Shown piece by piece: positions 1-64,000 of a stretch of 64,000 nucleotides of DNA. Each line of letters opens with the position of its first letter. Within the stretch, counting starts at the first letter, position 1. This DNA is from Rhodopseudomonas sp. P2A-2r. GTDB taxonomy: Bacteria > Pseudomonadota > Alphaproteobacteria > Rhizobiales > Xanthobacteraceae. The DNA lies in NCBI RefSeq assembly GCF_026015985.1, contig NZ_CP110389.1, positions 1,141,001 through 1,205,000 of the forward strand, in the 5' to 3' direction. Both the position numbers and the translations under genes were made by a program. Under the pieces are notes generated by a model, which saw nothing but the letters and a program-made list of their open reading frames with translations, did no database searches and had not been told where the DNA came from.

Positions 1-1
1 T

Positions 2-1303
2 GGCAGTGTCACCAAGCAGTCGGCGCTGACCTCGCCGACCACGGCGGCCGCCGGCAATGTCACGCTCGACCAGCAGCGCAACATCGACACCGTCAGGCTG
101 GCCAACAAGACCACCCTGCGCTTCGACGACACCACGGTGGAATTCGGCGCCTTCGGCGTCGACCGTCACCTGATGCACCCGATCTTCCAGTGGCTTGACT
201 ATCACTACCAGGACTACGGCGGCTTCGCCAAAGCCACCGACGACCGCAATATCGGTGGCTTCCGCAACGTTCTGGTCGCCGGCGTCAACGTCATCAACGG
301 CCGGATCGACAACAAGCAATATGTCAATGTCGGCGGCCAGAAGGGTGCGCTGGCCTCGTCGTCGATCGACAGTTCGAAGAACACCTCGGTCTATGTCGAG
401 GATTCCTTCTACTTCCTGCCGACGGTGGCGGCCGTAGCCGGCACCCAGTTCCTCTATGCGACGCGCAACCGCCAGGATCGTTTCCTGAGCGATGGCGACC
501 AGTCCGGCTCGACCAGCTTCAGCCTGTGGAGTCCGAAGGGCGGGCTGCTGTGGAACATCGATCCCACCTGGCAGGCCTATGGCAACGTCTCGCGCAGCGC
601 CGAGGTGCCAAGCTTCGGCGAGAGCGCATCGGGCCCGGGCATCCCGACAATCCCCTTCACCAGTATCCGGCCGCAGACCGCGACAACCTATGAAATAGGC
701 ACCCGCGGCAAGCGCCCTGATCTGACCTGGGAGCTCGGTTTCTATCGCGCCAATATCCGCAACGAGCTGCAATGCCTGTACAGCGCGTCCGGCAACTGCA
801 ACGTGACCAATGCCGATCGCACGATCCACCAGGGCATCGAGGCCGGCGTCGGTGCAGCGCTCTTCAAGGGACTGTTCGACACCGGCCCGGCACCCGACAA
901 GCTGTGGCTGAACCTCGCCTATACGCTGAACGACTTCCGCTTCGATAATGATGTGCTTTACGGCAACAACGTCCTGCCCGGCGCGCCGCGGCATTATCTG
1001 CGTGCCGAACTGCTCTACAAGCATGCCAACGGATTCTACATGGGCCCCAATCTCGAATGGGTGCCGGAATCCTATTATGTCGACAGCGCCAATACGCTGA
1101 AGACCGAGCCCTACGCCCTGCTGGGCCTCAAGGCCGGCATCGACAATGGTGGACCGGTGTCGGCCTATATCGAGGCCCGCAACATCACCAACAAGGCCTA
1201 CATCGCTTCGGCCTCGATCCTCGACAAGGCGACTGCCAGTTCGGCCCTGTTCGAGCCCGGCACCGGCCGCGCGGTCTATGCGGGGATGAAGTACCGGTGG
1301 TGA
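2..1303 (+). CDS. TonB-dependent outer-membrane receptor, C-terminal part (5' end outside window)
   Basis: The frame is open from the left edge, so this is the C-terminal part (about 430 residues) of a larger protein; a plug domain and TonB box would lie upstream. It shows a TonB-dependent receptor beta-barrel: alternating aromatic and polar strands, the family-typical stretch about PQTATTYEIGTRG near 690-735, and a final strand ending in Met-Lys-Tyr-Arg-Trp, the aromatic C-terminal residue needed for outer-membrane assembly. Such receptors import siderophores, cobalamin or other scarce ligands using TonB-ExbBD energy; the ligand cannot be told from this part. A strong hairpin follows 30 bases after the stop. 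Family call is secure, ligand unknown. Confidence 0.9.
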   Translation, partial: GSVTKQSALTSPTTAAAGNVTLDQQRNIDTVRLANKTTLRFDDTTVEFGAFGVDRHLMHPIFQWLDYHYQDYGGFAKATDDRNIGGFRNVLVAGVNVINGRIDNKQYVNVGGQKGALASSSIDSSKNTSVYVEDSFYFLPTVAAVAGTQFLYATRNRQDRFLSDGDQSGSTSFSLWSPKGGLLWNIDPTWQAYGNVSRSAEVPSFGESASGPGIPTIPFTSIRPQTATTYEIGTRGKRPDLTWELGFYRANIRNELQCLYSASGNCNVTNADRTIHQGIEAGVGAALFKGLFDTGPAPDKLWLNLAYTLNDFRFDNDVLYGNNVLPGAPRHYLRAELLYKHANGFYMGPNLEWVPESYYVDSANTLKTEPYALLGLKAGIDNGGPVSAYIEARNITNKAYIASASILDKATASSALFEPGTGRAVYAGMKYRW

Positions 1304-1333
1304 CGGCGTCTCCGCGGTAGGCGCATCGACTAC

Positions 1334-1363
1334 CACGAGGCGGCGCATGCGCGCCGCCTCGTG
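1334..1363 (+). terminator. Perfect 13-bp hairpin after the TonB receptor
   Basis: Arms CACGAGGCGGCGC (1334-1346) and its exact complement (1351-1363) enclose the loop ATGC. It lies 30 bases after the receptor stop codon and well before gntR. There is no T tract, so it is either a Rho-assisted terminator or an mRNA 3'-end stabiliser. Confidence 0.6.
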
Positions 1364-1504
1364 CGCTTCCCGGCGCCCTGCGACACAGCGAGACCGTTGA
1401 CGAGGCGCCGCACGGCCCGGATCGGTGCGACGCCAGATCGCACCGGCCGTTGCTATCCATCTGCGATATGCTGCATATGCGAACAAGCAAGCAGATGAAA
1501 TATA

Positions 1505-1541
1505 TTGGACACTTAAATTTTGTATACATATACAAAATTCA
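1505..1541 (+). promoter_or_regulatory. gntR promoter with embedded GntR-type operator
   Basis: The inverted repeat TTGTATA-CA-TATACAA occupies 1520-1535 with perfect 7-base arms; FCD-type GntR regulators commonly bind operators of this TNGTATACNA style. A plausible -35 TTGGAC (1505-1510) and -10 TATACA (1529-1534) place the -10 inside the operator and the start of transcription at or next to the ATG at 1541. No Shine-Dalgarno sequence precedes that ATG. Autoregulation and a leaderless mRNA are inferences. Confidence 0.55.
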
Positions 1542-2236
1542 TGAACCAGCGTCCGATCGCCGCCCGGCCCTATCTGCGGGATGAAGTCTATGCCGCCCTC
1601 AAGCTGCTGCTGAGCGCGCGGGCGGTCGGCATCGATGTGCCGGTACGGGTGCGCGAGGAAGAACTGGCGGCGGAGCTCGGCGTCAGCCGGACGCCGGTGC
1701 GCGAGGCGATGCGCCGGCTGGAGCAGGAGGGACTGGTGTCGTTCCGGCCGCGCCGCGGCGCACGGCTGATGCCGACCTCGCTGCCGGAATATCTGGAGTG
1801 GCTGTCGATCCGCGAAATGCTCGAGGGGCTCGCGGCGCGTGAGGTTGCCGCCAACGGTGCAGCGGATGTCGCCGGCCGGCTGCGTGCGGTGTTCGCCGGC
1901 TTCGACGAAGCCGGGGCGCTGGCGCGGCCGGCGGAATACGCCGAGGCCAACACGGCCTTTCACGCGCTGCTGATCCGCGAGAGCGGCAATTCGCTGCTCG
2001 ACAAGACCTGGCAATCCTTCGGGCACCTGAAAATGTCCGGCTTGCGCTTCATTGAGCGTCTGAACCGCGGCGCGCAATCGTTTCACGAGCACTACGGCAT
2101 CATCGACGCGATCGCGGCGCGCAATCCCGATCGGGCCGAGATGCTGGCGCGGTCCCATGTCCGCCTGTTGCGCGATCAGGCGAATGCCTCGCTCACCGAC
2201 TTTGACAACCTCAAGCAAAACGGAAAATCCGAATGA
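1541..2236 (+). CDS. GntR-family transcriptional regulator with FCD ligand domain
   Basis: About 231 residues. The N-terminal winged helix-turn-helix contains the GntR signature EELAAELGVSRTPVREAMRR and the following LEQEGLVSFRPRRGARL. The rest is an all-helical FCD domain as in FadR and related regulators; FCD proteins bind carboxylate-type ligands through metal-coordinating Asp/His residues. The ATG at 1541 is preferred to the in-frame TTG at 1520 because the TTG lies inside the operator palindrome. The stop overlaps the next gene (ATGA at 2233-2236), so it is the first gene of a catabolic cluster that it probably controls in response to a substrate or intermediate. The ligand is unknown. 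Confidence 0.88.
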   Translation: MNQRPIAARPYLRDEVYAALKLLLSARAVGIDVPVRVREEELAAELGVSRTPVREAMRRLEQEGLVSFRPRRGARLMPTSLPEYLEWLSIREMLEGLAAREVAANGAADVAGRLRAVFAGFDEAGALARPAEYAEANTAFHALLIRESGNSLLDKTWQSFGHLKMSGLRFIERLNRGAQSFHEHYGIIDAIAARNPDRAEMLARSHVRLLRDQANASLTDFDNLKQNGKSE

Positions 2237-3129
2237 TCTTTTTGACCTTTGCTGCCGCGGACGGATCGCATCTCGGTCTGCTCACCGGCGATGATGTACT
2301 TGACCTCACCGCGGCCTGGCCAAAGTCCGGCGCAGTTGTCGCGCCGCACCATGTCGGCGAGCTCGCCGAGGCCGGTGAGCCCGGGCTGGCGATCGTCCGC
2401 GATCTCGCCGCCGGCAAGCCGACCGGACTGCTGGCGCGCGGGTCACTGAAGCTGCTGGCGCCGATCCCGCGGCCGAAGAAGAACGTATTCTGCGTCGGAC
2501 GGAACTACAAGGAGCATATCGACGAGGGCATGCGCGCCCAGGGCAAGGCGCCGGCGCCGCTGCCTGTGGTGCCGGAGATCTTCACCAAGCCGCCGACCGC
2601 GGTGATCGCCGACGGCGACAGCATTCCGCAGCACGCCAATGTCACCGAACAGCTGGATTACGAGGTCGAGCTTGCCGTGATCGTCGGGCGGGGCGGCAGC
2701 AACATTGCAGCGAAGGATGCCTTCGATCACGTGTTCGGCTACTCGATCATCAACGACATCACCGGCCGCGACATGCAGCGCCGCTACGGACAATGGTTCA
2801 AGGGCAAGGGCCTCGATCGCTCCTGTCCGTTCGGGCCGGTGGTCGTCCACGTATCGGCGCTGCCGAATGTCGGCGATCTCCGCATCAGCAGCACCGTCAA
2901 TGGCGAGCTGCGCCAGGACAGCCGCACCAGCCGGATGATCTTCCCGATCCCGGAGATCTTCGAGCACCTGTCGCGTGGCATGACGCTGGAGCCCGGCGAT
3001 GTGATCGCCACGGGCACGCCGTCCGGCGTCGGCTATGCGATGACGCCGCCGCGTTTCCTGGTCAAGGGCGACAAGGTCACCGCCGAAATCGAAGGCATCG
3101 GCATTCTGCACAACGACATCGTCGCCTGA
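2233..3129 (+). CDS. Fumarylacetoacetate hydrolase (FAH) family protein
   Basis: 298 residues. It has a short N-terminal domain of about 75 residues, then the FAH fold. Visible motifs are FCVGRNYKEHIDEG, the metal-site strand YEVELAVIVGRGG, DITGRDMQRRYGQWFKGKG, and the C-terminal GDVIATGTPSGVG. The family hydrolyses C-C bonds of acylpyruvate-like compounds or decarboxylates, hydrates or isomerises 2-oxo acids in aromatic and other catabolic routes, with Mg or Mn. The start overlaps the gntR stop (ATGA), so translation is coupled. Its neighbours are a deacetylase-like enzyme and a periplasmic binding protein, which suggests breakdown of an imported carboxylate. The exact substrate cannot be assigned. 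Confidence 0.88.
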   Translation: MIFLTFAAADGSHLGLLTGDDVLDLTAAWPKSGAVVAPHHVGELAEAGEPGLAIVRDLAAGKPTGLLARGSLKLLAPIPRPKKNVFCVGRNYKEHIDEGMRAQGKAPAPLPVVPEIFTKPPTAVIADGDSIPQHANVTEQLDYEVELAVIVGRGGSNIAAKDAFDHVFGYSIINDITGRDMQRRYGQWFKGKGLDRSCPFGPVVVHVSALPNVGDLRISSTVNGELRQDSRTSRMIFPIPEIFEHLSRGMTLEPGDVIATGTPSGVGYAMTPPRFLVKGDKVTAEIEGIGILHNDIVA

Positions 3130-3154
3130 GCGCGCGCAATAACGGACCTATGTC

Positions 3155-4042
3155 ATGAGTGAATCCACCTCCATCCGCGTCCGCCGCGCCGGACCCGATT
3201 TCCGCTGGCCCAACGGCGCGCGCATCGGCATCGTATTCAATCTCGCCTACGAGGCCTGGTCCCCCGGCAAGGCGCCGGGCATCGGCCCCATGGGCAATGT
3301 GCTGCAACCCGGTTTCTTCGATACCAACGCGCATTCCTGGGCCAGCTACGGCGCGGTGCGCGGCATCCAGCGCCTGATCCGCATCGCGGCGGCGAACGGC
3401 GTGCGTACCAGCATCATGGTCAACGGCGTACTGGCCGAAACCCATCCCGGCGTGCTCAAGGAACTGCACGCCGCCGGCCACGAGATCGTCGTACATTCCT
3501 ACGGCATGGATGTCATCCCGGTGTATTTCGACGAGGCCGGCGAGGTCGCCAATATCCGTCGCACCACCGACCTGATCAGCGCCGTCACCGGCGAGAAACC
3601 GCGCGGCTGGATCAGCCCACGCGGCACCGGCAGCCCGATCAGCGCGCGCCTGCTGGCGCAGGAAGGCTACGTCTGGTTCGGCGATTGCAACGACGACGAC
3701 CTGCCGTCGATCATCGAGCACGGCGGCGCGCGCATCGTCGGCATTCCGCTCACCATGGACGTCAACGATCTGCCGCACAGCATCCGCTACGGAAATGCGC
3801 CGGCCGCATTGGTCGAACAGTTCAAGGCGATCCTCGACAATGCCCCGCGCGCCGATGCCGCGCCGTTCATGCTCGATGTCACCGCGCATACCCATGTCTA
3901 TGGGCGTCCGGCCGGAGCCTGGGCCTATGACGCGATGATCAAGCTGGCCAAGGCCCGTGACGACGTCTGGATCGGCACCCGCATGGAGATTGCCGAATAC
4001 GCGCTGGCACAGGAGCAAACCTTCACCGACCAGGCGATCTGA
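3155..4042 (+). CDS. Polysaccharide deacetylase (NodB/PuuE-like) family protein
   Basis: 295 residues. Most similar in plan to the PuuE/allantoinase-like branch of carbohydrate esterase 4 proteins: an N-terminal RWPNGARIGIVFNLAYEAW strand, the block GHEIVVHSYGMD near residues 108-118, GWISPRGTGSP near 155, and the late motif TAHTHVYGRPAG. The usual Asp-Asp metal motif of strand one (FDDG) is replaced by FNLAYE, as in PuuE-like members, which often act on C-N bonds of cyclic amides rather than on sugars. It lies 25 bases after the FAH gene in the same operon. A role as amidohydrolase in the cluster's pathway is an inference. Confidence 0.8.
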   Translation: MSESTSIRVRRAGPDFRWPNGARIGIVFNLAYEAWSPGKAPGIGPMGNVLQPGFFDTNAHSWASYGAVRGIQRLIRIAAANGVRTSIMVNGVLAETHPGVLKELHAAGHEIVVHSYGMDVIPVYFDEAGEVANIRRTTDLISAVTGEKPRGWISPRGTGSPISARLLAQEGYVWFGDCNDDDLPSIIEHGGARIVGIPLTMDVNDLPHSIRYGNAPAALVEQFKAILDNAPRADAAPFMLDVTAHTHVYGRPAGAWAYDAMIKLAKARDDVWIGTRMEIAEYALAQEQTFTDQAI

Positions 4043-4084
4043 CCAGAGGCGCGAAAAGCGCCCTTACATCAGCGAGGAAACACC

Positions 4085-5059
4085 ATGTCACTTACCTTCG
4101 GACGATGCATCGTCGCGGCCGCGCTCGCGGCGACGGTGATTGCCACCAGCGCTGCGGTGGCTCAACAGCCCTATCCATCGCAGCCTGTGAAGTTGCTTGT
4201 CGCCTTCGCGCCTGGGGGGCCCGCCGATATCATCGCACGTATCCTCGGACAGAAGCTCAACGAGCATTGGCACCAGCCGGTGGTGATCGAGAACCGGGTC
4301 GGCGCGGGCGGCAACATCGCTGCGGCCTTCGTCGCCAAGGCGGAGCCGAACGGCTACACCATTCTTGTCACCACCAGCGCCTTTGCAGTCAATCCCAGCC
4401 TGTCGGCCAAAGCCGGCTATGCGCCCGATCAGTTCAAGGCTGCGGTCATCGCCGCCACCACGCCTAACCTGATCGTCGGTGCGCCGGATCTGAAGGCAAA
4501 GACCCTGCGCGACGTGATCGCGACGACAAATGCCGAGAACTACACCTATGGCACCGCCGGCGTCGGAACTACGCCCCATCTGTCGGCAGAAAAGATCTTT
4601 CGCCTGACCGCCAAGGTGCCAGTGGTGCATGCGCCGTTCACCGGCGCTGGTCCGGCGCTGAATTCGGTGATGGGCGGTCATACTGCACTGGCCAGCGTCG
4701 CCCTGCCGGCGGCGATGGAGCTGGTCAAGGGCGGGCAGGTTCGGCCGCTGGCCGTCACCAGCAAGGACCGCATGCCATCATTGCCCGACGTTCCCACCGC
4801 GCGGGAGCTGGGACTGAGCGACGACGAGGATGCGACGTGGGTGGCCTTCCTGCTGCCGGAGAAGACGCCGCCGGATGTTGTCGACAAGCTGAACGCCGAC
4901 GTCAACGCGGTGCTGGTCGACGCGGCGATCCGCGACCAGCTCGACCGCATCGGCTTCAGCCCGATCGGCGGCACAGCGGTCGCGTCCGATGCCTATGTGC
5001 GCAAGGAATTCGTGAAATGGGGTGAGGTTATTCGCAAGCTCGACCTGAAACAGGACTAG
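4085..5059 (+). CDS. Tripartite tricarboxylate transporter (Bug family) substrate-binding protein
   Basis: 324 residues. It has a clear signal peptide ending about VAQQPYPSQPV, then the Bug hallmarks: VKLLVAFAPGGPADIIAR (ligand-carboxylate loop), VVIENRVGAGGNIAA and the later TSKDRMPSLPDVPTARELG. These periplasmic proteins capture small carboxylates and hand them to TctA/TctB membrane subunits. No TctA or TctB lies in the window, so this is an orphan receptor relying on a distant permease or acting as a sensor. Fourth gene of the gntR cluster, 42 bases after the deacetylase gene with AGGAAA just before the ATG. It ends directly against the stop of the convergent HtrA-like gene. Confidence 0.9.
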   Translation: MSLTFGRCIVAAALAATVIATSAAVAQQPYPSQPVKLLVAFAPGGPADIIARILGQKLNEHWHQPVVIENRVGAGGNIAAAFVAKAEPNGYTILVTTSAFAVNPSLSAKAGYAPDQFKAAVIAATTPNLIVGAPDLKAKTLRDVIATTNAENYTYGTAGVGTTPHLSAEKIFRLTAKVPVVHAPFTGAGPALNSVMGGHTALASVALPAAMELVKGGQVRPLAVTSKDRMPSLPDVPTARELGLSDDEDATWVAFLLPEKTPPDVVDKLNADVNAVLVDAAIRDQLDRIGFSPIGGTAVASDAYVRKEFVKWGEVIRKLDLKQD

Positions 5060-6031
5060 CTAGTGCATTCTTGGCGCCTTCAGCAGTTTGGCGCGATCGG
5101 TTGAGACCAGCACCACGTTGAAGGTGTCGCCCTCGCGGTTGAGCGTCAGCGGCACATCGACGCCGGCGGGGCCCAGCGCCCATAGCCGGCGATAGAACTC
5201 GGTGGCGCTGGAGACGGGTTTGCCCTTCACCGCCAGGATCATGTCGCCGGTGCGCAATTCGGCGCCGGCGGCCGGTCCCTTGGCGGCGATGCCGACCACC
5301 ACGACCTTGTCCTCCATTTCCGTGGTGTACATGCCGAGCCACGGTCGCGCCGGCTTATTGACGCGGCCGAACTTGCGGAGATCGTCGAGCACCGGCTTCA
5401 GCAGGTCGATCGGCACCGTCATGTTGAGATGCTCGCTCTTGCCGCCGTGCTCGCGCTCGATCTGCAGCGAGCCGATGCCGATCAGTTCGCCGCGCTCGGA
5501 GATCAGCGCAGCGCCGCCCCAGTTCGGATGGGCGGGATGGGTAAAGATGGCGTCGTCAAGCAGATATTCCCAATAGCCGGCGAATTCCTGTCGCGCGGCG
5601 ACGTGCCCAGCCACCGAGCGCGTCCGTCCGCCCACGCCGCCGACCACCACGCGATCGCCGACGTCGACGCTGCTCGAATTGCCGAGCGGCAGCGGATCGA
5701 GATCCAGCGGGCCGAGCGCCTGCACCAGGCCGAAGCCGGTCTCCGGGTCGACGCCGAGCGCGTGACCCTGCACCACGCGGCCGTCGCCGAGATGCAGCCA
5801 GACGGTCTCCGCCTCGGTGATCAGGTAGCCGATGGTCAGCACCAGCCCGGCGTCGATCACCACGCCGTTGCCGGCGCGTTCGGTGCCCAGCGTATCGGCG
5901 GTGAAGGCATCGTTGGGGATGATGGCATGGACCCCGACCACCGAAGCCAGCGCGTGCTCCAGATCGAAGCTGTAATCCTCGGCGCGCGGCTGCGCCGCCG
6001 ACGGCACCTTCCATTCAGTCAATGAGGGCAT
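5060..6031 (-). CDS. HtrA/S1C trypsin-like protein with PDZ domain, catalytic triad apparently lost
   Basis: 323 residues: chymotrypsin-like fold (about 25-215) followed by one PDZ domain (about 230-315, PWLGMYTTEMEDKVVVVGI...AAGAELRTGDMILAVKGKPV). In HtrA enzymes the triad sits in T-N-x-H-V, D-x-x-T-D-L-A and G-N-S-G-G. Here these read LTIGYL (residues 65-70, Tyr at the His place), DPETGFGL (95-102, Gly at the Asp place) and PNWGG (169-173, Trp171 at the Ser place). No signal peptide is seen. It is therefore likely a cytoplasmic non-catalytic scaffold or chaperone rather than a protease. Convergent with the binding-protein gene. A GTATAC half-site resembling the gntR operator lies upstream at about 6068-6073. 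Confidence 0.85.
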   Translation of the reverse strand: MPSLTEWKVPSAAQPRAEDYSFDLEHALASVVGVHAIIPNDAFTADTLGTERAGNGVVIDAGLVLTIGYLITEAETVWLHLGDGRVVQGHALGVDPETGFGLVQALGPLDLDPLPLGNSSSVDVGDRVVVGGVGGRTRSVAGHVAARQEFAGYWEYLLDDAIFTHPAHPNWGGAALISERGELIGIGSLQIEREHGGKSEHLNMTVPIDLLKPVLDDLRKFGRVNKPARPWLGMYTTEMEDKVVVVGIAAKGPAAGAELRTGDMILAVKGKPVSSATEFYRRLWALGPAGVDVPLTLNREGDTFNVVLVSTDRAKLLKAPRMH

Positions 6032-6166
6032 GCAGCCTTCCTTCTAACGAGCGCCAGCGTCACAAAGTATACATGCAGTTTAGGCGATTGTAAGGTCCGC
6101 CGCGGGGTGGCGGATTGTCGTGCCTTTTCGGAAGAAAGAGTGGTCTGAACGGCCTGGGGGATCCGG

Positions 6167-8596
6167 ATGCTTTTTGTGACGCGAGAGTTTCTGTTGGGAT
6201 TCCTGCCGATCGTGCTGGGGGCATTCCATGTCGCTCTGGCCCTTGGATTTCACAGGCTGCTGCTGCCGATCCTGCTGGTCTCGTCGGTGGTGTTCTATGC
6301 GTGGGGCAACCCCTGGCAGACGCCGATTCTGGCGACGTCCATCCTGGTCAACTATTTCGCCGGGCGCGTCCTCTGCGAGGTGGCCATGTCGGCGTCGCAC
6401 CGCAAGGTCGTGTTCATCCTCGCGCTCGTCTTCAATCTGGGCATGCTTGCATTCTTCAAGTATTCCAATTTCGCCCTCGCCAATCTGGCGGAATTGTTCG
6501 GCGTGGCGCTCCCCCATCTGGACGTCGCGCTGCCGATCGGCATTTCATTCTATACGTTCACGCAGATCGCGTTTCTGGTCGACATCTACAGCAAGGGACA
6601 AAGGCAGCGCGATCTCGCCAGCTACGGACTGTTTGTCACTTACTTTCCGCACCTGATCGCCGGCCCTATCATCCATTGGCGCGAGATGATGCCGCAGTTC
6701 AGGATGCTCGGCCGCAGCGATGGCTTCGTCTTTTGCTCGGCCGCTTACGCCACCCTGTTGATCGAGGGCACCTGTCTGTTTTCGGTCGGACTGCTGAAGA
6801 AGCTGCTGATCGCCGATCAACTGAGCGTGTTCGTCGATCTCGGTTACAAGAACGTGGCGGCACTGAGCTTCGCCGATGCCTGGCTGCTCAGCCTGGCCTA
6901 TACGTTTCAGCTCTATTTCGACTTCTCCGGCTATGCCGACATGGCCGTGGGCATATCGCTGCTGTTCGGAATCCGGCTCCCGTTCAATTTCAACTCTCCG
7001 TACAAGGCGGACTCGATCCAGGACTTCTGGCGCCGCTGGCACATCACGCTGTCGCGCTGGTTGCGTGACTATCTCTACATCCCGCTCGGCGGCAATCGCG
7101 CATCAACGGCCGGCGTCTATCGCAACCTGTTTGTCACGTTCCTGCTCGGCGGATTGTGGCACGGCGCGGCCTGGACCTTTATCGCCTGGGGAGCGCTGCA
7201 CGGCCTGGGTTGCTGCGTGCAGAAGGCGTGGGCGTCGCGCGGGTTGCGCATGCCAGGGCCGCTGGCCATCGTCGTCACTTTCCTGTTCGTCAATTTCGCC
7301 TGGGTCTATTTTCGGGCGCCGGATCTCGCCACTGCCCACAGCGTTCTGGCCGCGATGATGTCTCCCGGCCCCGGCCTGTCGACGTTGATGTATCAAGCCT
7401 GCCCGCTGCTGCTGGTTGCTGCGCTGATCGTCTGGCTTCTTCCGAACAGCCAGAACATTGCAGCCGCGGACTGGCGCTGGCGGATTCCGCTTTCCGGCGT
7501 GCTGGCAGGTGCGGCGGCGGTTGTCGCCATGGTCGCGACAAATACGTCGATCTCTTCCCCTTCATCTATTATAATTTCTGACGTGGGAAAGCTCCTGACA
7601 TTCGCCGTGTCCACAGTCGCAGGCGCGCTGCTCTGCGCGCTCGGGCTGACGGCGTCCTACGACTTCTTCACCACGAGCAACCGCAGGATCCCCTTCGGCT
7701 ATCCGCAGTTCCTGCTGGAGAACATTGCCGCGCCGCGCATCGTTATCGATGCCGGATCGAGCTCGATGTTCGGCATCGAGCCCGGCCTGATCGAACAGGC
7801 CTTTTCCATGCCGGTGATCGACGTCGCCGACAATGGCAGCATTCCGCTGGAGATGAAGATCTATCGCCTGCTGAAATATGCGCGGCAGGGCGATACGCTG
7901 ATCCTGCCGTTCGAATGGGTCTACTATACGCGTGACGAGGTGCCGCAGGATTTCACCGACAAGACGCCCGATGAATATGCCGCCTATTACGCCAGCCAGC
8001 CTTTCCTCGCGCGGGTGGCATTCGCCGTGCAACACCTGTCGCTGCACAACCTGTCGGATGGCGGCAGGCTCTATTTGAGGAAGGATCTGTGGCCGGGGCA
8101 TGTCAGCCGCATCAAGGCCGACATGGCGAAGTGGCCGCTGGGTGACCGCAAGGATGATTCACGGCGGCGGTCAAGTGTCGAGGGCATCGGTTGCGCCGAT
8201 TACATTGCCGCCACCGGCAACATTCCTCCCGTCGTCGAGTGGGCAGCGAAACAGCTGGCCGGACTACAGACGCAGCGCGGCGTGCGCATCTATGTGACAT
8301 GGCCGGCGGTCGCCGGGACGAATTGCTACGCGCTGGCGAACGGCCGGTTGCCGATCGCCGACCAGGCCCGCGCGATCTTTCAGCGGCATGGCATAGCGGT
8401 GGTCGGCGAACCCGAAGATTCATACTTTTCGCCGGAGCATATGCTCGACACCTACTATCACGTGGACAGCGGCGCGGCGCGGCTGCGCACCGAGCGGCTG
8501 ATCGGGCGGCTTCAGGATGCCGGCCTGAAAGCCGGCGCTCCGGCCGGCAAGCCGACGATCTTGCTGGCGGAGGAGGCGGTGCGCGGTCTGCCTTAG
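6167..8596 (+). CDS. MBOAT membrane O-acyltransferase with C-terminal SGNH-like extension
   Basis: 809 residues. Residues 1 to about 470 are an AlgI/DltB-type MBOAT protein with multiple membrane helices. Diagnostic pieces are FQLYFDFSGYADMAVGISL, FWRRWHITLSRWLRDYLYIP and GGLWHGAAWTFIAWGALHG, with His332 as the conserved catalytic His. After a last membrane segment near 490-510 there are about 300 further residues with DAGSSSMFGIEP (about 527) and DTYYHVDSGAARL (about 760), placed like the nucleophile and Asp-His blocks of AlgX/DltD-type SGNH proteins. The MBOAT part would pass acyl groups across the membrane and the tail could transfer them to an envelope polymer. Stand-alone gene without alginate or dlt genes nearby. 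The MBOAT call is firm; the tail is tentative. Confidence 0.88.
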   Translation: MLFVTREFLLGFLPIVLGAFHVALALGFHRLLLPILLVSSVVFYAWGNPWQTPILATSILVNYFAGRVLCEVAMSASHRKVVFILALVFNLGMLAFFKYSNFALANLAELFGVALPHLDVALPIGISFYTFTQIAFLVDIYSKGQRQRDLASYGLFVTYFPHLIAGPIIHWREMMPQFRMLGRSDGFVFCSAAYATLLIEGTCLFSVGLLKKLLIADQLSVFVDLGYKNVAALSFADAWLLSLAYTFQLYFDFSGYADMAVGISLLFGIRLPFNFNSPYKADSIQDFWRRWHITLSRWLRDYLYIPLGGNRASTAGVYRNLFVTFLLGGLWHGAAWTFIAWGALHGLGCCVQKAWASRGLRMPGPLAIVVTFLFVNFAWVYFRAPDLATAHSVLAAMMSPGPGLSTLMYQACPLLLVAALIVWLLPNSQNIAAADWRWRIPLSGVLAGAAAVVAMVATNTSISSPSSIIISDVGKLLTFAVSTVAGALLCALGLTASYDFFTTSNRRIPFGYPQFLLENIAAPRIVIDAGSSSMFGIEPGLIEQAFSMPVIDVADNGSIPLEMKIYRLLKYARQGDTLILPFEWVYYTRDEVPQDFTDKTPDEYAAYYASQPFLARVAFAVQHLSLHNLSDGGRLYLRKDLWPGHVSRIKADMAKWPLGDRKDDSRRRSSVEGIGCADYIAATGNIPPVVEWAAKQLAGLQTQRGVRIYVTWPAVAGTNCYALANGRLPIADQARAIFQRHGIAVVGEPEDSYFSPEHMLDTYYHVDSGAARLRTERLIGRLQDAGLKAGAPAGKPTILLAEEAVRGLP

Positions 8597-8655
8597 CAAC
8601 GGGGTGTCGGCAGTCTCGATGGAGATTGTCGTCACTCCGCGGACATGGCTTCACG

Positions 8656-9906
8656 CTATGGCATGACTGCCATCGCCAGCAGCGCCGCCGCCAATGCGGG
8701 CGGCATGACGACAATGCCGAGCTTGAGGAACTGCCAGGCGGTGACAGCCTCGCCTTCCCGCCGCAGCGCGATCAGCCAGAGGATGGTCGCAAGCGAGCCG
8801 GTCACGGACAGGTTGGGGCCGAGGTCGACACCGATAAGCAAGCCGCTGGTGACCTGCAGCGGCACGTCCGCCGTCTGGCTGATGGTGGCCGCCACGAGCC
8901 CGGTCGGCAGGTTGTTGAGCAGGTTCGACGCAAAGGCCACGATGACGCCGGCGCCGACGGCGGTTTTGTCCGGCGAAGCCGCGGCAGCCTCGTGCAGCAA
9001 TTGCGCCATCACGCGCAGGATGCCGGTCTGTTCGACGGCCTCGACCAGAATGAACAGCCCGGCGACGAGCGGAAGCACGCCCCACGAGACGTCCCGCAGA
9101 ACCGGAAGCGGCGATTGCCGGCCGATCAGGAGGACGACGATGGTCACGGCAGCGCCGGAGATGAACGTCGGCAGGCCAAGCTGGCGGTCGAGCGCCGAGG
9201 CGGCCAGCAATGCGGCCGCGGTCAGGCCGATTCCGATGGCGACGCACTTGCCGCCGAGCGAAAGCGGCTGCGCGTCCAGGTCTTCCGCGAGTTTCTCGGT
9301 CAGCGCGTGGCGCTGGGTAAAGCGAAGCGCCACGTAGGTGACGAGGATGGAAGCGATCGACGGCAACGTAAACTGGTACAGCCACTGACCGAGCGGCGGC
9401 ATGTGTTCGCCGAAGATCACCAGGTTGGCCGGGTTGGAGATCGGCAGCACGAAGCTCGCGGCGTTGGCGATGAACGCGCAGATGAACAGATAGGGCAAGG
9501 GCGCGACGCGCGCGGCGGTTGCCGCAGCGTAGACGGCCGGTGTGAGGACGACGGCCGTCGCATCGTTCGACAGGAAAACGGTGACCAGCGTGCCGACGCC
9601 GTAGACGATGAGAAACAGCTTCTCCGCGGACCCCTTCGCCTGGCGCACCGCGTGGGTCGCGAGCCAGTCGAACAATCCCTGCTGCCGCGCAACTTCCGAC
9701 AGCAGCATCATGCCGACCAGAAACAGGTAGACGTCGGTCCCCTTGCCGGCGGCCGCGATCGCGTCACGCCATGGCAGCAGTCCGAATGCGACCAGGATGC
9801 CTGCGCCGATCAGGGCCCAGACATATTCCGGCAGTCGAAACGGGCGAACGATGACGCCGAACGTCGCGACGCCTGCGACGCCCCAGATGATGTCGTTGTT
9901 GGTCAC
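8656..9906 (-). CDS. ArsB/NhaD-type ion transporter, probable arsenite efflux permease
   Basis: 416 residues with about eleven hydrophobic segments. The halves carry the paired motifs of the ArsB family: FLSNDATAVVLTPAVYAAA in the first half, and LLNNLPTGLVAATIS with GVDLGPNLSVTGSLATILWL in the second. The last block matches the ArsB C-terminal region closely, so arsenite/antimonite extrusion driven by proton motive force is the best guess; other anion or sodium transport within the superfamily is possible. No arsR, arsC or arsA lies nearby. The MFS gene is 67 bases upstream on the same strand, so the two may be co-transcribed. Confidence 0.75.
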   Translation of the reverse strand: MTNNDIIWGVAGVATFGVIVRPFRLPEYVWALIGAGILVAFGLLPWRDAIAAAGKGTDVYLFLVGMMLLSEVARQQGLFDWLATHAVRQAKGSAEKLFLIVYGVGTLVTVFLSNDATAVVLTPAVYAAATAARVAPLPYLFICAFIANAASFVLPISNPANLVIFGEHMPPLGQWLYQFTLPSIASILVTYVALRFTQRHALTEKLAEDLDAQPLSLGGKCVAIGIGLTAAALLAASALDRQLGLPTFISGAAVTIVVLLIGRQSPLPVLRDVSWGVLPLVAGLFILVEAVEQTGILRVMAQLLHEAAAASPDKTAVGAGVIVAFASNLLNNLPTGLVAATISQTADVPLQVTSGLLIGVDLGPNLSVTGSLATILWLIALRREGEAVTAWQFLKLGIVVMPPALAAALLAMAVMP

Positions 9907-9973
9907 TTACGCGTTGCTCCGATCGGTCGGATTCGGTGATCAGGTTGAAAGGTTGCGTGCAGAGGCCTGCATT

Positions 9974-11233
9974 TCATGCCGCGGGCGCCGGAGCAAGCGC
10001 CGCGTCACCATCGTCCAGTTTCATCGCGCAGGCCGGTTTGAGCAGGGACGAAAAGCCAATCCAGAGCGCGATGGACCCGACCGCGAAGCTTCCCAGAATC
10101 AGAAATGCAACGGGGTAGCCGAGCTTTTGAGCGATCCAGCCGCCGATGGCCGGACTGAGCGAAGCACCGACGCCCTGCACGGTCATCACCGCTCCCTGAC
10201 CGACGTTGATGCGGCCGGTGCCGTTCAGGATATGCGCGACCAGCGAGGGGACGGCGACGCTCTGCAGGCCCGCGCCAATACCGTCCAGCGCCTGCACGGG
10301 AAACACGCCCCATCCCTTGATGATTGATGCGGCGACGAGGCCGCGGATCGGAAGCGCCAGAAAGGACATCAGGATCACCAGCCAGAGCCCTTCCTTCCTC
10401 GCCATGCGCATCGCCACCAGCGACGCCGGGATCATCACGGCCTGCGCCACCACGATGGTCATCGCGACGAAGCTTGCGGCATCGCCATGCTGTTCGGAGA
10501 CCACGGCCAGGCCGTAGAGTGGCAGCATGGCCCCGTTGCCGAGGTGGAACAAAGCAAGGGCCGCAGCGAGGATCAGCAGCGGCTTGCATTCGAGCAATAC
10601 CGTCCAGGCGCCGACCTTTTGCTCGTCACTTGCATCGGTCATGCCGCGGGCGGCACGGTCATCGATGGCGTCCCTGGGGATCATCAGGACCGAGGTGATC
10701 GACAGCACGCCAAACACCGCGGCGAGAATGAAGACAGCAACGAAGGCAAACTTCCATCCCAGGAATCCCGACAGGGCCGCGCCGACGACGTTGCCTGCGT
10801 GATTGAAAGCCTGATTGCGACCGTTCTGCCAGTTGAAGCCCGCCTGGTGCACCATGCCGAGCGTGATGCCGGTGACCGCCGGCCCGATGGCCGCACCGGC
10901 GATCACTGTTGCCACCTGTGAGGCGGCGACAACCCAGAAACTCTGCGAATAGAGAATGATCGCCGAGGCCACCACCGTGAATATCCCGGGAATGATGACA
11001 TACGCGCGCTTGCGCTTGGTCTGGTCGATCAGCGCACCCGCGGGTGTTGTCATGATCATCCCGGCGACGCCACCGATGGTCATCACCGTGCCGATCAGAC
11101 CGCTTTCCCATCCGTGCGCGAGCAGAAACATACCGAGAAAAGGACCGATACCGGCCTGCATATCCGCCATGAAAAAATTCAGCGACTGCAAGGGCCAGAT
11201 GCCCCGGCAGGGGCTATTTGCTGGTTGGGTCAT
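9974..11233 (-). CDS. Major facilitator superfamily transporter
   Basis: 419 residues, twelve predicted membrane helices in two six-helix halves. The central loop (DDRAARGMTDASDEQKVG, about 205-222) is charged, as usual. Typical MFS stretches are PAGALIDQTKRKRAYVIIPG after helix two and GNVVGAALSGFLGWKFAFVAV. The N-terminal NFFMADMQAGIGPFLGMFLL resembles drug or metabolite efflux carriers. The gene is read away from the TetR gene at 11644 across a 410-base gap, so TetR control of this pump is plausible. The substrate is unknown. Confidence 0.88.
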   Translation of the reverse strand: MTQPANSPCRGIWPLQSLNFFMADMQAGIGPFLGMFLLAHGWESGLIGTVMTIGGVAGMIMTTPAGALIDQTKRKRAYVIIPGIFTVVASAIILYSQSFWVVAASQVATVIAGAAIGPAVTGITLGMVHQAGFNWQNGRNQAFNHAGNVVGAALSGFLGWKFAFVAVFILAAVFGVLSITSVLMIPRDAIDDRAARGMTDASDEQKVGAWTVLLECKPLLILAAALALFHLGNGAMLPLYGLAVVSEQHGDAASFVAMTIVVAQAVMIPASLVAMRMARKEGLWLVILMSFLALPIRGLVAASIIKGWGVFPVQALDGIGAGLQSVAVPSLVAHILNGTGRINVGQGAVMTVQGVGASLSPAIGGWIAQKLGYPVAFLILGSFAVGSIALWIGFSSLLKPACAMKLDDGDAALAPAPAA

Positions 11234-11537
11234 GGTGCTCCGATCGTTTCAACTCGGGGCTGCAGGGGAGGGCCGGCTTCAGAATTTCGAGCGACCGGTT
11301 CCGCACGAAAACGCTCGCCTGCAAGCCGTCAACGCAATGCGCCGGTTCGATCGGAAAGCATTCCGTTCGCGGTCAATCGGCAGCGTGGTCAACGCCGCCG
11401 TTGAAGCGTCAATGTGACAGCTATCCGTCGCGGCTTAACTCAACCTGAACAGGGCGGAGAGACCGGCTGCGTCGTCCGGCGTCCGCGACGGACATCCCGC
11501 CGATAGTCAGGCGGCCCGCACATCGACGGCGTGGAAA
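11234..11537. other. Intergenic region between the MFS gene and the tetR promoter
   Basis: About 300 bases between divergent genes. No reading frame here has coding character: the short open frames have Arg/Ser/Pro-rich shadow composition and no ribosome-binding site. It should hold the MFS promoter, but I could not identify a convincing -35/-10 pair. Confidence 0.4.
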
Positions 11538-11566
11538 TTGCCTTCGTCAGATGTAAACAATACAGT
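11538..11566 (+). promoter_or_regulatory. Probable sigma-70-type promoter of tetR
   Basis: TTGCCT (11538-11543), a 17-base spacer, and TACAGT (11561-11566) lie about 77 bases before the ATG at 11644. The spacer and -10 include TGTAAACAATACAGTAC, an AT-rich, imperfectly symmetric stretch of the type bound by TetR regulators of efflux systems, so autorepression is possible. Confidence 0.45.
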
Positions 11567-11643
11567 ACCCATCGCGGGGCGGGCCTGGCGTCGTCCGACG
11601 CTGGAATTCAAACGCCCTACAGCCGCGTTGCTTGAAGGACCTG

Positions 11644-12315
11644 ATGCGTCGACAGATCGCGAAAACACTTGCTCCGGCGCGCAAAAGTCATGGCGGGCGC
11701 CCGTCCCAGGAAGTGTCGGCCCGGCTGACCGAAGACATTGTCGATCGGGCAACGGCCCTGTTCCTGCGCGTCGGCTTCGAGGCCGTCAGTATCGACACAA
11801 TCGCGGCCGAGGCTGCCATCTCAAAACGCACCTTTTATTCGCGTTTCAGCGGCAAGGCCGATTTGTTCACCGCGGTCGTCGTGCGGTACGCTGAAAAGCA
11901 CATGGTCAAGCTGGACGCCATCCCGGCGCACCCCGGGCCGCTGAAGCGCCAACTCGAGAATTTCGCAAAGACGCTTATCCAGATCGCCTGTCAGCCTGAA
12001 GCCATAGCGCTCGACCGCGTGGTGACGGCCGAAGTCGGGCGGTTTCCGGAGCTAGGCAGGATTCTCTACGATTTCGCCGGCGCGCGCGCACTCGGGCTGG
12101 TGGAGAAGATTCTCGATCAGGCCCAAGCGAACGGCGAGATCTCCATCAGCGACCGCAAGCATGCCGCTGAATATTTTTTCCATGCGGTCATCGTAGGACC
12201 AATGCGCCTGGTGACGCTCGGAGTCGAGAAACCCGAACTGACGTCCAGCCATCTGAAGAGATTGCGTCTTTCGATCGATCTGTTCCTCGATGGCGTGCGT
12301 CCGCGTAACGGATAG
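11644..12315 (+). CDS. TetR/AcrR-family transcriptional regulator
   Basis: About 223 residues from the ATG at 11644 (a TTG four codons upstream is also possible). The N-terminal helix-turn-helix is classic: IVDRATALFLRVGFEAVSID then IAAEAAISKRTFYSRFSGKADLF. The C-terminal half is an all-helical ligand domain of the AefR-like type, including the FFHAVIVGPMRLV helix. Probable targets are the divergent MFS gene and the downstream PepSY-patatin pair, which is preceded by a perfect 14-base palindrome of TetR-operator style. The inducer is unknown. Confidence 0.9.
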   Translation: MRRQIAKTLAPARKSHGGRPSQEVSARLTEDIVDRATALFLRVGFEAVSIDTIAAEAAISKRTFYSRFSGKADLFTAVVVRYAEKHMVKLDAIPAHPGPLKRQLENFAKTLIQIACQPEAIALDRVVTAEVGRFPELGRILYDFAGARALGLVEKILDQAQANGEISISDRKHAAEYFFHAVIVGPMRLVTLGVEKPELTSSHLKRLRLSIDLFLDGVRPRNG

Positions 12316-12431
12316 CGCTTTCCTTTCCGGCAGTGGCGCCGCAGGTCACCACAGTGGCGCTCGCGGATCGGTCGGGATCCGACCGTAACCTTCAAACGCG
12401 GAATTGCCGGCGCTGATCATGGCGCCGCAGC

Positions 12432-12451
12432 GGGTCCCGGTGTCGGGACCC
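12432..12451. repeat. Perfect 8-bp hairpin between tetR and the PepSY gene
   Basis: GGGTCCCG (12432-12439), loop GTGT, CGGGACCC (12444-12451). It is 117 bases after the tetR stop and has no T tract. It may stop or slow tetR read-through or be part of a regulatory region; function uncertain. Confidence 0.45.
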
Positions 12452-12546
12452 ATTCTCCCGCCCTCAGGCCCGTTTCCGGTGCGTCTCCGGCCACGCTGCA
12501 CTCCGGCCCAAGAATGGGCTGGCGCTCGCCATCAAAGTACGATACG

Positions 12547-12560
12547 AAACGGTACCGTTT
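12547..12560. promoter_or_regulatory. 14-bp palindrome AAACGGTACCGTTT, probable TetR operator
   Basis: A perfect palindrome 37 bases upstream of the PepSY gene start and 231 bases after the tetR gene. The core ACGGTACCGT has the size and symmetry of TetR-family operators. It is placed to block transcription of the PepSY-patatin unit. Confidence 0.5.
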
Positions 12561-12597
12561 TCTGGCGGCCGGTTTGGCCGGTGCGGAGGGGTGAGGC

Positions 12598-13209
12598 ATG
12601 TCTGTGTGGAAACTCCTGAGACCGATCATGCTTCAGGTGCTGCTTTTGGCAACCATGCCAGAGGCGCATGCGGCCCACGAACCCATCGCGGCCATCGGCA
12701 GTTCGCCGACCACGTCGCGGGAGGACGAACTCGTCTGGTTCGCGCGCAGCGTGGATGCGGTCCCGGAGCTGACCAAGAAGGTCGAGACGCAGTTTGCGGA
12801 TGGAAAGATCCTGGACGTCAGTTTCGACGGTCAGGGCGCCGTGCCGATCTTCAATATGAAAGGCAGCCGTCGGGGCCAGATCTGGAACATCGTGGTCGAT
12901 GCGTCGAAGCGCGAGATCATTCGCGTCGATCCGCTGATGCCGAGATCGGATCTTGGCGCCGAAGATCAGCGCAAGGTCGCTGACTTCGAGCAGTCAAATA
13001 TAGTTCTTTCCGAGACGATGGAAATTGCCGAGCAGTACGGCGTGGGCAAGGCCGTCAGTGCCGGGCTGGAATATGCCCAGGGCAGGCTGGTCTTCCTTGT
13101 GGTGATCGTGTCGGACGGCGCACTGAAGGAAGTCTCAGTCGATCCAGGCAGGGTTGTGAAGGGGCGTCGGCGCTCGTCAGCGCGTTCGTTCGAGGGACGA
13201 CTTCAGTGA
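12598..13209 (+). CDS. Secreted PepSY-like domain protein
   Basis: 203 residues with a signal peptide (hydrophobic LQVLLLATMPEAHA, cleavage probably after AHA near residue 26). The mature part has two weakly similar alpha/beta units, the second being LSETMEIAEQYGVGKAVSAGLEY...VSDGALKEVSVDPGRVV, close to the PepSY pattern (helix, strands, then v-x-V-D-x). PepSY domains are found in protease propeptides and as small periplasmic inhibitors or binding modules. The basic C-terminal tail (KGRRRSSARSFEGR) is unusual. The stop overlaps the patatin gene (GTGA), so the two form one translation unit, perhaps partner and enzyme. Confidence 0.7.
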   Translation: MSVWKLLRPIMLQVLLLATMPEAHAAHEPIAAIGSSPTTSREDELVWFARSVDAVPELTKKVETQFADGKILDVSFDGQGAVPIFNMKGSRRGQIWNIVVDASKREIIRVDPLMPRSDLGAEDQRKVADFEQSNIVLSETMEIAEQYGVGKAVSAGLEYAQGRLVFLVVIVSDGALKEVSVDPGRVVKGRRRSSARSFEGRLQ

Positions 13210-14507
13210 AGATCCCGCTCACGCCGGTGTTGTCTCTCGCCGCAAACAAGGCTGCGCATGCCACCGCGGAAGGTGGTGAAGAAGTCCAGGGAAAGAAATT
13301 GCAGCCCGTCGCATTGCGTTTCACCCTTTCGCTCGCGGTCCTCGTGGCCGTAAGTCTCATGGTCACCGGCTGCGCGTCATTGCCGCGAACGTCCTATGCG
13401 GCCGGGGATGCAGCGCAGGCGCGCGTCCTCGATCTGGCCGACCTGCGCCGCTACGCGGACGAGCCGGCCTGGAGATTTCAAAGCCTGCGTAGTCAGGCGG
13501 CTCCGCGCGGACCGCTGACCTATCTCGCGCTGTCGGGAGGCGGCGCCGATGGCGCTTACGGCGCCGGTGTTCTGTCCGGGTGGTCGGAGACGGGCACGCG
13601 CCCGTCTTTTTCACTCGTCTCCGGCGTCAGCACCGGTGCACTGATCGCGCCATTCGCATTTCTCGGACCGAGATACGACCAGACATTGCGCGAGGTCTAT
13701 ACCAGCGGCGTTGCCGAGACCTTGCTCGAATCGCCCAATCCGTTCAACGCAATTTTTGGCTCGGGGCTGTTCGGTAACAAGAATCTGCGCGGTCTGGTCG
13801 CCAGGTACATCGATGCGAAGTTCGTTGCCGAGGTTGCCGCCGAACACGCCAAAGGCCGGCGGCTCCTGATCGTGACGACAAACATCGACTCGCAGCGTAC
13901 TGCGATCTGGGACATGGGACGGATCGCCTCGTTGCGGACGACAGAATCATTGAACCTGTTCCGCGACGTCGTCACCGCCTCAGCAAGTCTGCCGGTAGTG
14001 TTCCCGCCGATACTCATCAACGCAGAGGCCAATGGCCGGCAATTCCAGGAAATGCACATCGATGGCGGCGTCACGGCGCCTGTTCTGACCCTGCCGGAAG
14101 CCTACCTGCTGCGCAACGCGTCCATGGTGAAGGGCGAACGCCTGCAGCTCTACATTCTGATCAACAACAAGGTCGATCAGGAATTCCAGCTGACCGACAA
14201 CAAGACCGTGGACATTGCCGGACGGTCGTCTTCGACTATGGTCAAGGGACTGACGCGATCGACCATTGCCAGCACTTATGAGTTCGCCCGTCGCAGCAAG
14301 TTAGGCTTCAACCTGAGCTACATCGGCGGTGAACGGCCGACGTCGCCTCCCGGTTTTGAGACCGCCTATATGCGCGATCTGTTCCAGTACGGCTATGACA
14401 AGGCGCGCAGCAATCATGCGTGGTCGCACGCGCCGCCCGCCGACGGTCTCGATGCGACACCGGCTTCCGAAACCGTCGCCGCGTTGCCGACGAGCGCCAG
14501 GAATTGA
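13206..14507 (+). CDS. Patatin-like phospholipase, lipoprotein
   Basis: Up to 433 residues. Patatin signatures are complete: the oxyanion loop SGGGADGAYGAGVLSG, the nucleophile elbow GVSTG and the catalytic Asp in HIDGG, a Ser-Asp dyad that hydrolyses phospholipid acyl chains. A hydrophobic stretch ends in a lipobox (VTGC), so the mature protein should be lipid-anchored. The GTG start at 13206 places about 45 residues before the hydrophobic stretch, too long for a signal peptide. An in-frame TTG near 13300, preceded by AGGGA, would give a normal lipoprotein signal and may be the true start. Translation-coupled to the PepSY gene. Confidence 0.88.
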   Translation: MKIPLTPVLSLAANKAAHATAEGGEEVQGKKLQPVALRFTLSLAVLVAVSLMVTGCASLPRTSYAAGDAAQARVLDLADLRRYADEPAWRFQSLRSQAAPRGPLTYLALSGGGADGAYGAGVLSGWSETGTRPSFSLVSGVSTGALIAPFAFLGPRYDQTLREVYTSGVAETLLESPNPFNAIFGSGLFGNKNLRGLVARYIDAKFVAEVAAEHAKGRRLLIVTTNIDSQRTAIWDMGRIASLRTTESLNLFRDVVTASASLPVVFPPILINAEANGRQFQEMHIDGGVTAPVLTLPEAYLLRNASMVKGERLQLYILINNKVDQEFQLTDNKTVDIAGRSSSTMVKGLTRSTIASTYEFARRSKLGFNLSYIGGERPTSPPGFETAYMRDLFQYGYDKARSNHAWSHAPPADGLDATPASETVAALPTSARN

Positions 14508-14570
14508 GCCGCGGGCGCGGCCCCTTGGCACCCAACGTCTGGCTGGCCATGTCGTTGTTCGAGATGGCGG

Positions 14571-14619
14571 GTGCCGCCGTTTCCCCTCATGAGCGAGGGG
14601 AGGACGGCTGCGGCGGCAC
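14571..14619. terminator. Two-level hairpin between convergent patatin and GNAT genes
   Basis: Outer arms GTGCCGCCG (14571-14579) and CGGCGGCAC (14611-14619) enclose inner arms CCCCTC (14583-14588) and GAGGGG (14595-14600). It lies between the stop codons of two facing genes and probably works as a bidirectional terminator. Confidence 0.5.
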
Positions 14620-14638
14620 GATGCCGATCACGGCTCAA

Positions 14639-15187
14639 TCAGCGCGTCTCCACTGACCGCTGCAACGCCCATTCCCTTCGCAAGATCGCATACTGCAACG
14701 TATTCTCGAAGATCGGATTCCCGTTAGTGTCAGTCTCGAATGACACTAACTCCATGAAGAGCCCTTCCTTCCGCATCCCCAATCTCTCACACAGGCGCTG
14801 CGACGCGACATTGTGGTCCTCTGCGTAGGCATAGAGGCGACGCGCATTCTGAACCGTAAACAGATAGGCAAAAAGGGCTCGCGCGGCTTCGGCTGCATAC
14901 CCTCGTCCACCGAATTCCGCATTGAAGTTCCATCCGACCGAGAAGGTGTCTTCTTCGGGCATGGCGAACACGTCGCCGATCAGCTTTCCTGAATCTCTCA
15001 GGCACACGGCGATGTACTCGTCGTTTCGGCTTCGGTTCTCCGCCTCTACCTCTGCCGCCGCGATATCCTCGAGCTTCAGGGAAAGAAAACAACTCGCTGT
15101 CGGTGCGTGCAGGTAGGCGTAGAGATCGGCGGCATCTGCCTTCCGAAAATTCCTCAGCACAAGTCGGTCGGTCTCAATCGCGTCCAT
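14639..15187 (-). CDS. GNAT-family N-acetyltransferase (RimJ/RimL type)
   Basis: About 182 residues starting MDAIETDRLVLRNFRKADAA, the standard opening of RimJ/RimL-like acetyltransferases. The acetyl-CoA loop is seen as NAEFGGRGYAAEAARALFAY (R-G-x-G-x-A type), followed by RLYAYAEDHNVASQRLCERL and GMRKEGLF. The start at 15187 is chosen because GAGAGG lies six bases upstream; a longer frame to 15259 has no such site and extra residues not typical of the family. These enzymes acetylate protein N-termini, amino sugars or antibiotics; the substrate is unknown. Convergent with the patatin gene. Confidence 0.88.
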   Translation of the reverse strand: MDAIETDRLVLRNFRKADAADLYAYLHAPTASCFLSLKLEDIAAAEVEAENRSRNDEYIAVCLRDSGKLIGDVFAMPEEDTFSVGWNFNAEFGGRGYAAEAARALFAYLFTVQNARRLYAYAEDHNVASQRLCERLGMRKEGLFMELVSFETDTNGNPIFENTLQYAILRREWALQRSVETR

Positions 15188-15286
15188 GTAACCTCTCTGG
15201 TGATCCGCGATCCTGCCCGAACAGGCGATAGACGCCTGCGCTTCGTCCGTCAGCAACATTCAGTTCGAGGCTGCTCGCGCGTTTCC

Positions 15287-15349
15287 TAGTAGAGATAATC
15301 GAGCCAACTGTCGTGCAGATAATTCGGTGGATACATCCGGCCGTTGCGG
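15287..15349 (-). pseudogene. Duplicated tail of an HNH endonuclease gene (63-bp direct-repeat copy A)
   Basis: On the minus strand this reads RNGRMYPPNYLHDSWLDYLY then stop, nearly the C-terminus of the HNH gene at 16477-17034 (RNGRMFPPNYLHDSWLDYLYWDTELEP). At DNA level it matches 16499-16561 in the same orientation with six differences over 63 bases. The HNH core motif is absent upstream: the frame runs only about 17 more codons before a stop. It is a gene remnant or partial duplication, with the secreted-hydrolase gene between the two copies. Confidence 0.75.
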
Positions 15350-15470
15350 TCGTCTCGCTCATGGTGCTGCCCGGGCCGATAGGCTGATGATGTCTGGTCT
15401 GTGGAGCATTTTCGACACAATTATATCGTTGTTCTTCCGATAGTTCGATGCGCCGGATCGAGGGGCTGCT

Positions 15471-16456
15471 TTGGTACTCAAAAGGTATTTGGCCTACGCC
15501 ACTATCTTGTGTTGTTTGGGCGTTCCCGCGCGGGGGGCAGGCATTCAGCTTCTTGATTCCGGTCCAGACTTGGCCGGCGCCATCTGGTATCCATGCGCCG
15601 GAGCGCCGCAACCCGTGCCGCTTGGTAGCCTCACGATGCAGTTTATCGATTCGCTCCAGGGCGTGAAGGACTGTCCTATCACCGGCACAAAGCTGCCGCT
15701 GGTCATCATTTCGCACGGTCGCGGCGGCTGGTTCGGCGGCCATAACGACGTCGCGGAGGCCTTGGCCGACGCCGGCTTTGTAGTGGCCGCCATCAACCAT
15801 CCCGGCGACAACGGCAACGATCGCTCGCAGAGCGACAGCCTGTCGGTGATGGCGTCGCGTCCGGCGGACATTATTCGCTTGCTCGACTTCATGGTGAACA
15901 ACTGGAAAGACAAGGCGGCGCTCGATCCCAACCGGATCGGTTTCTTCGGTTTTTCCAAGGGGGCTACACAGGGCTGGTGCTCGGCGGCGCCACGCTCGAT
16001 TTCCAGAGGTTTGCAACCTACTGTACCAACGACACGCAATTTTGCGCGCAGGTCCGCAGCGGCGACGTTCCACGTGACCTGCCTCGCGACAGTCGGATCA
16101 AGGCAGCCGTGCTCGCCGACCCCGCAATGAGCGTGGTCTTCACATCGCAGACACTGGCCGGCATCGGCATCCCGCTGCAGGTCTGGCGATCAGAGTTGGG
16201 AGACAAGAGCGTGGGCATCGATCCGGAAGGCGTGGCCCGCGTCGCCCGCGGCCTGCCCGGCAAGCCGGACATTCACGCCGTGCCGGCTGGGCATTTTGCA
16301 TTTTTGCCACCTTGCTCGCCGCAGTTCGCGGCCAAGCTGCCACGCTATTGCACTGATCCGGCGGGCTTCGACAGGATCGCCTTCCATCGCGACTTCGACG
16401 CCGGCATTGTCGACTTCTTTCGCCAGCATCTTGCGCGGGACGGCGGGCCCCGCTGA
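15471..16456 (+). CDS. Secreted alpha/beta hydrolase (PAF-acetylhydrolase/dienelactone hydrolase-like), frameshifted
   Basis: Signal peptide (YLAYATILCCLGVPARGAG) then an alpha/beta hydrolase: LPLVIISHGRGGWFGGHNDV (oxyanion region), GFFGFSKG (G-x-S-x-G nucleophile elbow) and a C-terminal HAVPAGHFAFL with the likely catalytic His. The frame breaks right after the nucleophile elbow: 15959-15963 has five G where six would read on as KGGYTGLVLGGATLDF into the second frame, which ends at 16456. With one G added the protein is about 328 residues and complete. The TTG start at 15471 is preceded by GAGGGG. The break is either a sequencing undercall or a recent slippage mutation. The natural substrate is unknown. 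Confidence 0.75.
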
Positions 16457-16476
16457 GGGAAACGCCACAGCGCCCC

Positions 16477-17034
16477 TTACGGCTCCAGTTCCGTATCCCA
16501 GTAGAGATAGTCGAGCCAGCTGTCGTGCAGATAGTTCGGCGGAAACATCCGGCCGTTGCGGTGCAGCTGGTGCACTGTGGGCGCAAAGGCCGTCTGCCGC
16601 GGGAACATGCGGGCCTGCTGGGTGGTCATGTTGCCCTTGCGCAGATTGCATGGCGAGCAGGCGGCGACGACGTTTTCCCAGGTGGTCTGGCCGCCCTTGG
16701 AGCGCGGGATGATGTGGTCGAAGGTGAGGTCGTCGTGCGAGCCGCAGTACTGGCACGAGAACCGGTCGCGCAGGAACACGTTGAACCGGGTGAAGGCCGG
16801 GTGCGTCGACGGCTTCACGAAAGACTTCAGTGATACCACGCTGGGCAGCTGCATCTCGAACGACGGGCTGTGCACCGAATGATCGTAGTGCTCAACGATA
16901 TTCACGCGGTCGAGAAACACCGCCTTGATGGCATCCTGCCACGACCACAGTGACAGTGGGTAATAACTGAGCGGCCGGAAGTCCGCGTTGAGGACCAGTA
17001 CCGGCCAACCGCCCTGCGAGACATGTGCGTTCAA
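16477..17034 (-). CDS. HNH endonuclease family protein
   Basis: 185 residues from a TTG start at 17034, chosen because a perfect AGGAG lies six bases upstream and the product then begins MNAHVSQGGWPVLVLNADF, as expected for this conserved alphaproteobacterial family; a longer GTG frame to 17082 is less likely. The HNH module is CQYCGSHDDLTFDHIIPRSK, then a second Cys pair (CSPC), together the zinc-binding HNH fold with DH as the metal-site pair. The C-terminus has HRNGRMFPPNYLHDSWLDYLYW. These stand-alone HNH proteins are chromosomal and widespread; their biological substrate is not established. The 3' end is duplicated at 15287-15349. Confidence 0.9.
   Translation of the reverse strand: MNAHVSQGGWPVLVLNADFRPLSYYPLSLWSWQDAIKAVFLDRVNIVEHYDHSVHSPSFEMQLPSVVSLKSFVKPSTHPAFTRFNVFLRDRFSCQYCGSHDDLTFDHIIPRSKGGQTTWENVVAACSPCNLRKGNMTTQQARMFPRQTAFAPTVHQLHRNGRMFPPNYLHDSWLDYLYWDTELEP
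16499..16561. repeat. 63-bp direct repeat, copy B (3' end of the HNH gene)
   Basis: Same orientation as 15287-15349 with about 90 percent identity, offset 1212 bases. Together the copies bracket the secreted-hydrolase gene, as expected from a tandem segmental duplication or recombination at the HNH gene tail. Confidence 0.75.
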
Positions 17035-17056
17035 GTAACGCTCCTGACCCCCACAT

Positions 17057-17075
17057 TGGGCTGCGACGCAGCCCA
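17057..17075. promoter_or_regulatory. 19-base palindrome upstream of the HNH start
   Basis: TGGGCTGCG (17057-17065), one central A, CGCAGCCCA (17067-17075). It sits 22 bases upstream of the TTG start, between the probable promoter and the ribosome-binding site. It could be an operator or a 5'-UTR hairpin. Confidence 0.4.
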
Positions 17076-17166
17076 CCTCCACATACTACAGGCAGCGTGA
17101 CGCCATTGTGAAGGGTGTTGGCTGGTCTATCCCGCAGGGGCGGGCCGCCGTCAGGCTGTCAGGCCG

Positions 17167-17893
17167 TCAGGCCGTCGGCACCGTGCCGCCATCGATGACA
17201 TATTCGGTTCCGGTGATGGCGGAGGCCCGATCCGAGGCCAGGAAGGCCACGAGGTCGGCCACCTCGGCCGGCTTCGCCGGTCGTCCGAGCGGGATTCCGC
17301 CCAATGAAGCCATCAGCTTGCCTTGCGCTGCCTCGTAATCGGTGCCGTCGCTGGCGGCGATCTTGGTCACCAGTCGGATGGCCGCCTCGGCTTCGACCCA
17401 GCCCGGCGCCACCCGGACGACGCAGAATCCCTTTCGGGCCGACTTCCTTGGACAGCGCCTTGCTGTAGGTCGACAGCGCCGCCTTCGCCGCGGCATAGGC
17501 GGTGGTCGCGTCATGCAGCGGCAGTTCCCGCTGGATCGAGGTGATGTGAATGATGACGCCGCTGCCGCGCGCCAGCATGGCAGGCAGCAAGGCGCGGTCG
17601 AGCCGTACCGCCGGAAGCAGGTTGAGATCGAGGGCGCGTTGCCACTGCGCATCGTCAAGCATGGCAAAGCCACCGGCGGGCGCCGAGGAGCCGCCGACGA
17701 CGTGAACGACGATATCGACACCGCCGAGCTGCGCGTGCACGGCATCGGCTACCACGGCGCAGCCCGCCGCCGTCGTGATGTCGGCGGCGACGAACAGGAT
17801 ACCGTCCTCACGCAACTGCGCCGCCACGGCCGCGCCGATGCCCATGGTGCCGCCGGTGACCAGCGCGCGCAGTCCCTCCAGTCCGCCGCTCAC
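17167..17893 (-). CDS. Short-chain dehydrogenase/reductase (SDR), frameshifted
   Basis: Classical SDR of about 241 residues once the frame is repaired: cofactor loop [13 protein letters not shown] (G-x-x-x-G-x-G), the VHVVGGSS region, and the catalytic Tyr-Lys in [17 protein letters not shown]. After KEVGPKGI near 17430 the reading passes to the next frame, which continues [15 protein letters not shown]... and ends [16 protein letters not shown] at 17167. Removing one base (for example the T in ATTCTGCG, minus strand) gives the family-typical [14 protein letters not shown]. It overlaps the SnoaL-like gene by four bases (ATGA) and is divergent from an HxlR regulator, its likely controller. Confidence 0.78.
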
Positions 17894-18219
17894 AACCCGA
17901 TCTCCAGTCCGATAATTTTGTCGTCAGCGAGCTGAAAGGCAAAATCGACATCGATGGGGCTGCCGGGGAATTGGCCGGCGAGGCGCATGGTGACGATGGT
18001 CCTGCCATCGGCCTCTTTTGCGGAAACCGGTTCGATCCGATGCTGGTACTTCGCCCGCGCCTCTGTGTTCCATTGTTCGATCGCGGCGCGGCCGCGATAG
18101 GTGTGACCTTCGTCGCGCACGATAGCGTCCTCGACAAAGCATTGGCCGAAGCGACGGGCGTCGCCGGTATTGTCCGCGGTGATGTAGTCGGCGATAGAGG
18201 GTGCAAGCGTGATCGGCAT
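17890..18219 (-). CDS. SnoaL-like/NTF2-fold protein
   Basis: 109 residues. SnoaL-like pattern: [20 protein letters not shown], the usual [11 protein letters not shown] strand, then RGRAAIEQW and a C-terminal [18 protein letters not shown]. The cone-shaped NTF2 fold hosts varied small-molecule isomerases, hydratases and binding proteins. The ATG at 18219 is chosen because AGGAG lies six bases upstream. First gene of a two-gene unit with the SDR. It is divergent from HxlR across about 60 bases, so both promoters share one control region. The substrate is unknown. Confidence 0.85.
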
Positions 18220-18281
18220 CAATTTCTCCTGAGTAATCCAAGGGGCGTTGTCTCATCAGCAAATGTCGCTATGCTCACCAA

Positions 18282-18683
18282 ATGACAAGTACGCACGAAA
18301 AAGTAGGGTACTTACCTGCAGGTGAGCTGCTGACCCCGGTCACCGCGGCGACTGGCGTCGAGTCGGTGCTGAAGATGCTGGAGGGGCGCTGGAAACTGGT
18401 GATCCTGTTCCAGCTGTTCGGCGGCAAGCTGCTGCGCTTCTCGAAGCTTGAACGCGCGATTCCGGCGATCTCCCAGAAGATGCTGATCCAGCAACTGCGC
18501 CAGATGGAGCAGGACGGCATTGTCCGGCGCATCGTTCATCACCAGGTGCCGCCGAAGGTGGAGTACGGCCTGACCGACTGGGGCCAGACGCTCTGTCCGG
18601 TGCTCGATGCCCTGCTGAAGTGGGCGGCGCTGAAGCCGACCGACGGCGCGGCGGCGCACGAAGCGGCCGGCAAGACCGATTAG
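18282..18683 (+). CDS. HxlR-family winged-helix transcriptional regulator
   Basis: 133 residues. HxlR motifs: MLEGRWKLVILFQLFGGKLLRF, the recognition region ERAIPAISQKMLIQQLRQME, then GIVRRIVHHQVPPKVEYGLTDWG (the wing and the family-typical VEY-L-T). HxlR proteins sense aldehydes, quinones, redox state or related signals and often control divergent oxidoreductase genes; here the SnoaL-SDR pair lies opposite. It lacks an obvious single N-terminal redox Cys. It overlaps the convergent DUF2855 gene by four bases. Confidence 0.9.
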   Translation: MTSTHEKVGYLPAGELLTPVTAATGVESVLKMLEGRWKLVILFQLFGGKLLRFSKLERAIPAISQKMLIQQLRQMEQDGIVRRIVHHQVPPKVEYGLTDWGQTLCPVLDALLKWAALKPTDGAAAHEAAGKTD

Positions 18684-19770
18684 TCTCCCGCCAGCGACAG
18701 CATATGGCCCTGGTTCGGGGGATCCGGCCGGCCAGCGTGTCGCGATAGACCTGTTCGACGGCCGTGGCGCCGCGACTCTCCACTACGGTAATCGCGCGTT
18801 GCAGCAGCGGATTGAAACCGTCCCAAGCCTTGCCGAAGCGGGCGTCGATGCCGCCCGGGCCCCATTCCTTGGCGCGCTTGCGAATCTGGTCGGGCGCGAA
18901 GAACCAGCGCGGCCGGGCTCCCGGCAATTCGGTGTCGTCGGAGGAGTCCTGATGGGTGAGCCCGACGCGCCCGCTATAGACCAGCCGGTCGCCGAAGTGG
19001 TGGTGCAGCCGCGCGCGCAAAGCGCCATTGCCGGCCATGTCGACCAAAGCGGCGGGCCGATCGTTGGGCAGTGACGCGATCTGGTCGTAGAGCACGACCT
19101 CGTCGTAACAGTCCAGTTCGCGGACGAAATCGGCATTGGCCGCCGAGGTCAGGCCGATCACCCGTATAGGCTGACGCTGCGTGTGCAGTAGGTGCGCGAG
19201 CCCGAAGGCGGTCTTGCTGGAGGCGCTGGTGAGCATCACGCTTTCGGCGCCGAAGAAATCCGCTTCGGCCAGCGCATCGTCGACCATGAACGACAGCATG
19301 AACAGTGGCCGCAGCAGTGCCTGGTAGTCACCCTGTGCGCCGGCGAAAGCGGGATCGCTACCGATGCGCGCATAGGCGTTGTAGACCGGCGCCCCGCCTT
19401 GGCGGTGCAAGGCCGCATCGCGCAGGCCGCGCTTGCTGACATTGCCCGCCTCGATCTGCAGATGCGTGGCCATCGGGAAATAGCCGAACAGCCGCTCGCC
19501 TTCGGCGATTGCAGGATGCTTTGAGACGATCACATCGCCAAAACCCCATACCGGAATATTGCCGAAACCCGCCGGGGCCGGAAACAGCTGCCAGTATTTC
19601 AACGCATCGCCGAGCGTGGCGTAGGTGATGTTGTTGGCGGTGATGGCGAAGCGATCGATCTTCAGCAGGACGCCGTCTTCAGGCAGTCTGTCCGGATCGG
19701 GCAGGTGCGTCTCGATCACTTTGCAGTGCTGAAGATCGTCGCGCGCAACGATGAACTGAAAAGCACTCAT
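18680..19770 (-). CDS. DUF2855 family protein (MDR-like), frameshifted near the C-terminus
   Basis: About 363 residues when repaired. The N-terminus DGVLLKIDRFAITANNITYA and VPVWGFGDVIVSKHPAI-like segment resemble the medium-chain dehydrogenase fold, and VMLTSASSKTAFGLAHLL with RVIGLTSAANADFVRELDCYD lies where the nucleotide-binding half would be. DUF2855 proteins have no established reaction. The frame is lost at 18717-18721, where five C (minus strand) stand instead of six; with one more C the end reads RIPPNQGHMLSLAGD and stops at 18680. Without the repair the frame runs on into 18340 with shadow composition. Convergent with HxlR. Confidence 0.8.
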
Positions 19771-19858
19771 TCAAGACCTCGTGTTGGTTCTTCCGCATCC
19801 TCATGCTGCACGATGAAAACTTTGCGACAGGGCCTGTTTTAAACGCTGTTCGGTTTTG

Positions 19859-20506
19859 TTACTTCCCGATCACGCCTTCGCGCTTCTTGATGGCGTGATA
19901 GTAGCTCCACCACAGATGCGCGGCGGCGCCGCGCAGCGGGCGCCAGGGTTCGGCCAGCGGTGCCATCTGTTTCACGGTGGGGCGCGCTGCCAGGCCAAGG
20001 CCGACCTTGATCGCCTCCTGGATCGCGACATCGCCGGCCGGCCAGGCGTCGCCGTGGCCGAGGCAGAACAGCAGATAGACGTCGGCGGTCCACGGTCCGA
20101 TGCCGTGCAGTCTGGTGAGGGTGGCGTGCGCGATGTCGGCGTCCTCTTCGGCGAGCACGTCGAGATTGAGTCGCTCGCTGCCGAGCTCGCGGGCGATCCC
20201 CTTCAGCGTCTTGATCTTGGCCGTCGACAGGCCCAGACGCCCGAGGCGGTCGGCGCGCGCCTTGCGCAGGCTGTCGTGGTGGAAGGGATCGAAAGCCCCG
20301 AACACCCGGCCCCAGATCGCGGAGGCCGAGGCCACCGACACCTGCTGGCCGACAATGATCTGCGCCAGCCCGGCAAATCCCGGCTCGCGCCGGCGCAGTT
20401 TCGGCATGCCGGCGATCTCCAGGATCGGCGGCAGCCGCAGGTCGAGCTTCATCAGGCCGGCGATGGCGTCTTCGAGGTCGGACTGGCTGTTGAGATGAAC
20501 GGTCAT
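19859..20506 (-). CDS. DNA-3-methyladenine glycosylase (AlkA-like, HhH-GPD)
   Basis: 215 residues. The HhH-GPD module is clear: LARIIVGQQ-like LAQIIVGQQVSVASASAIW, the hairpin LHGIGPWTADVYLLF and PAGDVAIQEA with the catalytic Asp. The enzyme removes alkylated purines from DNA for base-excision repair. It is a short AlkA form without the N-terminal AlkA domain and without an iron-sulfur cluster. Divergent from the gluQRS gene with 37 bases between them. Confidence 0.88.
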   Translation of the reverse strand: MTVHLNSQSDLEDAIAGLMKLDLRLPPILEIAGMPKLRRREPGFAGLAQIIVGQQVSVASASAIWGRVFGAFDPFHHDSLRKARADRLGRLGLSTAKIKTLKGIARELGSERLNLDVLAEEDADIAHATLTRLHGIGPWTADVYLLFCLGHGDAWPAGDVAIQEAIKVGLGLAARPTVKQMAPLAEPWRPLRGAAAHLWWSYYHAIKKREGVIGK

Positions 20507-20543
20507 GGTGCCCTGAGACTCGCGCGTCCGTACCGAGAGATCA

Positions 20544-21413
20544 ATGCCGCCCGTCTTCCGCTTTGCGCCCAGCCCGAACGGCTACCTGCATCTCGGCCAT
20601 GCTTTTTCGGCGCTGCTGAATTTCGAGCTGGCGCGGCCGGCGGGCGGCCGGCTGCTGCTGCGCATGGAGGATATCGATCCGGTTCGCAGCAAGCCGGAAT
20701 TCGAGGCGGCGATCCACGAGGACCTGGCGTGGCTCGGCATCGCCTGGGAAACCCCGGTGCGGCGGCAGTCCGAACACCTCGATGTCTACCGCGCCGCCAC
20801 CGACCGGCTGGCGCGCGACGGCCTGCTGTATCCGAGCTTCGAAAGCCGTGCCGAGATCGCCCGGCTGGTGGCGGCCGAGCAGGCCCGCGGCGCCTGGCCG
20901 CACGACCCCGATGGCGTCCCGCTGTATCCCGGCGTCGCCCGGTCGCTGTCGCCGGAGGCGGTTGCGCGGCTGCGTCAGGCCGGCGCGCCCACGGCGCTGC
21001 GGCTGGACATGGTGGCGGCCCGGCGCCGCGCCGGCGACCTCGGCTGGACCGAGGGCGGCCAGGGTCCCGATGGCCAGAGCGGCGCAGTGGCGGCGCGGCC
21101 GGAGGCTTGGGGCGATGTCATCCTCGCCCGCAAGGAGACGCCAACCAGCTACCACCTGTCGGTGGTGATCGACGATGCGCTGCAGGGCGTGACCGACGTG
21201 GTCCGTGGCCGGGACCTGTTCTGGTCCACCAGCGTGCACCGCCTGTTGCAGCAGTTGCTCGGCCTGCCGCAGCCGGTCTATCGGCACCACCAATTGCTCC
21301 GCGATACCGCCGGCGCCAAGCTGTCGAAGTCCATCCATGCGACCAGCCTGCGGCAGCTGCGGGCCGAGGGGGCCATGCCCGCCGATATCCGCCGGCTGGT
21401 CGGCCTGGCCTGA
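20544..21413 (+). CDS. gluQRS: Glutamyl-Q tRNA(Asp) synthetase
   Basis: 289 residues, the length of GluQRS, a truncated glutamyl-tRNA synthetase without anticodon-binding domain. It activates Glu and attaches it to queuosine in tRNA(Asp). Class I signatures are RFAPSPNGYLHLGHAFS (HIGH variant HLGH) and KLSKS near the end (AKLSKSIHA). The usual zinc-binding Cys cluster is not present in the expected loop (SFESRAEIARLVAAEQ), as in some alphaproteobacterial members. The synthetase fold call is secure. Confidence 0.9.
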   Translation: MPPVFRFAPSPNGYLHLGHAFSALLNFELARPAGGRLLLRMEDIDPVRSKPEFEAAIHEDLAWLGIAWETPVRRQSEHLDVYRAATDRLARDGLLYPSFESRAEIARLVAAEQARGAWPHDPDGVPLYPGVARSLSPEAVARLRQAGAPTALRLDMVAARRRAGDLGWTEGGQGPDGQSGAVAARPEAWGDVILARKETPTSYHLSVVIDDALQGVTDVVRGRDLFWSTSVHRLLQQLLGLPQPVYRHHQLLRDTAGAKLSKSIHATSLRQLRAEGAMPADIRRLVGLA

Positions 21414-21516
21414 CTGCCACAGCTTTGCCGCAAGCCGCCCACAAGCCATTGAGCAGCCTTGCGTGACTCGTTCATCCGCTTTGTGGCATGGTGAGACGGG
21501 GCCGGGTGGGGAACAA

Positions 21517-22772
21517 ATGGCGCTGACACCGCGCACGCCGCGTACACGGCGGCCGCGCACCCAGTTGAAGGCGAAAAAGCGCGTCGCGAAGACGGCTGCC
21601 GTGAAGCCGCGCGCCCGGCGCAGTGTGGCGCGGCCGAAGGCCGGTATGGTGGAAGTAGCGCTTGCCGCCTTTGCCCATGAGGTCCGCACGCCGCTCACCG
21701 GCATCCTTGCCGTCAGCGATCTGCTCGCAACCTCCGACCTCGACGAGCGCGAGCGGCGCTGGGTCGATACCATCAAGGCCGGTGCCGAACATCTTGCCGG
21801 CTTGGCGACCCTTTTCGTCGATGCCGCGCGCAGCGGAAATTCAAAACTGCAAGTGCGTCAGGATTTTTCGATCTGCGGGCGCTGGCCCGCAATGCCGGCG
21901 ATTCGCTGGCGGGCCGGGCCGCCGCCAAGGGCCTGCAATCACGTGTCGATATTTCCGCGACATTGCCGGTGTTCGTGATCGGCGATCCGGTCCGGCTGCG
22001 CGCGGCGTTGGAAAACCTGATCGATAATGCGGTGAAGTTCACCGATCGCGGTAACGTCGAGATGAAAGTGACGTCGCTGCGCGCCGGCCGCGGCGCGGTC
22101 GGCATTGCATTCCGGGTGTCCGACAGCGGCATCGGGCTGTCGCTGGCGGAGATCAAGCGGCTGTTCCGGCCGTTCTCGCAGGCCAACGTCACCATCGCCT
22201 CGCGCTTCGGCGGGGCCGGTCTCGGCCTGTCGTCGGTGAAGCAACTGGCGCGTGCCATGGGCGGCGACATCGTGGTGGCGCCGCGCCGCGGCGGCGGCAC
22301 GGTCTTCACGCTGACGGTGACGCTCGCGCGGGCGAAGGGGCCGATCGCCATCATGTCCGGGCTCGCCGACGATGCTTCGGCGGAGCCGCACCAGTCGCTG
22401 CGGGTGCTCAGCGTCGAGGACAATCCGTTCGGCCGCGTGGTGCTCAATGCGATCCTGACCGAACTCGGTCACCAGGCCGAATTCATCGGCCGAGGCGAGG
22501 CCGCCGCCGAACGTGTGGCGCAGGGCGGTTTCGACGCGGTGCTGATGGATATGGTGTTACCCGGCATCAACGGGATCGAGGCGATCCAGCGGATTCGCGC
22601 GCTGCATGCGCCGTTCGGTCAGATCGCCATCATCGGTGTGTCCGGCCGCGGCGACGACGAGGCGGCATCGCGCACCGCCGGCGCCGATGCGTTCCTGGTC
22701 AAACCGGTGTCTCCACGGGCGCTAGCGACTGCGCTGCTTGAAGCGAGACGCCATGCGGTAGCCGCGACTTGA
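21517..22772 (+). CDS. Cytoplasmic hybrid histidine kinase/response regulator, frameshifted
   Basis: About 418 residues when repaired. Order: a basic N-terminal tail (RTRRPRTQLKAKKRVAKTAA), HisKA with phospho-His in AFAHEVRTPLTGIL (His54), HATPase with N box ENLIDNAVKFT, G1 VSDSGIGL and G2 GGAGLGLSSVKQLARAMGG, then a receiver domain (VEDN acidic pocket, Asp about 345 in LMDMVLPG, Lys in VKPVSPRAL). No membrane segment or PAS domain, so the input is internal or via a partner. The frame breaks at 21864-21868: five T where six give QDFFDLRALARNAGDSL. The start is ATG 21517 after GGGGA. The 3' end overlaps the convergent YihY gene by 74 bases. Confidence 0.85.
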
Positions 22773-23634
22773 TGATGGCGGCGTTGAGTTCGCCGCCATA
22801 GACGAAGATCGCGGCAATGAAATACAGAAACACCAGCGCGATAATCACCGAGGCCAGCCCCGCATACATGGTCACGTAGTTGTTGGCGAAGCGCGCAAGG
22901 TACAGGCCGAAGCCGATGCCCGAGAGCAGCGAGGCCAGCATGGTGAAGACGATGCCGGGCAGGATCTGCAGGAAGCTGCGTCGCCCCGCCGGGAGCCATG
23001 CATGCAGGACGAACAGCGCCGTGATCATTGCCGCGATGGTGATGCCGTAACGCGCCAGGTTGAGCAGCTTCTCGTTGTTCGCCACGAGAAGCGGCACGTA
23101 GAGTCGCACGATCTCCAGCATCAGCGGGCCGAGCACGATCAGGAAGGCCATCGCCAAGGCGGTGAAGGCGGCAATCAGCGTGTAGCCGATCGACTCCAGC
23201 CGCAGCCAGTACCAGCGCCGCGGCTCGATCACCGCATAGGCGCGGTTGAGCGCGACCCGCAGGCTCTCGACGCCGTTGGAGGCAAAATACAGCGCCAGCA
23301 CCACGCCGATGGTCAGGGCGTCGCCGCGGGTGGTGGTGAGGACGTCATGGATCTGGCCGGACAGGGTGCCGGCGACCTGGTCCGGCCAGACCTGCAGCAG
23401 CAGGCCAACGGCCTGGTCGGCGAGGCCCTTGGACCCGACGAACCCTGCCAGCGACGCCAGCACGATCAGGAACGGAAACAGGGCCATCAGCGACGACAGC
23501 GCGATATGGCTGGCGATCGCCCAGCCGTCATCGGCGAGAAACGTATAGAAGGCGTCCAGCCCGACATGAACGACGTAGCGAATCTGCCTCACATGCCACC
23601 TTGCCCGGGGAGATCCGACCGTCGACGGATTCAC
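22699..23634 (-). CDS. YihY/BrkB family inner-membrane protein
   Basis: 311 residues with about six membrane helices. Family marks: an N-terminal FYTFLADDGWAIASHIALSS, GVVLALYFASNGVESLRVALNRAY, and the last helices LVFLYFIAAIFVYGGELNAAI. Once called ribonuclease BN by mistake, the family has no settled function; proposed roles include lipid transport or envelope integrity. The C-terminus is encoded over the last 74 bases of the kinase gene on the other strand. Confidence 0.88.
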   Translation of the reverse strand: MNPSTVGSPRARWHVRQIRYVVHVGLDAFYTFLADDGWAIASHIALSSLMALFPFLIVLASLAGFVGSKGLADQAVGLLLQVWPDQVAGTLSGQIHDVLTTTRGDALTIGVVLALYFASNGVESLRVALNRAYAVIEPRRWYWLRLESIGYTLIAAFTALAMAFLIVLGPLMLEIVRLYVPLLVANNEKLLNLARYGITIAAMITALFVLHAWLPAGRRSFLQILPGIVFTMLASLLSGIGFGLYLARFANNYVTMYAGLASVIIALVFLYFIAAIFVYGGELNAAIIKSRLPHGVSLQAAQSLAPVETPV

Positions 23635-23738
23635 GTTACCATCTGATATCTACGGATAAAAAGCCAGATCGTTGCAGCCTCGCGATCAATTTCACAGCAG
23701 TGATGGCGAACCCGCAAATGCGGTGTTATGTAGCGCCG

Positions 23739-23933
23739 ATGACAACATTTCTGAGCACCATTCTTCTTCCCTTCGCGGTGGGCGCGGTTGCGCTGGTCCT
23801 GCTGCTTGGCCTGATCAACATGATGCGCGGCGGCTCGCCGAACCGTTCGCAGAAGCTGATGCGCTGGCGCGTGGCGCTGCAGTTTGTCGCCATCGTCGTC
23901 ACCATGGCGACGGTCTGGGCGATGGGACGGTAA
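23739..23933 (+). CDS. HIG1-domain twin transmembrane protein
   Basis: 64 residues with two membrane helices (LLPFAVGAVALVLLLGLINMM and VALQFVAIVVTMATVWAMG) separated by a basic loop (RGGSPNRSQKLMRWR). This is the hypoxia-induced protein fold; mitochondrial relatives (Rcf1/HIG1) associate with cytochrome oxidase, and alphaproteobacteria have many short versions. The ATG at 23739 is preferred over an upstream frame to 23601 that adds residues without family character. Confidence 0.85.
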   Translation: MTTFLSTILLPFAVGAVALVLLLGLINMMRGGSPNRSQKLMRWRVALQFVAIVVTMATVWAMGR

Positions 23934-24105
23934 GCAAACAGACGCAGGTGCCGCGCCCTGGATGCTGCGCAACGCGCGGCGCTTGCCGCGTGGTGCGCTG
24001 CCGATCCGGGGCCCCCGGGGATGCGAATGAAACCGGGATTCTGGATCTGCGCAACGGCATGAATAATGCCGCAGCGCGTCCGGGAAACGTTCGAGGAAAC
24101 AGGCG

Positions 24106-24678
24106 ATGGTCGTTCTCAACAAGATCTACACCCGTACCGGCGACGACGGCACCACCGCGCTGGGGTCGGGCGAGCGCCGTCCCAAATACGATCTGCGCAT
24201 TTCCGCCTATGGAACCGTGGACGAGACCAATGCGTCGATCGGCGTCGTCAGGCTGCATCTCGCCGATGCGCCGGCGCTCGATGCCATGCTGCGGCTGATC
24301 CAGAACGACCTGTTCGACCTCGGTGCCGATCTGGCGGTGCCGCAGCGCGACGGCAAGGCCGAGCGGCTGCGCATGCTGGCCAGTCAGGTCGACCGGCTGG
24401 AGCGCGACATCGACAGCCTGAACGAGAAGCTGGCGGACCTGACATCCTTCGTGCTGCCGGGCGGTAAGCCGGCCGCGGCATATTTGCATGTCTCCCGCAC
24501 CATTTGCCGCCGGGCGGAACGGATCATGGTCGAACTCGCGGCCCACCCGGGCGAGCCGGTCTCCGACGCCGCCATCCAGTACATGAACCGGCTGTCGGAT
24601 TTCCTGTTTGTTGCCAGCCGTACGGTCAACGACAATGGCGCCGGCGACGTGCTGTGGGTTCCCGGCCAGAACCGCTAG
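24106..24678 (+). CDS. Cob(I)yrinic acid a,c-diamide adenosyltransferase, PduO type
   Basis: 190 residues. The PduO signature is complete: IYTRTGDDGTTALGSGERRP (ATP-binding N-terminal loop), SAYGTVDETNASIG, LHVSRTICRRAERIM and YMNRLSDFLFVASRTVN. The enzyme moves the adenosyl group from ATP to cob(I)alamin, the last activation step giving adenosylcobalamin. No other cobalamin genes lie nearby, as usual for the stand-alone enzyme. It precedes etfBA by 136 bases on the same strand. Confidence 0.93.
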   Translation: MVVLNKIYTRTGDDGTTALGSGERRPKYDLRISAYGTVDETNASIGVVRLHLADAPALDAMLRLIQNDLFDLGADLAVPQRDGKAERLRMLASQVDRLERDIDSLNEKLADLTSFVLPGGKPAAAYLHVSRTICRRAERIMVELAAHPGEPVSDAAIQYMNRLSDFLFVASRTVNDNGAGDVLWVPGQNR

Positions 24679-24720
24679 GCCGCGGCAGGCCCGAGGGGCT
24701 CGATTTTTGGCTTTCGCGCG

Positions 24721-24749
24721 TTGACCGCCGATAGCGGGCGCTTTAGGTT
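24721..24749 (+). promoter_or_regulatory. Possible etfBA promoter
   Basis: TTGACC (24721-24726), a 17-base spacer and TAGGTT (24744-24749) lie 65 bases before the etfB ATG. The -35 is near consensus, the -10 moderate. Confidence 0.35.
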
Positions 24750-24814
24750 CCGCGCCCAAGCTGATCCCAGCTTCCAAGCTGATGAAACGAAGAAACTCAT
24801 ACGAAAGAGGATCG

Positions 24815-25564
24815 ATGAAGGTTCTGGTGCCGGTCAAGCGGGTTGTCGATTACAACGTCAAGGTTCGCGTCAAGAGCGACGGAACCGGCGTCGAACTCTC
24901 CAACGTCAAGATGTCGATGAATCCGTTCGATGAAATCGCCGTCGAGGAAGCCCTGCGCCTGAAAGAGGCCGGCAAGGCGACCGAGGTGGTGGTCGTGTCC
25001 ATCGGGCCGGCGCAGGCGTCGGAAACCATCCGCACCGGCCTCGCCATGGGCGCCGACCGCGGCATCCTGGTGAAGGCCGAGGGCATCGTCGAGCCGCTTG
25101 CGGTCGCCAAGATCCTCAAGGCCATCGTCGACGAAGAGAAGCCCGGTCTTGTCATTCTCGGCAAGCAGGCGATCGACGATGACAGCAACCAGACCGGCCA
25201 GATGCTGGCCGCCTTGCTCGGCTGGTCGCAGGCGACCTTCGCCTCCAAGCTGGAAGTCGACGGGGCCGATTTCGTGGTTTCCCGTGAAGTCGACGGCGGT
25301 TCGCAGACCGTGAAGCTCAAGGGGCCGGCCATCGTCACCACCGACTTGCGCCTCAACGAGCCGCGCTACGCCAGCTTGCCGAACATCATGAAGGCGAAGA
25401 AGAAGCCGATCGCCGACAAGAGCGCCGCCGATTACGGCGTCGACCTGACGCCGCATCTCGAGATCATCAAGACCACCGAGCCCGAAGGCCGCAAGGCCGG
25501 CGTCAAGGTCAAGGACGTCGCCGAGCTGATTTCGAAACTCAAGACCGAAGCCGGGGTGATCTGA
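24815..25564 (+). CDS. etfB: Electron transfer flavoprotein subunit beta
   Basis: 249 residues starting [20 protein letters not shown]; a longer frame to 24782 lacks family similarity, and AGAGGA precedes the ATG. ETF-beta hallmarks: [37 protein letters not shown] (AMP-binding loop) and [24 protein letters not shown]. With EtfA and FAD it carries electrons from acyl-CoA and other dehydrogenases to ETF-ubiquinone oxidoreductase. It overlaps etfA by one base and is followed by a 3-hydroxybutyryl-CoA dehydrogenase gene, so the unit serves fatty-acid or PHB metabolism. Confidence 0.96.
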
Positions 25565-26508
25565 TGACCACGCTTTTGATTGCCGAACACGAACACGCCA
25601 CCCTCAAGGATTCCACCAACAAGGCGCTGACTGCTGCGACGCAGCTCGGCGGCGAGGTGCACGTCCTGGTCGCCGGTGGCGGCGAAGGCACCAAGGCCGC
25701 GGCGGAAGCCGCCGCCAAGCTGGCCGGCGTCACCAAGGTGCTGCTGGCCGACGATGCCGTCTATGCCCACGACCTCGCCGAGCCGCTGGCCGCGCTGATC
25801 GTGTCGCTGGCTCCCGCCTACGATGCCTTCGTGGCGCCCGCTACCTCGCGCTTCAAGAACGTGATGCCGCGCGTCGCAGCATTGCTCGACGTGATGCAGG
25901 TCTCGGAAATCACCAAGGTGATTGCGCCGGATACGTTCGAACGCCCGATCTATGCCGGCAATGCGATCCAGACCGTGAAGTCGAAGGACGCCAAGAAGGT
26001 CATCACCGTGCGCACCTCGACCTTCGCCGCTGCGGCGGGCGAAGGCGGCAGCGCTTCGGTGGAAGCCGCGGCGACCGCCGGCGATCCCGGCCTGTCGACG
26101 TTTGTCGGCGAGGAAGTCGCCAAGAGCGACCGTCCGGAACTGACCTCGGCGAAGATCATTGTGTCCGGTGGTCGTGCCATGCAGAGCCGCGAGAACTTCA
26201 CCAAATACATCGAGCCGCTGGCCGACAAGCTCGGTGCCGGCGTCGGTGCCTCGCGCGCCGCGGTGGATGCCGGCTACGCCCCCAACGACTGGCAGGTCGG
26301 CCAGACTGGCAAGGTGGTCGCGCCTGAATTGTACATCGCGATCGGCATTTCCGGCGCGATCCAGCATCTCGCCGGCATGAAGGACTCCAAGGTGATCGTC
26401 GCGATCAACAAGGACGAGGACGCGCCGATCTTCCAGGTCGCCGATTACGGACTGGTGGCGGATCTCTACCAGGCGGTGCCGGAACTCACCGAAGCGCTCG
26501 GGAAGTAA
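25564..26508 (+). CDS. etfA: Electron transfer flavoprotein subunit alpha
   Basis: 314 residues. N-terminal ETF fold ([20 protein letters not shown]), then the FAD-binding C-terminal domain with [61 protein letters not shown] and [12 protein letters not shown], the family signature. It binds the FAD of the ETF heterodimer. Start at TGATG, sharing one base with the etfB stop, so expression is coupled. Confidence 0.96.
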
Positions 26509-26623
26509 CGGCCGCTCAAGCTGACCGACACATTGGCCGGAGCAACGGACTCCGGCCGGTGTTTATGCAAGAATGCAAGCGCGCCGCGATATGCGCGGCC
26601 CTGCGCTCCAACGAGATGGCAAG

Positions 26624-27505
26624 ATGGCGGACATGATCAAGAAAGTCGGCGTGATCGGCTCGGGCCAGATGGGCAACGGCATCGCGCACGTCGCCGCATT
26701 GGGCGGCTTCGACGTCGTCCTCAACGACGTCTCGGCCGACCGGCTGAAGTCGGCCATGGCCACCATCAACGGCAACCTGTCGCGGCAGGTGTCGAAGAAG
26801 ATCATCAGCGAGGACGCCCGCAAGCAGGCGCTGGAGAAGATCACCTCCGCCGAGACCATGGACGGGCTCGCCGACTGCGATCTCGTGATCGAGACCGCGG
26901 TCGAGAAGGAAGAGACCAAGCGCAAGATCTTCCACGATCTGTGCGCGGTGCTGAAGCCCTCAGCGATCATCGCTTCCAACACCTCGTCGATCTCCATCAC
27001 CCGACTGGCGGCCTCCACGGATCGCCCCGAAAAATTCATCGGCATTCACTTCATGAATCCGGTGCCGCTGATGGAGCTGGTGGAGCTGATCCGCGGCATC
27101 GCTACCGACGATGCCACCTTCGACACGTCGAAGGCATTCGTCAGCAAGCTCGGGAAGCAGATCGCCGTCTCCGAGGATTTCCCGGCCTTCATCGTCAACC
27201 GCATCCTGCTGCCGATGATCAACGAGGCGATCTACACGCTGTATGAAGGCGTGGGCAACGTCGAGGCGATCGACGCCGCGATGAAGCTCGGCGCGCATCA
27301 TCCGATGGGGCCGCTCGAACTGGCGGACTTCATCGGCCTCGATACCTGTCTCTCGATCATGCAGGTGCTGCACGAGGGCCTCGCCGATTCCAAATACCGG
27401 CCGTGCCCGTTGCTGGTGAAATACGTCGAAGCCGGATGGCTCGGCCGCAAGACCCAGCGCGGTTTCTACGACTACCGCGGCGACAAGCCGGTCCCGACGC
27501 GCTGA
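26624..27505 (+). CDS. 3-hydroxybutyryl-CoA dehydrogenase
   Basis: 293 residues, the usual length. N-terminal NAD fold [20 protein letters not shown], the catalytic His in [15 protein letters not shown], and the C-terminal domain with [46 protein letters not shown]. It oxidises (S)-3-hydroxybutyryl-CoA or reduces acetoacetyl-CoA in short-chain fatty-acid, PHB or butyrate-type metabolism. The ATG at 26624 is the most family-like; a frame to 26573 adds 17 atypical residues. It follows etfA by 115 bases, an arrangement common in Bradyrhizobium relatives. Confidence 0.93.
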
Positions 27506-27512
27506 TCGCTTG

Positions 27513-27905
27513 TTACCTGATCTCGCACTCAGCTCTCTTTAGCAGTTCGCCGACGATCAGCGGCGTTGCTGGCGTCTCGCCCGGATTGTCGGCGGTGCTC
27601 GCTCGCGCCAGCGCGGCCTGCACAAGCGCCTCGTCGATGGCAAGCCGGCGCCTGCAGTTCAATCGGCTCGCTTGCGACCTTCCCTTGGCCTGATCCATCA
27701 GCACGCCAGCCGTTTCTCCCACGCCGGCAAGATAGGCCATCATCACCTGCCGCGCGGTCGCATTGGCGGCGGCCCGATCCAGCATGCTCTGCACCTGCGT
27801 GACCGAAATTTTGCCCTGCGACGTGCTCGATGCGGCCCTGGCCGTCGGGACGTTGAAAAGCACGATGGCTGCGGCACAGGTCGTATAGACGCGAAAAGCG
27901 CGCAT
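27513..27905 (-). CDS. Small secreted protein, Rap1a/Tai-like
   Basis: About 130 residues with a signal peptide (VYTTCAAAIVLFNVPTARAA). The mature part has MMAYLAGVGETAGVLM, a lone Cys in RLNCRRRLAIDE, and a C-terminal ATPLIVGELLKRAEC. This pattern (Y-x-x-G helix, middle Cys, late helix ending in Cys) resembles Rap1a/Tai-type proteins, of which some are immunity proteins; many genomes carry stand-alone copies of unknown role. The ATG at 27905 has GGAG six bases upstream and is chosen over 27917. Convergent with hbd, divergent from the DUF2975 gene. Confidence 0.7.
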   Translation of the reverse strand: MRAFRVYTTCAAAIVLFNVPTARAASSTSQGKISVTQVQSMLDRAAANATARQVMMAYLAGVGETAGVLMDQAKGRSQASRLNCRRRLAIDEALVQAALARASTADNPGETPATPLIVGELLKRAECEIR

Positions 27906-27941
27906 GTCGGTCTCCATAGGTTGTTTTGCAGATATTTATTA

Positions 27942-27970
27942 TTGTGAAACGATAATTGTCAAGCTATAGA
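27942..27970 (+). promoter_or_regulatory. Promoter of the DUF2975-HTH unit
   Basis: TTGTGA (27942-27947), a 17-base spacer and TATAGA (27965-27970) lie 27 bases before the ATG at 27998. The region is AT-rich with near-symmetric ATTATTG...CGATAAT (27938-27956) that could be the site for the Cro-type regulator encoded downstream. Confidence 0.5.
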
Positions 27971-27997
27971 GGGCCATCAGAAAAAAGGAGAAAGAGC

Positions 27998-28567
27998 ATG
28001 GCCGTAACTGCAGGATCGCGATTGGCGCGGACGCCGGACGACCGGGCGCGCATCGTTCGCTTGAGCAGCCTGATGTCGAAACTCTGTCTGGCGGTCGCCC
28101 TCATCTTGACCGGCGGGCTGGTGGTCTACTGGCTGGTGACGCCCACCGAGGCGGTGTTTCAGCAGGCCGGCATTCCCGGCTTTCCGGTGGTGGAGATCGG
28201 TATTGGCGTGCGTGTCATGGCGATTTTGATATCGGCTGTACCGCTCGGCTGCCTGGTCTGGGGGCTGCTGCAGGCCGGTCGATGTTTCGACGCGTTTGCT
28301 GCCGGCAACTTCTTCACGGCCGAACCGGCCCAGCGATTGCGGGCCTTTGCGATCGCCATCCTGCTATCGACGATCCTCAAGCCGGTCGCCGGCGCGGCCC
28401 TGTCGGTGCTGCTCAGCGGAGCCGGCAGGGCCGGCGGCAGGACACTGGTGTTGACCGTCGGCTCGGACACCTTGATGGCGCTGGTGTTCGCCGGGCTGAT
28501 TGCGGTGATCGCGTGGGTGATGGCGCAGGCCCGTACGCTCGCCGACGAAAACGCTCAGTTCGTCTGA
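27998..28567 (+). CDS. DUF2975 membrane protein
   Basis: 189 residues with four membrane helices (about 20-45, 65-90, 115-140, 160-180), typical of DUF2975/YoaS proteins. Contains AGNFFTAEPAQRLRAFAIAI between helices two and three, a family feature. The ATG at 27998 follows AAAGGAG. Two bases separate its stop from a small Cro-type regulator, the standard DUF2975-regulator pair. Such pairs are of unknown function; the regulator may be tethered or tuned by the membrane partner. Confidence 0.85.
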   Translation: MAVTAGSRLARTPDDRARIVRLSSLMSKLCLAVALILTGGLVVYWLVTPTEAVFQQAGIPGFPVVEIGIGVRVMAILISAVPLGCLVWGLLQAGRCFDAFAAGNFFTAEPAQRLRAFAIAILLSTILKPVAGAALSVLLSGAGRAGGRTLVLTVGSDTLMALVFAGLIAVIAWVMAQARTLADENAQFV

Positions 28568-28569
28568 TC

Positions 28570-28788
28570 ATGCCGATCAGGATCAGGCTCAACGTCATGC
28601 TCGCCGAACGCAACGTCAGATCGAAGGAACTGGCGGAGTATGTCGGTATCACCGAGGCCAACCTGTCGCTGCTGAAGCAGGGCAAGGTCAAGGGCGTCCG
28701 TTTCGAGACGCTGGAGAAGATCTGCGAATATCTGCGCTGCCAGCCCGGCGACCTGATGGTCTGGGAGCCGGGCAAGCCTGATACGTAA
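28570..28788 (+). CDS. Small Cro/C1-type helix-turn-helix regulator (YozG-like)
   Basis: 72 residues made almost only of a helix-turn-helix: LNVMLAERNVRSKELAEYVG, ITEANLSLLKQGKVKGVRFE, TLEKICEYLRCQPGDLMVWE. It matches the short regulator that accompanies DUF2975 proteins (CxPGDL-type ending). It starts two bases after the DUF2975 stop and probably regulates its own operon. Confidence 0.9.
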   Translation: MPIRIRLNVMLAERNVRSKELAEYVGITEANLSLLKQGKVKGVRFETLEKICEYLRCQPGDLMVWEPGKPDT

Positions 28789-28816
28789 GGCGGCATGGCC
28801 GAAGCGGGAAGTTCTG

Positions 28817-28930
28817 CTAGTTCAGCGCATGCATCAGCCGGGTCACCGCCGGCACGAGGCTTATGACCGTGGCCGTGCCCATGCCGAGGCCCAGCAAATG
28901 CGCCGTCAGGGCGATGCGCAGGTCGATCAC
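28817..28930 (-). CDS. Putative 37-residue single-span membrane peptide
   Basis: A GTG start at 28928-28930 overlaps the tautomerase stop as GTGA. The product, roughly MIDLRIALTAHLLGLGMGTA then TVISLVPAVTRLMHALN, is one hydrophobic helix with a basic/polar end. The coupling to the upstream gene, compact length and non-shadow composition favour a real small membrane protein. I recognise no family. Confidence 0.4.
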   Translation of the reverse strand: MIDLRIALTAHLLGLGMGTATVISLVPAVTRLMHALN

Positions 28931-29310
28931 TTGACGTATTGCGCCCCGCCGTGCCCGAACGACCAGTTCTCCGGCAGCACTTCCACGAGATTGATGAAGA
29001 TGTCTTCGGGCCGCAGGCCGGGGTTTTCGCCGAGGCGTTCGACGATCCGCCGGTACAGGGCCTGCTTCTTCGCCAGCGGTCGGGTGTTGCTGACGGTGAG
29101 CTGGATCAGCACCAGGTCGTCGCTGCGCTGGATGCCGAGATAGTCGGCGCCGTAGTTGAAATCCTCGCCGTCATGCTGGGAAATGGTCATGAAGCGGTCG
29201 CCCTCGGGCACGTCGTAGGTCTCGCGCATGGCCTCGTAGAGGTTGTCCATGATGGCCTGGCGATAGGCTGCAGACTTGCCCCGTCTCATCGAAATGCGTG
29301 TCAGCGGCAT
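28927..29310 (-). CDS. Tautomerase family protein (4-oxalocrotonate tautomerase fold)
   Basis: 127 residues. It starts Met-Pro-Leu-Thr-Arg-Ile, so Pro-1 would be N-terminal after Met removal, the catalytic base of this superfamily. Then GKSAAYRQAIMDNLYEAM, a TISQHDGEDFNYG segment, LTVSNTRPLAKKQALYRRIVERL, and PEDIFINLVEVLPENWSFGHG, typical of the longer tautomerase branch that includes malonate-semialdehyde decarboxylase-like and cis-CaaD-like enzymes. GGGAGC precedes the ATG at 29310. It is divergent from a LysR gene, its likely regulator. The substrate is unknown. Confidence 0.88.
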   Translation of the reverse strand: MPLTRISMRRGKSAAYRQAIMDNLYEAMRETYDVPEGDRFMTISQHDGEDFNYGADYLGIQRSDDLVLIQLTVSNTRPLAKKQALYRRIVERLGENPGLRPEDIFINLVEVLPENWSFGHGGAQYVK

Positions 29311-29357
29311 TGGAAGCTCCCTTGGAAGTGATGGGGAAGACATAGCGTGCGCTTGAT

Positions 29358-29406
29358 CATTTAAAAACGCCATGAAATAACATTTCAATGATGCTGAATT
29401 TAAATG
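29358..29406. promoter_or_regulatory. Concentric inverted repeats, LysR binding region
   Basis: Inner repeat TGAAAT-AAC-ATTTCA (29373-29387) and outer repeat CATTTAAA (29358-29365) / TTTAAATG (29399-29406) share nearly the same centre, between the tautomerase and lysR genes. Their T-rich symmetric form and position fit a LysR activation/recognition site controlling both genes. Confidence 0.55.
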
Positions 29407-29413
29407 GTCGCCG

Positions 29414-30265
29414 ATGAAGACGCTTGATGTCGAGGCGGTCCAGGCCTTCGTGCTGGTGGCCGACCTGAACAGTTTTACCCGGGCCGCCGAAGCCATGGGG
29501 AGCACGCAGTCGGCGATCAGTCTGAAGATCAAACGGCTGGAAAGCGGGCTCGGCCGACGGCTGCTGGAACGCACGCCGCGGCTGGTGCGGCTGTCCGCGG
29601 AGGGCACGGCCTTCCTGGCATCGGCACGCCAGCTGGTGGCGGCGCATCAGTCGGCGCTCGGTTCGTTTGCCGTGGAGCGGCGCCGCCTGGTGGTCGGCAT
29701 CAGCCATCACATCGTCGGCGCGGATCTGGCGCAGGTGCTGAAGCGCATGAACGCCAGCGACCCCGCTTTGGTGATCGAGCTGCATATCGACACCTCGCGC
29801 GTCATGCTGGACGCGTTCGAGGGTGGCGCGCTGGACGCCGCCATCGTGCTGCGCCACGACGCCCACCGTCGCGATGGCGAGGCTCTGCTCGAGGAGGACT
29901 TCGGCTGGATGGCCGCGCCCGATTTCAATCACCCGCCGGGCGAACCGCTGCGGCTGGCGACCCAGGCACAACCCTGCAGCGTGCGCGCCATGGCCATCGG
30001 TGCGCTCGATGCCGCCGGCATCCCGTGGCAGGAGGTGTTTGTCGGTGGCGGAATCGCGACCATCGGCGCGGCTATTTCAGCCGGGCTGGCAATCGCCGCG
30101 CTGGTGCCGCGGGTGGCGCCTGCGGGCTGTCTCGATCTGGGACCGCGGCTCGGCCTGCCGCGTCTGCCGCGCCGCGAGGTGCTCCTGTATTCGAGCCTGA
30201 CCGACGCCCGTGCCCGCGGCGCGCTGCGCGCGCTCGGCGCGGCCTTCCGCGCCAATGCCGGCTGA
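29414..30265 (+). CDS. LysR-family transcriptional regulator
   Basis: 283 residues. The N-terminal helix-turn-helix is canonical: VQAFVLVADLNSFTRAAEAM, GSTQSAISLKIKRLESGLGR, RLLERTPRLVRLSAEGTAFL. The rest is a periplasmic-binding-like effector domain with LVVGISHHIVGADL and GGGIATIGAAISAGLAIAAL. It is divergent from the tautomerase gene with symmetric elements between them, so it most likely regulates that gene and itself. The inducer is unknown. Confidence 0.92.
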   Translation: MKTLDVEAVQAFVLVADLNSFTRAAEAMGSTQSAISLKIKRLESGLGRRLLERTPRLVRLSAEGTAFLASARQLVAAHQSALGSFAVERRRLVVGISHHIVGADLAQVLKRMNASDPALVIELHIDTSRVMLDAFEGGALDAAIVLRHDAHRRDGEALLEEDFGWMAAPDFNHPPGEPLRLATQAQPCSVRAMAIGALDAAGIPWQEVFVGGGIATIGAAISAGLAIAALVPRVAPAGCLDLGPRLGLPRLPRREVLLYSSLTDARARGALRALGAAFRANAG

Positions 30266-30281
30266 CAGCTGCCGCGGAAAC

Positions 30282-30295
30282 ATTCGTTAACGAAT
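30282..30295. promoter_or_regulatory. 14-bp palindrome ATTCGTTAACGAAT upstream of the YjfB-like gene
   Basis: A perfect palindrome 36 bases before the ATG at 30332, containing GTTAAC (a CtrA half-site core). It may be an operator; the regulator is unknown. Confidence 0.35.
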
Positions 30296-30331
30296 TCCGG
30301 GCTACATCTTCTGCGGTACGGAGTAGCGTTG

Positions 30332-30526
30332 ATGGATATGGCCCTGGTTGCAAGCGCTCTCGCCATGAAGGCGGCGGGAACTCAATCGCAGATCGGTACT
30401 GCGATCATGAAGTCGAACGCGGACATGGAAAAATCTACCGTGCTGACGCTGCTCGGCGGCGCCCAGCAGTCGTCGCAGGCCAATCTTGCTGCCGGCGTCG
30501 GTGGTAATCTCGACATCGCCGCCTGA
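30332..30526 (+). CDS. YjfB-like putative motility protein
   Basis: 64 residues: MDMALVASALAMKAAGTQSQ, IGTAIMKSNADMEKSTVLTL, then LGGAQQSS and a Gly/Ala-rich end. The pattern M-D-(I/M)-A...Q...I...I-(L/M)-K...D matches the small YjfB family, named putative motility protein. No other flagellar gene lies in the window. Nine bases from the convergent DUF1428 stop. Confidence 0.75.
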   Translation: MDMALVASALAMKAAGTQSQIGTAIMKSNADMEKSTVLTLLGGAQQSSQANLAAGVGGNLDIAA

Positions 30527-30535
30527 CGTTTCCGC

Positions 30536-30895
30536 TCAGGACTCGACCAGGCTCTTGAAGCCGCCATAGATCAGCCGCTTGCCGTCGAACGGCATCGCCT
30601 TCGGATCCATCATCTTTGCCAGCCGTGGGTCCTTCATCACCTTGCCGTTGATGCGGTCACGGTCGCGGCGCGATTTGTAGACGATGTAGGAAAAAACCAC
30701 GACTTCGTCGGGCTTCAGCTTCACGCTGCGCGGAAACGAAGTGACCTTGCCGACGCTGACATCGTCGGCGATGCATTCGTGATAGTCGAGCGCGCCGTGC
30801 TCGCGCCACACCTTGCCGGCCTTGCGCGCCAGGCTGCGATAGGCGGCGAGTTTCTTCTTCGGCACCGGTACGATGAATCCGTCCACATAGGCCAT
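30536..30895 (-). CDS. DUF1428 family protein
   Basis: 119 residues starting MAYVDGFIVPVPKKKLAAYR, the standard DUF1428 opening, then WREHGALDYHECIADDVSVG, KPDEVVVFSYIVYKSRRDRD and KAMPFDGKRLIYGGFKSLVE. It has the ferredoxin-like dimeric alpha+beta barrel fold of the RNA-binding-like/ABM group; no established reaction. AGGGAGGAC lies upstream of the ATG at 30895. Confidence 0.92.
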   Translation of the reverse strand: MAYVDGFIVPVPKKKLAAYRSLARKAGKVWREHGALDYHECIADDVSVGKVTSFPRSVKLKPDEVVVFSYIVYKSRRDRDRINGKVMKDPRLAKMMDPKAMPFDGKRLIYGGFKSLVES

Positions 30896-31026
30896 GCAAT
30901 GTCCTCCCTTGCGTTGGCGCGCACGGGCAGGTTTCGGCGCGCTCTTATGACAAAGACGGGCGAGAGGACGACAATCCGACCGTCCGGCGCTCTTTCGGAG
31001 GCGACATCTGGACGCAGGGCCGGTGG

Positions 31027-31701
31027 CTATTTCTGTAGCGCCGCCTTCACCAGTTTCACGGCGTCGTCGCTGGCCCATTCCGCGGGGCCGGCGATGGTGG
31101 CGATCTCGCAGCCCTTGCGGTCGATCAGCACCGAGGTAGGCATGCCCAGCGCCCGGCCGACGGCCTTCAGGTCCTGAAACACCTTGGCGTTGCTGTCGCT
31201 GAAATAGCCGAGCTTTTCGAGATTGCCGTCTTTCAGGAAGGCTTTCGGCTTGGCGGGGTCGCGGGTGTCGATGTTGATCGCCACCACCTCGAAATCGGGT
31301 CCGCCCAGTTTGCCCTGCAGTTGGTCCAGCGCCGGCATTTCCTTGCGGCAGGGCACGCACCAGGTCGCCCACAGGTTCACCAGTACCGTCCGGCCGCGCC
31401 AGTCGGACAGCTTCTTCGGCTGACCGTCGGCGTCCTTGAACGTCAGATCCGGGATCTGCAGCGGCGCCGAGGCCATGGTCAATGCGGCGACCTCGCCATG
31501 GGCCAAGGGCGCCAGTTTCTTCGCCTGCGCCACTGCCGGCAGGCAGGTGGGGTCGACCGGAGCAGCCGAGCGCCACAGCCCGTCGAAATTGGCAACCGCA
31601 GCATAACCGATGATCGCCCCGACCACGACCGCGCCGATCACGAAAGGACGCCGGCTGCGGGCCGGGCTGGTGGGAGGCGTGTCAGGCATATCGTTTGTCA
31701 T
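31027..31701 (-). CDS. tlpA: Thiol:disulfide interchange protein TlpA
   Basis: 224 residues: N-terminal membrane anchor (FVIGAVVVGAIIGYAAVANF, about 20-39) and a periplasmic thioredoxin domain with active site WATWCVPCRKE (Cys115/Cys118). A second Cys pair (Cys53 and the Cys in DRKGCEIATIAGP) matches the structural disulfide of Bradyrhizobium TlpA, as does GEVAALTMASAPL. TlpA keeps Sco and CoxB cysteines reduced for copper-A centre assembly of cytochrome aa3 oxidase. It is divergent from argH, the same order as in Bradyrhizobium. Confidence 0.95.
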   Translation of the reverse strand: MTNDMPDTPPTSPARSRRPFVIGAVVVGAIIGYAAVANFDGLWRSAAPVDPTCLPAVAQAKKLAPLAHGEVAALTMASAPLQIPDLTFKDADGQPKKLSDWRGRTVLVNLWATWCVPCRKEMPALDQLQGKLGGPDFEVVAINIDTRDPAKPKAFLKDGNLEKLGYFSDSNAKVFQDLKAVGRALGMPTSVLIDRKGCEIATIAGPAEWASDDAVKLVKAALQK

Positions 31702-31785
31702 TCCGTGTCAGATCCGGCTATGCAGAGCCCAGTGAGGCAATCGAGCCGGTGCGGCAGGTCCGCGGGCTCAAGATGAGTGGCAGTC

Positions 31786-33183
31786 ATGAGCAACAAGATG
31801 TGGGGCGGTCGGTTCAGCGAGCGCCCCGACGCGATCATGGAAGAAATCAATGTTTCCATCGACGTCGATCGCCACCTTTATGCCCAGGACATTGCCGCGT
31901 CCAAGGCGCATGCCGCCATGCTCGCCAAGCAAGGCATTATCACGGCCAGTGATGCGAAAAATATCGCCAAGGGTCTAGACACGATCCTGTCAGAAATCGA
32001 GCAGGGCAAATTCACCTTCAAGCGCGCGCTCGAGGACATTCACATGAATGTCGAGAGCCGGCTGACCGAGATCATGGGCCCGGCCGCCGGGCGGCTGCAT
32101 ACCGCACGCTCGCGCAACGACCAGGTCGCCACCGATTTCCGGCTCTATGTCCGCGATACCCTCGACGAGACCGATGCCGCTTTGGCCGCGCTGCAGCTGG
32201 CGCTGGTGGATCGGGCGCTCGAGCACGCCGAGACGGTGATGCCGGGCTTCACCCATCTGCAGACCGCACAGCCGGTCACCTTCGGCCATCATCTGATGGC
32301 CTATGTCGAGATGACGGCGCGCGACCGCGGCCGCTTCCAGGATGCGCGCAAGCGGCTCAACGAAAGCCCGCTCGGCGCCGCGGCGCTGGCCGGCACCTCG
32401 TTCCCGATCGACCGCCACGCCACCGCCAAGGCGCTCGGCTTCGATCGTCCCATGAACAATTCGCTCGACGCGGTGTCCGACCGCGACTTCGTGCTGGAGA
32501 CCCTGTCGGCAGCCTCGATCTGCGCGGTGCACCTGTCGCGCTTGGCCGAGGAGATCGTGATCTGGACCTCGCCGCTGGTCGGGCTTGTCCGTCTCAGCGA
32601 CAAGTTCACCACCGGCTCGTCCATCATGCCGCAGAAGCGCAACCCCGACGCCGCCGAACTGGTGCGCGCCAAGACCGGCCGCATCATCGGCGCGCTCACC
32701 GGGCTGCTGATCGTCATGAAGGGCCTGCCGCTGGCCTATCAAAAGGATATGCAGGAGGACAAGCAGGGCGCCATGGAGGCCTTCGGCGCGCTGTCGCTGG
32801 CGATTCGCGCCATGACCGGCATGGTCCTCGACATCGTTCCGGACGAGGCCCGCATGCACGCTGCGGCCGGCGAGGGCTATGCCACCGCCACCGATCTCGC
32901 CGACTGGCTGGTGCGGACCCTGAAAATGCCGTTCCGCGATGCCCATCATGTCACCGGCCGGATCGTCGCCAGGGCATCGAAGGACGGCGTGGCGCTGCAC
33001 GAACTGCCGCTGGCGGAGATGCAGGCCATCGAGCCGAAGATCACCGCCGCGGTGATGGCGGTGCTGTCAGTGGAATCCTCGGTGAAAAGCCGGGTCAGCT
33101 ATGGCGGCACGGCGCCGAAAAACGTCAAGGCGCAGGCCAAGTCCTGGCTCAAGCGGCTGGAAAAAGAGCGAAAATTGGGCTGA
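31786..33183 (+). CDS. argH: Argininosuccinate lyase
   Basis: 465 residues. Fumarase/aspartase superfamily marks: [40 protein letters not shown] and the signature [12 protein letters not shown] with the catalytic Ser loop. It splits argininosuccinate into Arg and fumarate, the last step of Arg synthesis. ATG at 31786 is the conserved [10 protein letters not shown] start; a GTG three codons earlier is less likely. First gene of argH-lptM-lysA. Confidence 0.96.
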
Positions 33184-33275
33184 TCGGGTTGATCTGCAGA
33201 AAATTCAGTCCGGCCCGGGGTCTCGCCAGAGCGAGGCAATCTTTGTAAGGTGCCGGGGTATTTGGGGATATCGCC

Positions 33276-33557
33276 GTGAATCTGACGACCCGCCCTGCGT
33301 CTTCGCGATGGGCTCTTCTTGTTCTGACCGCTACCGCACTGGCCCTGGCCGGTTGCGGCCGTAAGGGCGGGCTCGATCTGCCGCCGCAGTCGTCTGCGCA
33401 GCCGCTGGCCGGCTCCGCGGCGGCAGTTGATCCGGATGCGGACGGCGCGGCCGGCAAGGGTTCAGCCCTGTTCAGTACCGCTCCCGGCGACAACGGCCAG
33501 CCGTTGGCCGCCAAGGGGCGCAAGAAGCCGTTCCTCCTCGACCCGCTGCTGGACTAA
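33276..33557 (+). CDS. LptM-like small lipoprotein
   Basis: 93 residues with a lipoprotein signal: hydrophobic RWALLVLTATALALAGCG, lipobox LAGC, then GRKGGLDLPP, the conserved N-terminal motif of mature LptM (YifL). LptM helps LptD mature in LPS export. The rest is low-complexity, ending AKGRKKPFLLDPLLD. GTG start preceded by GGGGA. Located between argH and lysA, the conserved alphaproteobacterial position. Confidence 0.88.
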   Translation: MNLTTRPASSRWALLVLTATALALAGCGRKGGLDLPPQSSAQPLAGSAAAVDPDADGAAGKGSALFSTAPGDNGQPLAAKGRKKPFLLDPLLD

Positions 33558-33563
33558 GCCGCC

Positions 33564-34829
33564 GTGCGCCATTTCGATTACCGCAACGGCGTGTTTCACG
33601 CCGAGGGTGTGAATATTGCCGAGGTGGCGGAAGCCGTCGGCACGCCGTTCTACTGTTATTCGACGGCGACGCTGGAGCGGCACTACCGGGTGTTCAGCGA
33701 GGCCTTTGCCGATGTGAAGACGCTCGTCTGCTACGCGATGAAGGCCAATTCCAACCAGTCGGTGCTGCGCACGCTGGCGAAGCTTGGCGCCGGTGCCGAT
33801 GTGGTTTCCGGCGGCGAGCTGAAGCGCGCGCTGGCGGCCGGCATCCCGCCGTCGAAGATCCTGTTCTCCGGCGTCGGCAAGACTGCCGCCGAACTGCGCG
33901 CGGCGCTTTCGGAAGACATTCTCTGCATCAACGTCGAATCGGAGCCGGAGCTCGAACTGCTCTCGGCCATCGCCGCCGAGATGGGCCGCACTGCGCGGAT
34001 TTCGGTGCGGGTCAATCCCGACGTGGATTCCGGCGGCCATGCCAAGATCACCACCGGCAAGTCGGAGAACAAGTTCGGCATTCCGCTCAGCCGCGCGCGT
34101 GCGGTCTATGCACGCGCCGCCGCATTGCCGGGCATTCAGGTCACCGGCGTCGACATGCATATCGGCAGCCAAATCACCGACCTCGCGCCGATGGAAACCG
34201 CGTTCCGGCTGCTGGCCGACTTCGTTACGGTGTTGCGCAGCGACGGCCATACCATCAGCCATGTGGATTTCGGCGGCGGTCTCGGCATCCCCTATTATGA
34301 GGATCGCGCGGTGCCGCCGGAGCCGGCGGCCTATGCCGCCATGGTCAAGCGCGTCAGCCACAACCTCGGCTGCACGCTGATGTTCGAGCCCGGCCGCATG
34401 ATCGTCGGCAATGCCGGCATCCTGGTCGCCAAGGTGATTTACGTGAAGCACGGCGACGGCAAGACCTTTGTCATCATCGATGCCGCCATGAACGACCTGA
34501 TCCGCCCCACACTGTACGAGGCCTATCACGAGATTTTGCCGGTCCGTGAAGCGGGCGCTGATGATGCGATGATCGTCGCCGACGTGGTCGGTCCTGTCTG
34601 CGAGACCGGCGACTATCTCGCGCTGGACCGCAAGCTGCCGGCGCCGAAGCCCGGCGACCTCGTGGCGGTGATGACCGCCGGTGCCTATGGCGCGGTGCAG
34701 GCTGGCACCTACAACACCCGCCCTCTGGTGCCCGAAGTGCTGGTCAACGGCGATCAATACGCCGTGGTCCGCCCGCGCGTGGAGGTCGAGGATCTCATCG
34801 CCATGGACAAGATCGCGCCCTGGCTGTGA
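33564..34829 (+). CDS. lysA: Diaminopimelate decarboxylase
   Basis: 421 residues. PLP-dependent alanine-racemase fold: LVCYAMKANSNQSVL with Lys60 as PLP lysine, GVDMHIGSQITDL, FGGGLGIPY (phosphate loop), and GPVCETGDYLALDR with the C-terminal catalytic Cys. It converts meso-diaminopimelate to Lys. GTG start six bases after the lptM stop, same operon as argH-lptM. Confidence 0.96.
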   Translation: MRHFDYRNGVFHAEGVNIAEVAEAVGTPFYCYSTATLERHYRVFSEAFADVKTLVCYAMKANSNQSVLRTLAKLGAGADVVSGGELKRALAAGIPPSKILFSGVGKTAAELRAALSEDILCINVESEPELELLSAIAAEMGRTARISVRVNPDVDSGGHAKITTGKSENKFGIPLSRARAVYARAAALPGIQVTGVDMHIGSQITDLAPMETAFRLLADFVTVLRSDGHTISHVDFGGGLGIPYYEDRAVPPEPAAYAAMVKRVSHNLGCTLMFEPGRMIVGNAGILVAKVIYVKHGDGKTFVIIDAAMNDLIRPTLYEAYHEILPVREAGADDAMIVADVVGPVCETGDYLALDRKLPAPKPGDLVAVMTAGAYGAVQAGTYNTRPLVPEVLVNGDQYAVVRPRVEVEDLIAMDKIAPWL

Positions 34830-34860
34830 GCTGACCTCTGGTGCCCGGCAAAGGCTGTCG

Positions 34861-34955
34861 TCGCCCGGCCTGCGCGCACTTGCGCGCCGGGACCGGGCGA
34901 TCCAGTAAACTCAGAGCCATCGGTGTGTACTGGGTCACCCGTCGAGCCGGGTGAC
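34861..34955. repeat. Composite REP-like palindromic repeat
   Basis: Two hairpins after lysA: TCGCCCGG (34861-34868) with CCGGGCGA (34893-34900), enclosing an inner GCGCGC/GCGCGC pair; then GTCACCCG (34934-34941) with CGGGTGAC (34948-34955). The second follows TGTGTACTGG, wording seen in dispersed intergenic repeats of Bradyrhizobium-type genomes. It fills most of the lysA-DUF4175 gap. Confidence 0.65.
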
Positions 34956-35125
34956 GGCAGCTGGAGATGGCGGCACCGTCTTCGACACCGCCGTCCTCAC
35001 GCCTTCGTGACCCCATCGCGCCGAAATCGCCTTAGGCTCACGCCTTGCATGTGGGTTGTATCGTTTGCGGCATGCCTCACTGTTGCCGCCGTGCTAGGCT
35101 GCTATTCGGTAACCCGGAGATTTTG

Positions 35126-37675
35126 TTGAGCGGTTCGCCCCCCGACCGACCAGTACCATCGCGCGATCCCGACGCGCTGGCGCAGCATCAGCTGGCGCAG
35201 GCGCTGCTGCGGGCGCGTGTCGCGATCGGGTGGGAGCGGCTGTGGCCGCATTTGGCCCGCCTGTCCAGCATGGTTGGCCTGTTTCTGGTCGTCTCGTGGG
35301 CGGGGCTTTGGCTGGCGCTGCCGTTCATCGCCCGGGCCATCGGGCTCGGCCTGTTCGTGCTGCTGGCCCTGGCATCGCTGTTTCCGCTACGCAAATTCCG
35401 CTGGCCGAGCCGCGACGACGGCCTTGCCCGGCTCGACCGCGGTACCGGCATCCGCCATCGCCCGGTCACCGCGCTTGCCGATACGCTGGCCTCGAAGGAC
35501 CCCGTCGCGCTGGCGCTGTGGCAGGCGCAGCGCGAACGCACTTTGGCCTCGGTCAAGCGGATCCGCGCCGGGCTGCCGTCGCCGCGGCTCGCGCTTCACG
35601 ATCCGTGGGCGCTGCGAGCCCTGGTGATCGTGGCCATGGTCGCCACCTTCATCGCCGCCGGCGGCGAGCGCGTCCAGCGAATCGCCGCGGCGTTCGACTG
35701 GAACGGCGTGCTGGCGCCGGCCAATGTCCGCGTCGATGCCTGGGTCACCCCGCCGCTTTATACCGGCAAGCCGCCCATCATCCTGTCCGCTGCCAACAAG
35801 GATGCCGCCGCCGCAGATGCTGCCGCGCTACCGGTGCCGGCCGGCAGCACGCTGATCGTGCGCTCCAGCGGCGGCGCGCTCGATGTCGCGCTCGGCGGCG
35901 GCGTTACCGAGGTCGCGCCGACCGCGGAAGCGCCCAAGGGCACCAACGAGCGGCACTTCACCATCGCCGGCAACGGCACCGCCCATGTCCGCGCGCCCTC
36001 GGGCCAGCCGGTCTGGACCTTCACCGCAACGGCGGACCGCGCCCCGAGCATCGCGCTGGCCAAGGATCCGGAACGCCAGGCCCGCGGCTCGCTGCAGATG
36101 TCCTACAAGCTCGAGGACGATTACGGCGTCACCGAAGCCCACGCGCAATTCGCCTTACGCAACGCCGATGCCAAGGGCGACAAGCCGCGGCCGCTGTTCG
36201 AGCCGCCGGGCTTCGCGCTGGTGCTGCCCAATGCGCGGACCCGCAACGGCGTCGGCCAGACCGTCAAGGACCTCAGCGAGGATCCCTATGCGGGCGCCGA
36301 TGTGACGCTGACGCTGACCGCCAAGGACGAGGCCGCCAACGAAGGCAAAAGCGAGCCGTTCAATACCAGACTGCCGGAGCGGTTGTTCACCAAGCCGCTG
36401 CCGCGCGCGCTGATCGAGCAGCGCCGCAATCTGGCGCTCGACGCCAACCAGAGTTCGCAGGTTGCGGTGGCGCTCGCCGCGCTGATGATCGCGCCGGAAG
36501 CGTTCACGCCGGAGGCGGGCCAGTATCTCGGCCTGCGCAGCGTCGCCACCCAGCTCGACCGCGCCCGCACCGATGCGGCGCTGCGCGAGGTGGTGGCCAG
36601 CCTTTGGGCGCTTGCCGTGACCATCGAGGACGGCGACATCACCGACGTCGACAAGGCGCTGAAGGCGGCCCAGGAGGCGCTCAAGCAGGCGCTGGAGCGC
36701 GGCGCCAGCGACGAGGAGATCAAGAAGCTCACCGAAAATCTGCGCGCGGCGCTCGACAAGTTCCTGAAACAGCTGGCCGAGCAGATGAAGCAGAATCCGC
36801 AGCAGCTGGCGCGTCCGCTCGATCCCAACACCAAGGTGATGCGGCAGCAGGACCTCAACAACATGATCGAGCGCATGGAGCGGCTGTCGCGCTCCGGCGA
36901 CAAGGACGCCGCCAAGCAGCTGCTCGAACAGATGCAGCAGATGCTCGAGAACCTGCAGATGGCGCAGCCCGGCCAGTCCGGCGACGGCGAGATGGAGCAG
37001 GCGCTCAACGAGCTCGGCGACATGATCCGCAAGCAGCAGCAGCTCCGCGACAAGACCTTCAAGCAGGGTCAGGATTCGCGGCGCGACCGGATGCGCGGCA
37101 AGCCCGGTGAGCAGGGCATGGGCGACCTGCAGCAGGACCAGCAGAGCCTGCGCGATCGCCTGAAGAAATTGCAGGACCAACTCGCCAAGCAGGGCCTGGG
37201 CAAGGGACAGAAGGGCGAAAAAGGCGAAAAGGGTCAGGGCGGCGAACAGGGCCAGGGCGAGCAGGGTGACGGCGATGGCCTCGGCGATGCCGACAACGCC
37301 ATGGGCGACGCCAGCGGCCGGCTCGGCGAAGGCAATGCCGACGGCGCGGTGGATTCCCAGGGCCGTGCCCTCGATGCTCTGCGCAAGGGCGCGCAGTCGC
37401 TGGCACAGGCGATGCAGCAGGGTGACGGCGAGGGCCAGGGCGACGGTCCCGGCAACGCACCGGGCCGCCAGCAGAGTGGTGGACGCGACACCGATCCGCT
37501 CGGTCGGCCGCTGCGCGGCCGCGAACTCGGCGACGATCTGACGGTGAAGATTCCCGGCGAGATCGACGTCCAGCGGGTCCGCCGCATCCTCGAGGAACTG
37601 CGCCGCCGCCTCGGCGACACCAGCCGCCCGCAGCTCGAGCTCGACTACATCGAACGGCTGCTGAAGGATTATTGA
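35126..37675 (+). CDS. DUF4175/TIGR02302 family envelope protein
   Basis: About 849 residues. Two or three membrane helices at the N-terminus (LVVSWAGLWLALPFIARAIG; ALVIVAMVATFIAAGG), a long periplasmic beta-rich region, then a helical Gln-rich part (QQLARPLDPNTKVMRQQDL, QLLEQMQQMLENLQMAQPG), a Gly-Gln-Lys-Glu tract at about 37200-37275 and a conserved end VRRILEELRRRLGDTSRPQLELDYIERLLKDY-like (about 37575-37672). TTG at 35126 is chosen because GGAG lies six bases upstream; an ATG at 35045 in frame has no ribosome site. Function unknown; always near lysA in relatives. Confidence 0.85.
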   Translation: MSGSPPDRPVPSRDPDALAQHQLAQALLRARVAIGWERLWPHLARLSSMVGLFLVVSWAGLWLALPFIARAIGLGLFVLLALASLFPLRKFRWPSRDDGLARLDRGTGIRHRPVTALADTLASKDPVALALWQAQRERTLASVKRIRAGLPSPRLALHDPWALRALVIVAMVATFIAAGGERVQRIAAAFDWNGVLAPANVRVDAWVTPPLYTGKPPIILSAANKDAAAADAAALPVPAGSTLIVRSSGGALDVALGGGVTEVAPTAEAPKGTNERHFTIAGNGTAHVRAPSGQPVWTFTATADRAPSIALAKDPERQARGSLQMSYKLEDDYGVTEAHAQFALRNADAKGDKPRPLFEPPGFALVLPNARTRNGVGQTVKDLSEDPYAGADVTLTLTAKDEAANEGKSEPFNTRLPERLFTKPLPRALIEQRRNLALDANQSSQVAVALAALMIAPEAFTPEAGQYLGLRSVATQLDRARTDAALREVVASLWALAVTIEDGDITDVDKALKAAQEALKQALERGASDEEIKKLTENLRAALDKFLKQLAEQMKQNPQQLARPLDPNTKVMRQQDLNNMIERMERLSRSGDKDAAKQLLEQMQQMLENLQMAQPGQSGDGEMEQALNELGDMIRKQQQLRDKTFKQGQDSRRDRMRGKPGEQGMGDLQQDQQSLRDRLKKLQDQLAKQGLGKGQKGEKGEKGQGGEQGQGEQGDGDGLGDADNAMGDASGRLGEGNADGAVDSQGRALDALRKGAQSLAQAMQQGDGEGQGDGPGNAPGRQQSGGRDTDPLGRPLRGRELGDDLTVKIPGEIDVQRVRRILEELRRRLGDTSRPQLELDYIERLLKDY

Positions 37676-37687
37676 GGGGCGCTTCTG

Positions 37688-37882
37688 CTTTTCCCCTCCC
37701 CAGCAAAGCGAAGCTTTGCGCCGTGGGAGAGAGTGCCTGAGCGAAGCGAAGGCGGGAGAGGGAAAGCCGCGAGCGCCGTTGCCGCCGCAACAGCCCCCTC
37801 TCCCGTCTCGAACCCGCTTCGCGTGTTCGATCCACCCTCTCCCGCCAACGCAGCTTCGCTGCGTCGGGGGAGAGGGAAAAGG
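37688..37882. repeat. About 195-bp complex inverted repeat (CCTCTCCC type) between convergent genes
   Basis: Ends are complementary (CTTTTCCCCTCCCC at 37688-37701; GGGGGAGAGGGAAAAG at 37866-37881). Inside are nested hairpins such as GCAAAGCGAAGCTTTGC (37703-37719). It is related to the element at 44651-44832 in reverse orientation. It probably ends transcription from both sides. Confidence 0.7.
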
Positions 37883-37894
37883 AGAGCGCCGCCC

Positions 37895-38272
37895 CTAATC
37901 CCTTGTCCGCGACGCCAGCGCATCCGCGACCGCGGTACGGATGTCCGCCACGGAGAACGGCTTCGTGACCACGTCGTGGACGATGGCATTGAGGCCGGAG
38001 GCGCGTTCGCGCTGGTCGGCGAAACCGGTCATCAGCAGGATGGTCAGGTCGGGAAAGTCGCGTGCGGCGGCCAGCGCCAGCGCGATGCCGTCCATCACCG
38101 GCATCTTGATGTCGGTCAGCAGCAGGTCGAAGGCGCCGTCCTGATCGGTCAGGATCTCGAGGGCCTCGGCGCCGTCCTGCGCGGTCACGATGTCGTGGCC
38201 GTCCAGCGCGATGGCGCGCGCCACCAGCAGGCGCATGGATTCCTCGTCATCGGCGATCAGCACGCGGGGCAT
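37895..38272 (-). CDS. CpdR-like single-domain response regulator
   Basis: 125 residues, one receiver domain: MPRVLIADDEESMRLLVARA (acidic pair), phospho-acceptor Asp in LLLTDIKMPVMDGIAL, ILLMTGFADQRERASG and VVTKPFSVADIRTAVADAL. The TGFA and KPF wording resembles CpdR, which when unphosphorylated recruits ClpXP substrates at the cell pole in alphaproteobacteria. It differs in the loop after TGFA, so it is a paralogue or a relative rather than certain CpdR. The start at 38272 is chosen by family length. 25 bases after the zinc-ribbon gene, same operon. Confidence 0.8.
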   Translation of the reverse strand: MPRVLIADDEESMRLLVARAIALDGHDIVTAQDGAEALEILTDQDGAFDLLLTDIKMPVMDGIALALAAARDFPDLTILLMTGFADQRERASGLNAIVHDVVTKPFSVADIRTAVADALASRTRD

Positions 38273-38297
38273 TGTCTCTCCGTCAAACCAGGGCGCG

Positions 38298-39164
38298 TCA
38301 GGCGCCGATATCGCGCTTGTTGAAGAAACGCACGTCGATGGTGCGGCCTTCTGCCGGCGGCGACGCCAGCCGCGACTTGAACCACGCCTTGTCGCCGGGA
38401 TTGAGGCCTTGCTGGTCCAGCACGGCCGTCCAGGCGTAGATCTCGGTGCCGTGTTCGTCACGGACAACAAAGCGCAGCCGCGGCATCGCCACGGGCTTGG
38501 TGTGGCTGTCGCCGACGATATTGCCCTCGATCACCAGCACGCGCTTGCCGTCGACCTCCTCGGTGGCGACCTTGACGTCCTTGAACGACAGGCCCCGCAA
38601 ATTGACGCCGAGGCCGACGGCTTTGTAAAATGACGCGGTTTGCGGCATCAGCTTGACCACGTCGACCCGCCAGATCATCAGGGCTAGCACCAGGGCGGCC
38701 ATGCCGGCGCAGGCGATCGAGGAGTTGATGCGCGGCAGGAACGGGATGCGGGCCGGCATCGATGGCGCCAGGCCGCGCAGGCGTGACAGTGCGGCTGACA
38801 GGCGCGAGGTCTTGGCGTCAGCCGGGGCGAGGGCCGGTTCGTCCTGGGCCTCTTCGGCCCAGGCGGGATTTTCGGGCGGCTCTTCGGCGGGCAAGGCGCT
38901 GGCGATCGACGGGCTTTCGACCAGCGGCTGATCCTGATCCGCGCTGTCGTCGTCGGTCAGACCCCAGGCGTTCATGTCGTCGTCCGGCGGGGGCGGTGGT
39001 GCCGCGGCCGCTGCGGGAACCAGTGCCTCGCGACGGGCGAGATCCTCCGGCTGCGCCAGCCACACTTCCTTGCAGCGCGCGCAGCGCACAGTGCGCCCGG
39101 CATCGCCGAAGGTCGCCGGATTGACGGCGTAGGCTGTCGTACAGTTGGGACAAACGATATGCAT
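38298..39164 (-). CDS. MJ0042-type zinc-ribbon membrane protein
   Basis: 288 residues. N-terminal zinc ribbon MHIVCPNCTTAYAVNPATFG followed by VRCARCKEVW (two CxxC pairs), an acidic Pro-rich linker, one membrane helix near 160-180 (IACAGMAALVLALMIW), then a DUF3426-like beta domain LVIEGNIVGDSHTKPVAMPR with WFKSRLASPPAEG. The start is placed at the ATG just before HIVCP. It is divergent from ftsE, a conserved alphaproteobacterial arrangement. Role unknown. Confidence 0.88.
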   Translation of the reverse strand: MHIVCPNCTTAYAVNPATFGDAGRTVRCARCKEVWLAQPEDLARREALVPAAAAAPPPPPDDDMNAWGLTDDDSADQDQPLVESPSIASALPAEEPPENPAWAEEAQDEPALAPADAKTSRLSAALSRLRGLAPSMPARIPFLPRINSSIACAGMAALVLALMIWRVDVVKLMPQTASFYKAVGLGVNLRGLSFKDVKVATEEVDGKRVLVIEGNIVGDSHTKPVAMPRLRFVVRDEHGTEIYAWTAVLDQQGLNPGDKAWFKSRLASPPAEGRTIDVRFFNKRDIGA

Positions 39165-39305
39165 GGAGCTATTCGCCAATGACATTGCCGGCAGGCTACA
39201 AGACGACCGTTAACGAATCGGAAACCATAAGGGCGGCACAACCAATTAGGATATTTCAATGAGCGGTCGTGGGGCCGCACTGCGTCTCATCGAACGGAGC
39301 TGAAT

Positions 39306-39965
39306 GTGGTCCGGTTCGAAAACGTCGGTCTGCGCTACGGGCTTGGCCCGGAGATTCTGCGCGACCTGAGTTTCCAGATTCCTGCGCACTCGTTCCAGTT
39401 CCTCACCGGCCCTTCCGGCGCCGGCAAGACGTCGCTGCTGCGCCTGCTGTTCCTGTCGATGCGGCCGACCCGCGGCCTGGTCACGCTGTTCGGCAAGGAC
39501 ATCTCCCTGCTCGGCAAGGACCAGATCGCCGACCTGCGCAAACGCATCGGCATCGTGCTGCAGGATTTCCGCCTGCTCGACCACATGACCACCTACGAGA
39601 ATGTCGCACTGCCGTTCCGGGTCATGGGCCGCGACGAATCGAGCTACCGCCGCGAGGTCATCGACCTGCTGAAATGGGTGGGGCTGGGGGAGCGGATGGA
39701 TGCGCTGCCGCCGATCCTGTCCGGCGGCGAGAAGCAGCGTGCGGCGATCGCGCGCGCGGTGATCTCGCGGCCGCATCTGCTGCTGGCCGACGAGCCGACC
39801 GGCAACGTCGATCCGACCCTCGGCCGGCGCCTGCTGCGGCTGTTCATCGAGCTCAACAAGTCCGGCACCGCCGTCATCATCGCGACCCACGATATCACGC
39901 TGATGGACCAGTACGACGCGCGGCGCATGGTGCTGCATCAGGGGCGGCTGCATATCTATGAGTAG
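39306..39965 (+). CDS. ftsE: Cell division ATP-binding protein FtsE
   Basis: 219 residues, ABC ATPase: Walker A GPSGAGKTS, Q loop LQDFRLLDHMT, signature LSGGEKQRAAIARAV, Walker B HLLLADEPTGNVD and H loop IATHD. With FtsX it links cytokinesis to peptidoglycan hydrolase activation. GTG start after GGAG; ftsX begins eight bases before its stop, so the two are coupled. Confidence 0.95.
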   Translation: MVRFENVGLRYGLGPEILRDLSFQIPAHSFQFLTGPSGAGKTSLLRLLFLSMRPTRGLVTLFGKDISLLGKDQIADLRKRIGIVLQDFRLLDHMTTYENVALPFRVMGRDESSYRREVIDLLKWVGLGERMDALPPILSGGEKQRAAIARAVISRPHLLLADEPTGNVDPTLGRRLLRLFIELNKSGTAVIIATHDITLMDQYDARRMVLHQGRLHIYE

Positions 39966-40928
39966 AACCGGAGACGAGCACGGCGCGCTGATGGATCTCG
40001 GGCACGACACCCCGCAGGTGCCGGCGCGTGCGCGCAATTTGTCGCCGATCGTGCCGCGCGGCTCGATCGCCGGCCGTGCACTGGTCGCGGTGGTGGCGAT
40101 CATGACGTTCCTGGCTTCGATCACCACGGGCGCCGTGCTGCTGATCTCCGCCTCGGCATCGGAATGGCAGTCCGAGGTGGCCAGCGAAATCACCATCCAG
40201 GTGCGGCCGGTGCCCGGCCGCGATCTGGAGCGCGATACGCTGGCGGTGGCCGAGACGGTGCGGGCGCAGCCGGGCATCGTCGAGGTGCGTCCCTATACCA
40301 AGGCGGAATCCGCGGCGCTGCTGGAGCCTTGGCTCGGCAGCGGGCTGTCGCTCGACGACCTGCCGGTGCCGCGCGTGATCGTTGCCCATGTGGTGCCGGG
40401 GACCACACTGGATATCGCCAAGCTGCGCGGCCAGGTGACCCAGGCGGTGCCGGCGGCGACCGTCGACGACCATCGTGCCTGGATCGAGCGGATGCGTTCG
40501 ATGACATCGGCGACGGTGCTTGCCGGCATCGGCATTCTCGCGCTGGTCATCGTCGCCACCATCATTTCGGTGTCGTTCGCCACCCGCGGCGCCATGGCCG
40601 CGAACCGGCCGATCGTCGAGGTGCTGCATTTCGTCGGCGCCGGTGACCGCTATATCGCCAACCGCTTCTTCCGGCATTTCCTGCGGCTCGGCCTGCAGGG
40701 GGCGTGATCGGCGGCGGCGCCGCGATGCTGGGTTTCGGGTTTTCCGAATCCGTCGCCAGCTGGTTTTCCGGCACCCCGGTGGGGGACCAGTTCGCCGCGC
40801 TGCTGGGGACGTTTTCGCTGCGCCCGTCGGGCTATCTGGCGCTGGCGGTGCAGGCGGTGCTCATCGCGGCGATCACCGCATGGGCCTCGCGCCGCACCCT
40901 GTTTTCGACGCTGAACGATATCGAATGA
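39958..40928 (+). CDS. ftsX: Cell division protein FtsX, frameshifted
   Basis: Four-helix FtsX of about 323 residues if one base is restored. N-terminal helix LVAVVAIMTFLASITTGAVL, extracellular domain SASEWQSEVASEITIQVRPV...AWIERMRSM, helix two ATVLAGIGILALVIVATII, SFATRGAMAANRPIVEVLHF. The frame stops at 40707 after LRLGLQGA because 40698-40702 has five G; six G gives LQGGVIGGGAAMLGFGF and continues to 40928 with the last two helices. It couples FtsE to periplasmic cell-wall hydrolase control. Confidence 0.88.
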
Positions 40929-41035
40929 GGCGGTCCGCTGGTCGGCAGTGCTCCCCTTGCGCATCGGGCCCGGGCTGGCATCGCCAACAGGACCGAAAAA
41001 ACTAGAATTGTGCCGACAGGATCACGCACCGCCAG

Positions 41036-41761
41036 ATGACCGTGCCGCTGGATGAGGACCCGATCGACAGACCGGCCGCGCGACCGCGCAGCCGCCGGGG
41101 CATGCTGCGCGCGGCTTTCGTTGTGGCCTTTGCGCTGACCTTCATGGTGGGTGCGATCGGCTTTGTCGGCTTCCTGTCGCAGTTGCGCAGCGCCGAGGCG
41201 CGGCCCGGCAAGAAGGCCGACGGCATCGTCGTGCTGACCGGCGGATCGTCGCGGGTCTCCGACGCGATGGAGTTGCTGGCCGGCGGCTACGGGACACGGT
41301 TGCTGATCTCAGGCGTGCATCCGACCAACGGCGCCAGCGAGATTTCGCGCGCTTTGCCGGACAGCCAGTTGCTGATCTCCTGCTGCGTCGATCTCGATCG
41401 CTCCGCGGTCAATACCCGCAGCAATGCCGTGGAGACCAGACGCTGGGCGCGGGAGCGCAACTTCCGCTCGCTGATCGTGGTCACCTCGAACTACCACATG
41501 CCGCGCGCCTTCGTTGAGCTGTCCCACGAGATGCCGGAGATCGAACTGATCCCGTTCGTGGTCATCGGCGACAGATGGCGCGACGAGCCGTGGTGGACTT
41601 CGGGCACCACGCTGCGCCTGCTGCTGTCCGAATATGTCAAATATCTCGCTGCCGAGGTCAGGGTCTGGCTGGCCGACCACGGCATCGACTTGACGCCCGA
41701 CGGCAATGAGCCGCAAACCGACAACGCGCCGCGCAAGCCGGCCACCGCCTCCGCCAATTGA
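41036..41761 (+). CDS. YdcF/SanA-like DUF218 protein
   Basis: 241 residues: an N-terminal membrane helix (LRAAFVVAFALTFMVGAIGF) and a DUF218 domain with ADGIVVLTGGSSRVSDAMEL, LLISGVHPTNGA, TRSNAVETRRWARERNFRS and VVTSNYHMPRAFVEL, the core family motifs. Possible role in envelope carbohydrate or vancomycin-type sensitivity (as SanA), not proven. Its stop is 12 bases before the plsC ATG, so the genes are co-transcribed. Confidence 0.9.
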   Translation: MTVPLDEDPIDRPAARPRSRRGMLRAAFVVAFALTFMVGAIGFVGFLSQLRSAEARPGKKADGIVVLTGGSSRVSDAMELLAGGYGTRLLISGVHPTNGASEISRALPDSQLLISCCVDLDRSAVNTRSNAVETRRWARERNFRSLIVVTSNYHMPRAFVELSHEMPEIELIPFVVIGDRWRDEPWWTSGTTLRLLLSEYVKYLAAEVRVWLADHGIDLTPDGNEPQTDNAPRKPATASAN

Positions 41762-41772
41762 TCGGATCTTCG

Positions 41773-42544
41773 ATGGTTTCCATTTTCGTGCGCTCGCTGA
41801 TCTACAACGTGCTGTTCTATGTGCTGCTGGTGTTCTGGATTCTGGTGGCGATCCCGACCTTCGTGATGCCGCCGCGGGCGTTCATGGCGATTGCCAAGGC
41901 ATGGGCCCGCAGCAGCGTCTGGCTGATGCGGGTGGCCTGCAACACCAAGACCGAATATCGCGGACTCGAAAAATTCCGGCGGGGCCGCTGGTCGTCGCCT
42001 CCAAGCATCAGTCGATGTGGGAGACCTTCGCGCTGATGCCGTTCTTCGACCGGCCGCTGTTCATCTACAAGCGCGAGCTCGGCAAGATTCCGTTTTTGGC
42101 TGGTACCTGAAAAAATCGAAGATGGTCGGCGTCGATCGCGACGGCGGGGCGCGGTCGCTGATCGACATGGCCAGGCGCGCCACCGAAGAGGTGCAACTCG
42201 GCAGGCAGCTGATCATCTTTCCGGAGGGCACGCGGCGACCCGTCGACGCCGCTCCGGACTACAAGCCCGGCATCGCCCAGATCTACAGCAAATGCGGCGT
42301 GCCGTGCCTGCCGGTGGCGCTGAACTCCGGCCTGTTCTGGCCGCGCCGGACCTTCCTGCGCTATCCCGGCACGCTGGTGGTGGAGTTCCTCGATCCGCTG
42401 CCGCCGGGCCTGCCGCGCAAGGAATTCATCGCCGCCATCAGCACCTCCATCGAAGCCGCCACCGCCCGCCTGGTCACCGAGGCCCGCGCGGAACAGGCCG
42501 CACTGTTCGGCCGCGTGCCGAACGTCGCGGTGAAGGAGAACTAG
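41773..42544 (+). CDS. plsC: 1-acyl-sn-glycerol-3-phosphate acyltransferase, two frameshifts
   Basis: 257 residues after repair. N-terminal membrane helix LIYNVLFYVLLVFWILVAI, then SKHQSMWETFALM (H-x4-E catalytic block of the alphaproteobacterial type), FIYKRELGKIPFFGWYLKKS, and IIFPEGTRRPVDAAPDYKPG with the FPEGTR phosphate-binding motif. It makes phosphatidic acid. Two losses break it: 41969-41973 has five A (six gives GLEKIPAGPLVVASK) and 42093-42097 has five T (six gives KIPFFGWYL). Two such hits in a normally essential gene argue for sequence error. Confidence 0.85.
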
Positions 42545-42569
42545 CGTTTTGCACGAGGCCTGCGTGATC

Positions 42570-42737
42570 CCTCCCCCGCGTCTTCGCGGTGGGGAGGGTC
42601 GGCCGAACGAAGCGATGCGTAGCATCGCTGAAGTGGAGGCCGGGGTGGGGGCGCCGGGAGCGCGGAGTTTGTTGTGACACCCCCACCCGACCGCGCTTCG
42701 CGCGGCCACCCTCCCCGCCGCGAAGACGCGGGGGAGG
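42570..42737. repeat. 168-bp inverted-repeat element between convergent plsC and chaC
   Basis: Perfect 20-base terminal inverted repeats: CCTCCCCCGCGTCTTCGCGG (42570-42589) and its complement (42718-42737). Internal hairpins include GCGATGCGTAGCATCGC (42612-42628) and CGCGCTTCGCGCG (42692-42704). Same class as the elements at 37688 and 44651. Confidence 0.75.
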
Positions 42738-42757
42738 AAAGAGAGTGCCTCACCAAC

Positions 42758-43315
42758 TCACCCCTGCAACATCGCCGCCAGCTGATGCAGTTGCGGATCG
42801 CGAAAGCCTTCGGCCTCGATGGCCTTCACCGTCGACAGCACGTAGTCGCGGTTGGGACCGGAGCGGCCATGGCCCTGCTTCACGAAATGCAACTGCTCGG
42901 TCAGGCTCAGCCGGCCGGCATATTGCACGTGGCTGCGGTCGACCACATAGGCCAGCGCGCTGACGCGGTCGCGGGCCTCGTTGCCGAGCCATACCGACCG
43001 CATCACCTCGCGATAGACGTGGGTGGTCTGCTCGCGCTCGCGCAGATATGCGATGGTGGCATGGCGTTTCTCTGCGGCGACCCGGAAGGCGATGCCGCGG
43101 CAGGCGCCGCCGCGGTCGAGACCGAGCACCAGGCCGGGTTTCTCCGGCGTGCCACGATGGTCGAAGGAATAGACGCATAACGCGCGGTGCTCGCCGATCA
43201 GCCGCGCCGGCGCCTGCTCGAGGAAGTCGAAGCCCGGCCGCCACATCAGCGAGCCGTAGCCGAACACCCAGAGGTCGCCGTGCGACGTCGCTTCGGTTGA
43301 TTGTGCTGCCGACAT
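42758..43315 (-). CDS. Gamma-glutamylcyclotransferase (ChaC-like)
   Basis: 185 residues. ChaC opening LWVFGYGSLMWRPGFDF (the YGSL substrate loop), LCVYSFDHRGTPEKPGLVLGL, and FRVAAEKRHATIAYLRERE with the catalytic Glu, then VQYAGRLSLTEQLHFVKQGHG. ChaC proteins cleave glutathione to 5-oxoproline and Cys-Gly. Convergent with plsC across a repeat element. Confidence 0.92.
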   Translation of the reverse strand: MSAAQSTEATSHGDLWVFGYGSLMWRPGFDFLEQAPARLIGEHRALCVYSFDHRGTPEKPGLVLGLDRGGACRGIAFRVAAEKRHATIAYLREREQTTHVYREVMRSVWLGNEARDRVSALAYVVDRSHVQYAGRLSLTEQLHFVKQGHGRSGPNRDYVLSTVKAIEAEGFRDPQLHQLAAMLQG

Positions 43316-43439
43316 GCTACCGACCTAGCAGAATCCGGCTTTTGAGGCGAAGCGTTTCCCTGCAACCCCGGCCTGCATCGGGCGGGGGAAGCCCGGTGTC
43401 ACCGCTGATTTGACAAAATCATGCTGTCTACGTCCCGCC

Positions 43440-44630
43440 ATGTCCGATTTTGTCCTGCCGACCCGCCGGCGCCGCCTGTGGCCCGTTTTCATCATGCCCA
43501 TCCTCGTTGTCGTCCTGGCGGCGGCGTGGAGCGCATTCTGGTTCTATGCCGCCTCCAAGGTCGACGAGAACGTCGACGCCTGGCGCGCCCGCGAGGCCGC
43601 GGCGGGGCGGACCTACGACTGCGCAGATCGCTCGGTGGCCGGCTTCCCGTTCCGGCTCGAAGTGCGCTGCACCGGTGTGAGCGTGGCGCTGCTGGCGCAG
43701 ACCGCGGGGCAGGCGGCAGCGCAGCCGATCAATGCCAAGCTCGGCGAAATTCTGGTGGTGGCGCAGATCTACGATCCCAAGCTGCTGATCGCCGAATTCA
43801 AGGCGCCGGCCGTGCTGTCCGATCGCGGCCAGCCGGCCATGGTGGTGAACTGGTCGACGGCGCGCAGCAGCATCGTCGGCCTGCCCGGACCGCCCGACCG
43901 AGCCGACATCGTGTTCGACGACGCCTCGGTGGACCGCATCGCCGCCTCCGTGCAGGCGCCGATCGCGCGCGCCAAGCATATCGAACTGCACGGCCGCAAC
44001 GCCGAGAGCTCGACGCCGGACAAGCCGGTCATCGAGGCGGCGCTGCAGATCGGCGGCGGCAGTATCCAGGATCTGCATCCGCTGCTCGCGGTGCCGTTCG
44101 ACGCCGACATCCGTGCCCAGCTCAGCGGGCTGAAGGACTTCTCGCCCAAACCCTGGCCGGCGCGGTTTCGCGAGTTGCAGGCCGCCGGCGGCCGGGTGGA
44201 GATTGTGCAGTCGCGGATCCAGCAGGGCGACTTGATTTCGGTGGCGTCGGGCTCGCTCGGCCTGACCGCGGCGGGCAATCTCGACGGCGAAGTGCAGATG
44301 ACCGTCGCCGGGCTGGAGAAGGTGATCCCGGCGCTCGGCATCGACAAGCTGCTGGAAATGGGCGTGCCGCAGTCGGCGCTGGATCGTTTTGCGCCTGGCG
44401 TGAAGAGCGCGGACGTCAACAACGTGCTTGGCGCGCTGGACCGCGCCATTCCGGGCCTCGGCAAGGTGGTGCGCCAGAATGCCAGCGCGGGCGTTACTGC
44501 CGGCGTCAATTCGCTCGGAACCGAGGCCATGCTGGAGGGCCGTAAGGCACGCAGCTTCCCGCTGAAATTCGTCGATGGGGCGGTGATGATGGGCTCGCTG
44601 AAGGTCGCGCAGATCCCGCCGCTGTTTTAG
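43440..44630 (+). CDS. DUF2125 family exported protein
   Basis: 396 residues: N-terminal membrane anchor (WPVFIMPILVVVLAAAWSAF) then a large periplasmic part with YDCADRSVAGFPFRLEVRCT (the conserved GFPFR and Cys pair of DUF2125), DFSPKPWPARFRELQAAGGR and a C-terminal LKVAQIPPLF. Function unknown. ATG at 43440 gives the family start MSDFVLPTRRRR; the ten extra codons to 43410 are unlikely. Convergent with tyrC. Confidence 0.9.
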   Translation: MSDFVLPTRRRRLWPVFIMPILVVVLAAAWSAFWFYAASKVDENVDAWRAREAAAGRTYDCADRSVAGFPFRLEVRCTGVSVALLAQTAGQAAAQPINAKLGEILVVAQIYDPKLLIAEFKAPAVLSDRGQPAMVVNWSTARSSIVGLPGPPDRADIVFDDASVDRIAASVQAPIARAKHIELHGRNAESSTPDKPVIEAALQIGGGSIQDLHPLLAVPFDADIRAQLSGLKDFSPKPWPARFRELQAAGGRVEIVQSRIQQGDLISVASGSLGLTAAGNLDGEVQMTVAGLEKVIPALGIDKLLEMGVPQSALDRFAPGVKSADVNNVLGALDRAIPGLGKVVRQNASAGVTAGVNSLGTEAMLEGRKARSFPLKFVDGAVMMGSLKVAQIPPLF

Positions 44631-44650
44631 AAAGACGAAGCGCGCCCTTT

Positions 44651-44832
44651 CTTCCCCTCTCCCCCAAGCAGCGAAGCTGCGCAGGCGGGAGAGGTGGATC
44701 GAAGGCGCGAAGCGCATTCGAGACGGGAGAGGGGGCTCTTCTGAGTTTGCGGCTTTCCCTCTCCCGCCTTCGCTGCGCGAAGGCGCCCTCTCCCGCTGCG
44801 CAAAGCTTCGCTTTGCTGGGGGAGAGGGGAAG
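44651..44832. repeat. 182-bp inverted-repeat element between convergent DUF2125 gene and tyrC
   Basis: Perfect 16-base terminal repeats CTTCCCCTCTCCCCCA (44651-44666) and its complement (44817-44832), with nested hairpins inside, for example GCAGCGAAGCTGC (44668-44680) and GCAAAGCTTCGCTTTGC (44800-44816). It is the reverse-orientation relative of the 37688 element. Confidence 0.75.
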
Positions 44833-44848
44833 GAAGAAAGCGCGCGCC

Positions 44849-45790
44849 TTACTCTGCTTTCTTCGTCAGCGCGGCGTGCTTGCGGCCGAAGTCCGGCGCG
44901 GCTTCGTCTTGGCCGATGCTCACGATGCCCCGGCGGATGGCGCGGGTGCGGGTGAAATGATCGAACAGCGCTTCGCCGTCGCCGCGGCGCATGGCGCGGG
45001 TCAGCTTCGACAGGTCTTCCTGGAACGCGCCGAGCATTTCCAGCACCGCGTCCTTGTTGGCCAGGAACACGTCGCGCCACATGGTCGGGTCGGATGCGGC
45101 GATGCGGGTGAAATCGCGAAAGCCGCCGGCGGAGAACTTCAGCACTTCCGAGCGAGTCACGTCCTCGAGCTCGTCGGCTGTGCCTACGATTGTATAGGCG
45201 ATCAGATGCGGCAGATGGCTGGTAACCGCCAGCACCAGGTCATGATGCGGGGCCGTCATGATCTCGACATTGGCGCCGAGCGCGGCCCAGAACGCCGTGA
45301 GTTTCTCCACGGCCGCTGTATCCGCGCCCTCGGGCGGCGTGAGAATGCACCAGCGGTTCATGAACAGTTCGGCGAATCCGGAATCCGGCCCGGAATTCTC
45401 CGTGCCGGCGACCGGATGGGCCGGGATGAAGTGCACATTATCAGGCAGATGCGCGGCCATGGCCGTCAGCACCGACGCCTTGACCGAGCCGACGTCGGAG
45501 ACGATGGCGCCGGGTTTGAGATGCGCGCCGATGCTTTCAGCCACCGCGCCGGACACGCCCACCGGCACGCAGGCGATCACCAGATCGGCATCCGCCACGG
45601 CGCTGGCATTGTCGTCAGCGACCACGTCCGCGAGCTTGATCTCAACCGCCCGCGCCCGAACGGCGGCCGACGCATCGGTGGCTACCAGCACTTCGGCGAG
45701 GCCGAGCTGCTGGATGCCGCGCGCCAGCGACGAGCCGATCAGGCCGAGTCCGATCAGCGCGATGCGTTTGAAGGGCGGCTGCGCAGTCAC
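44849..45790 (-). CDS. Prephenate/arogenate dehydrogenase
   Basis: 313 residues. NAD(P) fold ALIGLGLIGSSLARGIQQLG, VIACVPVGVSG, SDVGSVKASV, FIPAHPVAGTENSGPDSGF (the catalytic HPxAGTE-S block) and VTSHLPHLIAYTIV. It oxidises prephenate or arogenate toward Tyr. It overlaps hisC by four bases (ATGA) and ends the operon chorismate mutase-hisC-tyrC, so the arogenate route via a HisC-type aminotransferase is plausible. Confidence 0.93.
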   Translation of the reverse strand: MTAQPPFKRIALIGLGLIGSSLARGIQQLGLAEVLVATDASAAVRARAVEIKLADVVADDNASAVADADLVIACVPVGVSGAVAESIGAHLKPGAIVSDVGSVKASVLTAMAAHLPDNVHFIPAHPVAGTENSGPDSGFAELFMNRWCILTPPEGADTAAVEKLTAFWAALGANVEIMTAPHHDLVLAVTSHLPHLIAYTIVGTADELEDVTRSEVLKFSAGGFRDFTRIAASDPTMWRDVFLANKDAVLEMLGAFQEDLSKLTRAMRRGDGEALFDHFTRTRAIRRGIVSIGQDEAAPDFGRKHAALTKKAE

Positions 45791-46884
45791 GTATTTGACG
45801 CCATGAATTCGCGCAAAGTCTCGATGACCAGCCGGTTGGCCTCCTCGGTGCCGATGGTCATGCGCAGCGAGTTGTGCAGGCCGTAATTGTTGACGGCACG
45901 CAGCACGAGTCCGCGCTTGGTGAGGAATGCGTCGGCATCGGCGGCAGTTTTTCCCGTCTCCGGAAAATGCATCAGGATGAAGTTCGCCACGCTCGGCGTC
46001 ACCTTGATGCCGAGCTTGGTGATTTCAGCGGTCATGATCTCGACCCACTTCGCAGTGTAGTCGACCGACATCTTTACATGGCCGGTGTCCTCGATCGCGG
46101 CGACCGCGGCGAACATCGCCGGTGCCGAGACGTTGAACGGACCGCGCACGCGGTTCAGCGCATCGACGATATGGGCCGGGCCGAACATCCAGCCGATCCG
46201 CAGGGCGGCAAGACCGTGCACCTTGGAGAAGGTGTAGGTGGCCACGGTGTTGTCCGTGGTCTTCGCCAGTTCGAGGCCGTTGTCGTAGTCACCTTTGGTG
46301 ACATAGTCCGAATAGGCGGCGTCGAGCACCAGCAGCACGTGCTCGGGCAGGCCAGCGCGCAGACGCTTGATCTCCGACGACGGCAGATAGGTGCCGGTCG
46401 GATTGTTCGGGTTGGCCAGCCACACCAGCTTGGTGCGATCAGTCACGCATTTCAGGATGGCGTCGACGTCGCAGGTGAGGTCGATTTCCGGTGCCACGAC
46501 ATTGGTGGCGCCGTTGCCCTGGGTGGCGATCGGGTAGACCAGAAAACCGTGCGCCGTCGAAATCGCCTCGTCGTCGGGGCCGAGATAGACATGCGCCAGC
46601 AGGTTCAGGATCTCGTCGGAGCCGGCGCCGCAGATGATCTGCGCGGGATCGAGGCCGAAACGGCGGCCGATCGCCTCGCGCAGGACCTTTGAGGTGCCTT
46701 CCGGATAATCCTCGAGATGGGCTGCCGCGGTGGCAAACGCCTCCTTCGCCTTCGGCGACGGGCCGAACAGGGTCTCATTGGCCGACAGCTTGTAGGTCTT
46801 GCGGCCGGGATCGACCACCGGGCTCTTGCCGGGGGTGTAGGGCGAAATATCGAGGATGCCGGGCTTCGGCACGGGACGGGACAT
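45787..46884 (-). CDS. hisC: Histidinol-phosphate/aromatic aminotransferase, HisC type
   Basis: 365 residues. PLP aminotransferase class I/II: KLSANETLFGPSPKAKEAF, ICGAGSDEILNLLAHVYLG, WLANPNNPTGTYL, DAAYSDYV, and the PLP lysine in YTFSKVHGLAALRIGW. In this operon (chorismate mutase, tyrC) it may aminate prephenate or 4-hydroxyphenylpyruvate as well as imidazole acetol-phosphate. The ATG at 46884 begins MSRPVPKPGILDISPYTPGK; the longer frame upstream is the shadow of the chorismate mutase gene. Confidence 0.93.
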   Translation of the reverse strand: MSRPVPKPGILDISPYTPGKSPVVDPGRKTYKLSANETLFGPSPKAKEAFATAAAHLEDYPEGTSKVLREAIGRRFGLDPAQIICGAGSDEILNLLAHVYLGPDDEAISTAHGFLVYPIATQGNGATNVVAPEIDLTCDVDAILKCVTDRTKLVWLANPNNPTGTYLPSSEIKRLRAGLPEHVLLVLDAAYSDYVTKGDYDNGLELAKTTDNTVATYTFSKVHGLAALRIGWMFGPAHIVDALNRVRGPFNVSAPAMFAAVAAIEDTGHVKMSVDYTAKWVEIMTAEITKLGIKVTPSVANFILMHFPETGKTAADADAFLTKRGLVLRAVNNYGLHNSLRMTIGTEEANRLVIETLREFMASNT

Positions 46885-46922
46885 CGGTAGCTCCAGATCA
46901 GTCAGGCGTCTCAGACGTGCGG

Positions 46923-47771
46923 TCAGGACCGCTTGGCGTCGGCGGGCACCGTATAGCGGGTTGCGTGGCTGCCGACGAGGGCCGAAGAACGCATGGTTGC
47001 CCCCGCAGCAACGAGCGCCGCCTTGATGCTGTCGAGGCTGGTGGCCGCGGTGATCGATACCAGCAGCGCGGCGCCGTCGAAGGCGGTATCGGGCACGGCG
47101 ACGATCTCGGCCAGCGGCGACAGCGCGCGGGCGATCTCCGCATTCCAGCCGGACACCCGCACGCTCCACATCTCGACTTCCGTCACCATGGCGCTGTCGG
47201 CGACGCGGGACACCACGAAGACCGGCAGTGCGGCGGGATGGTCGGCGCGCTCGATGAACGGCAGCCGTGCGATGATTTTCGGCGTGCCCTTGGCTTCCAG
47301 TTCGAGCCACCATGGCGTGCGGCTCGAGGTCGCCGACACCAGCGCCAGGTCGCCCTTGGATTTGGCGACGGCCTCGACCGCCGCGGCGGCGCTGAAATGC
47401 GCCACATAGGGCACCGTGAAGCCGAAATGGAATCGCGCCGAATCCCGCATCGCGGATTCGCCGAGCGACAGATCGGCATGCACCGAGAACGGCGCCTGCA
47501 CATAGGTGAAGGTGGCGATGATCACCCGCCAGATGCTCTCCACGGTATCGATCGGCAGGATGCCGCGATGGCGCTGCACCAGCCGCCGCATCATGTCGGC
47601 CTCGCGCGCCGGGCGGAACGCCGAGCCGACCTCCTGGGTCTGCTTCACCGAGATCAGCCGGTCGATGATGTCGCCGCGCTGCATCAGCAGGCTGTGGACC
47701 TGCGCGTCGATGCTGTCGATTTCCTGGCGCAGCACCTCGAGCGAGGGCGGGGCGGGCGGTGCGATGGACAT
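46923..47771 (-). CDS. Chorismate mutase (AroQ) with a C-terminal domain of unknown role
   Basis: 282 residues. The first 95 are an AroQ chorismate mutase: LEVLRQEIDSIDAQVHSLLM (first Arg-helix), RGDIIDRLISVKQTQ and EADMMRRLVQRHRG. The remaining 185 have SARFHFGFTVPYVAHFSAAA, GDLALVSATSSRTPWW and a late VRVSGWNAEIARALSPLAEI. The layout is reminiscent of a worn prephenate dehydratase plus regulatory unit, but the dehydratase signature is missing. First gene of the Tyr operon, divergent from metX. Confidence 0.85.
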   Translation of the reverse strand: MSIAPPAPPSLEVLRQEIDSIDAQVHSLLMQRGDIIDRLISVKQTQEVGSAFRPAREADMMRRLVQRHRGILPIDTVESIWRVIIATFTYVQAPFSVHADLSLGESAMRDSARFHFGFTVPYVAHFSAAAAVEAVAKSKGDLALVSATSSRTPWWLELEAKGTPKIIARLPFIERADHPAALPVFVVSRVADSAMVTEVEMWSVRVSGWNAEIARALSPLAEIVAVPDTAFDGAALLVSITAATSLDSIKAALVAAGATMRSSALVGSHATRYTVPADAKRS

Positions 47772-47955
47772 GCGTGGTAACCTGCAAGACGTGGAAGCGA
47801 CTGATGAAATCGGGGATGTGGCCGCCCATCTTGATAGGGTTCGCAGGCTCTGAAAGCAAAGAAAACATTGCGCCCGCGGGCCGCCGCGGAAGACAGGGTT
47901 TACCGTGTCCGCCGCCGCTTCTTGACGGAGGGCGTGTGCAGGACTAGCTTAACTG

Positions 47956-48014
47956 TCACTTCGTGGTCATTTGAGCCGGCCGGCTTGCAGCCACGTTAAA
48001 CAACTTGCTAAACA
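47956..48014 (+). promoter_or_regulatory. SAM-II riboswitch aptamer
   Basis: The conserved SAM-II (metA) core is present almost base for base: CGTGGTCATTTGAGCCGGCC (47962-47981), then GGCTTGCAGCCACGTTAAAC (47982-48001), then AACTTGCTAAAC (48003-48014). CGTGG pairs with CCACG for P1 and the tail forms the pseudoknot. It binds S-adenosylmethionine and controls methionine genes in alphaproteobacteria; metX begins 110 bases downstream. Confidence 0.95.
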
Positions 48015-48070
48015 GGCCGGGGACACACTCAGAGTGATCCCGGCCGAACGCGTGTTCAGGCCGGGTTTTT
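48015..48070 (+). terminator. SAM-II expression platform: overlapping antiterminator and terminator hairpins
   Basis: GGCCGGG (48015-48021) can pair with CCCGGCC (48039-48045). The same CCCGGCC, extended by GAAC, can instead pair with GTTC-A-GGCCGGG (48054-48065) around loop GCGT, directly followed by TTTTT (48066-48070). The two structures exclude each other. This fits transcription attenuation of metX-metW by SAM. Confidence 0.7.
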
Positions 48071-48124
48071 ATGGCCTGAATTCCGCGGTGGTCTGCGTGA
48101 CCTTCTGAGGAGGCCAGTATCGAG

Positions 48125-49324
48125 ATGGTAAACGTCCAGGCGTTGAAGCCGGAGACGGCGCGAAACAAGGATAGCGCCCACGAGGCGGATCATCCCACCT
48201 CGCTCGTGGCGCTGTTCGGCGCCGACCAGCCGCTGCGGCTCGATTGCGGCGTCGATCTCGCGCCATTCCAGATCGCCTACCAGACCTACGGCACGCTCAA
48301 CGCCGACCGATCCAACGCCATTCTGGTCTGCCATGCGCTGACCGGCGACCAGCATGTCGGCAATCCGCATCCGGTCACCGGCAAGCCGGGCTGGTGGAAC
48401 ACCCTGCTCGGCCCGGGCAAGGCGCTCGACACCGACCGCTATTTTGTCATCTGCTCCAACGTGCTCGGCAGCTGCATGGGCACCACGGGCCCGGCCTCGA
48501 CCAATCCGGCCACCGGCAAATTGTGGGGGCTGGATTTTCCGGTCATCACCATTCCCGACATGGTGCGCGCCCAGGCCATGCTGATCGACCGGCTCGGCAT
48601 CGACACGCTGTTCGCGGTGGTCGGCGGCTCGATGGGGGGCATGCAGACGCTGCAGTGGAGCACGGCCTATCCGAAGCGGGTGTTCTCCGCGCTGGCGGTG
48701 GCCTGCAGCACGCGGCATTCGGCGCAGAACATCGCGTTCCATGAACTCGGCAGGCAGGCGGTGATGGCCGATCCGGACTGGCACGGCGGCCGCTACTTCG
48801 AGGAGGGTAGCTATCCGCACCGCGGCCTCGGCGTCGCGCGCATGGCCGCGCACATCACCTATCTGTCGGACGCCGCCCTGCACCGCAAGTTCGGTCGCCG
48901 GATGCAGGACCGCGACCTGCCGACGTTTTCGTTCGACGCCGATTTCCAGGTCGAGAGTTATCTGCGCTACCAGGGCTCGTCCTTCGTCGAGCGCTTCGAC
49001 GCCAACTCCTATCTGTATCTGACCCGCGCCATGGACTATTTCGATGTCGCCGCCGACCACAACGGCGTGCTGGCGGAAGCCTATCGCGGCACCCAGACGC
49101 GGTTCTGCGTGGTGTCGTTCACCTCCGACTGGCTGTTTCCCACCACGGAATCCCGCGCCACGGTGCATGCACTCAATGCCGGCGGCGCGCGGGTGTCGTT
49201 TGCCGAAATCGAAACCGACAAGGGCCACGACGCCTTCCTGCTCGATGTGCCGGAGTTCATCGACATCTCCCGCGCCTTCCTGGAATCCGCCGGCGCCGTG
49301 CGCGGCCTGATCGCGGAGAAGTAA
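48125..49324 (+). CDS. metX: Homoserine O-acyltransferase MetX
   Basis: 399 residues, alpha/beta hydrolase fold: [10 protein letters not shown] (oxyanion), nucleophile Ser169 in [12 protein letters not shown], and the C-terminal Asp and His ([16 protein letters not shown]). It acylates homoserine (acetyl or succinyl CoA) to start methionine synthesis. Downstream of a SAM-II riboswitch and one base before metW, which activates MetX in alphaproteobacteria. Confidence 0.95.
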
Positions 49325-49325
49325 C

Positions 49326-50000
49326 ATGGCCGCACAGCAACAGGTTCTGCCCCTGCCGGGTCTCGTCATCCCCGGCGCGCAACCGCAGCGCGGCGATCAT
49401 CTGCTGATGGCGGAAATGGTGGCGCGCGGCTCCAAGGTGCTCGACGTCGGCTGCGGCGAAGGCGATCTGCTGCAGCTGCTGGAAAGCCGCGGCATCGACG
49501 GCCGCGGCATCGAGCTGTCGCGCGAGGGCGTCAACCGCTGCGTCGCCAAGGGGCTCGCCGTGGTGCAGGGCGACGCCGACACCGACCTCGTCAACTATCC
49601 CGATGACGCCTTCGACTATGTGATCCTGTCGCAGACGCTGCAGGCCACACGGCAGCCGAAGGTGGTGCTGGAAAACCTGCTGCGCATCGGCCGGCGCGCC
49701 ATCGTGTCGTTTCCGAATTTCGGATTCTGGAAGATGCGTTTGCAGTTGCTGGTGAACGGCCAGATGCCGCGCACCGAGAACCTGCCGGCGACCTGGTACG
49801 ACACGCCGAACATCCACTTCTGCACCATCAAGGACTTCGTGCAGCTGTGCGACGAGATCAACGTCAAGATGGAGCGCGCGGTGGCGCTCGATCTCAACGG
49901 CCGTCCGCTGCGCCTCAACGCGCCGTGGTGGTTCTGGAACATGTTCGGCGAGCAGGGCGTGTTCCTGCTCAGCCGCGCCGCCAGATCCGCCGGACAATAA
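49326..50000 (+). CDS. metW: Methionine biosynthesis protein MetW
   Basis: 224 residues. Methyltransferase fold: SKVLDVGCGEGDLLQLLESR (SAM loop), GRGIELSREGVNRCVAKGLA, FDYVILSQTLQATRQPKVVL and FPNFGFWKMRLQLLVNGQMP, the MetW signature. It partners with MetX rather than acting as a known methyltransferase. The start is one base after the metX stop, so both are controlled by the upstream riboswitch. Confidence 0.95.
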   Translation: MAAQQQVLPLPGLVIPGAQPQRGDHLLMAEMVARGSKVLDVGCGEGDLLQLLESRGIDGRGIELSREGVNRCVAKGLAVVQGDADTDLVNYPDDAFDYVILSQTLQATRQPKVVLENLLRIGRRAIVSFPNFGFWKMRLQLLVNGQMPRTENLPATWYDTPNIHFCTIKDFVQLCDEINVKMERAVALDLNGRPLRLNAPWWFWNMFGEQGVFLLSRAARSAGQ

Positions 50001-50150
50001 ACTTCGGCGTCGCGTCCATTCGGAACGGTACGTCAGTCCGGCGAGATTGCAGATTCGTGGGTCCCCTATTTGCAGGCCACGTCTGCATTCCTGTCGTAAC
50101 AGAATGATAATCGAAATCCCAACGCGTATGAATGTTGCGTGACGTCTGCG

Positions 50151-50166
50151 TTAATCGCAATTTAAC
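50151..50166 (+). promoter_or_regulatory. CtrA-type binding site TTAA-N7-TTAAC
   Basis: TTAA-TCGCAAT-TTAAC matches the full CtrA box exactly, 185 bases before the CHAP-protein gene. A near-match TTAA-N6-TTAA follows at about 50187-50200. CtrA is the alphaproteobacterial cell-cycle regulator. Confidence 0.5.
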
Positions 50167-50224
50167 GCTATTTGGCCGCGACTGTCTTAACAGAGATTAA
50201 TTCTCGTGGCCGCAATGCGGCGCG

Positions 50225-50256
50225 AGACGCGACGCGAATTTCAGCCGCGTCTTTTT
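50225..50256 (+). terminator. Intrinsic terminator-like hairpin in the CHAP gene leader
   Basis: AGACGCG (50225-50231) pairs with CGCGTCT (50246-50252), followed by TTTT. It is 225 bases after metW and about 95 before the CHAP gene. It could end metXW transcription or attenuate the CHAP gene. The rest of the 350-base gap (50001-50350) shows no gene. Confidence 0.5.
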
Positions 50257-50350
50257 ATGGCCACATCAAATTCCTTTACCCCACCCCCGCTATCGACCGC
50301 TCGTTTGGCGATCAGCATCGGGGTCTGGGTTCACAAGGAAAAAATTTGGT

Positions 50351-50956
50351 ATGGTTCAGTTCACTGCGTTTCGTTGGGCGCTTCGCTTCGTCACTCTCGC
50401 CTTTTGTTCGGTCGTCATTGTCGCGCTCGCAACACCGGCTTCGGCACGGCCACGTCACAGCGGGCATCATGCCCATTCCCATCACAAGACCTACAATCAC
50501 AGTTCCCGTCATCACGGCCGCCGTCACATGCGCGTCTCTGCTCGCCATGCGACTCTGCAGAGCGCTGACAGCGCCGCGGAATCGTTCGCCGGCAGCGGCT
50601 TCAGCTCGTCCAACGTGGTCGCCGAGGCGCGGCGCTACATCGGCAGCAATCCCACCGGCCGCAGCCGCCTGTGGTGCGCGCGCTTCATGAACATGGTGCT
50701 GCAGCGCTCCGGCCATCAGGGCACCGGCTCCGACATGGCGCGTTCGTTCTCGAGCTACGGCCAGCGCATTTCCGGCCCGCAGGTCGGCGCCATCGCAGTG
50801 ATGTCGCGCGGCCGTCGCGGCGGCCATGTCGGCGTCGTCAGCGGCATCGATCCCAACGGCAATCCGATCATCGTCTCCGGAAATCACGGCCGCCGCGTCG
50901 CGGAGTCCGTCTATTCGCGCGGTCGCATCTACGCCTATGTGATGCCGACGAGCTGA
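50351..50956 (+). CDS. Secreted CHAP-type (TIGR02594-like) cell-wall peptidase
   Basis: 201 residues. Signal peptide (RFVTLAFCSVVIVALATPASA), a His-rich linker (HSGHHAHSHHKTYNHSSRHH), then a cysteine amidohydrolase-like domain: VVAEARRYIGSNPTGRSRLW, the catalytic Cys in LWCARFMNMVL, and the His in RGGHVGVVSGID. These enzymes cut peptidoglycan peptides. A CtrA-type site upstream suggests cell-cycle control. The ATG follows an AAGGAAAAAA stretch. Confidence 0.85.
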   Translation: MVQFTAFRWALRFVTLAFCSVVIVALATPASARPRHSGHHAHSHHKTYNHSSRHHGRRHMRVSARHATLQSADSAAESFAGSGFSSSNVVAEARRYIGSNPTGRSRLWCARFMNMVLQRSGHQGTGSDMARSFSSYGQRISGPQVGAIAVMSRGRRGGHVGVVSGIDPNGNPIIVSGNHGRRVAESVYSRGRIYAYVMPTS

Positions 50957-50968
50957 GTTAGTCGAATG

Positions 50969-51070
50969 CGTAGGGTGGGCAAAGTCAGCGTGCGCGCAAG
51001 CGCACGATGACGTGCCCACCATCTCGCGAGATGGTGGGCACGGCGCAAGAGCGCCTTTGCCCACCCTACG
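50969..51070. repeat. 102-bp nested palindromic element
   Basis: Outer perfect 16-base arms CGTAGGGTGGGCAAAG (50969-50984) and complement (51055-51070). Inside: GTGCGC-GCAA-GCGCAC (50990-51005), a perfect 30-base palindrome centred on CGCG (51012-51041), and GGCGC-AAGA-GCGCC (51042-51055 region). It lies between convergent CHAP and MOSC genes. Confidence 0.8.
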
Positions 51071-51092
51071 ACTGAGCGGACTACTGAGCGGA

Positions 51093-51878
51093 CTACAGCA
51101 GCTGCGGCGCTTCGACAGATATCGCATCGCCTTCGGCAATGCTGCCGCCGGCAATCACCTCGGCATAGACACCGAGATCGGCATGGCCGTAGGTCTGCAT
51201 CAGCGTCGCGGGAATGTTGAGATCGCGCGCCGCGGTGTCGGGATCGACATTGGTCGCGGCGCAGCGGACGATGCGCTTGACGATCTTCAAGCGGGCATCG
51301 CCGATCGCGATCACCTGATCCATCAGGTCGAACTCGTGCCAGGCCGGCCAGCCCGTTACATAGACGTTGCCGCGAAACCGCAGCGGATGCACTGGCTGGC
51401 CGATCTCGTTTTCCAACGCTTTGACGCTGGCGAGGTTGATGATCGACACCACCTTCTTGGCCACGTCGGAAAAGCTGTGCCCGGCCGCGAACAGGATTTT
51501 TGGCGGCCCGCGCAACTCGTCGGCAAAGTTGGCGGCGAAGTACTGCTCGATCGCCGCCCGGCCTTCCGATGTCTCCAGGTCGCCGCGCACGATCTCGGCG
51601 CCGTCGCGGTGGATCGTCAGGGTGTGGCTGGCCTCGTCGTAGTGGCTGCGCAGGGCCGCCAGCCGCTCGTTGCGCATCAGCATCAGGAACTTGATCTTCG
51701 GGAAATACTGCGGCGCCGCCGGATCGAAGCCGCTGGGGCCGTTCTCGATGGCGTAGCGCCGGTCTGAGGGCAGTGGCTGGCCGGGGGACAGTGCCACCCC
51801 GGCGAGGCGTTCCGGGGTCAGACCCTTGACGGGATAGCGATACAGGCTGGCGACGCTGGCAACGGGCTTTTCAATCAT
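51093..51878 (-). CDS. MOSC domain protein (YcbX/mARC-like)
   Basis: 261 residues. N-terminal MOSC_N VASLYRYPVKGLTPERLAGV, then the MOSC domain with RFRGNVYVTGWPAWHEFDLM and the molybdenum-ligating Cys in KIVKRIVRCAATNVDPDTA. Related proteins bind molybdenum cofactor and reduce N-hydroxylated compounds. Divergent from clpB. Confidence 0.88.
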   Translation of the reverse strand: MIEKPVASVASLYRYPVKGLTPERLAGVALSPGQPLPSDRRYAIENGPSGFDPAAPQYFPKIKFLMLMRNERLAALRSHYDEASHTLTIHRDGAEIVRGDLETSEGRAAIEQYFAANFADELRGPPKILFAAGHSFSDVAKKVVSIINLASVKALENEIGQPVHPLRFRGNVYVTGWPAWHEFDLMDQVIAIGDARLKIVKRIVRCAATNVDPDTAARDLNIPATLMQTYGHADLGVYAEVIAGGSIAEGDAISVEAPQLL

Positions 51879-52100
51879 CGGAGATTTTTAGGGGATTCTC
51901 GCCGGCTCCGCCACCGCTGACGAAATTGTGAGGCGACCTCTTCCGTTCCGGGAACCGACTGCCCACATTTGCGTCAAGCCGGCGCGATGCCGGCGACGAC
52001 CGCGGCTGTTGAGCGATATCAATGCAGCCCGTGGAAACCCAGTGAAGATGGCGGTATCGTGCTTTCGGGGCGAACCGGCAGGCCGAGGGACATCCCAACC

Positions 52101-54740
<2,640 letters not shown>

Positions 54741-54760
54741 GGACCGGGACGGCCATGTTC

Positions 54761-54791
54761 ATCCACCTCTCCCCGTCGGGGAGAGGTGGAT
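54761..54791 (+). terminator. 14-bp perfect hairpin after clpB
   Basis: ATCCACCTCTCCCC (54761-54774), loop GTC, and its complement (54778-54791), 20 bases after the clpB stop. No T tract. It belongs to the CCTCTCCCC repeat class and likely protects or ends the clpB mRNA. Confidence 0.55.
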
Positions 54792-54994
54792 TGCTGCGTG
54801 GATGCGACGCCTCGCCGGGGCAATCCGGGTGAGGGCGCGCAGCGCTCCCGATGCACGGTCCGACCGCCGATCAATCCGTGATCGATGCCTGAAGCGCCAG
54901 CAGGCGGCAGAGGCGTTGCCATTGGCGTCGGCGCCCTTTGCACCCTGTCTCGGCTTCCCGTAAAAGATCGCGGCAACAGCCTTGAAAGCCCCGC

Positions 54995-56437
54995 ATGATC
55001 GACAACCGTTTTGCCTTCGGCGTGGTCGGCGGCCTGGGCGCGCTGGCCGGGGCGGATCTGCTGCAGCGGCTGATCCGCGTCACCGCCACCGATCACGAGC
55101 GCTATGCCATCGTGTTCGAGCAGCAGAGTTTCCCCGGCGACCGGCTGCGCAGCGACAGCCAATACGATCCGACCGGCCGCAAGCTGCATGCGTTCAGCCT
55201 GATCCGCCGGCTCGAACTGCGCGGGACCGATGCGATCCTGCTGCCCTGTTTTGTCAGCCATACCTTCCTGCACGAGATCGAGCCCAATATCAGCACGCCT
55301 ATCGTCAGCCTGATGGCCGCCTTGCAGGCGAAGGTGACGACCGCCTTTCCGCAGGCGCGGCGCATCGGCGTGCTGGCTTCCGACTACGTCCGCGACAAGG
55401 ATCTGTTCGGCCGGACGTTTGGCGACAGCCATGCACTGGTCTATCCCGATGCCGACGCCCAGCGCGCGCTGATGGACATCGTCTATGCGGCCGGCGGCAT
55501 CCGGTCGGGGACGGATGCGCCGGCGCTGCTCGGCCAGCTGCGCGACATCTGCGAAGGCCTGGCGGGGCAGGGCTGCGATATCATCCTGCCCGGCTTCACC
55601 GAATTGTCGCTGGTCCATGCGGCGCTGTCGGTCTCGCTGTCGATTCCGATCTTCAATGCCAACCAGTGCTATGCCGACTATGCGCTGAGTCAGCCGGTGC
55701 TGCGCCCACGCAAGGCTTTCAAGATCGGCGTGGTCGGCGGCGTCGGGCCGCTGGCGACGGTGGATTTCATGGAGAAGGTGGTCAAGCTGACCGAGGCGCG
55801 GCGCGACCAGGATCATATCAAGATGATCGTCGAGCAGAATCCGCAGATCCCCGATCGCACCGAGCATCTGCTGCACCAGGGCACCGATCCGACCATCGCG
55901 CTGTTCGCCACCTGCAAGAAGCTCGAAGCTGCCGAGGCCGACCTGATCGCCATTCCCTGCAACACGGCGCACGCCTTCGTCGAGCGCATGCAGGCGCACT
56001 TGCGGATTCCGGTGCTGGACATGCTTGATGAAACCATGGCGCAGATTGCCAGCCGCTATGCCGGCCAAGTTGTCGGGCTGCTGGCGACGTCGGGCACGGT
56101 GGAAAGCGGGGTCTATGCAGTGGCCGCCAGGCGCGCTGGCGTCGCGATCATGCTGCCGGACGCGGCGCACCAGACGCTGGTGATGGAAGCGATCTATGGC
56201 GCCAGCGGCGTCAAGGCGGGTTTTACCGAGGGGCGCTGTCGCGACGACCTGCGCGCCGCCATCGCGCACCTGGCCGAGCGCGGCGCCGCTGTCGTCGTGC
56301 TTGGCTGCACCGAGCTGCCGCTGCTGTTTCCGCAGACCGAAAGTTTTGAGACCGGAGGCCGCATGGTGGCCCTGCTCGATCCGACGCTGCTGCTGGCGTC
56401 GGCCTGCGTGCGGCATGCACAGGCGGCGCGAGCTTAG
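54995..56437 (+). CDS. Tandem aspartate/glutamate racemase family protein
   Basis: 480 residues made of two racemase halves. C-terminal half (about 243-470) is intact: KIGVVGGVGPLATVDFMEKV, first catalytic Cys322 in IPCNTAHAF, second Cys438 in LGCTELPLL. N-terminal half (about 8-235) repeats the plan (FGVVGGLGALAGADLLQRL) and has Cys85 in LLPCFVSHTF but Phe201 where the second Cys should be (LPGFTELSL). Only the C-terminal half should racemise Asp or a related acid; the N-terminal half may bind ligand or stabilise the pseudo-dimer. Divergent from nothing close; 254 bases after clpB. Confidence 0.85.
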   Translation: MIDNRFAFGVVGGLGALAGADLLQRLIRVTATDHERYAIVFEQQSFPGDRLRSDSQYDPTGRKLHAFSLIRRLELRGTDAILLPCFVSHTFLHEIEPNISTPIVSLMAALQAKVTTAFPQARRIGVLASDYVRDKDLFGRTFGDSHALVYPDADAQRALMDIVYAAGGIRSGTDAPALLGQLRDICEGLAGQGCDIILPGFTELSLVHAALSVSLSIPIFNANQCYADYALSQPVLRPRKAFKIGVVGGVGPLATVDFMEKVVKLTEARRDQDHIKMIVEQNPQIPDRTEHLLHQGTDPTIALFATCKKLEAAEADLIAIPCNTAHAFVERMQAHLRIPVLDMLDETMAQIASRYAGQVVGLLATSGTVESGVYAVAARRAGVAIMLPDAAHQTLVMEAIYGASGVKAGFTEGRCRDDLRAAIAHLAERGAAVVVLGCTELPLLFPQTESFETGGRMVALLDPTLLLASACVRHAQAARA

Positions 56438-56444
56438 CTCGGTA

Positions 56445-56468
56445 TCGTCCCCGCTTGGGCGGGGACGA
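56445..56468. terminator. 10-bp hairpin between convergent racemase and spermidine-synthase-like genes
   Basis: TCGTCCCCGC (56445-56454), loop TTGG, GCGGGGACGA (56459-56468), in the 51-base gap between two facing stop codons. A bidirectional terminator of the dispersed GTCCCCGC type. Confidence 0.6.
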
Positions 56469-56488
56469 CGTGAAAAGGCCAGTGTGCC

Positions 56489-58921
56489 CTACATCGCCTT
56501 CGGCGCGGGTACCGCCGGTACGCCTGCGCCCGGCTCCCGCGTGTCCGTGCGTGCTGCCACCGCCTGCCAGCCCACCATCATCATCACCGCGCAAAGCACA
56601 TAAAAGCATACGCCGAGCCCGAAGGTCCGCGCGATGCCGAACTCGATGGACAGAGCGACGCCGAGCGCCGAGGCCAGCATCGAGGTGATGCCGTTGGCGC
56701 TCCAGAAGAACGGCAGCAGTCTGTCGTGGCGGCGCCAGATGCTCAGGCCCAGCGGGAACATCATGCCCATGAAGAACGCCGGCGGCGCCAGCAGCAGCAC
56801 CGAGATCAGGATACGCATGTCCGTGGCCTCGGTGCGTGCCCAGCTGGTCACCACGGGCGTCAGCAGCCCGGCCATCACAAGCATGGCCAGCAGTGCAACG
56901 ATGCGGGCGACCACGGCGCCGGGCCTGGGCGGCCGTGCGCCCACGGTGATGCTGCCGAGCCCGCTGAAGATCAGGATCGAGACCAGCACCACGCCGAGCC
57001 CGTAGACGGGATGGCCGAGGAACACCATCAGCCGCTGCATCTGCGAGATTTCGATCAGCATGAAGCCCATGCCGATGCCGCTGAAATAGATCACCGGCGG
57101 CGTCAGCGTCGCCAGCGGCATGGCCCGCGCGAGGCGGGTGAAGGGAATGACGATGTAATAGATGCAGGCGAGCCCCGCCACCAGCACCAGCGACAGGGTG
57201 ATGCTGACCGCAGAATTGTTATTGGTCAGCGCCCGCGACGGTTTGGCGAAGAAAGTGCCGAGCCGGGCGGTGTAGAAGAAGAACGGGCTGTCGTCGGTGG
57301 ATGGTGCGATGTTCTCTGCTCGCGCGTTGAACCAGGCGGCGTCGGCCTTGCCGGACATCAGCGTCGTGGTGACGCCGTCGAACGACACGTCGGGTCCTAG
57401 CAGGATCTTGAAACCCTGCGCCAGCACGCGGCTCTTGGCGGCCTCCCACTGCGCGGCGGTGAAGGCGTCGGGCCGGCTGATCACCGTGACGATGTTGTCG
57501 ACGTTCAGCGCCACCACGTGCTGCGCCAGTTCGGCGGCGGGCACGCCCTTGTTCTGCAGGGCGGCGGCGGCGATCGCCACCAGGCGGTAGAATTCGCTGC
57601 GGTGGTCTTTCGGATCGTACCAGCGCGACACCGACAGCATCCCGCCGGGATTGAGCGCCCGGTAGAAATTGCCCCAGGCCTCGACTGTGTAGAGGCGGTT
57701 TTCGGTCAGCGTCAGGCCGCCGGCGGCGGTGGCCGCCCAGGTGTCGATCAGCGAGATCTGTACCAGGTCGAAGCGTTCCGGCGAATGGTTGATGTAGCTG
57801 CGCGCTTCGGCATTGACGAGCTTGACGCCGGGCTGGCGGTCGAGATGACCGGAAAAGTCGGCGAACTTGTCGGTGAGCACTTCGAAGATCGCCGGATTGA
57901 TCTCGATGCCACGGATGGTCTTCGCGCCGAAATACAGGCCCGAGAGAATGTCGCGACCGCCGCCGACGCCGACCACGGCGACGTCGTTCGGCTTCTGCAG
58001 CAGATAGGCAGCGTTGACGACGTCGTCCTGCAGATAGGACAGCTTGGTGAGATCGCCGTCGAACTTCGTGATGACGGTGGCGGCATCGGCGTCGATGTCG
58101 AGATGGTTCTGGTCGATCCTGGCCTGCGGGGGATGCGCGAAGCCCCAGCCCTGCGGCGTGCTTTCGCCCATCGCCGTGACGCGGACGCGGGAATAGGTGT
58201 TCCAGCGCTCAAACAGGGTGCCGGTCTGTTCGGCGCCCTTGGCCCAGAATACGCCGAGATGGCTCTTGCCGGAGATGGCGAGCCCGGTATGCAGCGTGGC
58301 AATGGCCGCCAGCGTCAGCGCCACTGCGCCGCTCAGGCGCAGGCTTTTGCGGTCGCCGCTGTGCCGCGTCACCATCCAGCCGGCGGCGGCGGCAAAGGCG
58401 CCGATCCAGAACGTGGCGCTGACCGGGTCGATCAGCAGCAGCACGAAGATCAGGCCGAGGCAGCCCAGCGCGGCGCCCGACAGGTCGGCCGCATAGAGCC
58501 AGCCGCCGGCATAGGGCAGGCGGGTCAGCAGCAGCGTGATGCAGACGCCGCTTTCGGTGAACGGGATGACGAAGGCGAAGGTGATGACGGTCAGCGCCAC
58601 GGCGACGTAGGGCTCGGGCACCGCCAGCGGCACGCAGAGAAACACGGTCATGGCGGCGACGCTTGAGATGGCGAAATACGCCGCGTGGCGCGCGAATTCC
58701 TGCGCGACCCGCTCCGGCGCATAGCGCGCCGCATCGCCGTAGACCGCGATGGCGCCGCGGGTCAGCCCGAGCATGGCGAAGGAAATCGCCGCGAAGGCGA
58801 AGTGGTAGTACAGCATCACGCTGAAGAAGCGGGTGATCAGCACCTGGTACGACAGCGTCGCCGCGGCCAGCACGAAGATGGCGATGCAGTAGCGGCGTTG
58901 AGCCGCAAATGATGTCGGCAA
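56489..58921 (-). CDS. Membrane protein with central spermidine-synthase-like SAM domain
   Basis: 810 residues. N-terminal six or seven membrane helices (1-225), a soluble methyltransferase-fold middle (about 260-540) with VAVVGVGGGRDILSGLYFGA (SAM-type loop), GIEINPAIFEVL and a spermidine-synthase-like NAEARSYINHSPERFDLVQI, then about six helices to residue 790. Such fused proteins are annotated as spermidine synthase-like or MFS-fused; the aminopropyl transfer activity is not proven. Convergent with the racemase gene. Confidence 0.85.
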   Translation of the reverse strand: MPTSFAAQRRYCIAIFVLAAATLSYQVLITRFFSVMLYYHFAFAAISFAMLGLTRGAIAVYGDAARYAPERVAQEFARHAAYFAISSVAAMTVFLCVPLAVPEPYVAVALTVITFAFVIPFTESGVCITLLLTRLPYAGGWLYAADLSGAALGCLGLIFVLLLIDPVSATFWIGAFAAAAGWMVTRHSGDRKSLRLSGAVALTLAAIATLHTGLAISGKSHLGVFWAKGAEQTGTLFERWNTYSRVRVTAMGESTPQGWGFAHPPQARIDQNHLDIDADAATVITKFDGDLTKLSYLQDDVVNAAYLLQKPNDVAVVGVGGGRDILSGLYFGAKTIRGIEINPAIFEVLTDKFADFSGHLDRQPGVKLVNAEARSYINHSPERFDLVQISLIDTWAATAAGGLTLTENRLYTVEAWGNFYRALNPGGMLSVSRWYDPKDHRSEFYRLVAIAAAALQNKGVPAAELAQHVVALNVDNIVTVISRPDAFTAAQWEAAKSRVLAQGFKILLGPDVSFDGVTTTLMSGKADAAWFNARAENIAPSTDDSPFFFYTARLGTFFAKPSRALTNNNSAVSITLSLVLVAGLACIYYIVIPFTRLARAMPLATLTPPVIYFSGIGMGFMLIEISQMQRLMVFLGHPVYGLGVVLVSILIFSGLGSITVGARPPRPGAVVARIVALLAMLVMAGLLTPVVTSWARTEATDMRILISVLLLAPPAFFMGMMFPLGLSIWRRHDRLLPFFWSANGITSMLASALGVALSIEFGIARTFGLGVCFYVLCAVMMMVGWQAVAARTDTREPGAGVPAVPAPKAM

Positions 58922-59089
58922 GGCGCTGTCCTCACGTGAACCGTGACCATACGCTGACGCGCGGCTGCCGCCGAAACTGCCAAAAATCTCCTAAGATCTG
59001 ATTGACCCGATGCCGCATTCCACGGGGTATCGGGAGCCCGCGGTTGCCCGCCTTTACCTCTCCCCGATGGGGCGAAGCGAAGCGGGAAC

Positions 59090-61144
59090 CTACCGGTTGC
59101 TGACCTGCCGCACCGGTGAGCTGGGCAGGGCGGCGTCGGAGACCCGCGCGCCGTTGCCGCGCATGTTCATCTGCACGTCCAGCCCGTCGCGCACCTTCTC
59201 GAAGCTGGCCATCAGCGGGCCCTCCAGCGAGCGGCCGCGCGGCAGTTTCACGCGCATCGGGTCGACGAAGCGGCCGTTGACCAGGATTTCGTAATGCACA
59301 TGGGCGCCGGTGGATGCGCCGGTGGAGCCGACGAAGCCAATCACCTGGCCCTGGCGGACCCGCTTGCCGGGCTCCATGCCCTTGGCGAAGGCCGACATGT
59401 GGCCGTAGGCGGTCTCGTAGCCGTTGTTGTGCTTGATCTTGATGAACTTGCCGTAGCCGCCTTCCCAGCCGGCGACCTCGATCACGCCGTTGCCGGAGGC
59501 GAAGATCGGGGTGCCATAGGGCGTCGCCCAGTCGACGCCGGTATGCATCTTCACATAGCCGAGGATGGGATGGCGGCGGCTGCCGAAGCCGGAGCGCATG
59601 ATGGCGTTGTTGACGGGCTTGCGCACCAGGAACTTCTTCGCGCTCTTCCCGGTCTCGTCATAGTAATCGACGATCGAATCGTCGGGGGTCTGGAAGCGGT
59701 AGTATTTCTTGGTCTCGCCGCCCACCGTGAGCGAGGCGAACAGCACCTCGGTCTTTTCGGTGATGGTGGCGCCTTCGTCCTCGCCGGCGAAGAACACGTC
59801 GAACGAGTCGCCGGGCTGCACCTTGCGCTGGAAGTCGACGTCGTAGGAGTAGATCTTGATCATGTCCTCGATGACGGTGGCCGGCACCTTGTTGCGCAGC
59901 GCGGTCTCGTAAATGCTCTGGTAGAGCCGCACGCCGGTGCCGTCATCCTCGTCGTCGTCGCTCTCGGCGGCGGGCGCGTCGGCCACGGTGTTCATGCTGG
60001 AAACGTCGACCGCGACGTATTTGCCGAGGTCGGACAAAGCGGCGACCGCTTCGATGGTGGAGTCGTTGGCGACGATCACGCGGTAGGGCTGCAGCCGCTG
60101 GCCGGGCGCCGACGGCGCCATCAGGATCCGCAGTTTCTGGCCTTCCTTCAATCCGCCGTCGCGACCGCGCGCGCCGAGCGTGTAGGTGATGGCCTTGATC
60201 TCTTCCGGCGAGGCGCCCTGGTCGCGCAGGATGGTGGCGACCGAGTCGCCCTTCTTGACCACATGAATGCGTTCGCCGCTGGGATTGCCGCCGGTCGCCT
60301 GGTCCTTGGTTTTCGGAAGCTGGGTGACGTTTTCCGGGACCACGCGGGTCTCGAAGCCGGCATAGGGATCCGACGTGGTGCCCTCGGCGGCGTAGGACAT
60401 CTTCATGTCGGGCTGGCGGCCGACCTCGCCGGTGGCGCTGGCCAGCGTGTAGCGGACGCCTGAATTGCCGCGCCAGTTCGAAGCGTCGCGGACCCGCATC
60501 AGGACTTCGTCGATCGCCACCGAGGCGGCGATCTTGGCCTTCGGCAACACCGGCGCGAGATCGCGGGTGACGAAGGATACTTCGGCGTCGGGTTCGATGG
60601 CGTCGGGGTTCTGGGCGTCTTCGGTGGCGGCGGGCGCGGTGATGCCGACGTCGGTCAGCATGCGCTGGGCATTGAAGGGCGGCACCTTCGCACTGAGATC
60701 GCTGGTTGCCATCGACAGGTTGCCGGAGATCCGGATGAACGGCCGCACGCGCATCACGTCGCGATTGCCGACGCGGGTCACGGTGGAGACGCGGACCACC
60801 TGGCGCGCGGCGGAAGATTCGCTTGGCGGCGGCAGGCGGTCGCTCTTGTGCAGGCTGGCCATCTTGTCGTTGGCGCTGAAGGCGCCGCGCAGCGCGCCTT
60901 CGACGCGTTCGGGCACCTTGGCAAATGTCATCTCGCCGTCGAGCGATGCGAAAACGGCGCCGCCGATGAGAGCTGCGCCGCAAAGACCCGTGAGAATCGT
61001 GCCGCTGAACCACTGGACCGAAACACGGCGGCGATCGATCACCGCGGCTTCGGAGCCATCGACGGAAAGCGGCGGCTCGTGTCCGAGATCGATGACCCCA
61101 GACTCGCGTCCATAGTTGCCGCCGCGTGACGTCGCGTAATTCAA
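59090..61144 (-). CDS. M23 family metallopeptidase (cell-wall hydrolase)
   Basis: About 684 residues. A cytoplasmic start, one membrane helix near 45-65 (ILTGLCGAALIGGAVFASLD), a periplasmic region with a LysM-like VVKKGDSVATILRDQGASPE, and the C-terminal M23 domain: zinc ligands in HTGVDWATPYGTP and HVHYEILV, with GNGVIEVAGWEGGYGKFIKI and GYETAYGHMS. It cuts peptidoglycan cross-links. TTG at 61144 gives the relatives' start LNYATSRGG; a frame to 61216 adds atypical residues. Confidence 0.9.
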   Translation of the reverse strand: MNYATSRGGNYGRESGVIDLGHEPPLSVDGSEAAVIDRRRVSVQWFSGTILTGLCGAALIGGAVFASLDGEMTFAKVPERVEGALRGAFSANDKMASLHKSDRLPPPSESSAARQVVRVSTVTRVGNRDVMRVRPFIRISGNLSMATSDLSAKVPPFNAQRMLTDVGITAPAATEDAQNPDAIEPDAEVSFVTRDLAPVLPKAKIAASVAIDEVLMRVRDASNWRGNSGVRYTLASATGEVGRQPDMKMSYAAEGTTSDPYAGFETRVVPENVTQLPKTKDQATGGNPSGERIHVVKKGDSVATILRDQGASPEEIKAITYTLGARGRDGGLKEGQKLRILMAPSAPGQRLQPYRVIVANDSTIEAVAALSDLGKYVAVDVSSMNTVADAPAAESDDDEDDGTGVRLYQSIYETALRNKVPATVIEDMIKIYSYDVDFQRKVQPGDSFDVFFAGEDEGATITEKTEVLFASLTVGGETKKYYRFQTPDDSIVDYYDETGKSAKKFLVRKPVNNAIMRSGFGSRRHPILGYVKMHTGVDWATPYGTPIFASGNGVIEVAGWEGGYGKFIKIKHNNGYETAYGHMSAFAKGMEPGKRVRQGQVIGFVGSTGASTGAHVHYEILVNGRFVDPMRVKLPRGRSLEGPLMASFEKVRDGLDVQMNMRGNGARVSDAALPSSPVRQVSNR

Positions 61145-61499
61145 ACCGAAATCCCCCGAACGTTCATCACCACAATACGACGGGATTTCCCCGGCCGCGT
61201 CGCATCGACATCGCAAACGTCACCGCATCCTAACAGCGTGCGCCAAAATGCTGGCCCCGGTGCAAGACGTCAATGCCGCAAAGCCGCTTGCTGCATCTTG
61301 TTCGGGGGACAAAAGCAGCCGCCAAGTTGCGACGGTCGCTTTCGTTCCATGAAATCCGGATCGCCTGACCCGGCGACCGAATTTTTCCGAACAACTTCCC
61401 GCCAGAACGCCGCAGCATTGTGGCTGATAGATGGCTAGCCCCTGTAATACCTCAGCTTTTTGGCGCGCGCGGGAGATGACATTTTCCTGACGATTGGCG
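61145..61499. other. Intergenic region between the M23 gene and the rRNA promoter
   Basis: About 350 bases with no recognisable gene: short frames on both strands have no ribosome sites and shadow-type composition. It should carry the M23 gene promoter, which I could not pick out with confidence. Confidence 0.4.
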
Positions 61500-61529
61500 T
61501 TGACAGATCCGAGTTGGAGGGCCTATAAA
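61500..61529 (+). promoter_or_regulatory. Probable rRNA operon promoter
   Basis: Consensus TTGACA (61500-61505) and TATAAA (61524-61529) with an 18-base spacer (17 to CTATAA), about 465 bases upstream of the 16S gene. It is the strongest promoter match in the window and in the right place for an alphaproteobacterial rrn operon with a long leader. Confidence 0.65.
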
Positions 61530-61709
61530 CCGGCCACTGAGCGCGGCGGCGCCGGGGCCCACGGGTCCAGGCAAGCTTCCGTGTCTCTGATGCTCTCATT
61601 AAGGTGAGTGACTTAGCAGCCGATAGGTGTCGGTTGATTTGTCGTCGGATGAGTAGCCGGTCTTCTTTAAGTAGAAGTGCCTGACGAATTTTCTCCCTTA
61701 AGGGGAGGG

Positions 61710-61740
61710 CGATGTTTTGCGACATCGGGTTGTTTGACAA
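61710..61740 (+). promoter_or_regulatory. rRNA leader boxB-boxA-like antitermination element
   Basis: Hairpin CGATGT (61710-61715) / ACATCG (61722-61727) followed at once by TTGTTTGACAA (61730-61740), which resembles boxA. The boxB-then-boxA order matches the nut-like site of rrn leaders. The remaining leader to 61996 has a further pairing TTGGTCA (61915-61921) / TGACCAA (61936-61942), perhaps for processing. Confidence 0.4.
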
Positions 61741-61996
61741 GTTTAGATGAAGAAAGAGAAACGTGGACGGCGGAGTCCTTGCGGGTCTTGATCTCTAGTC
61801 ATTCGGCGCAAGCTTGTGATTTTGGATTGAGGCCGGACGAAAGACTTCGGCGGTACACGTTTTGATACAAAGGTTACACCATCGTTGTTTGCGCTGTGAA
61901 GCGCGGACGGCAGGTTGGTCAGGCTTCGGTTTGATTGACCAAGTATGGTGGGACCTCGTCAATACGATGTGATCAGCCGGTTCAAAGTTCAAGTCC

Positions 61997-63679
<1,683 letters not shown>

Positions 63680-63756
63680 GGGCTTGTAGCTCAGTTGGTT
63701 AGAGCGCGCGCTTGATAAGCGTGAGGTCGGAAGTTCAAGTCTTCCCAGGCCCACCA
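63680..63756 (+). tRNA. tRNA-Ile, anticodon GAT
   Basis: 77 bases including CCA. Acceptor GGGCTTG pairs with CAGGCCC, D loop AGCTCAGTTGGTTAGAGC, anticodon GAT at 63714-63716 in loop CTTGATAAG, T arm with GTTCAAGTC. Standard first spacer tRNA of rRNA operons. Confidence 0.97.
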
Positions 63757-63831
63757 GCCTTTGCTTGCGCAAGCGAGCTGGCGAAGACGAACGATCGACC
63801 AATCACTGTTCAAGCCGAGTTCTTCTGGAAC

Positions 63832-63907
63832 GGGGGCATAGCTCAGCTGGGAGAGCGCGTGCTTTGCAAGCATGAGGTCGTCGGTTCGATCCCGTCTGCC
63901 TCCACCA
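63832..63907 (+). tRNA. tRNA-Ala, anticodon TGC
   Basis: 76 bases including CCA. Acceptor GGGGGCA pairs with TGCCTCC (one G-T pair), anticodon TGC at 63865-63867 in loop CTTTGCAAG, T arm GGTTCGATCCC. Follows tRNA-Ile by 75 bases, the usual Ile-Ala pair. Confidence 0.97.
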
Positions 63908-64000
63908 GAAACTTTTCTGATGGATGGCGATGAGATCTTTCTGACCATTCAACTTTCTTCATCCAGTGTGTTCACAGCATGCGCCATCGGGCAGCAGCTG

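Follow-up and report, generated by a model that had tools for sequence, protein, structure and literature searches.

We propose that the leader of metX in Rhodopseudomonas sp. P2A-2r is a SAM-II riboswitch that turns expression off by transcription attenuation, a reading to which we assign a probability of a little over nine in ten. The leader lies within a stretch of 64,000 nucleotides (the window, in whose plus-strand coordinates all features are given), where the aptamer is followed by an intrinsic terminator and then by metX and metW. Four short GC-rich arms, designated 0, A, B and C, connect aptamer and terminator through complementary pairings, and the locus represents a clear and well-conserved example of a SAM-II riboswitch operating via predicted termination.

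The aptamer is identified by a match to the Rfam model SAM_alpha (RF00521, SAM-II) at 47953–48032 (80.3 bits, E-value 1.1e-17, gathering threshold 36), which upholds the assignment of a SAM-II riboswitch before metX made in a preliminary description of this DNA, and it would be expected to bind SAM. Stem P1 is formed by CGUGGU (47962–47967) and GCCACG (47990–47995), as read from the sequence and the Rfam structure line, and its loop carries arm 0, CCGGCC (47976–47981), the 5′ strand of the P2 pseudoknot. Within SAM-II RNAs the 3′ half of P2 is the strand located directly after GCUAAA. Here, GGCCGG at 48015–48020 is complementary to arm 0, and both the sequence and the order-level covariation between arms 0 and A support these as the exact P2 strands. 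The same residues belong to arm A, GGCCGGG (48015–48021), which the sequence, the Rfam match and the relatives also point to as the 5′ strand of a putative antiterminator. Arm A is inside the aptamer, rather than being a downstream element that might touch it. The preliminary description had placed the end of the aptamer at 48014, which conflicts with an Rfam match that reaches 48032 and with the P2 strand at 48015–48020; similarly, the pairing of GGCCGG at 48015 with CCGGCC at 47976–47981 that it envisaged as a contact route is indeed possible, yet constitutes the P2 pseudoknot itself rather than a mere additional contact. The P2 pseudoknot of SAM-II is known to interface with the expression platform (PMC1273637, PMC2258182). 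When the segment 47880–48130 was compared with plasmid records, matches were obtained over pieces of the aptamer only, in seven records.

Upstream of the aptamer, TTGACG at 47922–47927, 40 nt before P1, is likely to represent a −35 element, since 92 of the 101 unique regions examined upstream of metX carry TTGAC 39–41 nt 5′ of P1. A strict sigma-70 scan of 47850–48130 returned no site, which suggests that the −10 element is weak or non-consensus.

Downstream of P2, arm B, CCCGGCC (48039–48045), can serve both as the 3′ strand of the antiterminator, by pairing with arm A, and as the 5′ strand of the terminator, by pairing with arm C, GGCCGGG (48059–48065), roles assigned from the sequence and the relatives and, for arm C, also from folding. 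The terminator stem is extended by four base pairs between GAAC (48046–48049) and GUUC (48054–48057), with A48058 bulged, and is followed by a tract of five U residues (48066–48070), such that the three GC-rich arms, the extension and the U5 tract all occupy the positions described previously. A is therefore common to P2 and A:B, B is common to A:B and B:C, and an intrinsic terminator is situated between the aptamer and metX, an arrangement consistent with attenuation in which the antiterminator and terminator hairpins exclude one another. With five residues the U tract is short, which counts against the attenuation reading. No terminator was reported by a generic scan of 47850–48130, which requires a continuous stem and a loop size of 3–8 nt and is unsuited to a bulged stem. 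RNAfold assigns −19.7 kcal/mol to the terminator segment and −19.8 kcal/mol to the antiterminator segment. The unconstrained fold of 47950–48075 adopts the terminator form, without A:B. For the longer read-through leader it includes A:B together with C:D, a pairing of arm C with a further arm (see below). The fold of 47950–48075 only mildly surpasses shuffled sequences (z −2.0; 7 of 200 shuffles are as good), and the case consequently rests on the relatives.

The genes predicted to be regulated are metX (homoserine O-acyltransferase, 48125–49324), recognised by NF001209 with 560.7 bits (cut-off 331), and metW (49326–50000), recognised by TIGR02081 with 251.6 bits (cut-off 189.5), placing the aptamer upstream of methionine biosynthesis genes as is characteristic of SAM-II. 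The probable Shine-Dalgarno sequence of metX, GGAGG (48109–48113), is located well outside the aptamer. This location bears on a translational switch of the kind put forward for the metX RNA from the Sargasso Sea, in which P2 stabilised by SAM would hide the Shine-Dalgarno sequence. Such a mechanism is the one described for the crystallised SAM-II RNA (PMC9373788, PMC10907184), but at the present locus the Shine-Dalgarno sequence lies approximately 90 nt 3′ of the P2 3′ strand (48015–48020) and forms no part of P2, and a conserved terminator with matching arms intervenes. We therefore regard direct occlusion as extremely improbable.

In the attenuation mechanism that we favour, RNA polymerase would synthesise the aptamer first. 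At low SAM, arm A would be free and would pair with arm B once the latter emerges, generating the antiterminator and allowing read-through into metX and metW. At high SAM, stabilisation of P2 would render A unavailable, so that B would instead be captured by C, and the resulting B:C hairpin together with the U5 tract would be predicted to end transcription at approximately position 48070. To follow the competing pairings as the transcript lengthens, we used ViennaRNA, which does not support pseudoknots, and imitated the SAM-bound state by blocking the P2 strands. Because the pseudoknot is beyond the program and the values move with the chosen 5′ end, the following probabilities are indications only. 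In the ligand-free state with P1 fixed, A:B reaches 0.99 at an RNA end of 48048, before C is made, whereas with RNA ends at 48068–48072 the two pairings are near balance (A:B 0.39–0.63, B:C 0.60–0.36); shifting the 5′ start by 2 nt downstream raises A:B near the U tract to 0.96. With the P2 strands blocked, B:C is 1.00 over RNA ends 48068–48084 and yields to C:D only in longer RNAs (B:C 0.56 at 48090 and 0.04 at 48115), beyond the decision point. When 94 metX leaders ending at the U tract were folded ligand-free, 75 gave a probability above 0.5 for A:B and 15 for B:C.

SAM-II aptamers are widespread among the relatives, with matches at E ≤ 0.001 in 18/18 genomes of the genus, 147/149 sampled genomes of the family and 90/121 genomes of the order sample. 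In a comparison from which records very close to the window may be missing, the nearest named metX loci are those of a Tardiphaga MAG (88%) and of Bradyrhizobium sp. NFR13 (87%), which makes a position of the source near Tardiphaga or Bradyrhizobium probable. From 220 loci, an aptamer could be parsed in 184 (108 before metX, 75 before a metZ-like gene and 1 before another gene) and 36 were dropped, while 89 further order-level loci, of 108 places listed, gave 77 parsed aptamers with 12 dropped. The removal of repeats and misplaced rows, which included one leader of another genus (Aquibium, L139) from the 169 of the near set and, from the 77 of the order-level set, two leaders that were already counted as near and one more belonging to this family, left 167 near and 74 order-level unique leaders. 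The near leaders comprise the best-scoring listed matches together with metX loci and are not a random draw. Along the series of metX loci L061–L140, a hand count found an aptamer by pattern in 45 of 80; those without one are mostly more distant, for example in Mesorhizobium, and some of their contigs begin at or near the gene.

A hairpin followed by a T run was detected in 166/167 near and 55/74 order-level leaders (dinucleotide shuffles, 109/1670 and 44/740). More specifically, a terminator whose 5′ arm is complementary to arm A over at least six contiguous pairs is present in 162/167 near and 39/74 order-level leaders, as compared with 30/1670 and 4/740 shuffles; the counts with the removed rows included were 163/169 and 41/77 (shuffles, 31/1690 and 20/770). 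Among the near leaders, the 93 unique ones before metX all possess such an A-complementary arm. With the same detector, 19 of the 74 order-level leaders gave no terminator and 35 of the 74 do not display the full arrangement; two that were missed, L281 and L286, have terminators with an internal loop. These counts also bear on a constitutive terminator, one that stands behind the SAM-II aptamer but acts independently of it, the arrangement suggested for S. meliloti metA. There is a published case of this kind (PMC9373788), and the modelled energies of terminator and antiterminator are equal at our locus; however, a 5′ terminator arm that complements the P2 3′ strand in 162/167 near leaders, and an A:B pairing that covaries at the order level, make a terminator independent of the aptamer very unlikely.

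The covariation of the arms, which the preliminary description had put forward as a check, is observed at the order level and is uninformative within the family, where arms A, B and C show almost no variation and neither A:B nor B:C gives an own-versus-swapped signal; since the arms hardly vary there, evidence for covariation can come only from the more distant leaders. For those 55 order-level leaders in which a terminator was detected, tests of each arm against its own versus swapped partners, which ignore phylogeny save for the use of representatives and of distinct A/B pairs, yield z −9.1 for B:C, z −2.8 (p 0.001) for 0:A and a modest z −2.4 (p 0.012) for A:B, whereas the control pairing A:C in the same leaders shows no signal (z +0.86). 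Linked changes in all four arms are visible by eye in L281 and L286, where arm 0 reads CCGACC, arm A GGTCGG, arm B CTCCGAC and arm C GTCGG. Thus, the arms of P2, the antiterminator and the terminator change together at the order level, which supports the published inference that SAM-II in these bacteria usually acts through termination.

Indeed, putative terminators were reported between P2 and the open reading frame in many SAM-II representatives (Corbino 2005, PMC1273637), and the legend of the alignment figure in that paper names Bradyrhizobium japonicum and Rhodopseudomonas palustris. Barrick and Breaker (2007, PMC2258182) singled out SAM-II as the only aptamer that, in alpha- and betaproteobacteria, is apparently accompanied most often by regulatory terminators, and noted that its mechanism was then not yet experimentally established. 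Hence, although the comparative data support attenuation at this locus, the premise of the preliminary description that being built for transcription control is an unusual design for SAM-II does not stand (PMC2258182, PMC1273637); terminators being common in alphaproteobacterial SAM-II RNAs, the kind is already known and the locus is one more member. With the SAM-II RNAs of Corbino (metA motif, RF00521) it shares the aptamer class, P1 and the P2 pseudoknot, the site of the terminator and the association with methionine genes, and we found no difference in aptamer or terminator design, making it another representative. The Sinorhizobium meliloti metZ riboswitch is likewise predicted to form a terminator 3′ of the aptamer on SAM binding, and an sRNA of ~100 nt, fitting termination, is more abundant in high-SAM medium (PMC9373788); the gene there is metZ, here metX, and the arm D described below belongs to the metX leaders studied here. 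For S. meliloti metA, by contrast, translation control is reported, with a terminator that is not predicted to respond to SAM (PMC9373788). The crystallised Sargasso Sea metX RNA (PDB 2QWY, cited in PMC10907184) is alike in aptamer class and gene name, and the mechanism described for it is translational (PMC9373788, PMC10907184), with a proposed direct occlusion of the ribosome-binding site, which at the present locus is outside the aptamer. In the TaRTLEt paper, the main text contains no SAM-II terms.

Shortly after the U tract, the metX leader contains an additional arm, D (GGCCTGAA, 48073–48080), which is complementary to 48055–48062 and thus overlies arm C. The motif GGCCTGA, shortly 3′ of the terminator U tract, is conserved in the metX leaders of relatives and complements the terminator 3′ arm. 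With 2 of the 108 metX leaders set aside because no C arm was detected in them, at least six contiguous C:D pairs are possible in 87/97 metX leaders compared with 320/1940 shuffles, whereas metZ leaders show no such excess (9/70, shuffles 180/1400). Covariation of C:D is thin, the 87 segments offering one compensated pair and G-U changes, with a standard pair kept, per position, in only 23 to 87 of the 87; own-versus-swapped tests give p 0.048 for 91 leaders and p 0.073 for 38 representatives. The core CAGGCCGGG is common to A and C, so that both are possible partners for D, and in the modelled leaders it pairs with them about equally often (means of 0.44 with A and 0.39 with C). In the leader of P2A-2r itself, A:B has a modelled probability of 0.99, with C:D forming as soon as D is available. 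It is conceivable, though we think it unlikely, that A and C swap partners between B and D, giving either A:B with C:D or A:D around B:C, and that D would thereby block the read-through RNA from refolding to the terminator or to a SAM-binding aptamer; if so, D would make the read-through decision irreversible. A role of D as a general latch is not supported: 12 nt past the U tract, the mean probability of A:B is 0.39 with the real D and 0.33 with shuffled sequence (94 leaders, 4 of 98 unique leaders having been dropped). Also discarded was a reading of C:D as a protein-binding inverted repeat, because the spacing between TCAGGCC and GGCCTG varies from 10 to 12 nt in the 62 of 98 leaders with both motifs, which is better accommodated by an RNA hairpin. 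No arm resembling D is described in the literature searched, which consisted mostly of titles and the beginnings of abstracts together with parts of PMC2704228 and PMC4448311, and a literature search for hairpins downstream of a terminator gave no match.

Arm D also raises the question of a dual relay, in which SAM would set both termination and, through C:D and then D:E, the Shine-Dalgarno sequence of the read-through RNA, arm E being AGGCC beside the Shine-Dalgarno sequence. The modelled accessibility of the Shine-Dalgarno sequence in the P2A-2r leader would fit (0.35 in the ON and 0.17 in the OFF state), and D:E is preferred with its own over swapped partners: z is −5.6 for the 91 leaders left when 7 of 98 unique ones had been dropped by post-terminator length, and −3.2 (p 0.001) for 38 representatives. 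Neither of the reversed controls, D:rev(E) or rev(D):E, shows this preference. The control rc(D):E, however, also beats swapped partners (91 leaders, z −5.5; 38 representatives, p 0.013), as the palindrome GGCC would lead one to expect, and after dropping a further 5 of the 91 leaders the accessibility is higher in the ON than in the OFF state in only 42/86, with means of 0.254 and 0.276. With the predicted direction found in 42/86 leaders and the palindrome control significant, a translation relay through D was rejected as a conserved feature, and we judge a dual switch to be very improbable at this locus, the preferred reading remaining attenuation through arms 0, A, B and C. A Shine-Dalgarno hairpin CCTTC/GGAGG (F:E) was likewise considered, with p 0.017 for 91 leaders and 0.56 for 38 representatives in the own-versus-swapped test, and no claim is made for it.

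The genome of P2A-2r contains three Rfam SAM-II matches, namely the leaders of metX and metZ and one truncated match. The metZ leader (L001) precedes a gene recognised by NF005696 (O-succinylhomoserine sulfhydrylase, 755 bits). The third match (48.6 bits; 1501–1576 of L003, G000:C1:3826229-3826304; L310 8237) is a fragment in which 47 nt are 94% like the metZ-leader aptamer, with the similarity stopping before the P2 3′ strand. The open reading frames listed nearby include no recognised methionine gene, and one upstream looks, by eye, helix-turn-helix-like. This match is probably a stray, non-functional copy. Beyond the terminator of the metZ-type leaders L034, L036 and L057, inspection by eye shows GTGGTC/GACCAC or GTGACC/GGTCAC repeats on either side of the Shine-Dalgarno sequence or in contact with it, which suggests a hairpin over the metZ ribosome-binding site. 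Finally, in one genome of the family (L181) the SAM-II leader stands before a different gene, the start of which we take to resemble MetA. A chorismate-mutase-like open reading frame lies divergently upstream of it, as beside metX in the window, and with this neighbour in common it may be that the gene was replaced and the leader itself stayed where it was.
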